This document shows positions 1-64,000 of a DNA stretch of 64,000 bases, in pieces. The notes beneath the pieces were generated by a model that was not told where the DNA came from, ran no database searches, and saw nothing but the letters and a program-made list of their open reading frames with translations. The DNA is taken from the NCBI RefSeq assembly GCF_000165395.2, contig NC_010575.1, positions 1,411,001 through 1,475,000 of the forward strand, in the 5' to 3' direction. The stretch is from Babesia bovis T2Bo. Its lineage: Eukaryota > Apicomplexa > Aconoidasida > Piroplasmida > Babesiidae. Position numbers and translations under genes: made by a program. Every line of letters starts with the position of its first letter. Position 1 is the first letter of the stretch.

Positions 1-384
1 CATGGTTCCGTTACCCAAAACCTTAAAGTAACCCTTCTGAACAACATCCAAAACAGGGGCTTTGCCAACTTCCTTGGCAGCTGCCTCGATGTCGGCTTGC
101 GGTACCATGGACCATAGGTGGTCAACATTTACGGTTCTGCAAAAGTAACGATTCTTGATCTTGTGGAAATAACGCATACCAACCTATACACGATGATATT
201 ATGGAAGGGTGTGACATACTTTTCCGAAGTAACCAGGGTGGAATTTATCAAAAAGTATACGATGATGAGAGAAACCACCAGCCTTACCACGACCACCGGG
301 GTGTTTACGATGTTTCCCAACCCTACCATGTCCATGTGATACATGGCCTCTAAGTTTACGACAATTCTTAAATCTGGTCGTCAT
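1..384 (-). CDS. RPL27A: 60S ribosomal protein L27a (uL15), partial at left edge
   Basis: Large-subunit ribosomal protein uL15 of the cytosolic ribosome. The first exon (384-220) begins [20 protein letters not shown] and carries the family's glycine/histidine-rich N-terminus ([30 protein letters not shown]). A 36-nt GT..AG intron (219-184) restores the frame so that FGK is followed by [12 protein letters not shown], as in eukaryotic L27a. The reading continues through [14 protein letters not shown] to base 1, so the 3' end lies outside the window. The start is the first ATG of the frame and matches the family N-terminus. Confidence 0.95.
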
Positions 385-1541
385 TTTGATTGACTTTATG
401 CACGGCTGGACCCAATCTGCAATATGATGAACTTTTTAAAAACAATGTTAGACCCTAACAATGATATAATATATTAGAAGTCGTATAGAAAAGCGAATTC
501 GAGGTTTACACCATGTAAGATGAATGGCGCGTCGGGTAAATTCGGCTTCTCACGCCAACATCCAGCAAAACGATGATAAAAGATATTCTATAATACTTAC
601 CTTATTTAATGGATAAAACGGGGAACCAATTGCTAGTGGTTTCGATTCATTTGTGACGTCCCCATGACAGCAGTCTCAGCCACCCGATATGTTGCTGTCC
701 ATTCCGAATCCTTCTCTAAGAATTCTTTTCGCATTATACGTGTTTTACAGAAAGATATAAAAGTAACTGTATACTTTGTATGCGTCATTTTTAATAATAA
801 CACATCGTTTGAAACACATGTTTTATATCAATGTGTTTACGTGCGATATTCCAATTAATTCATCGCTATTTATTTAAAGGTAAAACACTTAATCATACAA
901 ATTGTATGAGTTGGCTTATTTACTTCTGGAAATACTGTATCCTTATAGCGATACCGGATATGTTTTAATGTGTTTTACTTATGATGGTCTTTTTGTTCGG
1001 TTTAATTGCAAAATTTTGCAGTTTAGTTATGCCACAAAAGCCATACATTTGTTGTAGTCCCAAATTTGGATAATGAAAGGCTTTGTTTATAAAATGTGTA
1101 ATGTATGTGTAATCACATTCTCTCTTAAATAAGATCAAAATATCGTTATTTCTGTTGAACAGAACATCGATGAAACAGAAGCTATTTTGTTCAGTTGGTG
1201 ACATGAGTTTTTTATTTCGCCATGATACATGACTCATCATTAAAATGGTTACATTCATCTCGCTTGATTTGTACATCTTTCCAGATTATCTATTTCATTA
1301 ACAACTTTATGTCATTTAATAATATATATATATATATATATATATATTAAAGATTATATTACGAACAGATTGTAAAATGTTTCTGTTACCACACACCTTA
1401 TGTGATTCCGTAGTATGAACTACTTAACGTTTTTACCTTCTGCAGGTTTTCATTTTTGGGTTTTCATTACATAAAATCTTGGTGGGAGTCTACTAATATT
1501 TTAAATATTAGGACCGATGGATTCGTGACTATTTAATAACG
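385..1541. other. AT-rich intergenic region between divergent genes
   Basis: About 1.16 kb separates the RPL27A start (minus) from the TRAPP start (plus), so it should hold two divergent promoters. Apart from a dinucleotide repeat near 1322-1349, I see no tRNA, no clear protein gene and no strong repeat. A 103-codon minus-strand reading frame (965-1276) is low-complexity and unlike the neighbouring genes; I did not accept it. Confidence 0.6.
1322..1349. repeat. (AT)n microsatellite
   Basis: Uninterrupted AT dinucleotide run of about 14 units in the upstream region of the TRAPP subunit gene. Confidence 0.9.
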
Positions 1542-2165
1542 ATGGAGCTGGCGTCAAAACAGCTCGAGGTTCTCATGATTCATGAAATTGTAAAGTATTA
1601 TTTTGCACGTGAGATGCGTTTAAATAATTACATGCCTGATCGTACTTTGGAATTACAATCGCAAGAGTCTGAAGCCCATTCATCTGTAAAACAGGCGCTT
1701 GATCTTCATGGCTATTATTTGGGAGCAAAAATTGCTAATAGGTATGCATATGATTAGCTGAATAACAGACTTTTATAGATTGACGATAGGTAAAGGACGT
1801 ATCTGGGATCCTAACAACTGTGTCATTTTTGTTTGCAAGGATGTCTGGACTTATATTTTCGGTGAAAATGCTGGACGTTTACAATCAAACAGTCAGGGCA
1901 TTTATATAATTCTATGTGACCATATACCATGGCTTGGTCCATTAGGGATGCGGCCACCGATTACCACGGATGTTAACATCCTCCGCAGTTTCGAAGACAA
2001 TTACAAGTTGTTCTATTTGTTTCTTTTATGCGGTATTATACGTGGATCGTTGGCTTCACTTGGCTTAGCTGCAACAGTAACTCCATCTATCGGTGACGGA
2101 TGTTAGTTTTTTTACTATACCTTTTAAAACGTGCAGACAAATTCAAAATCAGTCTAAGGGACTAG
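1542..2165 (+). CDS. TRAPPC6: TRAPP complex subunit, TRAPPC6/Trs33-like
   Basis: Bet3-family subunit of the TRAPP tethering complex, which acts as a Rab1/Ypt1 exchange factor in ER-Golgi traffic. Three exons: 1542-1741, 1779-2101 and 2137-2165, giving 183 residues. Diagnostic stretches are VIFVCKDVWTYIF, LQSNSQGIYII and LCGIIRGSLASLG (family: ICKDFWTTVF, NHQGIYVL, CGLIRGGLSNLG). The third exon encodes only the tail DGYKFKISLRD, which matches the family's conserved C-terminus (CKFQVMI); without it the protein would end early. The stop TAG (2163-2165) overlaps the stop of the opposing RAP gene. Trs33 fits better than Trs31 or Bet3, but the paralogue assignment is by memory of motifs. Confidence 0.85.
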
Positions 2166-4206
2166 CAATGTTTGCAGCAATGATATGCGTTCAGCGTGCG
2201 ATTTACCAATCCTGATAACAATGCCCACGTGTGGTAATCAACTAACCATTCGCGTATAATCAACTGGATTGGTTTATAACCCAATGCTGCTAGGTGTCTA
2301 TTTTTCAGCCGTGTCATTCCCAGAGGCTCTCTCGTCACTGGGCACAATGCAGCCTCTGCTAAGGCATCCAAGGCAAGATTTCTGTGACATTCACTTAGTC
2401 GCTTTGATATAAACTTACCCATTTATTAAAGCGTTTACACGATATAATCCTACTGCTGCAGAGCTTTCGTAAGGGATTCCCAATTCCTTTAGGCATTCAT
2501 ACAGGTCGCATATTCGCTGTATTGTAGAATAGATTTTATGGAAGCCCGTACAAACCTCTGTAGATGCCGGAACAGCGAAGTTGCCTTGGTAAAGATTGAT
2601 GAGTACCTGTGACGTCCTTGGTAGTTCGTCTATAAAACTCGGATACTATATTATTTTATTTGTTTTCATAATTGATTTACCTCATGGCGAATGCAGTACA
2701 TGATCCTGTTGAGCTGGTTGATAGTAGCTTCACTTGGATTATCCTATTCGGGTGTATTGCATTGATTTTCCAACCTACTTCCGAGAGTTTCGTAATATTT
2801 GCGAGGATAGATTGATATAAATTACGGTCGAAGTGGCCCAATACCGCACAAGCATCTAGCATGGCGATGCAATGCGGTAGTGTAAACGCATCCTACATAT
2901 GCTTTATATTATCCATGTAGACAACATACAAGTGTACTCATAGCTTGCTTCACCAGCAAATCTACAACATGTGCATTGTATATACCAACTTTGGCGAAAC
3001 TTTGCATCAGCATTGTTATATTTTGTGGATTTTGATGCTCCACTCGATCCTGCGGTACCATAATTCTGTTAATGCGGTGTCCTACTTTTATGAACTCAAA
3101 GAAGCTCTCGTAAACTTTTGGTATTCTGTATCCTAGTTGGCCCATTGCAAAAGCAATCTGAGCCACTTCATGGTCTTGGAACATGAATATGCCTCTGAAA
3201 GTTCCTTACAGCATAGACTTAACACTTACTTGTGTACCTGATCCAACAATTCGCTAAAGTTGTTTCGTGGTCGGAACTTCAATTTAGCATAAGAATACAG
3301 GACACACGTTATTGTTGCTGTATCTAACTTTCGTTTTTTGGAAATTAAAGTTGAGAATGCTTTTAATGTACCTTTTTCAGGCAACTTTAACAATGCAAGT
3401 GATCTGCAGTGTAATGCAATTGTTTTGGCATCCAGTTCGGCCGCCCTTTTCCTTATATTGTTACACGCATAATATATGATGTTCCAAGGGGCGTGACCTA
3501 TGTACGCCAAATTAGATACGAGGCACGCTAATCCCCCTGGAGAAAACTTTGGTAATTTGTTACCTCCTTCAGGAGCTAGACCTAATATTATAGCCCTGAA
3601 GATTGCTGCATAGCCCCGGCTTTCTTCAGTTTCCAACTTCGGGGTTATACATCGCATTTTACGCATATAAAACAACACCATACATACATCACGTTCGTTG
3701 AGTTGTCCTACATCCTGTACGAGCCACCTCAGTAGACTTGTACTTGAGTGCACGGGTTTATTAAATACCCGCGCATAGCAGCATAGTATAAGAGACACCT
3801 CACTAGACGAAATGCCTGTGATATTTGCATGTGGTCCGTAGGCATGGCGAGCTGTTGCTGAGCATAATCTCTTCCACTGTGCCCTTCCAACTCTTCCTAA
3901 TCTCCAATATGCAATAGCAGTGGCTAGCAGTTGCATTGGGGACAACTGTTTGGCCACAACATCTACTTCTGCCACCAGTTGTTGCCAATCGTCAATTTTC
4001 CGAAAGAAAGGCAAATCTTTTGAACTATCTGTTTTAGTTCGCCTCGTTGGAAGCGTAACATCATTAGGTGTTGGAGAAGGTAGAAGACCGGCGCGATATC
4101 TTGCATATTCTTGCAGGTGATACACTTTGAGCGAATTCTTTGTTCCTGGGTTATATAGCACTGGCACAAGGCGCTGTTTCATCCTAAGTGTCTTAGAAGT
4201 GAGCAT
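2162..4206 (-). CDS. RAP-domain protein with helical repeats
   Basis: Six exons: 4206-3230, 3194-2930, 2892-2779, 2743-2681, 2645-2419 and 2381-2162, encoding 621 residues; introns are 35-37 nt. Most of the protein is alpha-helical and repeat-like. The last exon contains a RAP-type motif (TRLKNRHLAALGYKPIQLI followed by REW). RAP proteins are greatly expanded in Apicomplexa, where characterised members bind RNA in mitochondria and support the fragmented mitochondrial ribosome. The N-terminus (MLTSKTLRMKQRLVPVLYN) is basic and could be a mitochondrial presequence, which is inference. Exon 4 is only 63 nt and was found from splice phase: its frame reads EATINQLNRIMYCIRHE and joins YPSFIDELP. 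Confidence 0.8.
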
Positions 4207-4758
4207 TTGTGTGATTCCGAATAGTAATAAACTTCATGGTTCTTTATTGTGTAATATATTTATAAAGGTAATCGGCATATTTGCGACGGCTCACTACGGT
4301 CGAATGTGTATAGATGTGTATGCACCGATCACCTAATCGATGAAATTGTGACCTAATTATCACACAATTTGTGGAATTACCTATATAATATAGCCACTTT
4401 TAGATAATAGAAAATATGGGATTAGTGGTACCGCTTTACTATTTTCTGATGCGTAAAACCATGTTGATGCAGAATATACATCTGTAGAATCTTCTTACAC
4501 ATGAATATAATTAAAAATTATATTTACTTCCAATGTCTTCTATGAACACTTAGACCCTCAATTGATAGATATAGATGATGATCATATGTTGTGTTATGTC
4601 GGTTGGTATCATCACAAGGATTCCATTGGGCCAAAGCAGAGTAGGTGCGAATTGTAATATCCATTTATATATGTGATATTACTGTGGACAAGTGGTGGAG
4701 CGTTTCTTCTATTATTCATCGCATATTCTTTACTGCGACTTGCCATACTCATAATACC
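4207..4758. other. Intergenic region, divergent promoters
   Basis: About 550 nt of AT-rich DNA between the RAP gene start (minus) and the next gene start (plus). No reading frame, RNA gene or repeat that I can support. Confidence 0.6.
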
Positions 4759-6980
4759 ATGAAGCCACGTCGACAGGGTATGTTCTGTTTTCTATTAGTT
4801 TTACGCTATATGCCTAATTAATAACTCATCAGATGGTAATGTCAACGGTCGCGGCATAAGGCGCGGTAGCGAGGCGGCTATTATTAAGCCGGAGAACTTT
4901 TACTTCCGTGAGCTCGATGATGACTCTTCATCTTTTGGCTTGCGATGCATAGACTTTATTTCTGGTATGCTTACTTTTCATATTAATCAGCTTTCACACA
5001 GCATCTACACCTTCTAAGCGCCCGAACATTTTTATTTCCGCTGATGTTCTAAACCGTTTGGATATGTTTTCTATGGTTGCATCTCCTGTATTCCATATAC
5101 CGCCGAATTCTTTAGATTGCAAAGCGGAAGAAGCAACTGTACAGGATGTGTCGTCTTCAGTGGCTGAGCCGGAAGAAAAGTCGTGTGATGTGGATAAGCC
5201 ACCTCTGGTTCCCGTTGATCCTCCTGCATCACCAAGTAAAGTCAAGGATTGCAGTAAGGATGTTTCTACTCCTAGTAATGATTCTTCTAGAAGAATTCGT
5301 TTACGTACTCCCACATCTGTTTCACCTGCTTCTTCTTCATTTAGTAAGAAATCAACTCCTATTCGTATGTCTCTTTCGTTTCATCTCAAGGGCCTTTTTG
5401 AAAGCGCAATTACCTCATCAACACTTTCTTATATTAGCGGTGATGACTTGAACTTAGACGATCATTCTTTAGATGGTCATTATAATGAAGTCATTTCTAA
5501 TACTGTGGATGGAAATGAGGATGATGTTTGTGACCGTATTATTGGAAAAGAACGAAATAAGGTCACAGATTCAGGGCCAAAGCTTGAAATTAAGCCATCA
5601 GAATCCGATGCATGTGCCCCTGATGTTGTAACATCACCCGTGGTAACTGATTCACCCAAAAGACCCGTTGGCAATCAATCCGAATGCCATAAAAATGAAT
5701 CAGTAATAGAAGAAACACTCGATACGGGGCTGAAAAATGAAGATGCAAGTGGGAATATTGGATTATGTTCTGAAAAAGTCGTTGATAATCCAGATATAGT
5801 TGACCATATGGAGAAGCCGGGATCTCTCCTTCCGCCGTTGTCCACTCGTATTGGGATGGAGGTTTCGGTGTTTATGAACAAAGACTCTGCACCACCGTCG
5901 TTAAAATTAAACGAAGATGCGGTTAAACCTTCCAGTATCCCTGTTAAGTTTGAACATAAAACTACCAACCCTGCTCCACAAATTCTATCTAAAACTCAAC
6001 TGATGGCCGTTCAATCGATGTATCGTAAGAAAAGGCCACTATCGAACATTGCGAGCATTTTACCTTTGGGAACAGACAGTATCTACAAGAAAACCTTAGA
6101 TATTTCCAAGGCTCCACTAAACATGAAACCCACAGCGGTAAAGGGTACCAAGGACACTACACCTAAGAGGAAAACGGTAACATCTCTTGATACTTCCAAG
6201 GATGCTGATGGACAATGCAAGGAAGCATCGGTTTCTACTGTGAAAGAGGTTGACAAATTAGCCACAAAACGTGCGGACTCCTCGGGTATACGCAACTTCA
6301 ACAAGGAACCTATTCCTCGTTTAAGTGAAAGACGTAGTTCTTTCAACGCTGATAGAGGTATAAAACCCATTAATACCGTTATATACATGCTCCAAAACGG
6401 CTGTAATGATGAATCTGAAGGCAAACGTCGGCATTCTACGGGTAATATGTCTACTTCTCGATCAAGTAGTTCGCAATCTCGTGATACTTCCGTGGTCTCT
6501 TATCGAGACAGGATTAATCAAGACTATGATCTATCTAATGGTCCACAACCATCTGGCGAGCCTTTGTTGCCACATGCTCTTACTAACGGGCATCTGTCAG
6601 ACAGCCGTAATGATCGTGGACCTGCTCGACAGAGCTGTAAGGCTGGCACTGGTTTCATAGAGGAATTTATGCGTTCGGACAGCAGCAATTATAAGGATCG
6701 CCAATGCAATCGTACGGGTCGTTTCGAGTGGCGTTCTAATGGCAATTGGAGATCTTCAAGTGTTAGTGGTTACCAACGTAGCATGGACCACCTGTATATG
6801 CCTTGGCGCAATGAATATGTGTTTGGTCTATCTTCACGAGGTCATAACAGTGACAATTACCGTCCATACCGCGACACGCTTCGTCCCATTATGGAATGCC
6901 ATTACCAGGGCTTATACAAACCGGAGATGTATCGGCGTGACGATGGTCAATACGGTCATCGTCAATGTGGAGGACGCTAA
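4759..6980 (+). CDS. Hypothetical low-complexity protein, 709 aa
   Basis: Not recognised. Three exons: 4759-4777, 4833-4964 and 5002-6980. The first encodes only MKPRRQ plus one base. The conserved-looking part is the N-terminus (KPENFYFRELDD, RPNIFISADVLNRLDMF), after which the protein is Ser/Thr/Asp/Lys-rich and probably disordered. The last 200 residues are rich in Arg, Tyr, Gly and Asn (NGNWRSSSVSGYQR, YRPYRDTLRP, RRDDGQYGHRQCGGR), an RNA-binding-like composition. No membrane segment or signal peptide is visible. It could be an RNP scaffold or a translational regulator, but nothing in the sequence proves a function. Confidence 0.75.
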
Positions 6981-7325
6981 GCCGTGTTATGGAAATCGGT
7001 CACACAAATTCTATTCGTTATAGATATACATGTCTATAGTGTAATATATATAGGTGTACGTTTCTTGCGTGGTTCTGTAATACTTGTCCATTTTGCTGTG
7101 TCTGGACTTTGGGGAACGTGACGTTTTGCTTTTACACACTTCAGTTGGGACGCTTTGTAGTTACACTAACATAAGATTTCTATCATTTGGGTTGCATTAT
7201 TGTTTATCATTTTAGTGGCGCACCGCCTCTGGCTCAGGTGTGTAGTGCATGATCATCAGCATTCCGACCCAATTGCGCTATAGAAGCTGCTAAACAGCAT
7301 TATTTTACGATTCCGTGGCAAAAAC
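6981..7325. other. Intergenic region between co-directional genes
   Basis: About 345 nt, presumably the 3' UTR of the upstream gene and the promoter/5' UTR of the next. No other feature seen. Confidence 0.55.
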
Positions 7326-9512
7326 ATGTTTAACAACGGTTCTAATGCTGCCGATGGGGACCCGTGGCAGCAGCTCTCTGGAAGAGCGTCGCGCTTGCGC
7401 GTGCCTAGGCAGGGACCTTTAACGAGAGATGGACCTTTAGGGCGCTACCGACCTGCTCCAGAGGTCATTGAGCATATGCTGGATGACTTGGAAGACCGTA
7501 TGCGCAATTACTTCGTTTTGTACAACAGAGAGCGTGAGATGCGCAAGGAGGTAGAGGGTACTGCATATCGTTTAGAAAAGGAGCTTTTATCCGAGCGCAA
7601 TAAGGTTGCTGAGTCTCAATCTGTGATCAACCAATTGGAAACTAAAATCAAGGCATTGATCGGTCAGCCGCTTAAGATTCGTGAAACTATAGAGAAGATA
7701 GAGGTGCTTTACAACCAGATGGATACATTGGTACAGGCTTTTGTAGGCATTGGTAGTTGTGCCACTTTACAAAGCCAAAATCGCACGGTGTTTTTACGTT
7801 TATTTTTGGAGTATTTGTACCCATGTCGTGATTTGGATGTGCGTTTAAATACCTTGTACACTGCCATGTACGCTTCTCTTTCATCTACTGGTGCAATAAC
7901 AGAGCAGATACCGCTACCACTACCAGAACCCGTAGCTCCAGTGCAACCTCCGACCAGTGTTCCGTCATTGCCATTGCGAGGTCTCAATATCATGGTACAC
8001 CAGTTAATGCTAAAGATGGAGGGATCGATTCAGGAACCTGGATGGTACTCTTGCGTATTCCGTTATGACCACGAGGGGGAGGGATCAATGGACACAAACC
8101 CTTCGCGTGTACTGAAAGTCACGGCGCGGCCTCTTGATAGTGCTTCTGGAATCATCGAGTTCAACGATTGCGTGGAGGTGCATCAGTTACCGCCTCGGGT
8201 TCCCAACGTGATACCAAAACTCATATGGGATGTTTACGCTGGTAAGGACTTGGTTGGAAGTGCTAGCGTTTCCATTGTTGATCCCAAGACGCTGAATCAT
8301 CGGGACCCTTGGAACATTGTTGACGCTCAAGGTAAACACCGTGGTGATTTGATTGTTACTGTGAGGGCTATCCCAGAAGGTTCTAAGTTACCTGCTGTTG
8401 GATTCGCACGTAGAAACGATGAGTTACAGACTAGCAGTGCGACTCCCAAGGACAGCGATAAGGATTCGAAATTCGTGCCTACAGTACCTGACGCTAAGGC
8501 TACGCCTACAGCTTCTGGGACTTCGGCAACGTCACAGGCCACGGAGCGTGCAACAAAAACACCCGTGGTTGGAAAAGGTCCGCCAAGGTTTATTCCTCCG
8601 CCTGCGTCCACACCACCCAAGGGAACGCCTGATGAGCCATTCCAGCCAAAACAAAAGGCTGCATTCCGCAAACCGTTATTCCTCAAGTCCAAGGCTATGG
8701 CCAAACCTGTGCCTCCAGGCTCGGATGAGAAGGCAGGGGCATCTACTAGTGACCCTCCATCTGCTGATCCCAAGCCTAATGAAGCGCAAGCTAAACCCAG
8801 CCCGCCAGCCAAGGCTCCTGCTACTAGTTCTCCAGTTCCAAGTGGCCAGCCTAAGGCTCAATCCCCTACTGTAGAGGCCAAAAAGGCATCTATCATACCA
8901 CCTAAGCTTACGTTGCCTAAAGAAGCATCCCCAAAGATGCCCCTAAAGGCTCCCGTTATAACAAAATCTGAAGCTGTTCCTGCTGCGAAGATTCCTCCCA
9001 AGGCAGTGCCAAAGGTTGCTTCTGCGGAACCTAAAGCTACGCTGAAATCGCCTACACCTGCCGAGCCTTCTGTTACAAAGTCACTCCCCGTTGTTACTAA
9101 AGCTCCTTCGAAGGCTGGTATTGCACCCAAAACAACATCGCCAGTTCCAACCGCCAAGGAAGGAATAGTGGCGAAGGGTGTTGATACACCTGCTTCCACA
9201 GGATCTGGAGTAACACCCAAAGTAGCTCCCAAGGTTGCAGGTTCAGCAGGCGCGAAGGCACCAGGGATATTACCGAAGTCATCACCGCCTGAAGCAGGCG
9301 AAATTACGCCCAAGAGTCAAATGATTGTACCAAAAACAAAGGTTTTGGGTTTAGCGCCCAAAGTTGCTATGCCTCCCGTCGCTGCCAAGACACCCCCATC
9401 TTCAACAGGTTCTGCTACTCCTACTGCCACCGAGGAGAAGAAACCACTATTACCTATTGTCGTGAAGCCAAAGCTGCTGTTGAAGAAGCCGCTAATGCCT
9501 AAGAAGGCTTGA
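7326..9512 (+). CDS. Coiled-coil, C2-like, Pro/Ala/Lys-rich protein, 728 aa
   Basis: Single exon. Residues about 40-115 form a charged coiled coil (REREMRKEVEGTAYRLEKEL). Residues about 215-360 look like a beta-rich C2-type fold, with LRGLNIMVHQLMLKMEG at its start and KHRGDLIVTVRAIP near its end. From about residue 375 to the C-terminus the chain is almost wholly built of irregular PKA, APK and PPK units, with a very basic tail (KPKLLLKKPLMPKKA). Coiled coil, C2-like domain and disordered basic tail together suggest a cortical or cytoskeletal membrane-binding scaffold, which is inference. The C2 assignment is from pattern only and the canonical calcium-binding aspartates are not obvious. Confidence 0.75.
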   Translation: MFNNGSNAADGDPWQQLSGRASRLRVPRQGPLTRDGPLGRYRPAPEVIEHMLDDLEDRMRNYFVLYNREREMRKEVEGTAYRLEKELLSERNKVAESQSVINQLETKIKALIGQPLKIRETIEKIEVLYNQMDTLVQAFVGIGSCATLQSQNRTVFLRLFLEYLYPCRDLDVRLNTLYTAMYASLSSTGAITEQIPLPLPEPVAPVQPPTSVPSLPLRGLNIMVHQLMLKMEGSIQEPGWYSCVFRYDHEGEGSMDTNPSRVLKVTARPLDSASGIIEFNDCVEVHQLPPRVPNVIPKLIWDVYAGKDLVGSASVSIVDPKTLNHRDPWNIVDAQGKHRGDLIVTVRAIPEGSKLPAVGFARRNDELQTSSATPKDSDKDSKFVPTVPDAKATPTASGTSATSQATERATKTPVVGKGPPRFIPPPASTPPKGTPDEPFQPKQKAAFRKPLFLKSKAMAKPVPPGSDEKAGASTSDPPSADPKPNEAQAKPSPPAKAPATSSPVPSGQPKAQSPTVEAKKASIIPPKLTLPKEASPKMPLKAPVITKSEAVPAAKIPPKAVPKVASAEPKATLKSPTPAEPSVTKSLPVVTKAPSKAGIAPKTTSPVPTAKEGIVAKGVDTPASTGSGVTPKVAPKVAGSAGAKAPGILPKSSPPEAGEITPKSQMIVPKTKVLGLAPKVAMPPVAAKTPPSSTGSATPTATEEKKPLLPIVVKPKLLLKKPLMPKKA

Positions 9513-9588
9513 TGCGTGTAGCTTCTTCAGGGTGTGTAGTACACACCTTTTTGGCTCGGGCCCTTTTTATTTTGATGATACCCATTAA

Positions 9589-10107
9589 ATGGCTGATTTG
9601 GATGATCTGCAGGTACCAGTATCTGCGACATCTGGTCCGAAGGCAAAGATTCTGGTGTTTATAATCGTAGGTCGCGATGACCGTCCTCTGTTGATTCAAG
9701 ACTTGTCTACTCCGGGTTGGCGCCCAGATCCACCGCATCTTGCTCCATTCGTTGCACATCAAGCTCTAGATGTCATAGATGATATGATATGGTCAAATCC
9801 ATCTATGTATCTCAAAGAGGTTGATGTTTTCGACTGTCTTGCCGTCTGGGCTTTTGTAAGTACTAGTAACATACGCTTCTTGCTAGTTACTCGAGCATCT
9901 GCATGGAAGAAGGTTGAATCATCACCTGATGATAACCTCCCTATGCCGGAACCGCCGCCCTGCGATTCAATTCGCGCATTTTTCAAAGAAGTTCATGAGC
10001 TTTATTGCAAGCACCTGTACAACCCGCTGTACAAGCCTAACGATGGTATCTACAGCACCGAATTTAACATTCGGGTCAAACGTATCGCAATGAAACATCT
10101 ATACTGA
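9589..10107 (+). CDS. TRAPPC2: TRAPP complex subunit 2 (sedlin/Trs20)
   Basis: Longin-fold subunit of TRAPP, 172 residues, intronless. Matching stretches to the family are FIIVGRDDRPL, FVAHQALDVIDDMIW, NPSMYLKEVDVFD, AFFKEVHELYCK and LYNPLYKPN. It is about 30 residues longer than the human protein because of an extra N-terminal segment and an insertion around residues 105-120 (SSPDDNLPMPEPPP). The start is the first ATG of the frame. It lies only 76 nt after the preceding stop, so its promoter may lie inside that gene. It is the second of three TRAPP subunits in this window. Confidence 0.9.
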   Translation: MADLDDLQVPVSATSGPKAKILVFIIVGRDDRPLLIQDLSTPGWRPDPPHLAPFVAHQALDVIDDMIWSNPSMYLKEVDVFDCLAVWAFVSTSNIRFLLVTRASAWKKVESSPDDNLPMPEPPPCDSIRAFFKEVHELYCKHLYNPLYKPNDGIYSTEFNIRVKRIAMKHLY

Positions 10108-10127
10108 ATAATGTTATATTAGTGCTA

Positions 10128-11926
10128 TCAGTCGTTGCTATAGAATTCATTGGTGATAGCTTCTGAAATAATGGAGAATGGCACGTCTTTTAGTGTACTG
10201 TCACTCGGTGACTCCTCCTCCTTTTGCGATATGACCTCCATGAGATTTTTCTGTGGGTTGAATACACCACCTTCCTGGTTCCGTTCAGTTACCTCTATCA
10301 GTTGCTTACAAGCATCAATTAGCGAGTCTTTAGAGTTCGGATAATTTTGGTATTGAAATCTGCATGACAGAGGCAATTGATCGACACTTTGCACGCGATG
10401 CTGAAATACCGGGTGGGAAGTGTCGTATAGAGCCTCAAGTATGCTTTCGTTACTTCGTTCAAATCTGAAATCGTCTCTATGGCGTGAATCCAAGACTGTT
10501 TCCTTGTCCCTGAGGATAAAAAATGCTTGCTGAAACGCCGAGCACGCACATCTCATGTTGAATGCGTGCCTACCAATATCTATGGAGGGGTCTAGAGGAC
10601 TTTCGCAGGCCAACATGGCTGATTGAGTTGATGTCTTGAAAAGGGTCCTTGGATATACATGACCAAAACCCCTTACCGTGGTCACGAATTGGTCATAATC
10701 CCTAATAAACCCCCAGTAGTAAAAGAAGTCAATGAACATATTGGCAAGTGTATTGTGAGAGTCAACGTTTTTACGGCAAGTGGCATCGTGAAGTTGTAGA
10801 AAACTGAGAACCATACAGTAAAGAAGGTATGATCCTATGCCCCCAATGTATGTATCATTTAGATTCCTTAGCTGAAGGAACAGTTTGATCAGCAATACAA
10901 GAGGCTGTAGGTACTTATATTGCTTGCACTGTACAACGTTAAAATGCCTGATGAATCTCCCACCTTAGCCTTCACAAAATTAGTTGTATTGATGGCTTCA
11001 GCTTGCCAAATGGATATATCTAGTTTGACGCCTGAGTTATATAGCCTGTGTGTTCCTGGTCCTACCTGTGTTTCTATTTATAGCTTTAATTACAGGCACC
11101 CCGGTGTTGAAAACACACTCAAAGGAATGCAACAGACCGAGTCTGCTCAATGCATATGCTAAAAGACGTAGCATGGCTATATCATCGCCTTCAGATTTAA
11201 TACATACATCAATGTCACCTCCTGGCAACGAGAGTCCAGTTACATCTGCATTTTATAACATATTTGATAACGGCTACCTACAAGAACCGAATACGTGCAT
11301 TTGTGCCTTCGGAAATAAAGCTGTAACCACCATTTCCAGCTGAAGCAGTACCTGGATTGTCTATATGGCTTTAACGTGTTGACCTACAGTTTCCTTGGCA
11401 GCACGTTCCTCTTCACTTGGAGCGAGCCATTCTAACATTTTAATAAGCTCTACATCTAGCATGACTTTAAATGGAACCCTTGCTTGTTTAGCGGCCTTGT
11501 AAAACTGGCCTAATCCCAATATGTCACGCAGGCACTTTTCTTTGTTCTCTGAAGCATCTAAGATAAACTAAATAGTAGCAAACCTATATGCGATGTTACT
11601 GGGCCGTCATGTTTATGGATAGTCCTTTTGACCTTTATAAATTCCTCAGTCTTTCCGATTGTCGATCTGCTTGTTTTTTTGTTTTTCGCCGGGTCCTTTA
11701 TTGCTTCCTGGATGCAATGTTCAGAATAGATAAGTCGACCCACTCTCATGGCATTATTGCGCTCTATAATCTTAAGCCGCATTTCATCTTCTACCATAGA
11801 GTACACCTCAGGGCCGCAATATGCCGATAAGCGTTCCAGGTCTTCGGCACTAAGCCTCGGCACGATACCTTCTTCATCCATCGCCGCATGATCGGAACTG
11901 CCGAATGGCGCGTCAGAAGTATCCAT
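10128..11926 (-). CDS. TRF4/PAPD5-type non-canonical poly(A) polymerase
   Basis: Nucleotidyltransferase of the DNA polymerase beta superfamily; TRF4-type enzymes add short A-tails to nuclear RNAs to direct exosome decay. Six exons (11926-11584, 11557-11388, 11360-11282, 11245-11066, 11031-10964, 10928-10128) encode 546 residues. The catalytic motif FGSYVTGLSLPGGDIDVC crosses the junction of exons 3 and 4, giving the helix-turn GS and two metal-binding aspartates. The third carboxylate is in VKLDISIW. A PAP-associated domain follows (YLQPLVLLIKLFL, GGIGSYLLYCMVLSFLQ). Two introns are only 26 and 27 nt; the 27-nt one removes an in-frame TAG. Its opposing neighbour TRAPPC2 ends 20 nt away. Confidence 0.87.
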
Positions 11927-12098
11927 ATTATGAAATATTAGAAAATTGACATGATGTGTTTATATATTACTATCAGTGGCATCGGTTAGTGGGTGGAATC
12001 CTGTAGTGTATGGCGAAGCGATGGCCAAAGCATAAGGCATCACGACGTTTTCTATGATTTCCATTCCGAAATCCACCATCAATAACATTTATTGTTCG

Positions 12099-13313
12099 TT
12101 ACACCTTCGCAACGATTGCGCTTCTGCGAACAAATGCGTGCTGTGTCCTGTTAAGGTTGAACTCTCCGCCATCAGCTGCAGAGTCTGAGAAAAGCACAAC
12201 ATCGCCACGTTTAAAGTTATCAACTGGCAGCAGTTTGCCATCCTTTGTGTATGACCCTGGTCCCACAGCGACAATAGTGGCGCGGAATATGGTACCTCCG
12301 AGTTCATTACTTCGTGCAAGTACCAGGCCACTTTGCGTCTTCTTTGGGCTGTCGATTACCTTTACCAGCAGGCTGTCCATACGTTTATATGCGCATATCA
12401 CAACCTACCGGTCTGACAATGGCCTTATATCATCTGCTGAAAGAGGCTTCACATCACCTTCGTTGCATTCAACACGTGCGTATATCTGGTCTTCAGTGAT
12501 CATTACACAATCCTGCTTCTTGTAAGTGATCTGATTGCTGTGATATCATAGGAAATACATTACTAACCACAGGTTGCTCAACTGGAGGGTCGTATAGTAC
12601 GATATCTCCCACTTTGACTGACATTGGTATGATGGCCCTGTAAACACCAATTAGACACTTGTGTTAAACATGACAATATTGTCTGGGTACTCAGCTGGAA
12701 CGAAAACACGTTCTTCTGGCGTTCACCAATTAATATTGCGTTGTGTATCATACCCCAGTACAGATGTTTATTCTGCCAGGCTCAGCCTCAACGCTTTAGA
12801 ACAAGTCACCAATGACTTACCCAGTTTCTTCGAGCATCTTCCCAGGTCCCGTGGCTATAACCCTACCAGCAAATTCCTTGTTAGGCTGCATATATTATTA
12901 ACGACACAACACTTGTCTAGCTACCTTAGAACCGATGTAGACACCGCCAGCAGAGTACTCATGTGCGTTGGTTTTGGCGATAAGCACATAGTTATTTGCT
13001 GGTTTCAATTCACCGTCAAGTGGGTGTCCCAGGTATTTAATGTCAGCTGGATTAATCTTAGGTACGAATCCTGAAGTTCTATTGTGGATTAGCTTTGTGT
13101 CTTACCATTGGTATATGGCAGAGGCTCATTAGAAGAAGACAAAGATTCCGCTTGACGGCTTGTTATACGTTTTAAATCACCTTGTGTAGTATTTCCTGTA
13201 GATGGATGCAGTATGAAACCGGTCTTTTGTTGCACATGTGTGTTTTTAGCATCCCTGTAGGCAAGGGTGCACGCCGCATGAGATATTAGCAATATTTGCA
13301 ATACCTTCCACAT
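12099..13313 (-). CDS. CPN20: Apicoplast co-chaperonin Cpn20 (tandem Cpn10 domains)
   Basis: Plastid-type co-chaperonin with two GroES-like domains, partner of Cpn60 in the apicoplast. Six exons (13313-13106, 13070-12925, 12885-12821, 12637-12568, 12530-12409, 12372-12099) give 294 residues. It begins with a hydrophobic signal peptide (MWKVLQILLISHAACTLAY) and then a basic, serine-rich transit-like stretch, i.e. a bipartite apicoplast leader. Domain 1 has YSAGGVYIGS, GRVIATGPGKMLE and MSVKVGDIVLYD. Domain 2 starts PLSDRLLVKVIDSPKKTQSG and has IVAVGPGSYTKDGKLLP. The third intron (12820-12638) is 183 nt, unusually long here; it is in frame as drawn, but an extra small exon inside it cannot be excluded. 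Confidence 0.88.
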
Positions 13314-13595
13314 CCTAACATCGGTTTAATCAGTCATAGGAATGTATTAAATCATAAATATATCGGAATTCCATTATATACTGGGGTATCCATGGTGTGG
13401 CCTTAGGGCTTGTCGCCATAAGGTACATTAGACAATTCCATGTTCCGCGTCTCGTTGCGCGTTACACATCTGTTCAAAGCACATATAAAATACATTTTAG
13501 AGGATATTGGATGTGGAAGGTATACGATTGGACGTCCATTGCGTTACACCGCTAACTTACTAACGCATGGTTCACTGGGCACTAGACGTAACAAA

Positions 13596-16500
13596 ATGTC
13601 GGCATCTGTTGATGCCAGTGGCACCTTTAGTCCAGGTACGTAGGTTTTGTATAATAACTGACCAATCGTTCTTAGTTGACGACAAGGTTGACTTTCCTAA
13701 GGAGGAGGAGTATGTGCTGAAATATTGGCAGGAAATTGATGCTTTTCATACTGCCAATAAGTTGGCAGCTGGCAGACCAAAGTTTAACTTTTACGATGGG
13801 CCTCCTTTCGCAACTGGACTCCCACATTACGGTCATATACTAGCTGGTACTATTAAGGTGGGTCTCGAGTAACAACGTTACACTTTTACAGGATGTCGTC
13901 ACACGTTATGCATACCAGACTGGACATGATGTCGAAAGGCGTTTTGGTTGGGATTGCCATGGTCTCCCTATTGAATATGAGATCGACAAGACCAATAATA
14001 TCAAACACCTGAGTGATGTCCTTGAGATGGGCATCAGTGTCTATAATGAAAAGTGCCGGTTAGTAAGATGCATAAACATTTCATATAATCCAGTGATATT
14101 GTCATGCGGTATTCCTCTGAATGGCGGACTATAGTTGCCAGGACTGGCCGTTGGATCGATTTTGACAACGACTACAAAACGTTGAACACCAACTATATGG
14201 AGACTCTATGGTGGATATTTAAACAACTCTATAGCAAAAACCTTGTTTACAGGGGATTCCAGGTAATGCCGTATTCTATGGCCTGCACTACACCGGTATC
14301 TAATTTCGAGGCTAATTTGAATTACAAAGACGTTACTGACCCAGCGGTATATGTGGCGTTCCATTGTATCGACGAGCAGCTTGACATGGTTGCATGGACA
14401 ACTACTCCATGGACACTGCCTTCAAATATCGCCCTTATTGTGAACCCCGATTTTGTGTACGTTGTGCTACACCATGAACAACGTGGCGCCAACTATGTAG
14501 TTGCCGAGTGCCGAATGGAACCATTTTGCAACGAAACTCGCTTTGTTTTGGATAAGGATATCCGGGTATCACGTAAAATCCAGGGATCAGAGCTGATTGG
14601 TAAACGTTATGAGCCGCTTTTTGACTATTACAGATCGGAGCCTGGATTTAGTGATGAGCAGCGTGCTCATTCATATGTTGTTGTTGGCGACTCCATGGTA
14701 ACAGCTGATGCTGGTAGTGGTATTGTTCACTGTGCACCTTACTATGGTGAAGAAGATATGAAGGTTTGCAAACGTCACGGAATCCTACGCGGTGCGCTAC
14801 CAGATTTGGTTGACGAGAGTGGCAATTTCAGGTCACACCTGGCGGACATTGGTGGTATGTACATCAAGGACGCTGACAACGTGATTAAAAAGCTTCTAAA
14901 AGAACGATCTAGTTTGGTACACGCAGGCAGCGTGGTACATTCATATCCGTTTTGTTGGAGAAGTGACACTCCCCTAATATACCGTGCAGTTAGCTGTTGG
15001 TTCATCAAGGTCGAGGACTATCGCGAGGACATCTTGCGTTGCGTTGAACAGACTCGATGGGTACCTAGCTTCGTGAAGGATAAAAGATTTCGTAACTGGA
15101 TCGCTGATGCTCGTGACTGGTGCGTCAGCCGCAACCGTTTTTGGGGTACTCCAATACCACTCTGGGTAAGTGAAGATTATTCCCAGGTTGTTTGTATCGG
15201 AAGCATTGAGGAATTGGAACGTCTCTCTGGTAAGAGGGTGACTGATCTACATAGACACTACGTCGATGAGATTGAGATTCCTGACCCTCGAGGGCCTGAA
15301 TATAAACCATTGCGGAGGATACCTGAAATTTTTGACTGCTGGTATGAAAGCGGGTCCATGCCATACGCAAAGATGCACTACCCTTTTGAGAACAAGGAGC
15401 TGTTTACGGAGATATTCCCCGCTGACTTTGTAGCTGAGGGTTTGGACCAGACACGTGGATGGTTCTACACTCTTATGGTTATCTCAACTCACCTATTCAA
15501 CGCCCCGGCATTCCGCAATATTATTGTAAACGGACTTGTCCTTGCAAGTGATGGGAAAAAGATGTCTAAACGATTAAGAAACTTTGCTGATCCAGTTGAA
15601 GTTATTAACCAGTATGGTGCAGATAGTGTCCGCCTATACTTAATATCATCCCCCGTTGTCCGTGCTGAACCCCTACGCTTCGTTACAGAGGGTGTTCGTG
15701 GTATCCTAAAGGATGTGATACTGCCATGGTTCCACGCGTATCGATTTTTGGTGCAGGAGGCCTCTAGATACGAGATGGTAACAGGCAATCGATTTATTCC
15801 CAGTACCGAGATTACAATGAATTCATATTGCGTCATGGATCTATGGCTACATTCCATAACGCAGGATCTAATCGCCAATGTGCATAGCGAGATGAAGGCA
15901 TACAAACTCTACAATGTACTTCCTCACCTATTGGAGTTCCTTGAGCAGCTTACTAACTGGTACATTCGTATTAATCGTGAACGTATGCGTGGCACATTTG
16001 GAGAGGATGACTCCTTTGTTGCATTATGTTCCCTTTATAACTCCTTGGATGCATTCACACGGTTGATGAGCATGTTTGCCCCCTTTACATCTGAGATGAT
16101 ATATTCTAATCTCAAGCGCGCTTCCACGTCTCCAAGTGCTAGCGTGCACTTTGTGATGTTGCCTCAGGCCAGCGGGTCGGTCGACGAAGATATTACGCGC
16201 AAGGTTCATATAATGCAGCAAGTAATCCTCCTTGGACGTACAGTACGTGAAAGAAGGCGTGTCTCACTCAAGACACCAATTGCCGCCATCAAGGTGATCC
16301 ATGAGGACGAACGTGTCCTGGAAGCGGTACGCGAATTGGAAACGTGGGTGAAGGACGAGCTCAACGTGATGAATATTGAGTATTCCATGGATGTTTCTTG
16401 CATCAGTTGCCAGATTGCCCCTAACTTCAAGGTGCTGGGATCACGTCTTGGCACTAGCATGAAACAAGTTGGAGCTGCGATAAAGGGTATGTCCCAGGAT

Positions 16501-16947
16501 GACATAGCCAAATTTGAGTCAAATGGCTCCGTCGATATAATGGGTCACCACATAACATTGGATGATGTTTTCATCACACGGCTCATTGACACCAGTGCCT
16601 TGTCAAACCCCAACGTGGACGGTGATTCTAACCGGGAGGTGGCTGTGCTTCTAGACTTTACAAGTGATGAGTCGTTACAGTGGATGGCATATGGGCGTGA
16701 AGTATGTAACAGAGTGCAAAAGTTGCGAAAGGAGCTGAGGCTATCAGTAAACGACAAAGTAAACATATATGTGCAACTTGCCAGCGATGAATGCTTTGAT
16801 AAGTTCTCTGCACAGAGCGACTACTTGTCTAAAACATTGAGACACGCCATTTCAATAACACGCAACATACCAACAGGTGGAAATGTACACACGGCATCTT
16901 TTGAAGTAGGAGAGCACAGCTTCACTATTGCATTAGAGTTGTGCTAA
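13596..16947 (+). CDS. IARS: Isoleucyl-tRNA synthetase
   Basis: Class Ia aminoacyl-tRNA synthetase charging tRNA-Ile, eukaryotic cytosolic type, 1080 residues from the ATG at 13596. Exons: 13596-13635, 13676-13857, 13892-14058 and 14094-16947. The ATP-binding HIGH signature appears as GLPHYGH (residues about 61-67), the second signature as [11 protein letters not shown] (about 620). [23 protein letters not shown] and WGTPIPLW mark the Rossmann fold and the editing domain. The frame is open upstream to another ATG at 13440, which would add 52 basic residues (see findings). The gene is divergent from Cpn20 and stops 4 nt before the convergent neighbour's stop. Confidence 0.95.
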
Positions 16948-16951
16948 CGTC

Positions 16952-17693
16952 TTAACATCTGTCAATGTTTTCGTGTTTCTGCTTGCTCATGCGTTCTATA
17001 CAATTGAGAAACTCAGGCACCCAGTTTGACACTTCTATGGTGCCCCGTGTTTGCTTCATGAGGGTTTCCGATAATCCACCAAGCCCTGATATGCTCATCA
17101 GTCTGTTGAACTATGACGACTTCAAAATACATACTCACCTCTTCAGTTCCTTAAACCGTTCCTCATCATTCATTTGATATACACATATCATCTTTACGGC
17201 ATCAGTTACCTTGGTCGGTCCGCATATGCGTTCAGCAACCAGGGCTGCCGCCAGGGCCTCCCTATACCTTCTCTTTCCTACTAACACCTCTGCCTGATAA
17301 AACACGTGATATATATTACATCGAAACATACCTGAACTAAATAATAAGCACCACTGTCGAATGCACTGCATCGTGGAAAGGATGCCATGTAATATGAGTT
17401 ACACATTTCCGATAATGTCTCGTCCGATATGCGATTGCCACCTGCGCTACTGTTACCAACCAAGCAGAATCCACACATACCATTCTTCATTAATTCATGG
17501 GTTGGACTATATTGATCGGTCATTTCATCTATTTCATCCATTTCACTATACGCTGTGTTGGATTCCTCCAAACCCATGCTATATTCATCCATATCCGGCT
17601 ACATAGATTGTATCTATACTGTTTAAAGCTCACCATATAATATTGAACATATGGATCGACCTCAAAAGACGATAAAAAAGGATCTGATTCCAT
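16952..17693 (-). CDS. Hypothetical helical (TPR-like) protein, 210 aa
   Basis: Not recognised. Four exons: 17693-17634, 17598-17332, 17293-17139 and 17102-16952, with introns of 35, 38 and 36 nt. After an acidic, methionine-rich N-terminus there is CGFCLVGN, then helices that resemble a tetratricopeptide-like pair (AEVLVGKRRYREALAAALVAER). No signal peptide or membrane segment. Its stop lies four bases from the stop of isoleucyl-tRNA synthetase, so the two 3' UTRs must overlap. It could be a small adaptor of a larger complex; no catalytic motif is visible. Confidence 0.7.
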
Positions 17694-17945
17694 AGTTGTC
17701 TAATAACTATTTATGCGATGTGCAAGCATTGAGGTCAACAGTTGCGATTAATCCCCCGAAAGGCTCCGATGTGTAAAGCAATTAGCTCAGCATTTTCCTG
17801 ATTCATACTATATATTGTCTTCTTTTGATAGCTATGTAATTCTTTGTTAATATTGCCTATGATACCCCATAGGCAACGTCTTAGTCATTTTAAGCCTTTT
17901 AATGGGCTAAAATACAATATAGCTCGTAGGTATAATATCTGGATG

Positions 17946-19103
17946 ATGGATTTTTCGGTTAACAAATATTCTCGTGTAACTCCCGTGAGGAGCCCAGTTA
18001 TGGCTCCTGCAGTTGCTCCATCCCTGGGTAGTTCCGTGGCCCCTGGCGATTCCGCCTCCACGAACAAACCGACGTCAACCTTTAGGGACACATACGTGGA
18101 AATTGACAGTTTGGCTCTGATAAAGGCTCTCAAACACTGTAAGGACAACTATCCGGTGCCAGTCAATGGTCAACTGCTGGGTCTCGATGTGGGCGACAAG
18201 CTAGAAGTAACTAATTGCTTGCCATATCCGCAAAAGCGTGATATATACAATTCATTGAACAGGGACAGTAACACTACCAACTTGACCGAAAAGGAGTTGG
18301 AAGAGAGAGCCGATGACGAGTTCGTGAAGTATCAGGACAAGATGATCGACCTTTTGCACGATATCCGTGTGGATTGTTTTGCTATAGGATGGTACCAGAC
18401 TCTACATTTTGGTGACGTGCAGTCTAAAGAGGTCATTGATAACTTGGTAATATACCAGGAGGCAGTTGACAAAGCTATTATGTTAGGTTTTGATCCAATG
18501 TCAAGCACCGGTGAAATATCGTTCAAGGCTTACCGTGCGTCTGATCAGCTTCTTGAGCTGTATCATAGTTCAAATGGTGATATAACAAATTTTAACAGTT
18601 TGAAGGGTACCCAGATTCTTGTGGAGGTACCTATTGTTGTCAAGAACTCTATTCTATCTGAGTGTTTCCTCAGTCAGTATGTATTTGATAACCCTGCTCA
18701 AAACGTATCTGTTTTTGACATTTTGGATGCTGATCACAACAAATATTTAGCCCACAACTTGGAATTCATTTCACATTCATTAGAGGCTCTGTCTGATAAT
18801 CAGGAGAAGTTCTTCCGTTATCAGCGTGAGCTGGCCAAGTTGACCCATCAGCACAAACAATTGGTGGAGCGCCGTCGTTTAGAGAATGAGCAAGGCAGGC
18901 TTAAGGGCGAACCTATTTTACCAATGCCCGAGCTCGACCTCAGTTCCCTCAAGAAAGTTGAGAAGCCATCGCAGCTGTCTACTATCGTCATGAGTAACGA
19001 GTGTACAACTCACACAAAGGACGTGAGTGCACTTTGCTTTGACAACATCGCAAAGATGTCGCTATTATTCCACCGTTTATCTACCAACTCTGAACACAGA
19101 TAA
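17946..19103 (+). CDS. EIF3H: Eukaryotic translation initiation factor 3 subunit H
   Basis: MPN-domain subunit of eIF3, which brings mRNA and initiator tRNA to the 40S subunit. Single exon, 385 residues from the ATG at 17946. The MPN core reads [53 protein letters not shown] and [12 protein letters not shown]; as expected for eIF3h the metalloprotease JAMM residues are absent. A charged helical tail ([23 protein letters not shown]) follows. An upstream in-frame ATG at 17844 would add 34 residues without family support, so I chose 17946. The residues before the MPN domain are Pro/Ala/Ser-rich. Confidence 0.92.
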
Positions 19104-19557
19104 CCATACCAATTCATGTGTACTGCAGTATCTATTTTCTCCTTTTTTAGATCTATCTTCTGCACGTGTATTTTCACATGACCTTTCGTTTGTCCTTTTT
19201 CCTGGCCTTTGTTTTCTATAGATCTTTCACTGTTCCACAAAGTAACCACGAAAAAAAATCTTAACATATACCGTCACGTTTGTGTTTTATTGCTGCCGCT
19301 GGCGTTAATGTTACATGAACTTCCGTTTATGTAAATTAAAAGAGCGATATTGTTTTATTTATTGTCAGTAAATTTTTTTGTACTGCTAGAATACCACTAG
19401 TATATTGCGTCATTTGAAGTGCTCCTTGGTTAATTATAAAAAACATACTTTTAAAGTTGTTCATTGCGTGCCTTTGATCACATTATTGATGTATTGATAG
19501 AGTATTTTGTCCCTGAGTTTACATTTATTGGAATCGCGAACGTTCATATTTTGTTAT
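19104..19557. other. AT-rich intergenic region
   Basis: About 450 nt between co-directional genes, with several T-rich tracts after the eIF3h stop that could serve 3' end formation. No gene or repeat seen. Confidence 0.55.
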
Positions 19558-21884
19558 ATGACATTTAACAACCGAGGTCTTATGACATGCTAATGCCATG
19601 CCCAACGCGTAGAAGCAATTACTCCAGATGATCTGGATTTATACGCTCAATGTTGCATTATGCATCATACATATGATCGACATCCAGATCACTTGACAGG
19701 TGGAGTGAACAATCATTTTTCACGCATGCGTGATGCTCCCATTAACAATAGGAGTGGATATCGGCAGCAAGGTGGTTTGTTTTGCTTATCATATTAACAG
19801 CTTTATCAGAACATATATCGCAATCTAGACATCAAATTTACGATCATAATCCTCAAGGTCCAGTTATTAGAAGGCATCACCTTGAACATGATAGAAATAG
19901 GCACTATGATGACGCAGTGCATCCTATTGACAGAGATGTCCGCTATGGCAATCCCAGGTACCATGCAGTAGATAAGCATTATAGCAACATAAACCCAAAT
20001 TTGCTGAATGGTGAAACGGGGCATGTTAAGCTAGTGCATCGAGGGATCCCTCATACATACGAAAGACGGGATGATGTATACGGTGAACCGAGCGCAAGAG
20101 TTGATACCCCGATAAATCCTGATTTGGAGGAGTTATCATTTCTGAAACGAAAGGCATCCAATTTGCGTCGCCACCTATCTGAGGTACAACGTAAGGCGGA
20201 AGCTATGAAGCTTGATGCTGTTACAAAAGATAAAGATTTTGATAGAAAGTTAGAATTTAAGCGGAAAGTATATAATAAACCAAAGGAATCACACGAAATA
20301 GTCAATGACGAGTATAGATATGGAAATGTTCTTGAACCATGGATGGAAGCCGCTGCCCACTTATGTTCGGGGTTTGGTTCAATGGCGCTTGCGGTATGCC
20401 AATTGGTAAGTATGACTGGCAAAAAAGCATTATCTAGCTGTTCCAAGATAGAACAGTCATATGCATGTGATGATTCGCCTGTGGATAATCATGAAGTATT
20501 GAAGGGGCAATTAAAATATCGACCCAATGGGAAAATGTTTTCTCCCAATCATACTTTACGTTATATGGGTCCTAGGGAGCACCCTCTAAACTACAAGCAT
20601 TTTGATGGTTTTCATCCATTTCAGAATAAAGGTAAAAAACCGGGAACGCGTCAACTACATCATGAAGAAGATAGACGTCATTACTCACCAACACGCAATC
20701 GTATGTGGACTGCACAATATAGTTCAATTACTAAAAAAGAACGTCGTGAACACCGTGCTCGTAATATGGCATTAAGACGCATGCTTACTGGATCAAGTGA
20801 GAGTGATATAGACTCTGTTGTCAGTCGTGAATCATATGACTATTATATGAATCAAAGGGTGAATGGAAATCCATCAAACACTGATAGTGATACAAACAGC
20901 ATATCATTTGTAGATCAGGACAATAACGATTCATTCAGTCAAGGACATCGGGGAAATATGGATGTACATAGTTGGGGTGTTAGTTACCCTGCTACTAATA
21001 TACCGGATTATGGCGAGCATCTGCGGACATCTGGATATAAGCAGAACATAGTGCAACCTCCATTACGAATTAATCTGGGTGAATACGATACACCTGGTTC
21101 ATCGCTTCCTCCTGTGTCGAAGTCTCCGTGTTTAGGCCCCAAAGTTATATCTCGTCCAATGTGCTCTGGTTCTGTTTTACAGCGATCGGAACCTATGTCA
21201 ACTATGCCAAGTTATCAGTTAGGCCCTTTGGCAACTCGTTCAGCAGGATGTCTTCCAGAGCCAATTATGCCTCCGCGTGTTAAAGGCACCACACCTGGTG
21301 ACTCCAAATATGAGAATCCTCCATCGCAAGGTACTGTTCATGGTCAATTAAGCAATATACCTACAAATACCAACATTTCCATGGCACAAGGACAGCATAC
21401 CACAAATTCATCTGGGTTAAACATTTCGACAGTTCACAATACATCTGATAACCACTCAGCGGCAGTGCCACAAACTTCTCATGCTACACCGATTCATGAG
21501 TCTAAAGTCGTTTCAGTGAATGAATCGTCGATTATAACTCATGAACCAATTTTAGGCAGCGGCTCAATGATACAAAAGGGGAATGGCCAGAACGATTCAG
21601 CGGTTAAAGATTCTACTGGTTTTGATCGTCATATTGTCACAAAGGAAACGATAAAACTGGATGATATATTGAATAGTGACCAAGCAATTCACCAGGCGAG
21701 AAATGTTATTGAACGTGAAGATAGAAATGGAACAAATACATTCAACGACCATAAAGGTTCGGACATAGATAATCCTGTAGCAACCTATGATCTGAAAGAT
21801 AATCAGAATCACGCGTCGTATGCCGGAAAATCGAGTAAAGCCCGGAAGCCATTCTTTACAACTCGCTGGCGTGTAAAGAGTTAG
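19558..21884 (+). CDS. Hypothetical protein with disordered C-terminus
   Basis: Not recognised. Proposed exons: 19558-19576 (MTFNNR plus one base), 19613-19771 and 19801-21884, with introns of 36 and 29 nt; the exon 2 and 3 join is well supported by frame (RSGYRQQ to ALSEHISQSR). If the tiny first exon is wrong, the start would be the ATG at 19660. Residues about 160-200 form a charged helix (LSFLKRKASNLRRHLSEVQR). A segment EPWMEAAAHLCSGFGSMALA is the only clearly hydrophobic part. The remainder is Asn/Ser/His-rich and probably unstructured, ending in a basic tail (KARKPFFTTRWRVKS). No signal peptide. Function unknown. Confidence 0.65.
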
Positions 21885-22527
21885 CATTCTAAGAAATCAA
21901 AAGTGGCATTGTACCACATAGTTATGACTCGCAGTCAATTTCCACCTAAATAAACACGGTAAACATACTTTGCAATCACCATATGAACTCGTGATTGACG
22001 AGTCTGTCTGATGTGCATATTCTAAAGAATATGATGTCGTATATATGGCGCACAAAACAAGCTACAAAAGACACCACGGCATATATCTATATATGTTATA
22101 GCAACAGTGTGTTATAATGGGAATACGTTTTATACTAAGTCCATGAGGCACATAAGCTGTGCCCCGGTACAAATATCCCTCAATGTACTTCCAGGAAGGG
22201 AATACCACCGTTATAATAACTTATAAAAATACGTATAACACAACACCCAGAAAATGTCCCCGAATAACCAGTATGTGTAGTTGTTATATCCTATTACTTT
22301 CGTTTGTTACTTGCCTCCTGGCGTTTTGGTGGGGTGGGTACATATAATCCTAGGATTCTCGATTTATTTTCATTTTCTTTACGAACCCGCATCGTTTTTT
22401 ACATTGGGTTTATTATCCTATACATTTCGGTTAAATATCCGAGTGTTTCACAATCAAACTCTAGCTCTACGTGGGTGCTGAGAGGTGTTTATCACTAAGT
22501 AGCACATAACATCTACTCTTAACGACA
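21885..22527. other. Intergenic region upstream of RPL30
   Basis: About 640 nt of AT-rich DNA. It should hold the 3' UTR of the previous gene and the RPL30 promoter. Small frames inside it are short, start at non-ATG codons and look random. Confidence 0.55.
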
Positions 22528-22892
22528 ATGGTGAAGAAGACAAAGTCTAAGGGTCTTGATAGCATGAACCACAAGCTTCAGCTTGTGATGAAGTCTGGTA
22601 AGGTGTGCTTGGGTTTCAAGTCTACCAAGGCAGCTCTTCGTAACGGCAAAGGTGGGTGATTTAAGTAAATATAAACACAAAATATACAGCTCTTTTGGTT
22701 ATCATTAGCAACAACTGCCCTCCTATTCGCAGGTCTGAATTGGAGCATTATGCCATGTTGGCCAAGTGCAACGTACACATGTTTGCTGGAGACAACAATG
22801 AGCTTGGTACTGTATGCGGAAAGTACTTCCGTGTAGGTTCTATGGCTGTATTGGATGCTGGTGACTCTGACATTCTTCGTGGATATGACTAG
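22528..22892 (+). CDS. RPL30: 60S ribosomal protein L30 (eL30)
   Basis: Cytosolic large-subunit protein, 108 residues, in two exons (22528-22651, 22690-22892) split by a 38-nt intron after NGK. Recognisable family stretches are [26 protein letters not shown], given here in parts as [14 protein letters not shown] and [11 protein letters not shown], then [20 protein letters not shown] and [20 protein letters not shown]. Length and ends match the family. The start follows a short AC-rich leader. Confidence 0.95.
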
Positions 22893-23208
22893 AGTTGATG
22901 CAACATCGTAATAATGTTATGTCTGTTACTATCGTCTTGCACATTTTAATTCATTGTATTTATACATTGCCATAGTCTATACGTTATTGTTTTGGGCCAT
23001 TATGTTATCGCAAATAGGTTATTATGCCAATAATAACGCGGTGGATGGGGAGTGTACGCATGGCACATCCTCTCTGCGTTTGAGTCATTTTACTAATACA
23101 CTTTACTATTCAGTCCTTTCCTTTGTGATATGTCTCATTATTGTGTATTTACAATTACTATCTGATTAGTGTTATCTTGTTTGTGTGTGTTACTTCTTTC
23201 TTTGCGCT
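22893..23208. other. Intergenic region upstream of beta-adaptin
   Basis: About 315 nt, T-rich, between two plus-strand genes. Nothing beyond presumed UTRs and promoter. Confidence 0.5.
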
Positions 23209-25926
23209 ATGGACGCGCGGTACTTTCGGGGGAACCGTCGTTCCGAGATTCAGGAGCTTCGAGATGAGTTACAGAAGGCAACGAATGACCGTCGTAAGGA
23301 CGTGATCAAAAAGATTATCGGTGCTATGACCATAGGGAAGGACGTGTCTAGTTTATTTCCTGAGGTGGTCAACTGCATCCAGACGAATAATTTGGAACTC
23401 AAGAAGCTGGTGTATCTCTATGTGATTAATTACGCTAAGGTACAACCTGAGTTGGCAATTTTGGCAGTGAATACATTTTGCAAAGATGCCAAGGATCGCA
23501 ATCCCCTTATTAGGTACGTATTATTTCTGTATATTACATGTTTTTCAGGGCTTTAGCTGTTCGTACTATGGGTTACATTCGTCTTCCGGCAATTACTGAG
23601 TATTTGGTGGAGCCCTTGAAGCGCTGTTACTCAGATCCGGATCCTTATGTTCGCAAGACAGCTGCTATATGCATAGCAAAGCTTTATGGTAGGTAATACA
23701 CACTGTTGTTAACATTCTACAGCGATATCACCTCAGTTGGTTACTGAGGAGGGTTTTATAGATGTTTTGGAGCGTATGCTTTCGGATACTAATCCTATGG
23801 TTGTTGCGAATGCGGTGTCTACTTTGGTTGAGATTTCAGAACTTTCTGATGACAACATCTTTGGCCGTATTTTGGCTCGCAATCCATCTAAGCTTGAAGG
23901 TCTTTTAAAATCACTGAATGAATCTATGGAATGGGGACAGGTGTACATCCTTGATGCGTTGATGCTGTATACTCCATCCAGTAGTGATGAGGCTCACATG
24001 TTGATTGATGCGGTGTTACCTCGTTTTTCTCACATTAATCCTGCGGTAGTTATTTCTGCTATGAAGGTGGTTATTCGGATGCTTCCTCGTATAACTGATG
24101 AGGAATATCTTCATGTTTTGCAGGGTAAGCTTGCGGCGCCACTAGTGACCCTTGCATCGCTTGACCCTGAAATACAGTATGTTGCACTGCGTTCTATTTT
24201 GGTAATTATCGAACGTTGGCCACGTCTTCTTGAAGGTCATGTGCGTGCATTTTTCTGTAAACGCCATGAACCATTGTATGTGCGTGCTGAGAAGCTTGAC
24301 ATTATGGTCCGCTTGGCTACAACTACTAATTTCCAGAAGGTTTTATCTGAGCTTTGTGATTACGCTACTGACATTGATGTCGACTTTGTTCGTCGTGCCG
24401 TTCGTGCTATCGGCTCCCTTGCATTGCGTCTTGAGCCTGCGCTTACATCTTGCACGGAGGCTTTGAGCAGTTTACTGCGTATGCGTATGCCTCATTTATC
24501 TGAGGAGTGTACTATTGTATACCGTGATATATTACGTGTATATCCACATGTTTTTAGTCCAGATTTGTTTTCACTATGTGCTGATGGTGAGTATCTCCAT
24601 GATATTGAGTCCAAGTCTGCATTAATTTGGCTCATTGGTCAGTATGCTTCTAAGATTCCTGATTCTGTTGAATATTTATCTAATTTGTCTGAGACTTTAT
24701 TGGAGGAAGACAGTCAGGTTCAGTTGAGTTTGCTTACTGCATCTGTGAAGGTGATAATTCGGTACGGTAGTGACTGCGGGTTGTTGGAGCAAGTGTTACA
24801 TCGTTGTATGACTGAGGTCAATAGTCCCGATGTCCGTGGTCGTGCTCAGATGTATTTACGTCTTCTAGAGCATGGTCCAGAGATTGCCAGCAAGGTTGTT
24901 ATGGCTCCTCTACCACCTATTAATATTAGTTCGACTATGGACAAGGAGGTATTGGATAATCTTTTGGCTAATATAGGTCACGTTTCTTCGGTATACCATT
25001 TACCAGCATGGGCTGTTTCCTTTAAGGACACGACTTCTCTGAGGTCACCTCGTGATAAGGATGAGCGTCAAGCCGATGACTCTTCTAGTGACGGCGACTT
25101 ACTTGACATTGGTGAGTCCGACGGCACTGGTACCAAGTCTGACAGTTTTGATATTTTCAATGATTCTGTTCCTCGTGAACGTCACAGTCCGCGTGGCGAT
25201 GATTTTTTCATGGGTTCTGAGATACCATTTTTGTTTAGTTGTAAGGACGAGGTTGTGTTGACCCCTTATCAGCAGGGTTCTAAGGGTCAGATGGGCCTTC
25301 AGGTATCTGCTTCTCTTTATCGTGAGAACGATCGCATGGTTATGAAGTTGACTCTCACCAACAAGACATCTGGTGCAATATCGCTACAAGCAATACAGTT
25401 TAACAAGAATTCCTTTGGGTTAAGCCCATCCTCTCCATTGGAGGAGCCTGTTTCAGTATTCCCTGACAAGACTACAGAGACCCATGTTCCCTTAACTGCT
25501 GGTGTGGTATTATCTAATACTCCTCCAGCTAATCCTATTGACATTCATGTTGCTATTAAGACCAATGTTGACATTTTCTATTTCCGTGTATTTTACGAGC
25601 TTCCCATTGTGCTTTTATACGCTCCTCGTATTTCTACGGCACAATTTGAGGATTTGTGGTCAAGTATGCCTTCTGAAGAGTCCATTGACATCGGTAATGT
25701 GTCCAATGTCGTGGAGATGGGTAGAAAGATTGGTTTATTTTATGTAGGTTCAGGTCTTGATATTGCTGGCATCAAGGGTTCTTCTAATGCCTGTTTTTAT
25801 GCCATGACAACTAATTCACTGCGCCTACTATCGGTAATAAGCGATGGACGTGCATACGTGAAGGCTGATGCGGCTGCATTGATTCCTCTTTTATTCCATG
25901 CCATTGGGAAGGCATCGCGTGCTTGA
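23209..25926 (+). CDS. Beta-adaptin (AP-1/AP-2 beta large subunit)
   Basis: Large subunit of a clathrin adaptor complex, acting at trans-Golgi or endosome membranes. Exons 23209-23513, 23549-23688 and 23723-25926 encode 882 residues. The N-terminal trunk of helical repeats starts [20 protein letters not shown] and contains [29 protein letters not shown] and [18 protein letters not shown]. The acidic hinge (about residues 600-650) contains DLLDIGE, a clathrin-box-like motif. The C-terminal ear starts near [15 protein letters not shown]. Whether it serves AP-1, AP-2 or both cannot be told from this sequence. The hinge is short compared with animal proteins. Confidence 0.92.
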
Positions 25927-26135
25927 CGACATTGTAATATAATATTGTATACTATTAATATAAGTGTTACAGTGCACTGAATAATTCGTTATATGTCAAC
26001 AATGTCGTAGTTATACGAATGCCGAATTTCGGTCGTTGTTCGTATCTATTATGGCACATAAATAACGCTAAACGGTTTCTTTAAACACATGATATATATG
26101 CGGCATTTAATTAGGGTTCAAGCTGTGTGTTGTGT

Positions 26136-26879
26136 CTAGCCTGAGGCACCTTTCAAGGTAGAATAGTATGTCCTCATGGTGTCGAGTTTGAAATACTTTT
26201 CAACTCCCGGTTCCTTGTCTTGTGCCATGTGTTGTTTGATCACTTCATCTCTTGTTGGTGGCACGCATGTTCCAGAGTTTGGGTCATCTCTGTTGTATCC
26301 ACCTTCGAGTGTCCACTTATATGACTTCAGCAATTGTTCGAACTCCTCGCAGTTGGAAGGATAATCCAACATTGACCTTAATTCCGGCACACTCATTTGT
26401 AAGTATACCAATGGTACTACATCTAGGATGAATCTCCTAATTGATTCCCTAAGTCCAGGTACGTCTAAGAATGTTCGATCGTCGTTATCCATCATGTTAT
26501 GACGTGCTTCCTCCCAAAATTTATGAAATAGACAGTTTTGTAGCAAATTGTGCAATGCCACTACCTTTGCGATCACTGGATGTTCTTGTGTTGGCAGTGG
26601 TACTTGTGCGAAACAGATATTGAAATCGTTTGCCGGCAGTTGCGTTAGACATTGGACCAATATTTTCTGTATGACGAGAGGATCTGCTATATGAGGGAAC
26701 AGTGTGTATATTTTAAGTATAGCAACGTTGTTATCCAGGCTATAAGCATTGGCCTTTTCCATCTGCTCGTCAAGGTATGCCGTAAGCGCGGGTATACCTG
26801 AAATATTGTACTGCAATGCTGGCGATGCTAACACCGCCTCTGCGTTTTTCCTGGCATCCGTCGTTGCGTCAGTCTCCAT
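26136..26879 (-). CDS. EIF3K: Eukaryotic translation initiation factor 3 subunit K
   Basis: Small PCI/HEAT-type subunit of eIF3, 247 residues, single exon. Conserved stretches are YNISGIPALTAYLDEQ, NAYSLDNNVAILKIYTLFP, ILVQCLTQLPANDFNIC, LHNLLQNCLFHKFWEEA and LRESIRRFILDVVPLVYLQM. I chose the ATG at 26879; an in-frame ATG at 26897 would add six residues. With eIF3h it is the second eIF3 subunit within 9 kb, on opposite strands and not operonic. The C-terminus after residue 210 is lineage-specific. Confidence 0.88.
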   Translation of the reverse strand: METDATTDARKNAEAVLASPALQYNISGIPALTAYLDEQMEKANAYSLDNNVAILKIYTLFPHIADPLVIQKILVQCLTQLPANDFNICFAQVPLPTQEHPVIAKVVALHNLLQNCLFHKFWEEARHNMMDNDDRTFLDVPGLRESIRRFILDVVPLVYLQMSVPELRSMLDYPSNCEEFEQLLKSYKWTLEGGYNRDDPNSGTCVPPTRDEVIKQHMAQDKEPGVEKYFKLDTMRTYYSTLKGASG

Positions 26880-27048
26880 GTTTATAAATTTACGCAAGAA
26901 TATAGACTGTTAAGGTGGGGGACTTGAAGTTACACCCTTCTATTGTTAGTTTTTATATTTATTTTTGTATATAAATTCTATATAAAATTATAGTTACATT
27001 CTGTATCTGGGCATGTGTTAGGTAAAAATTGTGTTGCCCTTTGCGTTA

Positions 27049-27417
27049 TTACTCTGATTCGCTGTCCGTCTCGACATCTTCAGAGCACTCTGGCATTGAT
27101 GTACCGTTTTCTGTAATTTTGCGGTATCTCATCGATCCTGTAACAGGGCTTAATCCCGCAGCTGAGCGCAGGTATCGGATCGTGCTGTTGAACGGATTAT
27201 ATTTGATATATCCCCTAAGGTACGCGATTGATATTACCATTGCGATAAAGTGTAGCACGCCACATGCGATACACGATGCGCGCGCGGTTGGTACTCTTGT
27301 TGGATCTATATTGACATACTGGGTTTCATCCCTAAGACATGCTGTGAGTACTTGACAAACCACGAAGTTGAATGCGCTTGTTAGGCAAAAGAAATATCCA
27401 AATGTACGCCAACCCAT
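27049..27417 (-). CDS. Small multi-pass membrane protein, 122 aa
   Basis: Not recognised. Single exon. Two strong hydrophobic segments, FGYFFCLTSAFNFVVCQVL (near residue 15) and CGVLHFIAMVISIAYL (near residue 60), are separated by a charged loop. The C-terminal tail is acidic and serine-rich (ECSEDVETDSESE). Codon use and position between two real genes support it as a gene. It might sit in the endomembrane system. The stop of the next minus-strand gene upstream (TRAPPC4) is about 110 nt from its start. Confidence 0.6.
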   Translation of the reverse strand: MGWRTFGYFFCLTSAFNFVVCQVLTACLRDETQYVNIDPTRVPTARASCIACGVLHFIAMVISIAYLRGYIKYNPFNSTIRYLRSAAGLSPVTGSMRYRKITENGTSMPECSEDVETDSESE

Positions 27418-27525
27418 TGTTCATCACATGTTATTGCTTTATTGGAGATTTTAGTAGTCATTCCAATCAGAATCCCATGTGGTAAATGCTTCGTATGAAG
27501 TAGATGGAACGGTTATATCCCCTGT

Positions 27526-28078
27526 TTATGCGTTCAATTCCTTGAAATACGCAGATATGCGATCATCAAACAGCTCAGAGCGCACTGGCATATCAGGCTG
27601 GTGGAATGGGCACTTGTGAACGAAGTCCGCATACAATTCGTAAACGTAGTTTAGTATAACGTTGATATGATCTTTGGAAGGCCCCTGTGAAGTAGAAACC
27701 ATACATATCTTGAGTCCTATATATGAGTGCATATCACAGGGCATCATTCACCGTACCAGTTAATGTTTCCAAGCACTGCAGCTTGAAGGAATTTGACTCT
27801 ATATGTGTGATCCCTTCGTACTATATACGTTAGCAATGCAAAGTTACCTTTAGGCTGCGGCAGCAGTGTCGAGTTGTTATTTGACTTCGGTACACACAGT
27901 TTAGGCGCTATTGTCGACAAACCGTGCAGTGTGCTTGCTAGTCTGATAGCATCATTTGACGAGAACGCGTCCTTTCCGTTGAGACTCTGTGTGCATTATA
28001 AGCATTGTATATGCTATTCACCTTATAGTATATCAGGCTGCCGTGTTGGTTTGTTATAAATAGCGCGAGCATTGCCAT
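27526..28078 (-). CDS. TRAPPC4: TRAPP complex subunit 4 (Trs23)
   Basis: Longin-fold subunit of the TRAPP core that contacts Ypt1/Rab1. Four exons (28078-28022, 27986-27848, 27813-27757, 27716-27526) encode 147 residues; two exons are just 57 nt. The N-terminus MLALFITNQHGSLIYY matches the longin start (MAIFSVYVVNKAGGLIYQ in animals). SNSFKLQCLETLTGLKIC and YELYADFVHKCPFHQPDMPV match the family C-terminus. The PDZ-like insertion of metazoan TRAPPC4 is absent, so it is shorter than the human protein, as in fungi. It is the third TRAPP subunit in the window. Confidence 0.9.
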
Positions 28079-28912
28079 TTAACGCTGCTCCGCTTGAGCG
28101 TTACGGCGCGATATGTCGACCGTATTCACTTCTACGATGGATGTTCCTTCCTGGGCATGTGCACCTCCGTTAAATGGAAGGAAAAATGTGTTTTCTATCT
28201 TTTTATTTCAAGATACTAATACCATTAAATGTGCTTATGTTCCTTTGCGCCTGTAATACTTATGTACGCCCCCCGAGTCTGCCCCGATATATGCGCTGTT
28301 ACTCTAATTTTCTTTGAATTGTAACTATATAGTTGATATAAAAGTTGTTAATAATTTGATAATTACTCTGACTCAATTCGAGTATGATTGAGTACTACTG
28401 GTTGTTTTTTTGTCAGTACCTATTGATGCTTCTAATGTTTACCAACGATTCTGTCCAAAAAGTAGACAAATATAAGATCTATTGATTTGCGTTAAAATGC
28501 ATATGTCTGATTATATTTGGTTGGTCATCCGTAGTATAGATGATATACCGTTATAGATACTGATATCGCATCATATATACATCCTATGGTTTTTAACGTA
28601 CTAGAAAGCTGTATTAGTGTATTTACCCAGGTGTACATTTCGTACAAAGAGCTGTATAATTCCTTTATTTAATTACTGTGTTATTCATCTACACACCTAT
28701 TCCATGTCATACCGTTGATGGTGTTGTTATGGAAGTCCAGAAATGTGTATACTACGTTTAATATCTATAAATGAATCTTAGTAATACGGCTATAATTTAA
28801 ATATCATTAGGGGCTTACTAATAAGAAAAATTATCTTTCTAGCCTCTCTTTTCATTGTTATGTTGTGTGCTGTCTCACGGTAGAACCACAGTTTCTTTAT
28901 TTAATCGCAACA
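28079..28912. other. AT-rich divergent intergenic region
   Basis: About 830 nt between the TRAPPC4 start (minus) and the next plus-strand gene. No tRNA, repeat or supported reading frame; a short C-rich island lies near 28266-28290. Confidence 0.55.
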
Positions 28913-30226
28913 ATGGCTGCTACATCCCTATGGCGATCATATCGGCTGGACTCTGAATTCAATCGTGTGATTGGTGATATATCTGCATTAGACTCGGTTG
29001 TAGGTGGCGAGGCACGTCGTGTTATCGCTGCTACAAAGGTTTTCGCCGCAGATAGTTACGCTCTTCCCGGAATTGTTGATTCTAAGGTACGTGAATTGTA
29101 TCCTCGTCTGATGGATCTATCTCGTGAGAGTTGTTACATTTCAGAGTCGGCATTAGAAGGCTTGGCTAAAGATATTTGCAAGCCTCGTCCCAAGTATGTA
29201 GTGCCTGATGATATTCGTGTTAATCGGTTGAGTCCTACTTATCAGGGTTCTTATGTTGCACCTTGTGGTTTAGGAGATAATATTGGTAACCCGTCTGGTT
29301 ACGTTGTTCCTTCGGTATCTGGATTACAAAGTGGCAACACTACTACTATATTCCCTCCATATAATAACATCACGAGTGTACATACTACGGATATGTTAAC
29401 GGGGAACAAATTGGGTGCGAATTTGAATTCTGCTGCTATTGGTCGTTCGGATGATTTTCTAATGAAATCACCATTACCACATAATCGTGGGAGGGGAAGT
29501 CCTGTATCACGTGAAGATTTAACGAGCATTCGCCGCCCTGATTATCTCAACAGTGAGCATTATAAGGATCGTGTTGTTGATGCTGGATTTAGGGGAACAG
29601 ATTTATTTGGGAGCAGGTCAGGTGTATCTGGCCTACTTGACAATTGTAACATATTTGATGCCGACAGTTATCGGGGACATAATTTTGACGGGGCGGGTGC
29701 CGTGGACACAGCCAGTCGCACTCCGATGAAATCTAATAGCGGCGATTTTAACTTCCACCGTGAGTTTATGAGTGCATTTCAACCTGAGAGCGAGCCTCGC
29801 ACAGACTACCATGCGTTGAACACTCCGGTTGCTGACTTGGAATCTCGAAAGAAGGATGTTAATGACGGTTTGGTCTCACCATTTCCATGGGAACGCAATA
29901 TGGATGCTAAACGTATGAGTGACGTTGGATTAACTTCAGTTGACCGTGTCAACGATTCTATTGATGGCCCATACCCAAGTTACATATCCGGTAGGGGTAA
30001 CAACGGCGCCACTCCTGGCGGTTTCCGTGGCTATGTTTTTGACGACCCTATGAACATGTTTGATGGATCGGTTCCTTCTCGTATTAACAAACATTCTGCC
30101 GATGACTTTGTACTTCGCGACGTTGCCAAGTCACCGCTCCGCTCCTTGATGCGTGATAGTGATCACAGCTATGGTTACAAGGGGTCTTATTTGACACCTC
30201 GTGTTTTGTATCATAGTTTGCTGTAA
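28913..30226 (+). CDS. Hypothetical protein, 437 aa
   Basis: Not recognised. Single exon from the ATG at 28913 (MAATSLWRSYRLDSEF). The first 100 residues are helical with an acidic character and end in CKPRPKYVVPDDIRVNRLSP; these probably form the ordered domain. The rest is rich in Asp, Ser, Asn, Gly and Arg and is probably disordered, with recurring RDD, SGRGNNGATPGGFRGY-like segments. No signal peptide or membrane segment. A further in-frame codon upstream adds residues without an ATG. Function cannot be inferred. Confidence 0.65.
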   Translation: MAATSLWRSYRLDSEFNRVIGDISALDSVVGGEARRVIAATKVFAADSYALPGIVDSKVRELYPRLMDLSRESCYISESALEGLAKDICKPRPKYVVPDDIRVNRLSPTYQGSYVAPCGLGDNIGNPSGYVVPSVSGLQSGNTTTIFPPYNNITSVHTTDMLTGNKLGANLNSAAIGRSDDFLMKSPLPHNRGRGSPVSREDLTSIRRPDYLNSEHYKDRVVDAGFRGTDLFGSRSGVSGLLDNCNIFDADSYRGHNFDGAGAVDTASRTPMKSNSGDFNFHREFMSAFQPESEPRTDYHALNTPVADLESRKKDVNDGLVSPFPWERNMDAKRMSDVGLTSVDRVNDSIDGPYPSYISGRGNNGATPGGFRGYVFDDPMNMFDGSVPSRINKHSADDFVLRDVAKSPLRSLMRDSDHSYGYKGSYLTPRVLYHSLL

Positions 30227-30375
30227 CCGCGTGGCGGGTTGTATGTGGCGTCCACCTTGCACATCCATTGTTCATTACGCGTACTTGCACGATGCATGAA
30301 TTAATTTTGGCAACATTCGCCAATTAAAACTAATTTTTACTATGCTAGGCTGCATTTAGCCGTTCTGTGTACACA

Positions 30376-30660
30376 ATGTGGCCCTGTTTTGCTAATGCTT
30401 GGTACCGAGTCAAGACACTCACTGTGCCTAGTGCTGGAACACCTTTACTTGTATATATCTGTGCCTGTTTAAATTTTATCCTTTTCGGCATTGGCACGAT
30501 AATTTTAGGTTTCGCTAACGACTGTTTAGAAGATGTGTTCATTGGAGCGCTGCAGTTACTACTACCCATCATCGGTTGGATATGGTCTATAGTTTGGGGC
30601 ATATTAATAATCATTCGCAAGCTGGCTGAGGCTGATGAGGCACGACGACACCCGGTTTAG
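30376..30660 (+). CDS. Small two-TM protein resembling the Spec3/Stum family
   Basis: 94 residues, single exon. Two hydrophobic hairpin segments, PLLVYICACLNFILFGIGTI and LQLLLPIIGWIWSIVWGILI, flank the loop LGFANDCLEDVF. The pattern of a hydrophobic segment ending in G.GT, then GFA, an LQ pair and GWIWSI.WGI resembles the Spec3/Stum family (PF15795), known from sea-urchin ciliary and insect mechanosensory proteins and also found in protists. The link is by memory of the motif. The C-terminus is short and basic (RKLAEADEARRHPV). Confidence 0.6.
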   Translation: MWPCFANAWYRVKTLTVPSAGTPLLVYICACLNFILFGIGTIILGFANDCLEDVFIGALQLLLPIIGWIWSIVWGILIIIRKLAEADEARRHPV

Positions 30661-30986
30661 ATTTTGATGTCTAGGAAAGGATCCATGCTTTTACAGAAAA
30701 TTGTAATCCCATGGATTCCACATTTTATAAATGTTATATTTTATATCATTGATAAACAAACTTGTATTACTACTTAATAATGATATGTGTAAAACATATG
30801 TAGTAGTTGGGGATTTCATTTGTATAGCGTATCTGTTCATAATAAATGTTAGTACATAAATTTATATTTACACACCAATCGACATTTTTGTCGGAAGGTG
30901 GTGTAATATTTTATTAATAATTATTTGTGAGGTAACGCCCATATTTTATTTACCGATGCTTTATATACATCCTGCTTCCGGTCGTG
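30661..30986. other. Intergenic region with a small hairpin
   Basis: About 325 nt upstream of the kinase gene. AT-rich except for an imperfect hairpin at 30872-30904 (ACACC/GGTGT outer arm, TCGAC/GTCGG inner arm, loop ATTTTT), about 80 nt before the kinase ATG. It may be a 5' UTR or terminator structure; strand is unknown. Confidence 0.4.
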
Positions 30987-32940
30987 ATGTCTTCCGGTGG
31001 GCTTCGTATATCGCAGCAGAACTACTTCAGCACGCATAACGCACTTCGCGATGTATCTCCAGGTGATAAGGGTGTTCGTTATGTGCTCCATGAGCTTCAT
31101 GGCGAACGCCATGGCGCTTTGCGCCTCTATCCCTTTTACGATGTCCAGGTAGGAGTCAATGTTCATTCTCTAATATGCCTAGATGGTAAAACGCATGCTA
31201 ATAAAGAAGCTTAACCTCTCTGGTGGCGTCAGTGTAGCTGACTTGCGCATACTGTACAAGGGAGTGGAGTTGCCTAACTACCGCACTATGGAGACTTATA
31301 TGAGCAAGGGTAAAACTGACCACCGTTTATTTTGGTCATTGCGTGAAAAGAATCCTAGTGCCGGTATCCGTCGTACAGGTATTAAGACCACTGCTCGTAT
31401 GGACGCTATCATTAACGAGATTGCATTATCTCTGAAGAGTAACATTAAGCCCAAGTTGACTATGGACGGGACTGGTTGGTGGCTCTTAGTAGTATTACAT
31501 GTTACTATAGGTGGCACTTATTTGATGTACAACAAGCATCGTAAGTGTTGTGCTGTTTTCAAGCCTATTGATGAGGAGGCGTTTGCTCCGTGTAATCCTC
31601 GTGGTTACGAGGGTACCTTAAATCACCAGGGGTTCCGTTCCGGGGTTTTATCTGGTGAGGGTGCTAGTCGTGAGGTTGCTGCGTATTTGCTTGATTCTGC
31701 TTATGGTGGCGTTTGCGGCGTTCCAGACACTACGATGGTTGAGGCAAGTCATCCGTGCTTCAAGAATTCTTGTGACGAGCGATTTGTCAAGGATGTTGCA
31801 TCTGGTCCTAAGTGGAAGCCGGGCTCACTCCAGGAGTTCATAGATTGCAAGGAATCCAGCGGTAACTACAATCCGGCACTATTTTCTGTTGGTGATGTTC
31901 ACCGTATAGGTATATTTGACATTCGTGTGGTTAACCTTGATCGCAATGATGGCAACATTTTAGTGATGGACATGCGCCAGTGCAATCATGAATGCGTTCC
32001 TGGCGTTCCATCATCTGCACGTTACAAGTTGATTCCCATAGACCACGGTTTGATTTTACCGGATGTGATTGACGTTGCGGATATGGACCTCGTATGGTTT
32101 GAATGGCCTCAATCGGAGATACCCTTTAGTAAGAACGAGTTGAGGTTGATTTTTGCCTACAACCCTGATAAGGATGCCGAGCGCTTACGCAAGCGTTTGC
32201 TCATTCGTCCTGAATGTCTTCGTACTATGCGTGTATCAGTACGACTACTACAGATTGGAGCTGCTATGCATTTAAATTTAAAGCAGATTGCGCGCATCAT
32301 GTGTCGAAGTGATATGGATGACCCATCTGATCTTGAGTGTATGATAAAGAGGGCTGTCGAGCAGGCGTACAAGGCCACTGAAGCGACGTCGGTGATAAGC
32401 ACTCGTCGACTCGGGCATACCCTGGATCTTATAAGCCATTCCGTAAAGTTCGCATCGATGGCCGATGATATTGACCACGGTGATTCTATTTCTGGCGATC
32501 GGCATGCTGATCACTCGAACCATTATGGATATGAATCATCTGAAACATCTTCTGATGAATCCTTCACTGCTGATCACGATGAGGCGCATCACGTAGTACC
32601 AGCGCACCACTCGACCACTCACGAGCTCAAGTACCGGGACATTGTACGGACTACGTACCGTCGACGTCGTCCTATGCAGGAGGAGCGTTCCATTTGGGTG
32701 CTTGAGGACAGCAAGGGCCACCAAATCCACTTTGAATGGGACCAGCAGTTTGAGCACATTTTCTATGCTATTGCCGAGCGCATGTTTGCAAAGTTCATCC
32801 AGAAGGAGCATCCCGAATGGTCCACTTACCCCTACAACGGCGAGGGTGATGAGAACTTCCCATGGTCTGCAGAAAGTGGTTTCTCTATACCAAATACCGA
32901 CCATTTGCTGCATCTTAGTCGACCACTCCATGGTGGATAG
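30987..32940 (+). CDS. Ubiquitin-like-domain PI3/4-kinase family protein (PI4K gamma type)
   Basis: 627 residues in three exons (30987-31148, 31183-31474, 31511-32940). Residues about 1-100 look like ubiquitin-like sequence (LRLYPFYDVQ, LSGGVSVADLRILYKGVELP). The kinase domain starts at DGTGGTYLMYNK with the ATP-lysine in CCAVFKPIDEE. The catalytic loop is VVNLDRNDGNILV and the metal-binding loop is IPIDHGLILPD. This order matches the plant PI4K-gamma/UbDK group, some of which phosphorylate proteins rather than lipids, so the substrate is open. A His/Asp/Ser-rich linker (about 450-500) precedes a basic, aromatic C-terminal domain. The second intron (31475-31510) is 36 nt, in frame and without stops. 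Confidence 0.82.
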
Positions 32941-32964
32941 TATTTCTCATCGTGCTGTATTTTA

Positions 32965-35783
32965 TTAACCAGCTTCAATTTCATAGTGTATAACGCTGTT
33001 ATATGTCAGCTTTAGCAGATGATCTAGATATTCCTTGGCGTCGGTCAAATGTTGCTTGTAACATGGGTTTACAGTGATAATTGTTGCAGTATTTGCTTCC
33101 AGTACATGTCGCCTTAGTTGGCGCAATGCATCCTCGATGGCGTCGAAACCTTGGAGAGCATATGGATCCACATTTTTATAATCTGGCCAATGGAAAAGAT
33201 CGCCTGTTGTATTCAGTTTCAGTGGCATCGACATCTGCAGGAGCAATTGCGGCAAGAATGGCATGAATAACTGCATCAATGCAACATACTGACGTATCAA
33301 CACCGTATCGTTGCAGAACATTATCCGGTGTGCGGGTATCGCATATTCAGAGTAGGTGTATACAGCTTTCTCAAGTTCCTCTACAGCTTTGCGAAACTCG
33401 AAAGCTTCTATTGCGGTGCCTACTTCAGATCCACATCTGCCCAAACCGGCGACAACAGCATCCGTTATAAACCCTTTGCTAGGTCCATCAAGGTCATATA
33501 ATGACTTTATTCCTTTTTGATCCACTGTCATCTGGACATATTTCGTTAATTGTGCTAATTTCTTGAGCATGGACTTTATACGACCTCTATATGCTTCCAC
33601 ATCGTGGCATGCATTGGCCTTTGACGCCGCGGATGCTAATGCAAGTCTCGCCTGTGCTACTGCCAATGGGTTGTAATATATATCATCCCCAAATACGGAC
33701 TGTAGCATAGTATGAGTTTTGCTTGGTTTGGACATATCAGGGAATCCTTTAAGTTGCTCAAATGACTGTATAAACTGCGTTGCTGTAACTGTATTTCCCC
33801 AAGACTTGCTCATCTTCTTGCCCTTTGTGTCGTTGATTATCCCGTGTAATACCAATTTGTCAAATGGCAATCTTGATTCATTAAGTTTGGTACAAAGCGC
33901 TAGCATTCGGGCCACCCAGCTATGCAATATATCGTAACCCGTGTACAATAGTCTTGTGACGTCCAATTGCAAGACTGGATCTTTTGTGTCTAGATCGCCA
34001 TCATCTGGTTGTTGAGTATCTTGGTGATCTACTGAGCTTGCGTTAAGCTGAGATGCTATGTCGTCAACTACTCCATTCTCTGCTGTCCACATAGGCCATA
34101 ATGCTGATGTGAACCATGTGTCCAAAGTTCGCTTATCCTGTTCAACTGTATATCCATTTGCAGACAGATCGGTTGGTGATATGCCAATCTGTTTTGCCAC
34201 TTTTGCAATGGCATCTTCTTGTGACATTGCAGCTATTGTATGCACCTCCTTGTTCCTTGATATACGCCATATTGGCACTTGAATTCCCCACCAACCATTT
34301 CTGCTTATACACCAAGGATGCTTGGACTGTAGCCTTTGTACCAGTAGCTGTCGCCTTGTGTCAGGTTCTATTTTCAGTTTTTCGACAGCACGGAGTCCAT
34401 AGGGAGTTATGGCTGTCATATCTAAAATCCACTGAGGCGCTGGTGTTACATACGCTTTGCTACCTCCCTTCATTGGTATCTGACATTCAATTGTACCGTC
34501 CGCGACGAATCTATTGGCCATGTACTTGTTAGCAGTTTCTATATCCATTCCCATGATATCGGCAGTACAGTTGGTCATCCTGCCATATTCATCTGTCACA
34601 TTTATAATCTCCAGTCCGTGCTCCCATGCCAGCTGGAAATCCCGTTCGGAGTAACCCGGAATAACAAATTCAAATTTGGTATCAGTTATTCCTTTCACTG
34701 GTATAAATGGCAGTTGCCTATTGGTTTCGGGAATAACAGCAACCATGTCCTTGTATGTTTCCCAAAGTTCCTCAGGCACGCCCACCGCAACTGCTGCGTC
34801 TAATAATGTTGGTTGAAGACAATATGCTTTTATAGAGGTAGGCAATGTATTATCTACACTATTCACTCCTTGTTCATCCATTTTTGATTTAAGGCCCAAC
34901 TCGATGTAGTATAAAGTTACATTCTGAGTTATAAAATCCACATCAGCGATGTCCAGGAACTTTAGCCCATCCGATGTGACTACTGATAATGTTGGATATA
35001 AATGTTCCTTAATATGGCCCTGTTGATACAACTCGACGAACGCCTTAAGTGTCATGTTTCTGCTTTGGGTCCCAAGTGTCCATCCCTGGTCCAACCAGTT
35101 AACTCCTAATGCTTGCAATGTGTTAAGATGATTTTGCCTCATTGTTTTGCAGTGTTTCAAAGCTGCTTGTACTTTTTCTTCGTCAGTGGCATTGTCTCCC
35201 ACTTGCTTGTTTATAATGCTTTCTAGGCCATGACCTGCATGGTCACTGCCAAACCTTGCATTAACCCAGCATTTATTAAGTTCACAATACCTCAGATATA
35301 TATCACTACAAACTATATTGAGCGCATTTCCAATATGCAAATCACCCGTCAAATTAGGTGGCGGTGTAATGAGTTGCACTTTTCGTATACCTACATCTAA
35401 TGAACGTTGTAGTATAAGTATGTTATCAGTAATATCATCTACTTGCTCTATAGAATAGCATATATATACACAAGCATTCAACAAATAATGATGAAATCTT
35501 CAGTGTCTACTTACTCATCGTAACATAGCTGGCACGATTGAAGTATATTGTTTACTAATTAGCACAAAAAGTCACATTTAGCACTAGAAGAACCACTATA
35601 CATGATATTATGTAACGTTTTCATTCATTTCATGTTCCATGTCTAGAACTTACCTGCAAGACATGGTTCGATGTGTATACTGGGTGACGATGGACCTAGA
35701 TTCCATTGCGAACCTTGTAGAACATACGACAAAACAGCATTATTCAGGATTAAAACCACTAAAGCGACGTTTATTACTGCCAT
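32965..35783 (-). CDS. Valyl-tRNA synthetase, probably apicoplast
   Basis: Class Ia synthetase of the ValRS subgroup. The main exon runs from about 35447 to 32965 (about 830 residues). ATP signature 1 reads PPPNLTGDLHIGNAL (HIGN for HIGH); signature 2 is KGKKMSKSWGNTV. WCISRNGWWGIQVPIW and TWFTSALWPMW are ValRS-typical. The editing domain is degenerate (see findings). An exon at 35783-35654 codes for a signal-peptide-like leader (MAVINVALVVLILNNAVLSY) and ends at a GTAAGT donor, which suggests apicoplast targeting. I could not find a frame-consistent join from it to the main exon. A leaderless start from a four-base exon ATGA (35518-35515) is frame-consistent, so the 5' end is unresolved. Confidence 0.8.
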
Positions 35784-35883
35784 TGACGCGCTCGGTTTGC
35801 CGTGCCAATGTGTAAAGACACATATTACCGAGCGCGTAAGCATTAGACACACATTATGAATACGTATGTAGTATGAATAGCAA

Positions 35884-38800
35884 TTATTCATGTGAGTTAT
35901 CAAACCGTGTGTTAATAAGCGCGGTTAGTGGGCACTCCAAATTCAGCAGTTCTTGGCGTTTTCGCCTCCATGCACGTACTACTGCATCCTGGGATGCCAT
36001 GTCAGTTGTTAGGGCGCGCAGCATTTGTAGATATATGCGCAGGCGTAGTAACAACTTCAGGTTAGTGCCCACACTACGGGAAACTAGTGCGTGTTGTTGA
36101 CAAAATGCGACATATTGAGGCCCTCTAGATATATCGATGCAGTGCGCCTCTACAACGTAGCGAGATTCCAAGCCACAATACGCATGGAACATAGTAGAAC
36201 AGCCCTCTTGACAGCATTGTAGTAGCATTCCATCTACCGAGTTGCATACGGTGCATGGAAGAGTATCTGTTGTATCCACAGGTATTCCACGGTACAATGA
36301 TACCAATACCCGCGGGAAGCATACGCCACATATAGTGTGGATATATAGTCGCTGGTTATTTTCGGTGGGCACCTGCTTTAGGAGTCCTACGTTTTGGCTG
36401 CATATACCGCAAAGTGCCTCTTCGTCATTGTTTCTACATGGGTCACATATGAATTCCAATGGTCCCCATCCCAGGTCAGTAGTAATGCTATCACGATCGT
36501 TTTCAACATAACACGAGTAATGTGCCATTCTATCGCAGTGTGAACATGTTGCTATGGTGCCACCTCCGCCGAAGCATACTGCACAACGCCTATCTGTCAT
36601 AAACTGCTTGGTGTCGCATAATGTACTACGTATGTCCACTAGGTCTAACGACTCCATAGATGCCATTCCTTCTATAACTAAAGCACGTGACTTCTTGCGC
36701 TTGTCACGACCTTCAAACAGATATGCTGCTGAATCACGATTTACAAATCTTTTGTTCCGTGTGGAGATGAATACATGCCACTGGCGTTCTGGATCATGGC
36801 CATTACACTGTAACCTTACACGTAAGTCTCGTGTAAGCCCATGGCCCCTGGATAAATAAGCCCTGTATACCATGGCAGCAGAAGGCATGAATTTAAATCC
36901 ATGTAACCAAGCACATAAGGGGTGTGCTGCTGCACTGCAATCAGAGCAACCCATGACGTATCCCCAATCAACTCCACAGACTGTGCAAATGACATCACGG
37001 CGCCATGCGGCTATGCCCTGTATTGACCATGGCTCCATATGAACAAAGTTGATACACCTGGTTTCTGGCAATAATGCCAGCAGACAAAACACATGTGCCC
37101 ATTCATCTGTTTCGCAACGTTTTAGAGCGCCACCTCCACGTCCACATATGGCACATACTACGCTGCAACTGCGGAATGCCGTTTGCCAGTGGCTTCCCAT
37201 GCCACGCCGTTCATACTCGCAACGTCTGCAAACGTAGTCGACAGCATATGCAGGTTTCATATTGCGGCTCACTCCATAGCAGTTACGATGCGCTGACATG
37301 AAGCAACGCGAGCACGTTAAGATAGGATTGAGGTTGTTCCCCGTATTTATAAAGCATACACTGCAGTATGCACCCTCGGCTATTCCTTCAGCTTTCATAG
37401 CTGCAGCTCGCGCCTCTGATGCACTTGTAGCAAGTACAACGGGCGCTGCAGATTTATGTGTATATATTGTTGGAGTCTTGTTATCAGTTGAGTCATTCAG
37501 GCCCTTGCAGAAGTTGTTAACCACAGTTGCCCACCGCTCAGTGGATTCGTATTGCTCTAGTAAAGTATCAGCGTAGCCATGTCTCTCGTTTATCGTGGGC
37601 AACCTAGCATTCAGTTCTAGCACATTCTCCCTAATGTTCTCACGGATAGTACGAAGCTGGGACGACACTACTGTAAGATCACGCTCAGTGATTTCCTTCT
37701 GACCTTTGACAAAATTCATGTCATCAACCACAGGCCACGTATGCTTGCCCAGGTGAACCATGGGTACGGGTGGGAGGTTGCCCAAACTATTGCTTTGTTC
37801 CAAGCTTGGTTGTTGTGACTTGGGTGTTACCGGGGTTTTATTAACCGGCCTTTCATTTTTTACGTTTGTTTGTGTACTCTTTGAGTTAGATCCCTTTTGA
37901 CCGTTTTTACTGTGCGTAACTGCTGCACTGGCTTTTATTTTCGATAAAATGCTATTCCAATCTACCATCAGCAAGGATGGAATGTCGTCACTAGCTTCCA
38001 TGGTATGTTTAACCACTGCAAGCTTGATGTTGGTATCATTCACATGGCTCATTTCAAAAGCGCATCTGCGAAGAAGTTCGGATTCCAAAGGACTGAGTAT
38101 GATGAAATCTTCCAACTCCACACTCTTTAATGATTGCTCATTTTTTGCACGCTTAACTAGCTTCTTGCGCAACCGTAGAGTGTCGGCATCGGAGTAGGAT
38201 ACGTTTGCTGCTGCGTGAAGCGAGCGTATATCTTCCTTCAGTCCATATTCTCCGAAGCCGCTCATTAGGTCAACGTTCCTAGTTAAAGTGTTACCAAAGT
38301 AAGAGTGTGCACTCGAGACATTGCGATTAGATTCCGCATTGACATGAGATAGAAAGTGACGCACTTCCTCATCCAGCGCAATGCTAACAGCTGAAACCGG
38401 GGCTTTGTCCGAACGTTGGGCTAATACATGATCATCGTGGATGACCTCCAGAAGCCACTTGCTAATCCTAAGCACAACAAAACCTGCAGTACGTCCAGTG
38501 TCTACCAATATATGGAATCGCGCGTACTTCTTATCCGATGCACTTTTGCCATTGCCCTGTACCTCACGATCAAGGTTCTGCTTGACCGCGTCTAGCAGTG
38601 CGACAATGCCGCCGCAGCTGTAAAGTATCTGCTGAAGAAACATATCACTAAGATCCCTGGGCTCTAAGAAGTCAGAACCTGCAAGGACTGTAGTTTCTAA
38701 ATTAGGACATTCCTCTAGACTACGCTTGCGTGTTGGTTGATCTTGGTTCTCCATTAAAATGTCTGAAGCAGGTCCATACGGTATAGGTCTGAATACATCG

Positions 38801-40326
38801 GATTTCTGCCATATCATTCTTTGACCACGGAATTGGGAGTTGTTGCTGTCTGCACCCATGTCACCCTGACCTGTATGCATCTCTACTACTGGTAGAACAT
38901 CATACTCCACGTTAGTATTGATTTCCATATTAATGTCAATTTCATCAGTCACAGTTGGTATTAGTTGGGGTACCTCAGAGTCGCATGCTTCTGTATCTCG
39001 AGGCTCCAAAAAGTACTGGCGCCATTCGTCCAAGCTGTGTTCATCTGGTTCTGCATCGGCGCCCACATGGAATTCAATTTCAGAGGGCAATGCTACACAG
39101 GGTTCGATGTGCATATCAAGGTTCGTAGCTGCAGCGTCCGTGGGAGCTCCGCCATCGGCCATCATTGCTGAAGCAGTGACTGCTGAAGTCATACGTAGAA
39201 TATTGGCCACTTCATTCTGGTAACGGCAATAGCTGCTGGCGTTCTCCTCACGGATAACGTGTGAACGCCTTATATGCATTTGCAATCCTGCACTAACAAA
39301 CTCCCACGTGGCATGTCGATTACAAAAGGCTCCAGTGAATCCGATGTATTGAGGACGTTCGTCCGTCTTGTAGTAGACATGATCTGAAAATGCAGTGCCC
39401 TGGTAACCATTACAGAACAAAGCACATCTAGGGTGTAGATTGCGCGAGCACCGTGTGAATGCACACGGACGCAAAATACCGTATGAATTACCACAAGCAT
39501 CGCATTTATTTCCTGCATCTTTATCATTGGAACAACTTTCAAGTGCTTCTTCGACACCTTGAGGTTCGAGCATACTTATAGGATACTTAAATTTAAGATT
39601 ACTTTCACTTGGTGCAAATACTACACAACTGCAGTGTACCCAAACACTATCAGAGGTGCTATAACGCATAGCGCCATCTGAAAGTCCACACAAAGCGCAT
39701 TTTGGACGCTGCTTTAAACTTTTATCAGCACATACATCACATACAAAATCAAAACGTAATACACTCTCTTTTAGTGCGCCGTCCGAGTCGCTCAAACGGT
39801 TGTCGCGACTCTTATTACTAGCATCAGCGGATCTCCCAAACGCTGAAACTCCTGTGCGCTGCAGATGTTCTAGATGGGTATCATAAGGTATGTAGCACAG
39901 ACCGTGAACGCTGATCCGGCAACATGAACATACCCATACGTTGGTATCCAGAGTTCCCAGACATGCATCACAACGCTCATCCACAGGTAGTACTACACGC
40001 TCGTCATGTTGCCTAAATATACCGGAACAATTGAGAACATTCAAGTCAAATGCTGACTGTGCAGGATCATAGGTCTGGTAGACACCTCCATCGAAACTAG
40101 AATTGCATAGATCCCAAACATCACTCATAACTGCATTGCTGCCAAATGAAGGACGTGTTTGTAGGTCACATCGTGAACATTCTGATGCGCTTCCAAGGCT
40201 GCCATAGTGTTCCAAAGCAGAGATGTAGTCTGTAGGAGCTGAGCTCTGCCCAGCTACCGACCGGTTATCCCAGGGACTATCATCAGGATAGCCATCTGAA
40301 TGATGCGATGAAACATTGCCCTGCAT
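35884..40326 (-). CDS. Giant PHD/extended-PHD finger chromatin protein, 1480 aa
   Basis: Intronless, 1480 residues, probably nuclear. Three cysteine/histidine clusters each show a PHD finger, a zinc knuckle and an extended PHD (PZP) order. Cluster 1 is about residues 120-350 (CDACLG, CSCC, CALCGLSDG, CDACGNSYG, FCNRH). Cluster 2 is about 1000-1210 (CSVCF, CRRCE, CAICGRGGGALKRC, CTVCGVDWG, CNGH). Cluster 3 is about 1260-1440 (CAVCFGGGGTIATC, CGICSQNVGLLKQ, CTVCNSVDG, FCQQH). PZP modules, known from BRPF1/JADE and AF10, read histone H3 tails. Between clusters 1 and 2 are an acidic region, a folded region (about 560-850), and a Ser/Thr/Lys linker. No catalytic domain is visible. Confidence 0.85.
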   Translation of the reverse strand: MQGNVSSHHSDGYPDDSPWDNRSVAGQSSAPTDYISALEHYGSLGSASECSRCDLQTRPSFGSNAVMSDVWDLCNSSFDGGVYQTYDPAQSAFDLNVLNCSGIFRQHDERVVLPVDERCDACLGTLDTNVWVCSCCRISVHGLCYIPYDTHLEHLQRTGVSAFGRSADASNKSRDNRLSDSDGALKESVLRFDFVCDVCADKSLKQRPKCALCGLSDGAMRYSTSDSVWVHCSCVVFAPSESNLKFKYPISMLEPQGVEEALESCSNDKDAGNKCDACGNSYGILRPCAFTRCSRNLHPRCALFCNGYQGTAFSDHVYYKTDERPQYIGFTGAFCNRHATWEFVSAGLQMHIRRSHVIREENASSYCRYQNEVANILRMTSAVTASAMMADGGAPTDAAATNLDMHIEPCVALPSEIEFHVGADAEPDEHSLDEWRQYFLEPRDTEACDSEVPQLIPTVTDEIDINMEINTNVEYDVLPVVEMHTGQGDMGADSNNSQFRGQRMIWQKSDVFRPIPYGPASDILMENQDQPTRKRSLEECPNLETTVLAGSDFLEPRDLSDMFLQQILYSCGGIVALLDAVKQNLDREVQGNGKSASDKKYARFHILVDTGRTAGFVVLRISKWLLEVIHDDHVLAQRSDKAPVSAVSIALDEEVRHFLSHVNAESNRNVSSAHSYFGNTLTRNVDLMSGFGEYGLKEDIRSLHAAANVSYSDADTLRLRKKLVKRAKNEQSLKSVELEDFIILSPLESELLRRCAFEMSHVNDTNIKLAVVKHTMEASDDIPSLLMVDWNSILSKIKASAAVTHSKNGQKGSNSKSTQTNVKNERPVNKTPVTPKSQQPSLEQSNSLGNLPPVPMVHLGKHTWPVVDDMNFVKGQKEITERDLTVVSSQLRTIRENIRENVLELNARLPTINERHGYADTLLEQYESTERWATVVNNFCKGLNDSTDNKTPTIYTHKSAAPVVLATSASEARAAAMKAEGIAEGAYCSVCFINTGNNLNPILTCSRCFMSAHRNCYGVSRNMKPAYAVDYVCRRCEYERRGMGSHWQTAFRSCSVVCAICGRGGGALKRCETDEWAHVFCLLALLPETRCINFVHMEPWSIQGIAAWRRDVICTVCGVDWGYVMGCSDCSAAAHPLCAWLHGFKFMPSAAMVYRAYLSRGHGLTRDLRVRLQCNGHDPERQWHVFISTRNKRFVNRDSAAYLFEGRDKRKKSRALVIEGMASMESLDLVDIRSTLCDTKQFMTDRRCAVCFGGGGTIATCSHCDRMAHYSCYVENDRDSITTDLGWGPLEFICDPCRNNDEEALCGICSQNVGLLKQVPTENNQRLYIHTICGVCFPRVLVSLYRGIPVDTTDTLPCTVCNSVDGMLLQCCQEGCSTMFHAYCGLESRYVVEAHCIDISRGPQYVAFCQQHALVSRSVGTNLKLLLRLRIYLQMLRALTTDMASQDAVVRAWRRKRQELLNLECPLTALINTRFDNSHE

Positions 40327-41161
40327 TTCATGAAGGACGGTGATAACTTATGGCACACAGCACTGCCTTGATAACAGTATGCCAGAGACAACTACAACGT
40401 GCATCCTAGGTACCTAACAGAGCTAGAAACCCCTCAAAATGTATTATTCATCACCTCAAAGGCTTTAATCATGGTATATTTGTTATTTCGACGGTGGAAT
40501 CGCGCGTTGTCATCGCGTGGCACTTCAGCCGAGATTCCTATTTAAAATACAATTTTTGCGATAATATACGCCATAGCAATATGCTAATGGAACTATTAGG
40601 ATTTATATATGTGATATTAAATATTCAAATGTGTTCACCAGACCCCGACACCCGCATTACGGGCATTAAAGATACTCCTATGATCATCTCTATTATAACA
40701 TATTTAATGCCTATATCTCTTTTGGAAGAATTTGCAATTGTTTATACTTTTCGATCTTATATTTTATCTAACCATGTAGAGCGATGCTATTGCGGCTGTC
40801 AATACAGCCATATTATGTACGTTAATCTGTTATTCCTTCACAATTTTTATATCATTAGATTATGACTATTCACAGTACGATCTGCTGTCGCAATGACGAT
40901 GATTTCGGCAGAAACTTCCTGTTTGAATATCGATCAATCCTGGGACGATACCCCTGGGCGTCTCTTAATAACATGATTCAAACAATGATTATGACTAAGT
41001 GAATCTATAGTTAACACTTAACAATCATAGTATCAAAAACGACTTTGTCCGATGAAACCGAAATAAGCTCATTTATTGACGCATAACCCCTGCAATTTCA
41101 TTGAAATACTAAATTTGCCCCGCAAAGGCCCGCAATTCTGAACACTGTCGCGTCAGGAGAC
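40327..41161. other. Divergent intergenic region, PHD gene / HAP2
   Basis: About 835 nt, AT-rich, holding the promoters of two divergent genes. A reading frame at about 40494-40865 is AT-rich with poor codon use and I did not accept it. If HAP2 is sexual-stage specific here as in relatives, its control elements should lie in this stretch. Confidence 0.55.
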
Positions 41162-43808
41162 ATGGATGGACCCGAGAAGCGTTTTAGACAGCGCAAGGGC
41201 TTTTTTGTTTGCCTCTTGACTGTAACGTTGTTGGCGGGGCTCTCCTCTGACACCAATGCAGTTATTATTAGTTCCCTTAGACAATGTATTAATAAAGGCA
41301 CTGGAAAAGTGACCGAATCCGACTGCCAATGGCGCTCTCACACCAACGTTGATGTACGAGGTGGTGAAGTAGGTATCTGATGATGCGATATAATACATTG
41401 TAGCTCTCCACAAGTTACGTTCTACGCAAGAAGGACAACCCCAACAGCGGTTTATACATCCATATACAAACTGCTATAACAACATTGACGTACAATCTGG
41501 TATACCAATTCGTAGGTAACTGCATGTAGAGTCCATGATGTCCAGGATGCACCATATATGTATAGAGAGCACAATGGCGCATTAGAATACAGCCAAGTTG
41601 CTGGAATGTGTGACAGTTGTGACAAGATTGAGATAAAGAAGTGTACATTACCAGAGGAAGTACCACCAAAGCTGAAGGATAAATTTGTTAACAAAACATG
41701 CTGTATTTGCGGAAAGAATGTACCAAGCACCGCTGTACGTCAAAACCTCAAGTGCTCGGGTTGGAGTTTTGGATTCTTGTATAGTAACTGTGTGAGTCTG
41801 AGCTGTTTGGAGATAGTAGGACCATGGTACTCCATATACAAGCCACAGTATCCACCCGACATCAATCGGCGTATATTTGTAGATGTATATTCCTTCGATG
41901 GTGATGCTGGGATCATACCCGACGGTTAGTTAGATAGATACCTATATACAATTTACAGTGAGTAAGAAAGGATACCAAAATAGCAAATTACCCGATGAAA
42001 CCAGGTATCTTAAGGAGCCGGTTTACAAAGATGGCCATCTCAAGTTCACCATGAGTACCAATGCAGGCGCCGTTAAGAATGAAGACCTAGATGTCAAGTT
42101 CACTATAATATCGCAGCAGTGGGTGGATGGGAATGCACCGATAAGAATGGACAAGTATGTAGCGGTGCCAACATGGCCCGATTCTCATCCTGATGTCCAG
42201 GGAAGTAGTTTAAGAGTATGTGATTTTGTGGGAAACCTAAAACTATGCAGTTTGAATGCCAACAGGCTGATAGACCATATGAATGTCGCAAAGGGCAGGA
42301 TAATGAGTGCCGTATGGAACGCTGTGCGTTGAACGTTAGGGTTATAGAGCCTAGTGCTGTTGATGTAACCGGGGCCACCTGTGATAAAATAGGTGTCTCC
42401 ATGGGCACTTGGGGTGATGAAAAGCGTCTATGTAATCAACATGAAGGTACATGTATTCAAAATCAGCTTGCATGGTATTTTAAAGAGTTTTCTAGCACTG
42501 TATGTTATATACTGGGGTCGTTAATAAAGTTTTAGATGAGACTTCCCAAGTTATATGGGTCCCAACCAATGATAGCTCACAAGCGCATTTCAGGTAGTGT
42601 GCCTGACGAGAAGAAAACTGTTCCTTTACCAGTAAGTTATATTTACAAGAATCCATTGCCCACAGGCCGATAAAGAAGCAATGAAGGATGCCACATTTTC
42701 CAGCAAACCTGCAGCTGCCGTTGCGGCGAAAACACCAAAAGGGGTATGTTACTAAACCGTTGGCATATGGTAATTAGGCCAAGACACCGGCGGTATGTGG
42801 TAGTACATAAAGCCATATTGATAGAATGTTTATGTTATCTATGTTATATCTTACACGACTAACTTCTTCATAGGGCGCCAAAAAGAAAAAACAAAAGCTA
42901 GATTCATCAGAATGGGAACATAAAGATTTACTACACTCAATCGCTTATAATGTTAGGCATGCTGACACTTCAAGGATTGAGATTGATAGCTTTGATGCTA
43001 CTATGACGCTCATTATTGCTGAGGCTGTGGGATTTATAGTCAGTGTGAAGTATGTTTACTCATTTTATTGATTATAGTACGCAGGCCACCGGAATCATGC
43101 ACTGCATCCAGCGAGGACATTTGCACAATTAAAGTTGTGACGAAGAACGCCGGGAAGATAAGGGCATCGTTTAGTCATAGGGTGCAGTGCTACGACGGTG
43201 AAGCCGAGTCAACGGCGATCGTCGCTACGGCAGATGAACGTTTTATTGAGATTGATGCCAACGGTTCTGATGAAACAGATATACCCATCAAATTAATGGC
43301 GGCTGGCAAATCTGATCTAATGAAGTGCAGGATAGCATTGTATTCGTCCACAGCATCGTTCCTAGAATCGGTTGATATTTCCATGGGTGTAAAGAACCCT
43401 GAGATATCTATGGGTAAAGACACCAGGTCACTGGATTCCGAGACGATGACTCATACCAGTAAGGACGATATACTCATCGACGGCATACAAGCTAGTTCTC
43501 AATGCAACTGCACTGGGTTCGCAGTTGTATGCTTCTTCAGCAATTTCAAGAGTTGTATGAGTTGGGCCTTTAATAAATACTACGCGTGGTTCATATTAGG
43601 TATATCGGTGCTCAGCTTCCTGGTACTACTACCTGCACTAATTCCGCTGGGATCTATGGTAATAGGCAAAATCAAGTCGAACGTTAGTAGGTCGAGAGCC
43701 GCTGCGGCTGAACGTAAACGTGAGCAAGAATCTCGCGAACGACAAGCAGAACATGAGCGCATGTTAGATCAAATGAACAACAGACGTCGGGATCCAATCC
43801 CATTGTAA
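41162..43808 (+). CDS. HAP2: HAP2/GCS1 gamete fusion protein
   Basis: Male-gamete membrane fusogen, class II fusion-protein fold. Ten proposed exons: 41162-41368, 41404-41511, 41546-41924, 41959-42215, 42251-42499, 42536-42631, 42666-42743, 42778-42792, 42874-43049 and 43085-43808 (762 residues). The signal anchor is KGFFVCLLTVTLLAGL. The ectodomain has paired cysteines (CDSCDKIEIKKC, CCICGKNV) and the HAP2-GCS1 signature (TCDKIGVSMGTWGDEKRLC, then CIQNQLAWYF). A lysine/alanine-rich insertion follows (KKTVPLPADKEAMKD onward). A single TM (WFILGISVLSFLVLLPALIP) and a short basic cytoplasmic tail end the protein. The 15-nt exon 8 is optional, since both flanking introns are phase 0. Confidence 0.88.
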
Positions 43809-43812
43809 TATA

Positions 43813-44538
43813 TTAAAAACTGTCACAGCACTTTAATCGTAGCATGCGGGATCGTGAATCATCCACATTGATCGCCCGCGTAGAGCTTGTGGCTGACGGT
43901 TTATCGAAACGCTGCGGGTTTCGCAAAATTTCCTTGGCCAAGAGTTCAAATACTTTGGATATATTTTGTCCAGTCTTGGCGCTTGTTTCCACTAGTAGTA
44001 ATGAGTTTTCGCGCGCGTAGGTGCGGGCACTTGATAGTGTCTGCTCATATTCGTCCTTTGTGCCTAGAAGGTCTATCTTGTTTGCAACCAATATAGTTAG
44101 CGTATTGCTCGAATTGGTCATACGAATCTGGTCTACCCACGATATCGCATGCTGCAAACTACTAGAAGATGAGACATCTAAAATAACTATCGCGCAAGCT
44201 GCGCCGCGGTAGTATATTGGTGCGATACTCTTGAAGCGCTCTTGCCCTGCGGTGTCCCATATATCAAACTTGACCGTAACTTGGGCACCTGACGCATCAT
44301 CTTGTGAAGTTGGAGTCTGTATGCCACGTGTAGAACTGCCATCTTTGGGAGCAGCGCTTTCGGTGACCGCCTTAGCAGCTGGAGGACTGCAACGCACAGT
44401 GTGCATAAAAAAGGCAGCGCCGATGGTTGAAGTCGTGCTGTCTGCAAATTCTCCTCGAGTTAAACGTAAAACAAAACTCGACTTGCCGACAGATGCGTCG
44501 CCGAGCAGCACTGTCTTGTAGCTGCGTTTAGAACCCAT
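43813..44538 (-). CDS. RAB5A: Rab5A GTPase with insertion in the GTPase domain
   Basis: Small GTPase controlling endosomal or endocytic traffic, 241 residues, single exon. Nucleotide-binding motifs are GDASVGKSS (P-loop), IGAAFF (Rab5-type switch I), WDTAGQERF (switch II), NKIDL and TSAKTG. A roughly 35-residue Pro/Ala/Ser/Thr insertion (SPPAAKAVTESAAPKDG and following) sits between switch I and strand beta-3. A comparable insertion is known from Plasmodium Rab5A, supporting orthology. The C-terminus KCCDSF carries the double cysteine for prenylation. It is tail-to-tail with HAP2, with four bases between the stops. Confidence 0.9.
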   Translation of the reverse strand: MGSKRSYKTVLLGDASVGKSSFVLRLTRGEFADSTTSTIGAAFFMHTVRCSPPAAKAVTESAAPKDGSSTRGIQTPTSQDDASGAQVTVKFDIWDTAGQERFKSIAPIYYRGAACAIVILDVSSSSSLQHAISWVDQIRMTNSSNTLTILVANKIDLLGTKDEYEQTLSSARTYARENSLLLVETSAKTGQNISKVFELLAKEILRNPQRFDKPSATSSTRAINVDDSRSRMLRLKCCDSF

Positions 44539-45205
44539 AATAATACAAACAACTGAATAACCTCGAAAAACCCAGGGAACGCCACCAAAGCGTTCGAAAA
44601 GCTAATTAGCCGAGCATCAACATACACCGACTGCTATCTTTATGTAATAAGCTACAACGAGGTCATCAATAGACATGACCTACCATACACACGTACGACA
44701 AGTCAGACCAATAAACATACACCCACTTAAGTTAAAGTCCATAACTAACTATGGGTATATTAATACGATAAATCCACGTGCCTGGAAAAGGACAATAAAT
44801 AGAAGTACATGTGCCTTGGATCCAGGGGGGGTTCATACCAACGACGCAGAGAATCAACGCAGACCCCGCGCTGTATAACTATAACACAATGTAGTACAAC
44901 ATATACACATAAGAGTTCAGTATACAATGTGATATCTTTTGTTGGTTAACGATTGCAATAATCCTCATTCAACAACATTCAACGCATCTTGCATATACCA
45001 CTGTATAGCACTAATCCAAAACGGGTGATATCGCAGGATCCCATGAGCTAATTCTATTATAACATGCGAATTTATAAAAACGTATAGACACTAAGCATGT
45101 GTCTATTTTTGGTAATGTGTTAGCATACTTTTGTCGCACTTTGATTCCATTTTTAACTCATTGAGAAGTAGGTCATACTGTCGCCGTAGATTATGACAGT
45201 TGGCA
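44539..45205. other. Divergent intergenic region
   Basis: About 665 nt between the Rab5A start and a plus-strand gene. No supported gene, RNA or repeat; a short G-run occurs at 44824-44832. Confidence 0.55.
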
Positions 45206-46602
45206 ATGCGTATCCCTAGTGCATCACCCAGCAGTGCTGTGGTTAACTTCGAGACGCACTGTACCGAATACTTTCACCCAAGCGTGCTTGCATATATCAT
45301 ACGCAACAGGGCGGCCCAGCTGGCGAGATATGGCCATGGAGTGAGCGTCACAGCCAAAATACGTGACGAACTGGATAGAATCACTGCCGCAGCGGTTAGT
45401 ACCAGCTGCCATCTAAGCCCTCAGACGGGAGCCACTCTGCTCCTATCATTTGCTAAATTGGTATGTTAAATATAGTCTAATGTGATTTACTGACGCCCTT
45501 TGAGCGTTTGTTTCTAGTATCTCTACAAAGCCTATATACATCATATGCAGGACTATGTAAAACCTGAGCTTACTTGTCAACTTACTGAGCATTTTGACTT
45601 TGCTGAAGCTTCACCGAAGGCTATCGCTGTGGTACTTAATGCCATATCCAGACAACCGCATTCCTTGCAGCACGTCTATCGTGAATTTTGGGATGAACTG
45701 CCAAGGGCAATATCTTGCTTTGGAAGCACATCAAGTCTACAGGATGTTGCATCGTGCAGCTTGTCACTGTCGAAAATAATATCTGCCTGCCGGAATGCTG
45801 GAGTATCATCTAAGATTGGTGGGCATACTTACAGGAATATATGCAATCTTTTGAAAACTGTCTTGCTGTTAGCTCAATCGCGGCTGCAGGAGTCGGGGCC
45901 ACAAGAGTACAAGCCCAAAGAGCTGACCTCGATACTGCAGGCAGCTTATACAATAAAGGGCCAACCCCGCGTAGTAGTCATCCACTTGTTGAATCATCTA
46001 AAGAATGCAATACCAACGTCAATATACGGTATGTTTTGTGGTAGCCACATCTAAGCATAGCAGGTGTTGACGACACCCTATTTACGCTAGATATACTGCC
46101 ACCACCGGACTTAGATGGAGACACTATAGATGAACGCAGGATCAAGCGTGATATCGCTCGAGCTGAGAAATCGTTTGTTGAATGGGCATTTGAGTATATA
46201 GTTGACCACCTCAAGTGTCTAAGTGATGCTGAGCTGGCTCGCATTGCTGCGGCATGCAATCGCTTGCGGGCATGGTCAAAAGATGAATTCGTTTGCGAAT
46301 TCGCATTATCTTGGGAGAAGATAATAGCGAATGGCGACAACATAACTCCACGTAACCTTAGCCAGGCGGCATGTTACTTTCTCCGTCGATATGAAGCTTC
46401 GGTTCAGAAAGAACTGGATGCTACTAATTCAGAGGAACACCTGAAGGCATCGCAGATATCGCACATATGTGCCAAAATAGGCGACATTTTACACGATTAC
46501 GCCAGTTCACGTTACACCAAACAGGATCTACATCGGGTAGAGGAACTGATGCAGGTGGCAGACCACTGTAGAGCGAAACGCTTCCTTAAGGGCGCCGCAT
46601 GA
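45206..46602 (+). CDS. Hypothetical all-helical repeat-like protein, 434 aa
   Basis: Three exons (45206-45460, 45518-46028, 46064-46602) with introns of 57 and 35 nt. The protein is almost entirely helical, with short repeated helices such as KAIAVVLNAISRQP, LQDVASCSLSLSKIISACR, KELTSILQAAYTIKGQ and DAELARIAAACNRLRAW. This resembles the FASTK/heptatricopeptide-type arrays that accompany RAP domains in apicomplexan mitochondria, but I see no RAP domain at the C-terminus. The N-terminus has few acidic residues. Likely role in organelle RNA metabolism is inference only. No membrane segments. Confidence 0.65.
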
Positions 46603-46695
46603 TAGCCTCAATGCATTAAACGTAGTCCACGCCATGTATTACACATAAATAGTAAAACTAACTAAATAGCAACAGAGATTGATTATTGGTAGTTA

Positions 46696-48501
46696 CTATT
46701 GACCGTGACCACGTTTGTTTGATACCTGCTTGGAGAGCATTGCTACCCAGCTGTTTCCACGGTCACGAACTGCGGTTTCATGGTCACTGCGTAATGTTTC
46801 TAACATAATACCCTGGGATCTACGGTACAGATTAGTGACCTCTTCGGGTATATCTTCATCCGAGGAGACGGAACTTGGTACCGGTAGTCCGTGGCCAATT
46901 GCGTACATTCGACACAGCATGCGTTTAAGGCGCTTCATACGTCGGAAGTTGGCTGGATACATTGCTATGGATAGAATGTCGACTTTGCAGCAGTCACCAC
47001 TAAGGTTGGATACAAGCATGATATCTTCATGATCAAGCATCGATGCCAGGCTTTCGAGTGTTGATCCCAATTGCTTCAGATATGAGCAAACGGCCTTTGG
47101 GTTAACCCTCTTGATTAAACAGCATGATTCCTCATTTTCTGTAGTTTGTGACGAATAAGTAACATGACCTACTGGGACCCTCGAAGACCTTGCGGTAACA
47201 TAGTTTCTGGAAGTCACGTAAGACTATTATGTGATTAGACGGTTCAGCTGCATCCTTATCGCGTAAAAACGCGCTGAAAGCATTCACACTGGCAGCGTCG
47301 CTGTCTGTAGGCTCCAGTATAATCGATGGTGGTAATATCTACTGATTATGTATTATAGCACCATTACTTACACTTTGGTAATCACTTGCCATAGGATCGT
47401 ATAGATGCACCTGCGATGTTGAAAGAATCTCAGCATCTTCCATTAGACCGCAGGCACGCGGGTCCAATATATCAACTAGGGTACGTACGCCAGGTGTCAG
47501 GGTCATAACACCTTCCATGGCTAAGAACATGGTAGTCGATGCATCTACGTACGAATCATGTCCACTGTCACGTACAAGCTCTATTCCTATATGTTGTTTT
47601 ACCTGGATTACATAAACAGAATAGAGGCGGTGCTTACCAAAGACTTTAATGATGGTTTGTTGTGACGGCGAGGTGCGATATACTGCAGTGCAGTGTCCAA
47701 TACGTTAAAATGTGCGATTTCGCAAGCTCTAGGAAATATTAACACTCTACACAAAACATACTTTAGGTCATTATCGAGTGAGTGTCCCACTAATATAGTA
47801 TCAGGTCCAATTAGCATATTGAGACATTCCTGGATATCCGAAAGTCGTATTGTCACGTCCTCAAGGGATTCTGCAGTTATGCCGGAATAAGGGGTTCGGT
47901 AGTCCTGGATATCACCTTCTGGTTTAACCAAAGCATCAAACACCGTATTGAGCAAGCTGTCGACTATGGTAATCCTTGCCAGTGCAGTCACCCCGCCAGC
48001 CGTAACCATTTCGCAATCAATTGCGAAAGTCCTGCCAAAGTCACAATCATCTTTTAGTTTATAGGCGGTAGCTGCATACTTACGGATTAACTCTTTGTCA
48101 AAGTGGCTTGGTATATTATGAGAACCAGTAGCTTCTTGCGTGTTGCTACTGTTTTCAGCCTTTTCTATATCGTTACTCTGTGTATAATCGTCATCTTTAC
48201 AAGTGGAATCTAGAATTGAAGTGAATTCTGAAGCTATATAGTGTTCTATATCCTCTGTAAGTTCATCCCTATTTTTACAAATACGACGTGATCGAGTTAC
48301 GTTAGCCATCAATATGGCAAAAAACTGCTCCTCAGTTACACTTTCTGTGACTATATTAGATACGGCGGTACTACTATCTGAAGGTGTAATAATGGCGTTT
48401 TCAAAAATAAAATCCCAGCCTTCCGTATGCCGTAACTCGGCACGACCCAAGGTGAATGCTCTTATGGATCGAGGAACAGAATCGGTATTTATTTTTTCCA
48501 T
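46696..48501 (-). CDS. REX-type DEDDh 3'-5' RNA exonuclease
   Basis: RNase D-fold exonuclease of the REXO1/REX family, which trims structured RNAs such as 5S rRNA or snRNAs. Four exons (48501-47638, 47602-47372, 47338-47173, 47138-46696) encode 567 residues; introns are 33-35 nt. The catalytic set is complete: FAIDCEMVTAGG (D, E), ILVGHSLDNDLKYV (D) and ELVRDSGHDSYVDA (H, D); the last motif lies in exon 2. The N-terminal 190 residues are Ser/Thr/Asp/Glu-rich. The C-terminal 250 residues follow the nuclease domain and contain VLRDFQKLCYRKVF and a basic helix (FRRMKRLKRMLCRMY); they match no domain I know. Confidence 0.85.
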
Positions 48502-48626
48502 AAGTAACAATCTCTGTGAAATGTGTAACAGTCTAGTGGAAACTCACTTTTATAATGTTACATGATACACTGTCGTCACTTATGCGTGGATTGCAGCTGC
48601 ATTTATTAACAACATATATGTTATAC

Positions 48627-48950
48627 CTACAGACGATTCAAATTACTTCCCTGAGTACCACGGAATATAATTGATAGTGCATCCAGGTCGTCCATTAAGT
48701 AATCGGCATCGAGGTATGGCACCGCCACTAACACGTTATGATGTGATCGTGGCCTTCCCTGCCGTAAGTTCAATGGGCATTTAGTCCGTGCGGCATTGCT
48801 CATTAACCTATATCGTATCTAGTCCTTGACATGGACATACCATGACAGAAACAGCTGGAACTGCTTCCACTCAATAGGAGCGCTTCGATGCTGTAGAAGC
48901 GGCTGTAAGGTGTATGCCGGCACATCGCCGGAGTCAGTACAAGTAGTCAT
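48627..48950 (-). CDS. Small two-exon gene, 96 aa, unknown
   Basis: Not recognised, and too short to stand out as a reading frame. Exon 1 (48950-48841) reads MTTCTDSGDVPAYTLQPLLQ and continues to QFQLFLSW. A 33-nt intron (48840-48808) joins LMSNAARTKCPLNLRQGR, and exon 2 (48807-48627) continues through HHNVLVAVPYLDADYLMDDL to a TAG. The phases fit, the coding half is GC-richer than its flanks, and the splice sites are canonical. No signal peptide or membrane segment. It lies 43 nt downstream of the cyclin stop on the same strand. It could be a small subunit of a conserved complex. Confidence 0.6.
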
Positions 48951-48993
48951 TATACATGTAGAATGCAATGATATTAGCGATAAAGGAAAAGTT

Positions 48994-50257
48994 TTATTTA
49001 GTGTCGCTATATATGGCAAGATACATGTCAAGAATCTCACCTAAATAACAGTGTAAGGAGGTATAGGAAATAATAATGCTACACACACATAACACATACC
49101 AGCCTTCTGCTGCTCATTTTCGAGTGCTGAACGCGAAGCAAAGTGCTTATCGTAGCATTCCTGAATGCTATGGAACCATAGTAATACTAAATTACCACGA
49201 TGCGATTAATGGTATCAGTAAGCAATGTTAGCTTGGATCGGTCGTCCTTAAGTAGCTTCTTGAGGAGGAACCTATGCAAGATAGTCGTCCATACGACGTA
49301 ATTTACCCATCAAAAGAAATCAAACTGCCAAGCTTAGCTTTGCAATGACGTGAAAAGGCACCCACTGCTAGTTGAGTAGGAGTATAAACAAAAATGAGCC
49401 TACGTAGCATAAAACAGCACACATTCTATCCTACTCTGGAACTTCGTGCATGACTACACAATCCTTCTCAGCGGCAGTGCAAACCGAAAGAAGGATCCCT
49501 AAATGCTCGCCCATAATAATATCGTCAATGCCTAAAGTCTCCTTGATGTACTGACACCAGTTAGAAACCACGAAACGACTCTACCTCAATACACCGCATC
49601 CGTAGCACGTGCATGGTATCAGATGTGTGAATTATCAAAAAGTTGAAGTCCAGGGCATCACATACAGTGGACTCCTGCTCGAATACACCTACACTATACA
49701 GTGAAAACACGGTTGTACTAACGCAAGACGTTAAGCCCGTCGACAGCACCCAGCAGCTTGTCTATATAATAATTGCGCCACACGTCCTCCAACTTTATGG
49801 CCAATGTTACGCATGAAAACCTGGACAGCATAAACAATGATGTACATAATCTACATTATAACACGAGGATCATGCTCAAGCATAGATCGGCGTAGATAGA
49901 AACGATTAAAATATGCCAGAGCCGTTTCCTGTAGGTAATGATCCCCTCAATCTCTTTATTACCTTCACGCAGTCCTTCATATGGTTAGCAGCAATAAATC
50001 GCGATAACTGAATTGTGTAAAAACGAAGTAACCACAGCTCTTCTTCAAACGTTGGTAGTTTCACATCATTCTTGGTGGCTAGTATTTAGATTTATATGCG
50101 TTAACCAGGTAAACATACAACGAATCCGTTCTAGAGCACGGTTAAATCCATTTTCTCGTAAACTGTTTAAATGCGATAAGGAAGGCAGCACCCATCTTTC
50201 GATGTGCGTGCTACTGGAAGGCCAAAGTGAGCCACCAGTATCGCTTGCGTCGTCCAT
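48994..50257 (-). CDS. Cyclin H-like protein (CAK/TFIIH), ten exons
   Basis: Cyclin-box protein, best match cyclin H, the partner of CDK7 in the CDK-activating kinase and TFIIH. Ten exons: 50257-50119, 50078-49963, 49928-49855, 49820-49723, 49688-49585, 49550-49435, 49399-49307, 49271-49196, 49160-49100 and 49040-48994 (307 residues; human about 320). Exon joins restore the hallmark sequence: EEELWLLRFYTIQLSRFI, ETALAYFNRFYLRRSMLEHD, PRVIMFSCVTLAIKLED, DALDFNFLIIHTSD and LIFVYTPTQLAVGAFSRH. Animal cyclin H has MYFKRFYLNNSVMEYHPR and YTPSQIAL at these points. Introns are 34-59 nt and no exon exceeds 140 nt, so the gene is easy to miss. Cyclin C is the main alternative. Confidence 0.78.
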
Positions 50258-50689
50258 TAAGCAATCGTAGTAGCATCAGTAGACAGATGTGTGACTAAAA
50301 CTTATGATCACAAAACCAATCGAAAACTTCAACATTGTTACTATACCGTATAAAATACATATGTGTAATAAATCTAAGCATGTTTAGCACATATAAAAGG
50401 ATGAAATAGACATAATATCCCCTAGGCTGTGGGGACGAGATACAGTAAACTGAAATCAAAATAGATATAAAAAAGTAACACTGTAACTTCTTTAATGTAT
50501 CGCGATATACGCGTATTTGGTATAACAATATATATTAACCCTCTGCTATAAACATAGCCCAGGAAGTTTTACAATTTTTTATGTATACTTATAAGCCGCT
50601 TAACCACGATCAAATGCCATATTTCGTACAAAAGGCTCTAGTAACCGCTATTACAACAGAAATATTGATGTGCCTATGTAGTTCGAAGG
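50258..50689. other. Divergent intergenic region
   Basis: About 430 nt, AT-rich, between the cyclin start (minus) and the UPF0652 start (plus). Nothing else seen. Confidence 0.55.
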
Positions 50690-52589
50690 ATGTCGACACC
50701 GAATAAGCTTTCAACTCTCCTTGATGGAGATAATTTAACACCTGAAGAGGATACGCTGGCCAATAGTTCAAATGCCTTAGAAAGCGAAGTGGTAGCGGTA
50801 TTAGCTAAGCTGGATCGTGTTGATCTAGCTCAGGGTGGGTGTGCTTTGTTAGCTGATCAATTAACGCAGTGGTTATGGCGCTGGGCGCACATGTCAATGT
50901 CGAACAAGTTATCAAGGATACAGTGCCTCATGTTCTCGAGAAACAGGTGAGTCGTGCTGGCAGTATATAGCATTTAATGCGCAGCACGTCGCTAGCGAAT
51001 CTGAGCAAGAAGCCCTTACGGGCATCAACCTTCTAGGACCGGAAACCTCAGCTGCTACCAACGACGAAGCTGACATGTCGGTAGACGGTGAATCGCAATC
51101 AACATCAGATTATTTCCTACACATCGCTAAATACGCTCCTCTGAGACTTACTCTCGGTGAGCGTAAGTTGATGAGACTGCTTGACAGCACGTTACACGTT
51201 AGCGAGTATACTGATAAAATTGACATTCTGCACGAGGGCAACAAGGCTCGCAAGATTGTACGCGAGATAAAAGAGGTGTGCGCTATCCTTAGTGGTTTAG
51301 CGGTGGCACATAACTACGATGATGGGCAGCGATTGGTTAAAGACAGGGAATACGATGCCAACGCTGAGTTCTTCAGGAGCGTGTTCGAGATCGGAAGGCG
51401 GTATAAAATATTAAACCCTGATAAAATTAGGAACTCCTACGGAAAGCTGATATACTTTTTAATGGACTCCAGGAAGCCGGAAATACAGGAACTATTGAAC
51501 TTTGACTGTGTTGCTCCCGTAAAGACTGTTTTTACACTATTGTCAAGTAAGAGGCGGGGTTTGGAGTTGCTCCAAGACCCGAAGCTTAAGTACGCTACTA
51601 TGGAGATCACACCTGAAGGTAAATCTCGGTATGAGGTACAGCGTGAAATATCGACTAAAGAGGAAGCTGTGAAATACTTGACCAACAAGTATGCGCGTAA
51701 GAAAGGCATTATGGGCATAGAATTTTCGTTCTTGACAAGGCCATTCTCTAGTACACAGGAGGTGTCAGATGATGTCGAGATGACCCCTGACGAGGTGCAA
51801 ACGTGTATATACTCACTGTCAGACCATAACTCCCACTTGAGGGCGTTCCGCCGCCCCTGTGACATCATGATCGCATACCTGAAGGACAATTACAATCCTC
51901 AGGATTCAAACCCTAAGTACAACCTCTCTATTAATGCAGGCTGCGAGGGCTCGAGGTTAAGCCATGGCCACGCTCGTCAGTTTACTTACGTCCTTCAATC
52001 TCTTACTCTATGGAGGGAAATAGCTCATGATATGTTTGCCTTGTGGCATTATGCTGAGGCAGATTTGTTGGACCCGGATAACCCATACAGGCTGAGGAAC
52101 ACCGGTCAGGGGTTGAATCGGGTGCAAGATGGCCACCACGTTGTCAGTGGAATGCGTAAGATACTCTACAGAGTGCAGCAGAAAGTGGGTACCTGGGTGG
52201 GATCGAATATGGTACACCTAGGTGACCACAATGTCCCAAACTCGTTCATGTTCATCGACAAATACACCCAAATACCGCGCATTCTATCGCCCATTGTTTC
52301 GTGTATCGAGAAAATACCAGAATTGTACAAATCAACAGATGCGATGAAGACTTATATTGATACACAGTTCGGAGGGCCCAAGCACCTCAAAATGCTGATA
52401 CTTACAGACTTCTTCAGACATGCCTTCGATGGAAGTGGAGCTGACAACTTCAACGATGCTGGTAGTTGCATTGACGGGCGACTCACATCAGCATGGAATT
52501 GGTGTTCCAAGATCGAGAAGAAGGCATACTTCCCCGTCTTCCTACTCACATCGTTCTGCGGTTTTGACGGCAGATTCGGTGAAAGCTAA
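50690..52589 (+). CDS. UPF0652 (DUF2009) family protein
   Basis: Conserved eukaryotic protein of unknown biochemical function. Three exons (50690-50834, 50870-50946, 50985-52589) encode 608 residues. The short middle exon was placed by phase; it reads VVMALGAHVNVEQVIKDT and continues to LEKQ. Family-typical stretches include YAPLRLTLGERKLMRLLDST, HVSEYTDKIDILHEG, KARKIVREIKEVCAILSGL, FEIGRRYKILNPDKIRNSYG and NVPNSFMFIDKYTQIPRIL. It is soluble, with no signal peptide. The N-terminal about 130 residues are acidic and lineage-specific. Confidence 0.85.
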
Positions 52590-52598
52590 CAGACAGTA

Positions 52599-52990
52599 CT
52601 AAATAAGTTTGTAAAACTCGCGTAACTGATCCTTTATCCAAGGAAGGCGTTGCACCAGTGCCTCGAACTCACTGCGTCTTAACATTAGCATGGGCTTAGT
52701 GCCGCAACAAAGAACTAGTGTAGGTTCGGAACGCAAACCATCTTTCAGATCACGGCGCATTATAAAAATTGAACGGCCTAAGGGCTCCAACTGTAGATAT
52801 AGATCAAGATCAATAGCGAACGTACCGTACCGTTACCTACTGGGATGCGATCAGGTGGTGGCCAGCCACGATAGACAGGACGGCAACTAGATTGCTCTGA
52901 TACTAGAGTACGAAATGCCTCTATTGCTGCTGCATTATCATTTCGCGCAGCGGTAAATGATCTGCAACACAACCGATTGAATGCGTTCAT
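52599..52990 (-). CDS. Small basic protein, possibly mitochondrial, 118 aa
   Basis: Not recognised. Two exons (52990-52826, 52790-52599) split by a 35-nt intron; joined sequence PVGNGTLEPLGRSIFIMRRD. The N-terminus MNAFNRLCCRSFTAARNDNA has Arg/Ser and no acidic residue for 16 positions, which suggests a mitochondrial presequence. The C-terminal half is a compact alpha/beta-looking segment (TLVLCCGTKPMLMLRRSEFE, then helix VQRLPWIKDQLREFYKLI). It converges on the UPF0652 gene, with only nine bases between the stops. It could be a mitochondrial ribosomal or respiratory-chain subunit peculiar to the lineage. Confidence 0.55.
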
Positions 52991-53992
52991 ACTATGTTAG
53001 TCGTACAAAGATAGACATAGTTCGTAACAATATTACACACATCAAAATGTGTGCATAAATATTACATTATCGTACCGTAATATAATGGCTACAGACTATT
53101 GATGTGTGTTGGTAACGGAATCAATGTGTTGCTACGGACACGACAACAACGCTGTCTACAACATTGATTTACAGGTGCGACACACTAATACATTTAAAAA
53201 TCATTAGTCCATAAAGTTATAATACGATAGCGATATATAGAAAAATCGTAGCGTAGCGGGATTGTATACAATCATATGGTATCATGTGCGGACAAATCTG
53301 TACAAACCGGTGATAGCGCCCTAAAGCGCCACTAAATTTATAAAACCCCGCAAATTGGCTAAAAAGGAAAATACGTGAAACACATTAGGGACACAGCAAA
53401 ATTAACATTTGTGCCCATGACCCAGTGTACGTCGTTAAACTCACGACGACGCCACCCCATCGGAAGTCGACGATGCGCAGAAATGCCTACACGAAGCAAT
53501 GACCATTAAACAGGTCCATCACACCACACCAGTGATAACGAGAGGTCTAAATTTGGTAGGCAATAGTCTGAATTGTGACGGAAAGTGGAAGTGGATTTCA
53601 TGTGCATGGTCATGCCGTAAAAAAGCTTAGACCAGGTCGTGCGCTGCTTTTCTCGCAGTAAAAGGCAGTATTTAAAATATTTAACGGTAAGACACAGCTT
53701 TTTTCAAAGGCAGGTGGGTCCAAAAGACTGCCTGTGTGGATGTTTAGCTGTGGACCGTTAGTGAGCGTCAAGGTTGCCAATAAGTTTTTATACGACAACA
53801 ACTACATTCAATGCAAAGTAAACATATATAGTTGTTTGACAGTAACTTTATATTAGCAGGAACAGGCTGTAGAGGTTGTCGGGAGAACTTGGCAACGGTG
53901 GCAGACAAGGTCGCAGCTGAGCTGAATAACAGGGGAGATGGTTTTTGGTGGGCGCTGCATTGACTGAGAATGCGCATCTGCAGAAATGCTAC
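52991..53992. other. Long divergent intergenic region with a foldable element
   Basis: About 1 kb between the small minus-strand gene and CAF1. The first 350 nt are AT-rich. From about 53400 to 53770 the base composition rises and contains a nested inverted-repeat structure (separate entry). About 53860-53990 is also GC-richer and could be CAF1 5' UTR. No protein gene supported. Confidence 0.5.
53682..53760. ncRNA. Candidate structured non-coding RNA element
   Basis: Three perfect nested arms: TAACGG (53682-53687) with CCGTTA (53755-53760); CACAGCT (53693-53699) with AGCTGTG (53746-53752); AGGCAG (53708-53713) with CTGCCT (53728-53733). Internal loops are asymmetric (5/2 and 8/12 nt) and the apical loop is 14 nt. 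The shape recalls an H/ACA snoRNA hairpin with a pocket-like internal loop, but I see no convincing hinge or ACA box, and the strand is undetermined. Confidence 0.35.
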
Positions 53993-55117
53993 ATGGATGA
54001 GGAACTCAAGATAGTTGACGTCTGGTCGGATAACTTAGAAGATGCATTCGAAAGAATAAGAGATGTACTGGAACGATACCCATACGTCTCCATAGACACG
54101 GAGTTCCCAGGTATCGTTGCCAAACCCACGACATACCAAGAAGATTACAATTACCAAACCGTAAAGTGCAATGTAGATCTGCTGAAACTAATACAACTAG
54201 GTCTGACATTTGCTGATGCTGATGGACAGACGCCTAGTGGAGTATCAACATGGCAATTCAACTTTAAGTTTGACCTGCAGCGCGACATGTACGCCTATGA
54301 CTCTATTGAACTACTCAAACAAAGTGGAATAGATTTCGAGAAACACCAGCGCAAGGGTATAGACGTGGCACACTTTGGGGAGCTGATTATAGCTTCGGGT
54401 CTTGTGATGAATGAAGATGTAGTTTGGGTCAGCTTTCATGGAAGCTATGACTTTGCATATGTCCTGAAATTACTTACATGCACCACACTACCGACAAATC
54501 AATCTGATTTCTTCGATTTGTTACACGATTTCTTCCCTTCGCTTTACGATATCAAGTACTTGCTTGACGAACGCTCAATCAAGTTGACGAGCAGGAGTAG
54601 TCTACAGAGGATCGCTGAACATCTGGATGTAAAACGAATAGGTCCACAACACCAGGCAGGAAGTGATAGCCTTGTAACGTGCAGAACTTTCTTTAAATTG
54701 ATGCAAAGGTACTTTGAGAACAAACTGGACGATGAGAAGTACCAGGGTATCATATACGGACTAGGTAAAACATCGGCAAGATTGTACGCAGATGGTAAGA
54801 GCGACGGTCTATACAGTACACCATCATATCCAATCGGAGCTCCTTATGCTAACGGGGCTGCGAACGTCAAATGGGGACCTGATATGCAACAGCATCATGT
54901 ACAAACCACGCTCAACCCAGGAATTGTGAACGCTAAATTGCATACCACGACTTCAGGAGCGGTCATTTTAAACTCGTCGGGGTCTAACACTCTAGGGGAC
55001 GTAGGAAGCCCTATGGGCACCACGGTATTGCCGTCAAACGTTACCCTAGTAAACAGCGCTGCTATCAACAACATGAACGAAATCAGCTTTTACGATGCAC
55101 CACACTACAATCAGTAG
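53993..55117 (+). CDS. CAF1: CAF1/POP2-type mRNA deadenylase (CNOT7-like)
   Basis: Catalytic deadenylase of the CCR4-NOT complex, which shortens mRNA poly(A) tails in the cytoplasm. Single exon, 374 residues from the ATG at 53993. DEDD-type active-site residues are visible in YVSIDTEFPGIV (D, E), VSFHGSYDFAYVLK (D) and HQAGSDSLVTCRTFF (D). The nuclease domain ends near residue 265, followed by about 105 low-complexity residues rich in Gly, Ser, Thr, Asn and Val that animal CNOT7 lacks. The region upstream of the ATG is open in frame but has no other ATG. Confidence 0.93.
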   Translation: MDEELKIVDVWSDNLEDAFERIRDVLERYPYVSIDTEFPGIVAKPTTYQEDYNYQTVKCNVDLLKLIQLGLTFADADGQTPSGVSTWQFNFKFDLQRDMYAYDSIELLKQSGIDFEKHQRKGIDVAHFGELIIASGLVMNEDVVWVSFHGSYDFAYVLKLLTCTTLPTNQSDFFDLLHDFFPSLYDIKYLLDERSIKLTSRSSLQRIAEHLDVKRIGPQHQAGSDSLVTCRTFFKLMQRYFENKLDDEKYQGIIYGLGKTSARLYADGKSDGLYSTPSYPIGAPYANGAANVKWGPDMQQHHVQTTLNPGIVNAKLHTTTSGAVILNSSGSNTLGDVGSPMGTTVLPSNVTLVNSAAINNMNEISFYDAPHYNQ

Positions 55118-55291
55118 ACATCCCAACTAATGCACTGCCGTCGTCGTCTCTAGCATCACCAGCGGTTATCCGGTGGCCAAACACGTCATTTACGAGATTT
55201 TCTCTAGCATGAAGTGGCAAAAGCTACTGCAAAAACAACTAACTTCTAAAGATCATAACATTTTTGTTATTAGTTATCTATGTGATTTTAT

Positions 55292-55643
55292 TTAGTCAGA
55301 CTTGCTTTTATTGATGATATCGTATCGGCGAATCTCGTCATCGCTTTTAGGGTATGCCGTGACTGCCATACGGCACGCCTCCAAACACTAAACAGTATGT
55401 AGACATCTGTATATTACTTACTGAAAACTTCTTCACATCGTCGTAATCCAGATACTCTATCTTTGAGGGTGCCGGAGGGTTGTTAGGCCCAGAAATTGGA
55501 CGAGGAAACATGTTATTACATCTAGATTCACAACCCTTGGCCAGCATCTTGTATGTTATCTCCACGCATCCAGCCATTTTCATGCCAATCAATATAGCTA
55601 AAACAGCTATCCATCTAGGGCAAAGCAATCTCTGTAAATTCAT
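55292..55643 (-). CDS. Small secreted CX3C protein A, 105 aa
   Basis: Not recognised; member of a local three-gene group. Exons 55643-55422 and 55387-55292 (34-nt intron, phase 0). The N-terminus is a signal peptide (PRWIAVLAILIGMKMAG). The mature part has a first pair CESRC, a proline-rich spacer (PRPISGPNNPPAPSK), and then, starting with the first base of exon 2, a second pair CLEAC. The C-terminus is charged (SDDEIRRYDIINKSKSD). Cys spacing suggests a two-helix disulfide hairpin, which is inference. It is on the opposite strand to B and C. Confidence 0.6.
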
Positions 55644-56023
55644 CTTGATTTAGTATAAATATAACGATGTCAAGGATATTTAACCAATGAGGCATTGATG
55701 GTTCTATATCTGAAGTTTAATCCAAGGGATATTCCACTGGGATATATAGCATCTATAATGCAACAACAATGCTACGACTACGGAAGTATCGCTCTAATGA
55801 TTAGAGCAAATATAAACAGTATATGGTAAGGATAATGTACTCTTTATTTTAGTACTCTAAAAACGCAAATGATAATTAGTGGTCACAAAATACTAATATC
55901 ATGGTATATGAAACATCCGTTGAAAGATCTTTCAAAGAAAAGATCCAAGGAATATCCAATTCATCATGGAAACGCAGTGCAGTCTTATACAATATACATC
56001 TATTCCACAAATCATTATAAAAG
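55644..56023. other. AT-rich divergent promoter region of CX3C genes A and B
   Basis: 380 nt shared by the divergent small secreted genes A and B. AT-rich; no further reading frame. Confidence 0.5.
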
Positions 56024-56275
56024 ATGGCATTTAAAGCAAGTGTAAAACGACTCTGCCTAGGATTGGCTGTTTTGGCCTATATGGGCATCGGAGCCGAAGC
56101 TAATATTTTCGGATACTTCAAAGGCATATGTGACGATGTTTGCAAGCAGTGCAAATACGACTGTGAGGCAAAGTACAAGGCGGGTACTTTCAAAAGATGG
56201 ATGGTACGTTATAGTCCAGCATAATTCATTACACCTCAGTGCAAAGGTAACTGCAAGCTGCTTACGAAGAAGTGA
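56024..56275 (+). CDS. Small secreted CX3C protein B, 71 aa
   Basis: Exons 56024-56203 and 56240-56275 (36-nt intron, phase 0). The signal peptide is RLCLGLAVLAYMGIGAEA, after a basic start. The mature protein is tiny and cysteine-rich: CDDVCKQCKYDC gives two CX3C pairs two residues apart. Exon 2 starts exactly at a third pair, CKGNC, and ends LLTKK. The intron position before CX3C is the same as in A and C. Strongly basic mature protein. Confidence 0.6.
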
Positions 56276-56917
56276 TATTGACAAGTGTAGGCACCGTCTA
56301 AATACAATAGAAGCTGTAAACAGTAATAATTATTTTTAATCTATCATAATATCGAAAACGTTTCATAAAATTAATGTATATGCTAATAGGCATGGTTACA
56401 ATGGCTACTTTATATCTAATGTTCAACATATGTTATATCAACTTAGTGAGTAAATCAGTATAAAACGGCTTATTTCAGCTGTATTACAAAGTTTATCAAA
56501 GTGTTATAAACAATGGGTTAATAGCATATTTGTAATGTCGTATATCCTGTATTACAAATATAAGACATATATTATGATAAGTGTATAATATATCTCTAAT
56601 ATCATCTAATAACAACACTGCTTATGATCTAGTGTTGCTTATTCAAACTTTAGATAATATAATGTCAACCTTCATTGGAAGTGAACTTTTATCGGCAAAT
56701 TTCAGTAAGATGTCTTTTTTGTTGTTTTATGGTAGTCATTGCTACACAAATATATTAAATTGCTCGACTAAGTCATCAGTAAAGACATTTAACAAATACT
56801 GTGGATCACAGGAATTTTCTGAAAGGAATTTCTGAAATCAAAATAAGATCATTAGGTATCCAGTCACTTATTGATTATTTTTGAGATATACAAACCACGT
56901 ATATTACATTTAACAAG
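56276..56917. other. AT-rich intergenic region between CX3C genes B and C
   Basis: About 640 nt, very AT-rich. An 84-codon frame (56581-56835) lacks an ATG at its start, has no signal peptide and no CX3C pair, and was not accepted. Confidence 0.5.
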
Positions 56918-57203
56918 ATGTACCTCTTTAGCGCACTTGTTGGCTGGTTTGCTTTATTTGTTGGTAGCTCATTCGGTATTACTGACCTGCGCCTTCGGCA
57001 ACAATGCATTGAGAAGTGTTTGGTAAACCACAAGGCAAAATTCATGAGGCCAATGCATAGGCTTATGGTATGTTTTAGATTGAAAAGTAAACATTGATCA
57101 GTGCAAAATAAGCTGCAACCGGAGGCATGGACAAGCATTTGACACAGCGGAACATGCCTTACATCCCGCTTTTAACGGCCTAGATGGCCTCATGAGAGGG
57201 TGA
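56918..57203 (+). CDS. Small secreted CX3C protein C, 83 aa
   Basis: Exons 56918-57067 and 57102-57203 (34-nt intron, phase 0). The signal peptide is MYLFSALVGWFALFVGSSFG. The first pair is CIEKC in a basic helix (DLRLRQQCIEKCLVNHK). Exon 2 begins exactly at the second pair CKISC and runs on to a His/Gly-rich tail (EHALHPAFNGLDGLMRG). It shares architecture and intron position with A and B, although the rest of the sequence has diverged greatly. No membrane anchor besides the signal peptide. Confidence 0.6.
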
Positions 57204-58008
57204 TAAACGTTGGTCCATCATCGTTGGGTTACACTCTTATATACCAAAGAACACTATGTTACGGGATTATTGTTTTTGGTGTTTTACGATCTACGACTTG
57301 TTCAACGATAGATACAATGTAAACGCGAACCGTTAAAATAATACTACACAAAGGGTACAATATATGCAATAGATTTATTTTCATAGACTTTTATATTTGA
57401 TATTTATATGACTGGCAAGATATACTATAAAACACGAACAGATATGATTTGTAAATGAACATTCGCTTGTTAACAACAATGTACTTATACTCCTATATAA
57501 TATTATAATGCCAAATTAGACGAAATAGAGCTACAAAGGAGAACATCTATTTCATATATAGAATAATGAAAGCATTTGCAGCCGAGAATAATCCAGCATG
57601 TATAAACGTATGTCCTATTAGTAGTAAAAAAGTTTCTTTGCCCTAATAATACATAGTTACCATAATGTGTAATGACACACTGTGTTGTGTACTATGGTAT
57701 CGAGCTTCTACCCTATGCCACTAATAACATACTACTATATCACTCTTACTATCTTATTTATGCATATAATGTAGATATTAGCTATCGCACATAATGAATC
57801 ACGCTATTGACCTTGTGTTTATCAGTACTCAACAACTAGACAACACAGGATCGTTATACTGAAAACCGTAATTACTAAAAATGAAGTATTATGACTTCCT
57901 TGTTGTACTCATAGATACTATGTAATGTCATGTGTATGGAACTAGGTACTTTGAAAGCTTGCTGGAGAATGATGCCGGTAAGCGACATAGGTCTTGCCGG
58001 GCATCACG
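57204..58008. other. AT-rich intergenic region
   Basis: About 800 nt between CX3C gene C and the S1 protein gene. It includes a short ATG frame at 57567 that reads MKAFAAENNPACINVC before ending after ten more codons; it could be a relic of the CX3C group but has no signal peptide. Nothing else supported. Confidence 0.5.
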
Positions 58009-61000
58009 ATGTTATACCGCGCTGCTTTAGGATACCCTAGTTATCAAGTTTGTACAATAGTGTTATTGCTTATCGCATGGTTCATTAATCATATCCATCC
58101 AACAGTTCGATATGTTGAAGCTCTGTCTCTTCGTCATGTAGTATCCCATAATAATTCAGTACTTCCCGGATATATCTCGTGCATATCACAGAAAAACAAC
58201 GCAAAGTCAACACGTCAAAGAATCCAGGAACTATACCTAGAAGATAACGACAATGGCTATCCATCAGGCTCTGGCCTATTTGGTGGCTTGTTTCGTGGGC
58301 GGAAGTTTTATAACAGAAGTGAGAAACGGAAAGCTGGAAGAATGGGTCAAGAATACTTTCAAATGCGCCCAGAAAGTCCTCCATGGATAACGGAGGATTT
58401 TGGCGGTGTGCCTAATCTACCTCATAGAACACCAATAGCGCTTTCACGAGGCCCGGTGGACGAAGAGTTCCTTGAAATGCGGAAGCGCGGTATACCTCAC
58501 TCTATGCTAAAGGACTACTACATGTACCGAGATGAATATGAAAGTCGCACTAATTCACGCAGTGAGGTGTTCCATCCGATATTCCGACGTAGTCCAGAGG
58601 ACAATAATCTATATCTCTATGGTCAGGGGGTTGCAACAAGGCCATCGTTTGAAATGCTTAATGAAGATGGAGTCTTGACGACTGATGAATTAGACGCGGG
58701 TAGGAACATGGTCTAGTAATATAAAATATACAGATGATGAACATCTTAAAAAAGCACTCGAGATTCGGAAAAGTTATAAAGGAAGCGACCGTATATGCCA
58801 AATAATGCTTGCAACCTTGAAGGAATACAACGATGCCAATTTAAAACCTTTGTTACAAGAGCCTGCACCGGAAGGCGAAGAGGTAGACGACCCGATGTTT
58901 AGACGCTCGTTCCTGGTCAATGAAGACGGATCTCCTTATTGGCTCAATGAGTGGAACCGTGAATACCTAAAAGGTAGGGAAGGCCTAAGTGAAAGGGAAC
59001 TGATTGACTACGACAATATGTGGTACACTCACCTGGAGAAGCTAGAGCAGCGTTATGGCATGCTACTTCCTGGTGGTGGTGATTTAGATGATATAATGCA
59101 ATACTTCGAGACAGTTGGCCAAGGTGATCTATCATTAACCAGGTCTAGTATACGTCAACCCGGTGGGCTGCGAGTTGCCATTGGCAACAAAGTGCTCAAG
59201 ACAAGGTGGTCTGAAAACATTCCTCCAGTTTTACTAGAACTGCTCATGAAGTACACCCTGATGGACCAATTTAAATCATTCAAGAAAATGAATGCGAGGG
59301 AGCAACTTTTAAACATGAAGGCAGACGCTTTGAAATCATGCAATCAGATGATAATGAACCGTTTGATTCGAGAACGCGTTTTACGTAATGAAGAGAAGAA
59401 GCGTTTGGAGTACATTAAGTTCTTGTAGGTCATTAATATGGCTATACCAATGTCTACAGACACCATCGGAGGAAAGTGATACACAAAAGCCGTATTACAG
59501 GACAGCCAAACATACCATACTGGTTATGGGAAGAGTGCTGGCACCGAAAAGATGATATGATTCAAGATACTATAGTGGAGATACTGCACCAGGTTAAGGC
59601 TGTTGAGCCAGATGCTGATGTTGCCGAATTGACCAGGGGCACAGTGGAGCACATGAAGTCACCCAAACTGTTAGGCACTAAGTTCGATCGCCAGTTAATA
59701 CTTGAAAATGACATGGCGGGCCATGTAGACGTTTTGGAATCATACATAAAGAAACATAGCCAAGGTGCTGAATCTGGTAAGATATTGTCCGTTGGATCAA
59801 TATTGTTACAGAAAATGAGGAAACTACCGATGCACCAAATAAAATCAATGACGAAACCATTGATGGGATTGACTTGCCCCTGCCGCTAGGATATTACTTC
59901 CGTGACATGATATCATTTGATAAGTTCGAAAAGGCTTTCGAGGACTTCAACATGGAATGCTTCGGCAGGAAGGGTTGTGGCGTGAGGGTGGGACAGTTGG
60001 TCAAGGGCGTTATAGAGGATGTAAGACCTAAGCGGCTGTTGGTGGATATACATACTTCAAAACTGGCAGTCATGTACTTGAGTGATTTCTTCAGGAGTCC
60101 TAGAGAGGTGCCATCTGGTGGATTCACAAAGGTGTTCCAAAAAGGTGACGAGCTGTATTTTGAAATCGTAAACAAGTTGGGAAATGATATACGTCTATCG
60201 ACGCGGCGCTTACAGGAAATGTATAGTAAGCGTGATATATACAGGAAGCATTTCGAAAACGAAATATTTAAAGTACGGGCCTTGCAAAGGTACAGCCAAG
60301 GTGTCTTGGTGCAGTACCAGGGTGACGATGTTGTTGACATTAAGAACTATAAATGCCCGGAGAATCCTGGTGGCCTGGAGAACATTGCATTCATTCCATT
60401 GGATCAATTGGATAACCAATATCTGAGCGATACCCAGTTAATAAGGTTAGATATTATTGGGAAAGTCCTGCCAGTGTTCATATCGGACTGGGCAGTATGT
60501 GCCGGAGTTCCACTGGTGTCAAACACTGAGGCTATAAAAAGGCTGCCATTAGGCCATATAAAGCCTGGTGATAGAATACGGGCTAAACGGTGTATGTACG
60601 GCAAGGATGCTGTATGGTTAGACTTGGGGAAAACCATAGGCACCCTGTCAGTCATGGACATGAGCCCAGAAGATTACCAGAAGCACAAACTTGGGGACGC
60701 CACTATTATATATGCTGAAGTAAAGAATGTACATATGGTAAGTAGTGTCCCGGACCTAACATTAGCTATACAGGTTATGGGCTATGTAGAATTGACGACC
60801 AAATTCAGCAGCGAAGGCAATAAAACGAACGAATGGATTGATCGGCTGCATAGTGATCCTGATCCTGTGCAAACGTTTAACAAAAAGCTGGCTCACGAGA
60901 AGGAGCTTGGTAATGAAATGATACCGAAGGATATGACTAAATTAAATTACGTACACCCTATCGATCAACTGCCGTCAATGATAGTCTCGGAGAACTCGGA

Positions 61001-61438
61001 ACCTAACTTGCCTTTCATGAAGCCGGACGAATCAATTGGGTTTGTTTTGATAGTACGTAATTACAAACCTACAGATTGCACAAAGTGCCTATAAAGTGGG
61101 ACTTCACACCAACGGCAGCTGTAAAAAATCCCGAAGATGAAGTTAATTATGCATATCATCAGTACCGCTGGGAAGTACTTACCGAAAATGGTTGGGAAGT
61201 CATAATGCCAGAAGAACAACGCATCCTTAACCGTGCGAGATTTATGAACGATGAAGTCATACACTACAACATAGGATCTAGTTCGTACCGTGCAGACCTA
61301 GTGGAGATGATTCGTCAGAACCTGACTGAAGGCATGGAGCAACCCTTGCGTAATGACGCTGTGTTACCCCTGGATGAAGTGGAACTGAGACACACTAGAG
61401 GATTTATCGATATAGACTTTGATCCCGGTGCTGTCTAG
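58009..61438 (+). CDS. Secretory-leader S1-domain RNA-binding protein, 1096 aa, probable apicoplast
   Basis: Five exons (58009-58699, 58734-59424, 59460-59776, 59812-61039, 61075-61438), introns 34-35 nt. The N-terminal hydrophobic segment YQVCTIVLLLIAWFINHI is followed by a Ser/Asn/Lys-rich stretch, a bipartite apicoplast-type leader. Residues about 90-620 are helical and charged without a known domain (YWLNEWNREYLKGREGLSER, IPYWLWEECWHRKDDMIQDT). Two S1-like OB folds follow: GVRVGQLVKGVIEDVRPKRL and IKPGDRIRAKRCMYGKDAVW. The last 100 residues (RWEVLTENGWEVIMPEEQRI) are novel. S1 proteins of plastids act in translation or RNA processing; the exact role here is unknown. Confidence 0.75.
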
Positions 61439-61821
61439 GGAATATAATATCTAGCATTTTCTAGGTAATACACAACTTTTAGCACCATTAAATATTAAAT
61501 AGATGCACTATAAGAAGCGATATTAATCGAAGTTGTCTAATGTTAAATTTCGATGCCACAGCATGTCGTCAGTGAGAACATAAATAACAACGAGCAATTG
61601 CCATTCAACATGCAATTTTTAAACCGTTGTATTTATGGGTCAGCTTTGGATGACAATGTCTCAAAGGGGATTTTCTTGCCCACGGCTAAATGGTTGCTCA
61701 TTCGAACAAAATGCTTTATAATTCCAGATTATTCAAAATACCTTGTCATACGTCCGTTACTCATGTTATTCAGCGGAAGTAGATAAGACTGGCCTAGTTA
61801 ATCTCCGCCAGCAACTCTAGC
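61439..61821. other. Intergenic region
   Basis: About 380 nt between convergent genes; contains the doubtful small frame 61553-61786 (separate entry). Confidence 0.5.
61553..61786 (+). CDS. Doubtful small ORF, 77 aa
   Basis: ATG-started frame beginning MPQHVVSENINNNEQLPFNM. No signal peptide, motif or splice evidence; mildly hydrophobic C-terminus (YLVIRPLLMLFSGSR). It may be a chance frame in the 3' UTR of the S1 gene. Listed so that it can be checked against transcripts. Confidence 0.2.
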   Translation: MPQHVVSENINNNEQLPFNMQFLNRCIYGSALDDNVSKGIFLPTAKWLLIRTKCFIIPDYSKYLVIRPLLMLFSGSR

Positions 61822-62289
61822 TTAATCCTCGGTGTTTACACTCTGCTGGGTGCTCTGACCGCGGCCCCTTTGACTGCGTGAATTGAAATATCCGCGATTA
61901 CGGTATCGACCACCCCTGCCGCGACCTCCACGGCCGGAGTTGCGGTTATTCTCTGATCGGTTGTTATCATAGTTGTTAAATTGTCTAGGACCATGCCTAC
62001 CGATTTCCCTACGAAATGGTGGACGTCTTGATGAAGACGTAGGAGTAACCACTTCTACAGCTTGGTTGTAATTGTTGTCACTGACGTAAAAGTCATCCTC
62101 ATCACTAGACTCGTCATCATCGTTGTCATAGAGCTCATGGTCGTTGTTATATATCCTCTTGAGGTAACGCATAAAACTGCGCTTCCTGAAACGCTTATAA
62201 AGGTAGTATGCCACGTAAGATGTAGCTAACACACCGAGAAAGCCAACGCCCAGCAAAGCTAAATTTAAACGCGATCGATTGGGCGACAT
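61822..62289 (-). CDS. Membrane-anchored RGG-box protein, 155 aa
   Basis: Not recognised. Single exon. The N-terminus is a short basic start and one TM helix (LNLALLGVGFLGVLATSYVA). A basic stretch (YKRFRKRSFMRYLKRI) follows, then an acidic block (NDDDESSDEDDF). The C-terminal third is an RGG/Asn-rich RNA-binding-type tail (RNSGRGGRGRGGRYRNRGYF). A basic flank after the TM suggests an N-out/C-in signal anchor with the RGG tail in the cytosol. This would place an RNA-binding segment on the surface of the ER, an organelle or the plasma membrane. Confidence 0.7.
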   Translation of the reverse strand: MSPNRSRLNLALLGVGFLGVLATSYVAYYLYKRFRKRSFMRYLKRIYNNDHELYDNDDDESSDEDDFYVSDNNYNQAVEVVTPTSSSRRPPFRREIGRHGPRQFNNYDNNRSENNRNSGRGGRGRGGRYRNRGYFNSRSQRGRGQSTQQSVNTED

Positions 62290-62723
62290 CGTTAGTGTAC
62301 GACCTCACCTCAACACACCGGTAAGATCTAACACCCTTAAACTAAAATGTAGCCGATACACATCGCGATGAAGATTGAAGCGTACTTGGTTTTCAGTGAA
62401 TAGACTTTGGTATTAAGAGCGAAAACCTAGAAAATATAATCTAGTACTATATATAGCCACGTATTAGTGCAATGTAAATTCAAAGTGGAAAAAAATAAAA
62501 TTATATACCCAACGGAAGGATATTATAAGCGATTAACTAGCAGACCCTACGACCGACGTAGCTCACCCGATGGATTACCAACAGTCACGGCACATACATC
62601 ACATTATGTATAGAAGTCAACTAAACTAGGTTTAAACCTGATGATGGTATGCGAAAATAAGCCACCGCCATAACTCAGGACTACCAAAGATTCCGTCGCA
62701 TTAAGCGGCATTATCGCACTCGT
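62290..62723. other. Divergent intergenic region
   Basis: About 430 nt between the RGG protein start and the RUS start. AT-rich; no gene or RNA supported. Confidence 0.5.
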
Positions 62724-64000
62724 ATGATCCTCCCATGGCTCATATCGATACACCTTTGGGTTGTATGTGTTATACAACAAGCAGTATGTCGTCAAAGAAG
62801 CATCACAACTCGAATCAATAATGGTTACTACAGTGCTGTATATCCTTCTGGATATACACCCAGCTTATCACAACCTGTTGCCAACAATGGTCAAATAATC
62901 GCATCTAATGAATGGAAACTGCCTTTGATCAAGAAAAACACAGTTACTTCCTTCGTATGTACTGAATTGAGAAACTGTCTATATTCGACTCAGCCAAAAC
63001 TTAGCAGAGGTAAATAACAATAGATGATATTTAATCTATTCAGGCATTAAGACGAAACGTTTTCCAGTGGATATAACAATTTCGCGCACTAGTGAATGCC
63101 CACACGACGTATCATGTAAACTAGCTGTTGTAGACACACTGGTCGATGTCGGTGAATTCGTCAGGAAGGCAATACATCCAAACATCGTCAGTGATGAGTA
63201 CTACCGATACGCACACTGGCGTATGTTGGAAAGGTTCACCCTGGCTGCAGCGATGGCATTGGCTTCACAAATTAAACCCGCAGGGGTAAATACTGAGACT
63301 AAGGACATCGAAGTGGCTGTTACCGACAAAGGTATATCACATTGGTTGACATGGGCTACTAGTGGTAAAGTCAGCTCAGCGTTAACCACTATAGTGTTGA
63401 AGGATATTTTTTCCAGGATACTCAATTTCGTGTGGTTCGGGCAGATTGGAGCTGGTTTCGATGATAACCCAAAGGCTTTCCGGTTGCTAGGAGGGCTGCT
63501 ATGCAGCGCGGCCGGAGTTGCTTGCTTCATTGGTAACATGATGCAACTGGAGCCCAAAGTGGTACTGACTGTCTTGGTCAACGTAATAAAGCATGTAGGC
63601 GCAGTTACCATGGTGGCTTCACAAGCCACGTTCCACAGTACATTTTGCGTAAAGAATGCAGCAACTAACGTCGGTGAAATAACTGCAAAGTTGGAAACGC
63701 AGAGTCCAATTTGTGATTTTTTAGGCATGGCTGCAGGAACATCACTGGGTGCTCTGACGGCCAACATGGCAGCCTCCATGCAAACCGTTTTGTTCACCGG
63801 TATGTGCTTGACATCTAACATCGCAACTTACATGTGCGCAAAGAGCGTTTGTTTCCGTACACTTAACCCTCAGCGGTGCTTCGTTTTACTTGAAAACTTT
63901 GCAAGCGTCCTATTAAGGAGGTTGGATAGCTACCTTAAATACCACAAGATGAGGCTGCAGTCATTGAGTCAAAGGTCACGATATGATGTTGCAGTGGAGA
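62724..64000 (+). CDS. RUS/DUF647 family protein with signal peptide, partial at right edge
   Basis: Homologue of plant ROOT UV-B SENSITIVE proteins (DUF647). Exon 1 (62724-63009) starts with a signal peptide (PWLISIHLWVVCVIQQAVC) and a spacer rich in Ser, Asn and Lys. A 34-nt intron (63010-63043) leads into the conserved domain. Family-like features are HPNIVSDEYYRYAHWRMLER, the LKD-x-F-x-R pattern in TIVLKDIFSRILNFVWFGQI, FDDNPKAFRLLGGLL, and a small-residue-rich membrane segment (LGMAAGTSLGALTANMAASM). The leader and the plastid location of several plant RUS proteins suggest the apicoplast. The 3' end is outside the window. Confidence 0.75.

Follow-up and report, generated by a model that had tools for sequence, protein, structure and literature searches.

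Three adjacent two-exon genes of Babesia bovis share an intron position at a CX3C cysteine pair and may form an old family of small secreted proteins

The window analysed here is a stretch of 64,000 nucleotides of the Babesia bovis T2Bo genome (contig NC_010575.1, positions 1,411,001 to 1,475,000 of the forward strand), and coordinates are counted from its first letter. At 55292-57203 it carries three adjacent two-exon genes, A on the minus strand and B and C on the plus strand. In each of them a phase-0 intron, of 34 nt in A, 36 nt in B and 34 nt in C, abuts the first Cys codon of the last CX3C pair (CLEAC, CKGNC and CKISC, respectively). The two cysteines of a CX3C pair lie one helix turn apart. 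A and B are divergent, with 380 bp between their start codons, and C lies downstream of B. There are three CX3C pairs in B; the spacing between pairs is 32 residues in A, 13 between the last two pairs of B and 16 in C. The features are:

55292..55643, minus strand: gene A, 105 aa, annotated as hypothetical protein BBOV_III006832
55422..55643, minus strand: exon 1 of gene A, putative signal peptide (codons 1-26, cleavage by eye) and CESRC (codons 38-42)
55388..55421, minus strand: intron of gene A, 34 nt, phase 0, GTAAGT..TAG; same splice in the annotated protein
55292..55387, minus strand: exon 2 of gene A, starting with CLEAC; 23 of 31 residues identical in Babesia sp. Xinjiang
55644..56023, no strand assigned: interval of 380 bp from the start codon of A to that of B, putative shared promoter
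56024..56275, plus strand: gene B, 71 aa, annotated as putative integral membrane protein
56024..56203, plus strand: exon 1 of gene B, putative signal peptide (1-26, cleavage by eye), CDDVC (36-40) and CKYDC (43-47)
56204..56239, plus strand: intron of gene B, 36 nt, phase 0, GTACGT..CAG; retention leads to an in-frame stop
56240..56275, plus strand: exon 2 of gene B, CKGNCKLLTKK and then a stop
56918..57203, plus strand: gene C, 83 aa, annotated as putative integral membrane protein
56918..57067, plus strand: exon 1 of gene C, putative signal peptide (1-20, cleavage by eye) and CIEKC (30-34)
57068..57101, plus strand: intron of gene C, 34 nt, phase 0, GTATGT..CAG; retention leads to a stop
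57102..57203, plus strand: exon 2 of gene C, starting with CKISC

The spliced products of A, B and C are each identical to an annotated B. bovis T2Bo protein (100% identity, 100% coverage). The description of three adjacent genes with phase-0 introns of 34-36 nt ending at the last CX3C pair, given in the initial annotation, therefore stands, as the coordinates and the annotated proteins agree. The same annotation had regarded the locus as easy to miss; all three genes are already in NCBI/UniProt records, so the locus was not overlooked. The cluster is real, structurally well defined and already annotated. B. bovis introns are short on average (mean 60 bp; PMC5081931), and the small size of the introns in the cluster is therefore not striking by itself. 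As re-annotation of the genome split BBOV_III000410 into BBOV_III000410 and BBOV_III000412 (PMC9806345), the tag BBOV_III006832, which also ends in 2, suggests that gene A was added at re-annotation, and RNA reads probably supported the added model. BBOV_III0068 tags are absent from the main text of PMC9806345 and PMC7701181, and the open-access literature searched holds no description of the cluster. The statement that no described family has this layout was borne out: none was found in open-access papers, in Pfam or in NCBIfam, which covers bacterial and archaeal families.

The cluster is adjoined by an open reading frame for a CAF1-family ribonuclease (53993-55117; Pfam PF04857, E 4.9e-25), and a protein of the non-canonical E2 ubiquitin-conjugating DUF2009 family is encoded at 51075-52589 (E 1.7e-191). 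On the other side, the plus-strand open reading frames 58009-58716, 58805-59428 and 59907-61094 (235, 207 and 395 aa) had no Pfam match at E <= 0.001. They are possibly exons of one or more genes, and the first of them has, by eye, a hydrophobic N-terminus.

The genome of 8.23 Mb was searched for the pattern GTANGT-N18-34-YAG-TGY-N9-TGY, with the reversed pattern as control. The pattern matched 22 times and the control 19 times. Three of the 22 matches fall within 1.75 kb, at the A/B/C cluster, and at the control rate about 5e-5 clusters of such density are expected genome-wide. At the other 19 places no CX3C was found in the frame read back from the donor (by eye, up to 110 residues each). 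GTGNGT donors gave 18 rows, two of which are overlapping starts at one place, against 14 for the control, and none of them had an upstream CX3C frame in a scripted test. A dispersed repeat is suggested by four near-identical pattern matches (GTATGTATACTTACCGTTCCAC...; loci L003, L005, L007 and L008), which are spread over contigs C1, C2 and C3.

The window was also scanned on both strands for products of up to 140 aa with a hydrophobic N-terminus, at least two CX3C pairs and a GT..YAG intron of 25-60 nt, whatever its phase, without any rule on the intron position. Only three starts were returned, those of A, B and C, with four models that obey the exact intron rule; the fourth stems from an alternative donor in gene A, which with the same acceptor would define an intron of 49 nt, and the annotated gene A protein uses the 34-nt intron. 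In 40 dinucleotide shuffles of the window the scan found 33 starts altogether, with 2 exact models; the averages of 0.8 starts and 0.05 exact models per shuffled window compare with 3 and 4 in the real one. When the 19 background loci, selected because they hold the pattern, were read with any GT donor and a loose hydropathy cut, six gave at least one model and three an exact-rule model (L009, L014 and L020), the N-termini of which are not convincing as signal peptides. As exact-rule models turn up in three of these 19 loci, a single gene of such a layout is not compelling; the weight of the case lies in the clustering of three and in the match to the annotation, and in no single gene.

Conservation differs between the genes. 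A protein search with gene A returned two relatives, BXIN_1242 (P0004) of Babesia sp. Xinjiang and BaOVIS_007070 (P0005) of B. ovis, compared here as proteins, and none beyond these two. The mature chain of A is identical to that of the Xinjiang relative at 51 of 79 positions with all four cysteines kept. Counted by position, identity is 4/26 in the signal peptide (7 with the aligner's gaps), 28/48 in the rest of exon 1 and 23/31 in exon 2. The four mature cysteines and the 32-residue pair spacing are kept in all three species. The B. ovis record, perhaps an incomplete gene model, begins at a Met within the mature part and is missing the signal-peptide region present in the other two species. 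For B and C, only self-matches were found among 5.8 billion proteins; since this search requires shared 5-residue words, fast change of the two genes is possible. At E <= 10, protein searches of the organism's own genome with the three genes returned nothing but the genes themselves. Fast sequence change had been proposed for all three genes. For A this does not hold, as its mature part is kept in two other Babesia species and what its sequence indicates is constraint; for B and C, which have no detected relatives, it may apply. The sequences had also been called nearly unalignable outside the cysteine pairs and signal peptides. This is correct for A against B or C, where no similarity above shuffles was seen (862/1000 and 679/1000 shuffles reach the score), and it fails for B against C, which align weakly (21/1000 Cys-fixed shuffles reach the score).

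All three genes encode hydrophobic, signal-peptide-like N-termini without a second hydrophobic segment, in agreement with the initial annotation. The best 10-residue mean hydropathy at the N-terminus is 3.04 in A, 2.38 in B and 2.39 in C, and beyond the N-terminus the maximal 15-residue mean is 0.71, 0.23 and 0.03, respectively. Signal peptides are generally cleaved after small residues at -3 and -1, and we set the cleavage sites by eye by this rule; with these sites the net charge of the mature chains is +1 for A, +7 for B and +6 for C. The hydrophobic N-termini with no further hydrophobic segment, together with the break in conservation at the predicted cleavage site of gene A, suggest signal peptides that are cleaved off. 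The longest uncharged N-terminal run is 11 residues in A, 13 in its Xinjiang relative and 22 in C, and by its length the run in C leaves a membrane anchor possible.

In AlphaFold2 models of A and B the cysteine pairs lie on separate helices, with low confidence (mean pLDDT 59.9 and 67.6). Foldseek searches with these models gave nothing at E <= 0.001 (best E 6.0 for A and 1.2 for B). By sequence, B reached PDB entries at E 1 at best and C at 0.88, and a gene A profile matched no PDB chain at E <= 10. Gene A has no match in Pfam. Several candidate family assignments were rejected: DUF2521 for B (Pfam E 0.0056, below the cut-off with 17.2 against 25 bits), Leuk-A4-hydro_C (0.19) and FraC (0.34) for C, both below the Pfam cut-off, KdpA for one relative of gene A (Pfam, 0.034), and TatA for B (NCBIfam 0.076, below the cut-off). 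For the other four proteins nothing was found in NCBIfam, a set of bacterial and archaeal families.

The best explanation, to which we give about an even chance, is that A, B and C constitute a small, old tandem family of secreted helical hairpins with a CX3C pair on each helix. The shared intron phase and site at the last CX3C pair, where each gene offers 212-314 possible intron sites, and the adjacency of the genes argue for one family, as does the finding that for two donor types no such layout was detected elsewhere in the genome. Gene structure and position are what assign A to the family, and its common ancestry with B and C is presumed. The products would enter the secretory pathway by a signal peptide that is encoded in exon 1 and then removed. 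Exon 1 would also supply the first helix, which bears one CX3C pair in A and C and two in B, and the second helix would have its pair at the very start of exon 2. Once the signal peptide is off, disulfides formed by oxidation in the ER (C1-C4 and C2-C3) would connect the pairs and fix the chain as a helix-loop-helix hairpin; the models behind the hairpin reading cover A and B. Gene A would retain a conserved job in several Babesia species, and B and C would be cationic, strongly diverged copies that may act outside the parasite. The products would also leave the cell, and an action of B and C on host or tick is our guess. Against this explanation stand the lack of similarity of A to B or C above shuffles, the weak models without a Foldseek match at the threshold used, the internal start of the B. 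ovis record, which hides any signal peptide there, the fit of gene A to a mitochondrial import consensus, the annotators' integral membrane label for B and C, and the long uncharged run of C.

Plant alpha-hairpinins offer the closest comparison for the hairpin layout. They form a CX3C-Xn-CX3C helix-loop-helix in which n of the 4C motif is 4-20, and their precursors carry a signal peptide, with the cysteines sometimes the sole conserved residues (PMC11591084). Two disulfides and an antimicrobial or inhibitory activity further characterise the family. With n=16, C lies inside the range, as do the last two pairs of B with n=13, whereas gene A with n=32 lies outside it. The family is described from plants in PMC11591084, and what it has in common with B and C is the layout; B and C appear to be built like alpha-hairpinins, and we claim no membership.

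If the introns are retained, the frame of A extends to 98 residues, whereas those of B and C end after 66 and 59 residues, and in any of the three the last CX3C pair is lost by a stop or a frame shift. As retention of any of the three introns has this effect, splicing could act as a switch, and the cluster could be an apicomplexan's own family of secreted, disulfide-locked hairpins with the intron between the halves of the lock, in which splicing decides between a closed hairpin and an open chain; we regard this as very improbable.

Three rival readings were considered. Gene A, perhaps with B and C, might encode a twin-CX3C protein of the mitochondrial intermembrane space with its N-terminal stretch in the inner membrane. 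Twin CX3C is the defining motif of the small Tims (PMC3759932). The signal consensus for import into the intermembrane space given in the same paper fits A (YKMLAKGC) and its Xinjiang relative (YKMLATGC), with Ala counted as hydrophobic, but neither B nor C; the annotated B. ovis protein begins too late for this comparison. Conservation of gene A across species would fit as well. Erv1 and homologues of the small Tims are present in apicomplexans, in which Mia40, however, cannot be identified (PMC6115763). Unlike the small Tims, however, A, B and C have signal-peptide-like N-termini, and at Pfam E <= 10 there was no match for A and no Tim family for B or C. The failure of the gene A profile to match a PDB chain also speaks against this reading, as do the uncharged N-terminal runs of A and its Xinjiang relative, which are short for a membrane anchor, and the poor conservation of the first 26 residues of A beside a conserved remainder. 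On balance we hold a mitochondrial protein to be quite improbable, though still a contender for gene A.

It also seems unlikely, though slightly less so, that only B and C are tandem duplicates and that A is unrelated, its intron meeting a Cys codon by coincidence. The failure of A to align with B or C, its wider pair spacing (32 against 13 and 16) and its opposite strand would be expected under such a history. The exact agreement in intron site, phase, signal peptide, CX3C pairs and adjacency would not, and the lack of an upstream CX3C frame at the other 19 pattern places in the genome argues against it too. The third reading, in which the parasite releases B and C as fast-evolving effectors into red cells or the tick, we rate somewhat higher, while still considering it doubtful. 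It draws on their signal-like N-termini, small cationic mature chains and lack of detected relatives; for gene A an effector role is weakened. RxL/RxxL motifs, listed for several but not all confirmed exported B. bovis proteins (PMC9477259), are absent from the mature chains of A, B and C (one RMAL occurs in the Xinjiang relative of A), and the locus lies far from the contig ends (1.466 of 2.593 Mb), both of which count against the effector reading. The SmORF proteins of B. bovis likewise have a signal peptide and no membrane segment and are set apart from A, B and C by description: in PMC9477259 they are an exported multigene family listed with RxL/RxxL, whereas here there is one cluster of three without the motif.

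Gene structure can record ancestry after protein sequence has lost it, and the A/B/C cluster looks like such a case. The order of signal peptide, CX3C, phase-0 intron and CX3C provides a search rule for small secreted genes of piroplasms. Gene A, present in three Babesia species, is a concrete target for localisation, and B and C are candidate species-specific secreted factors.
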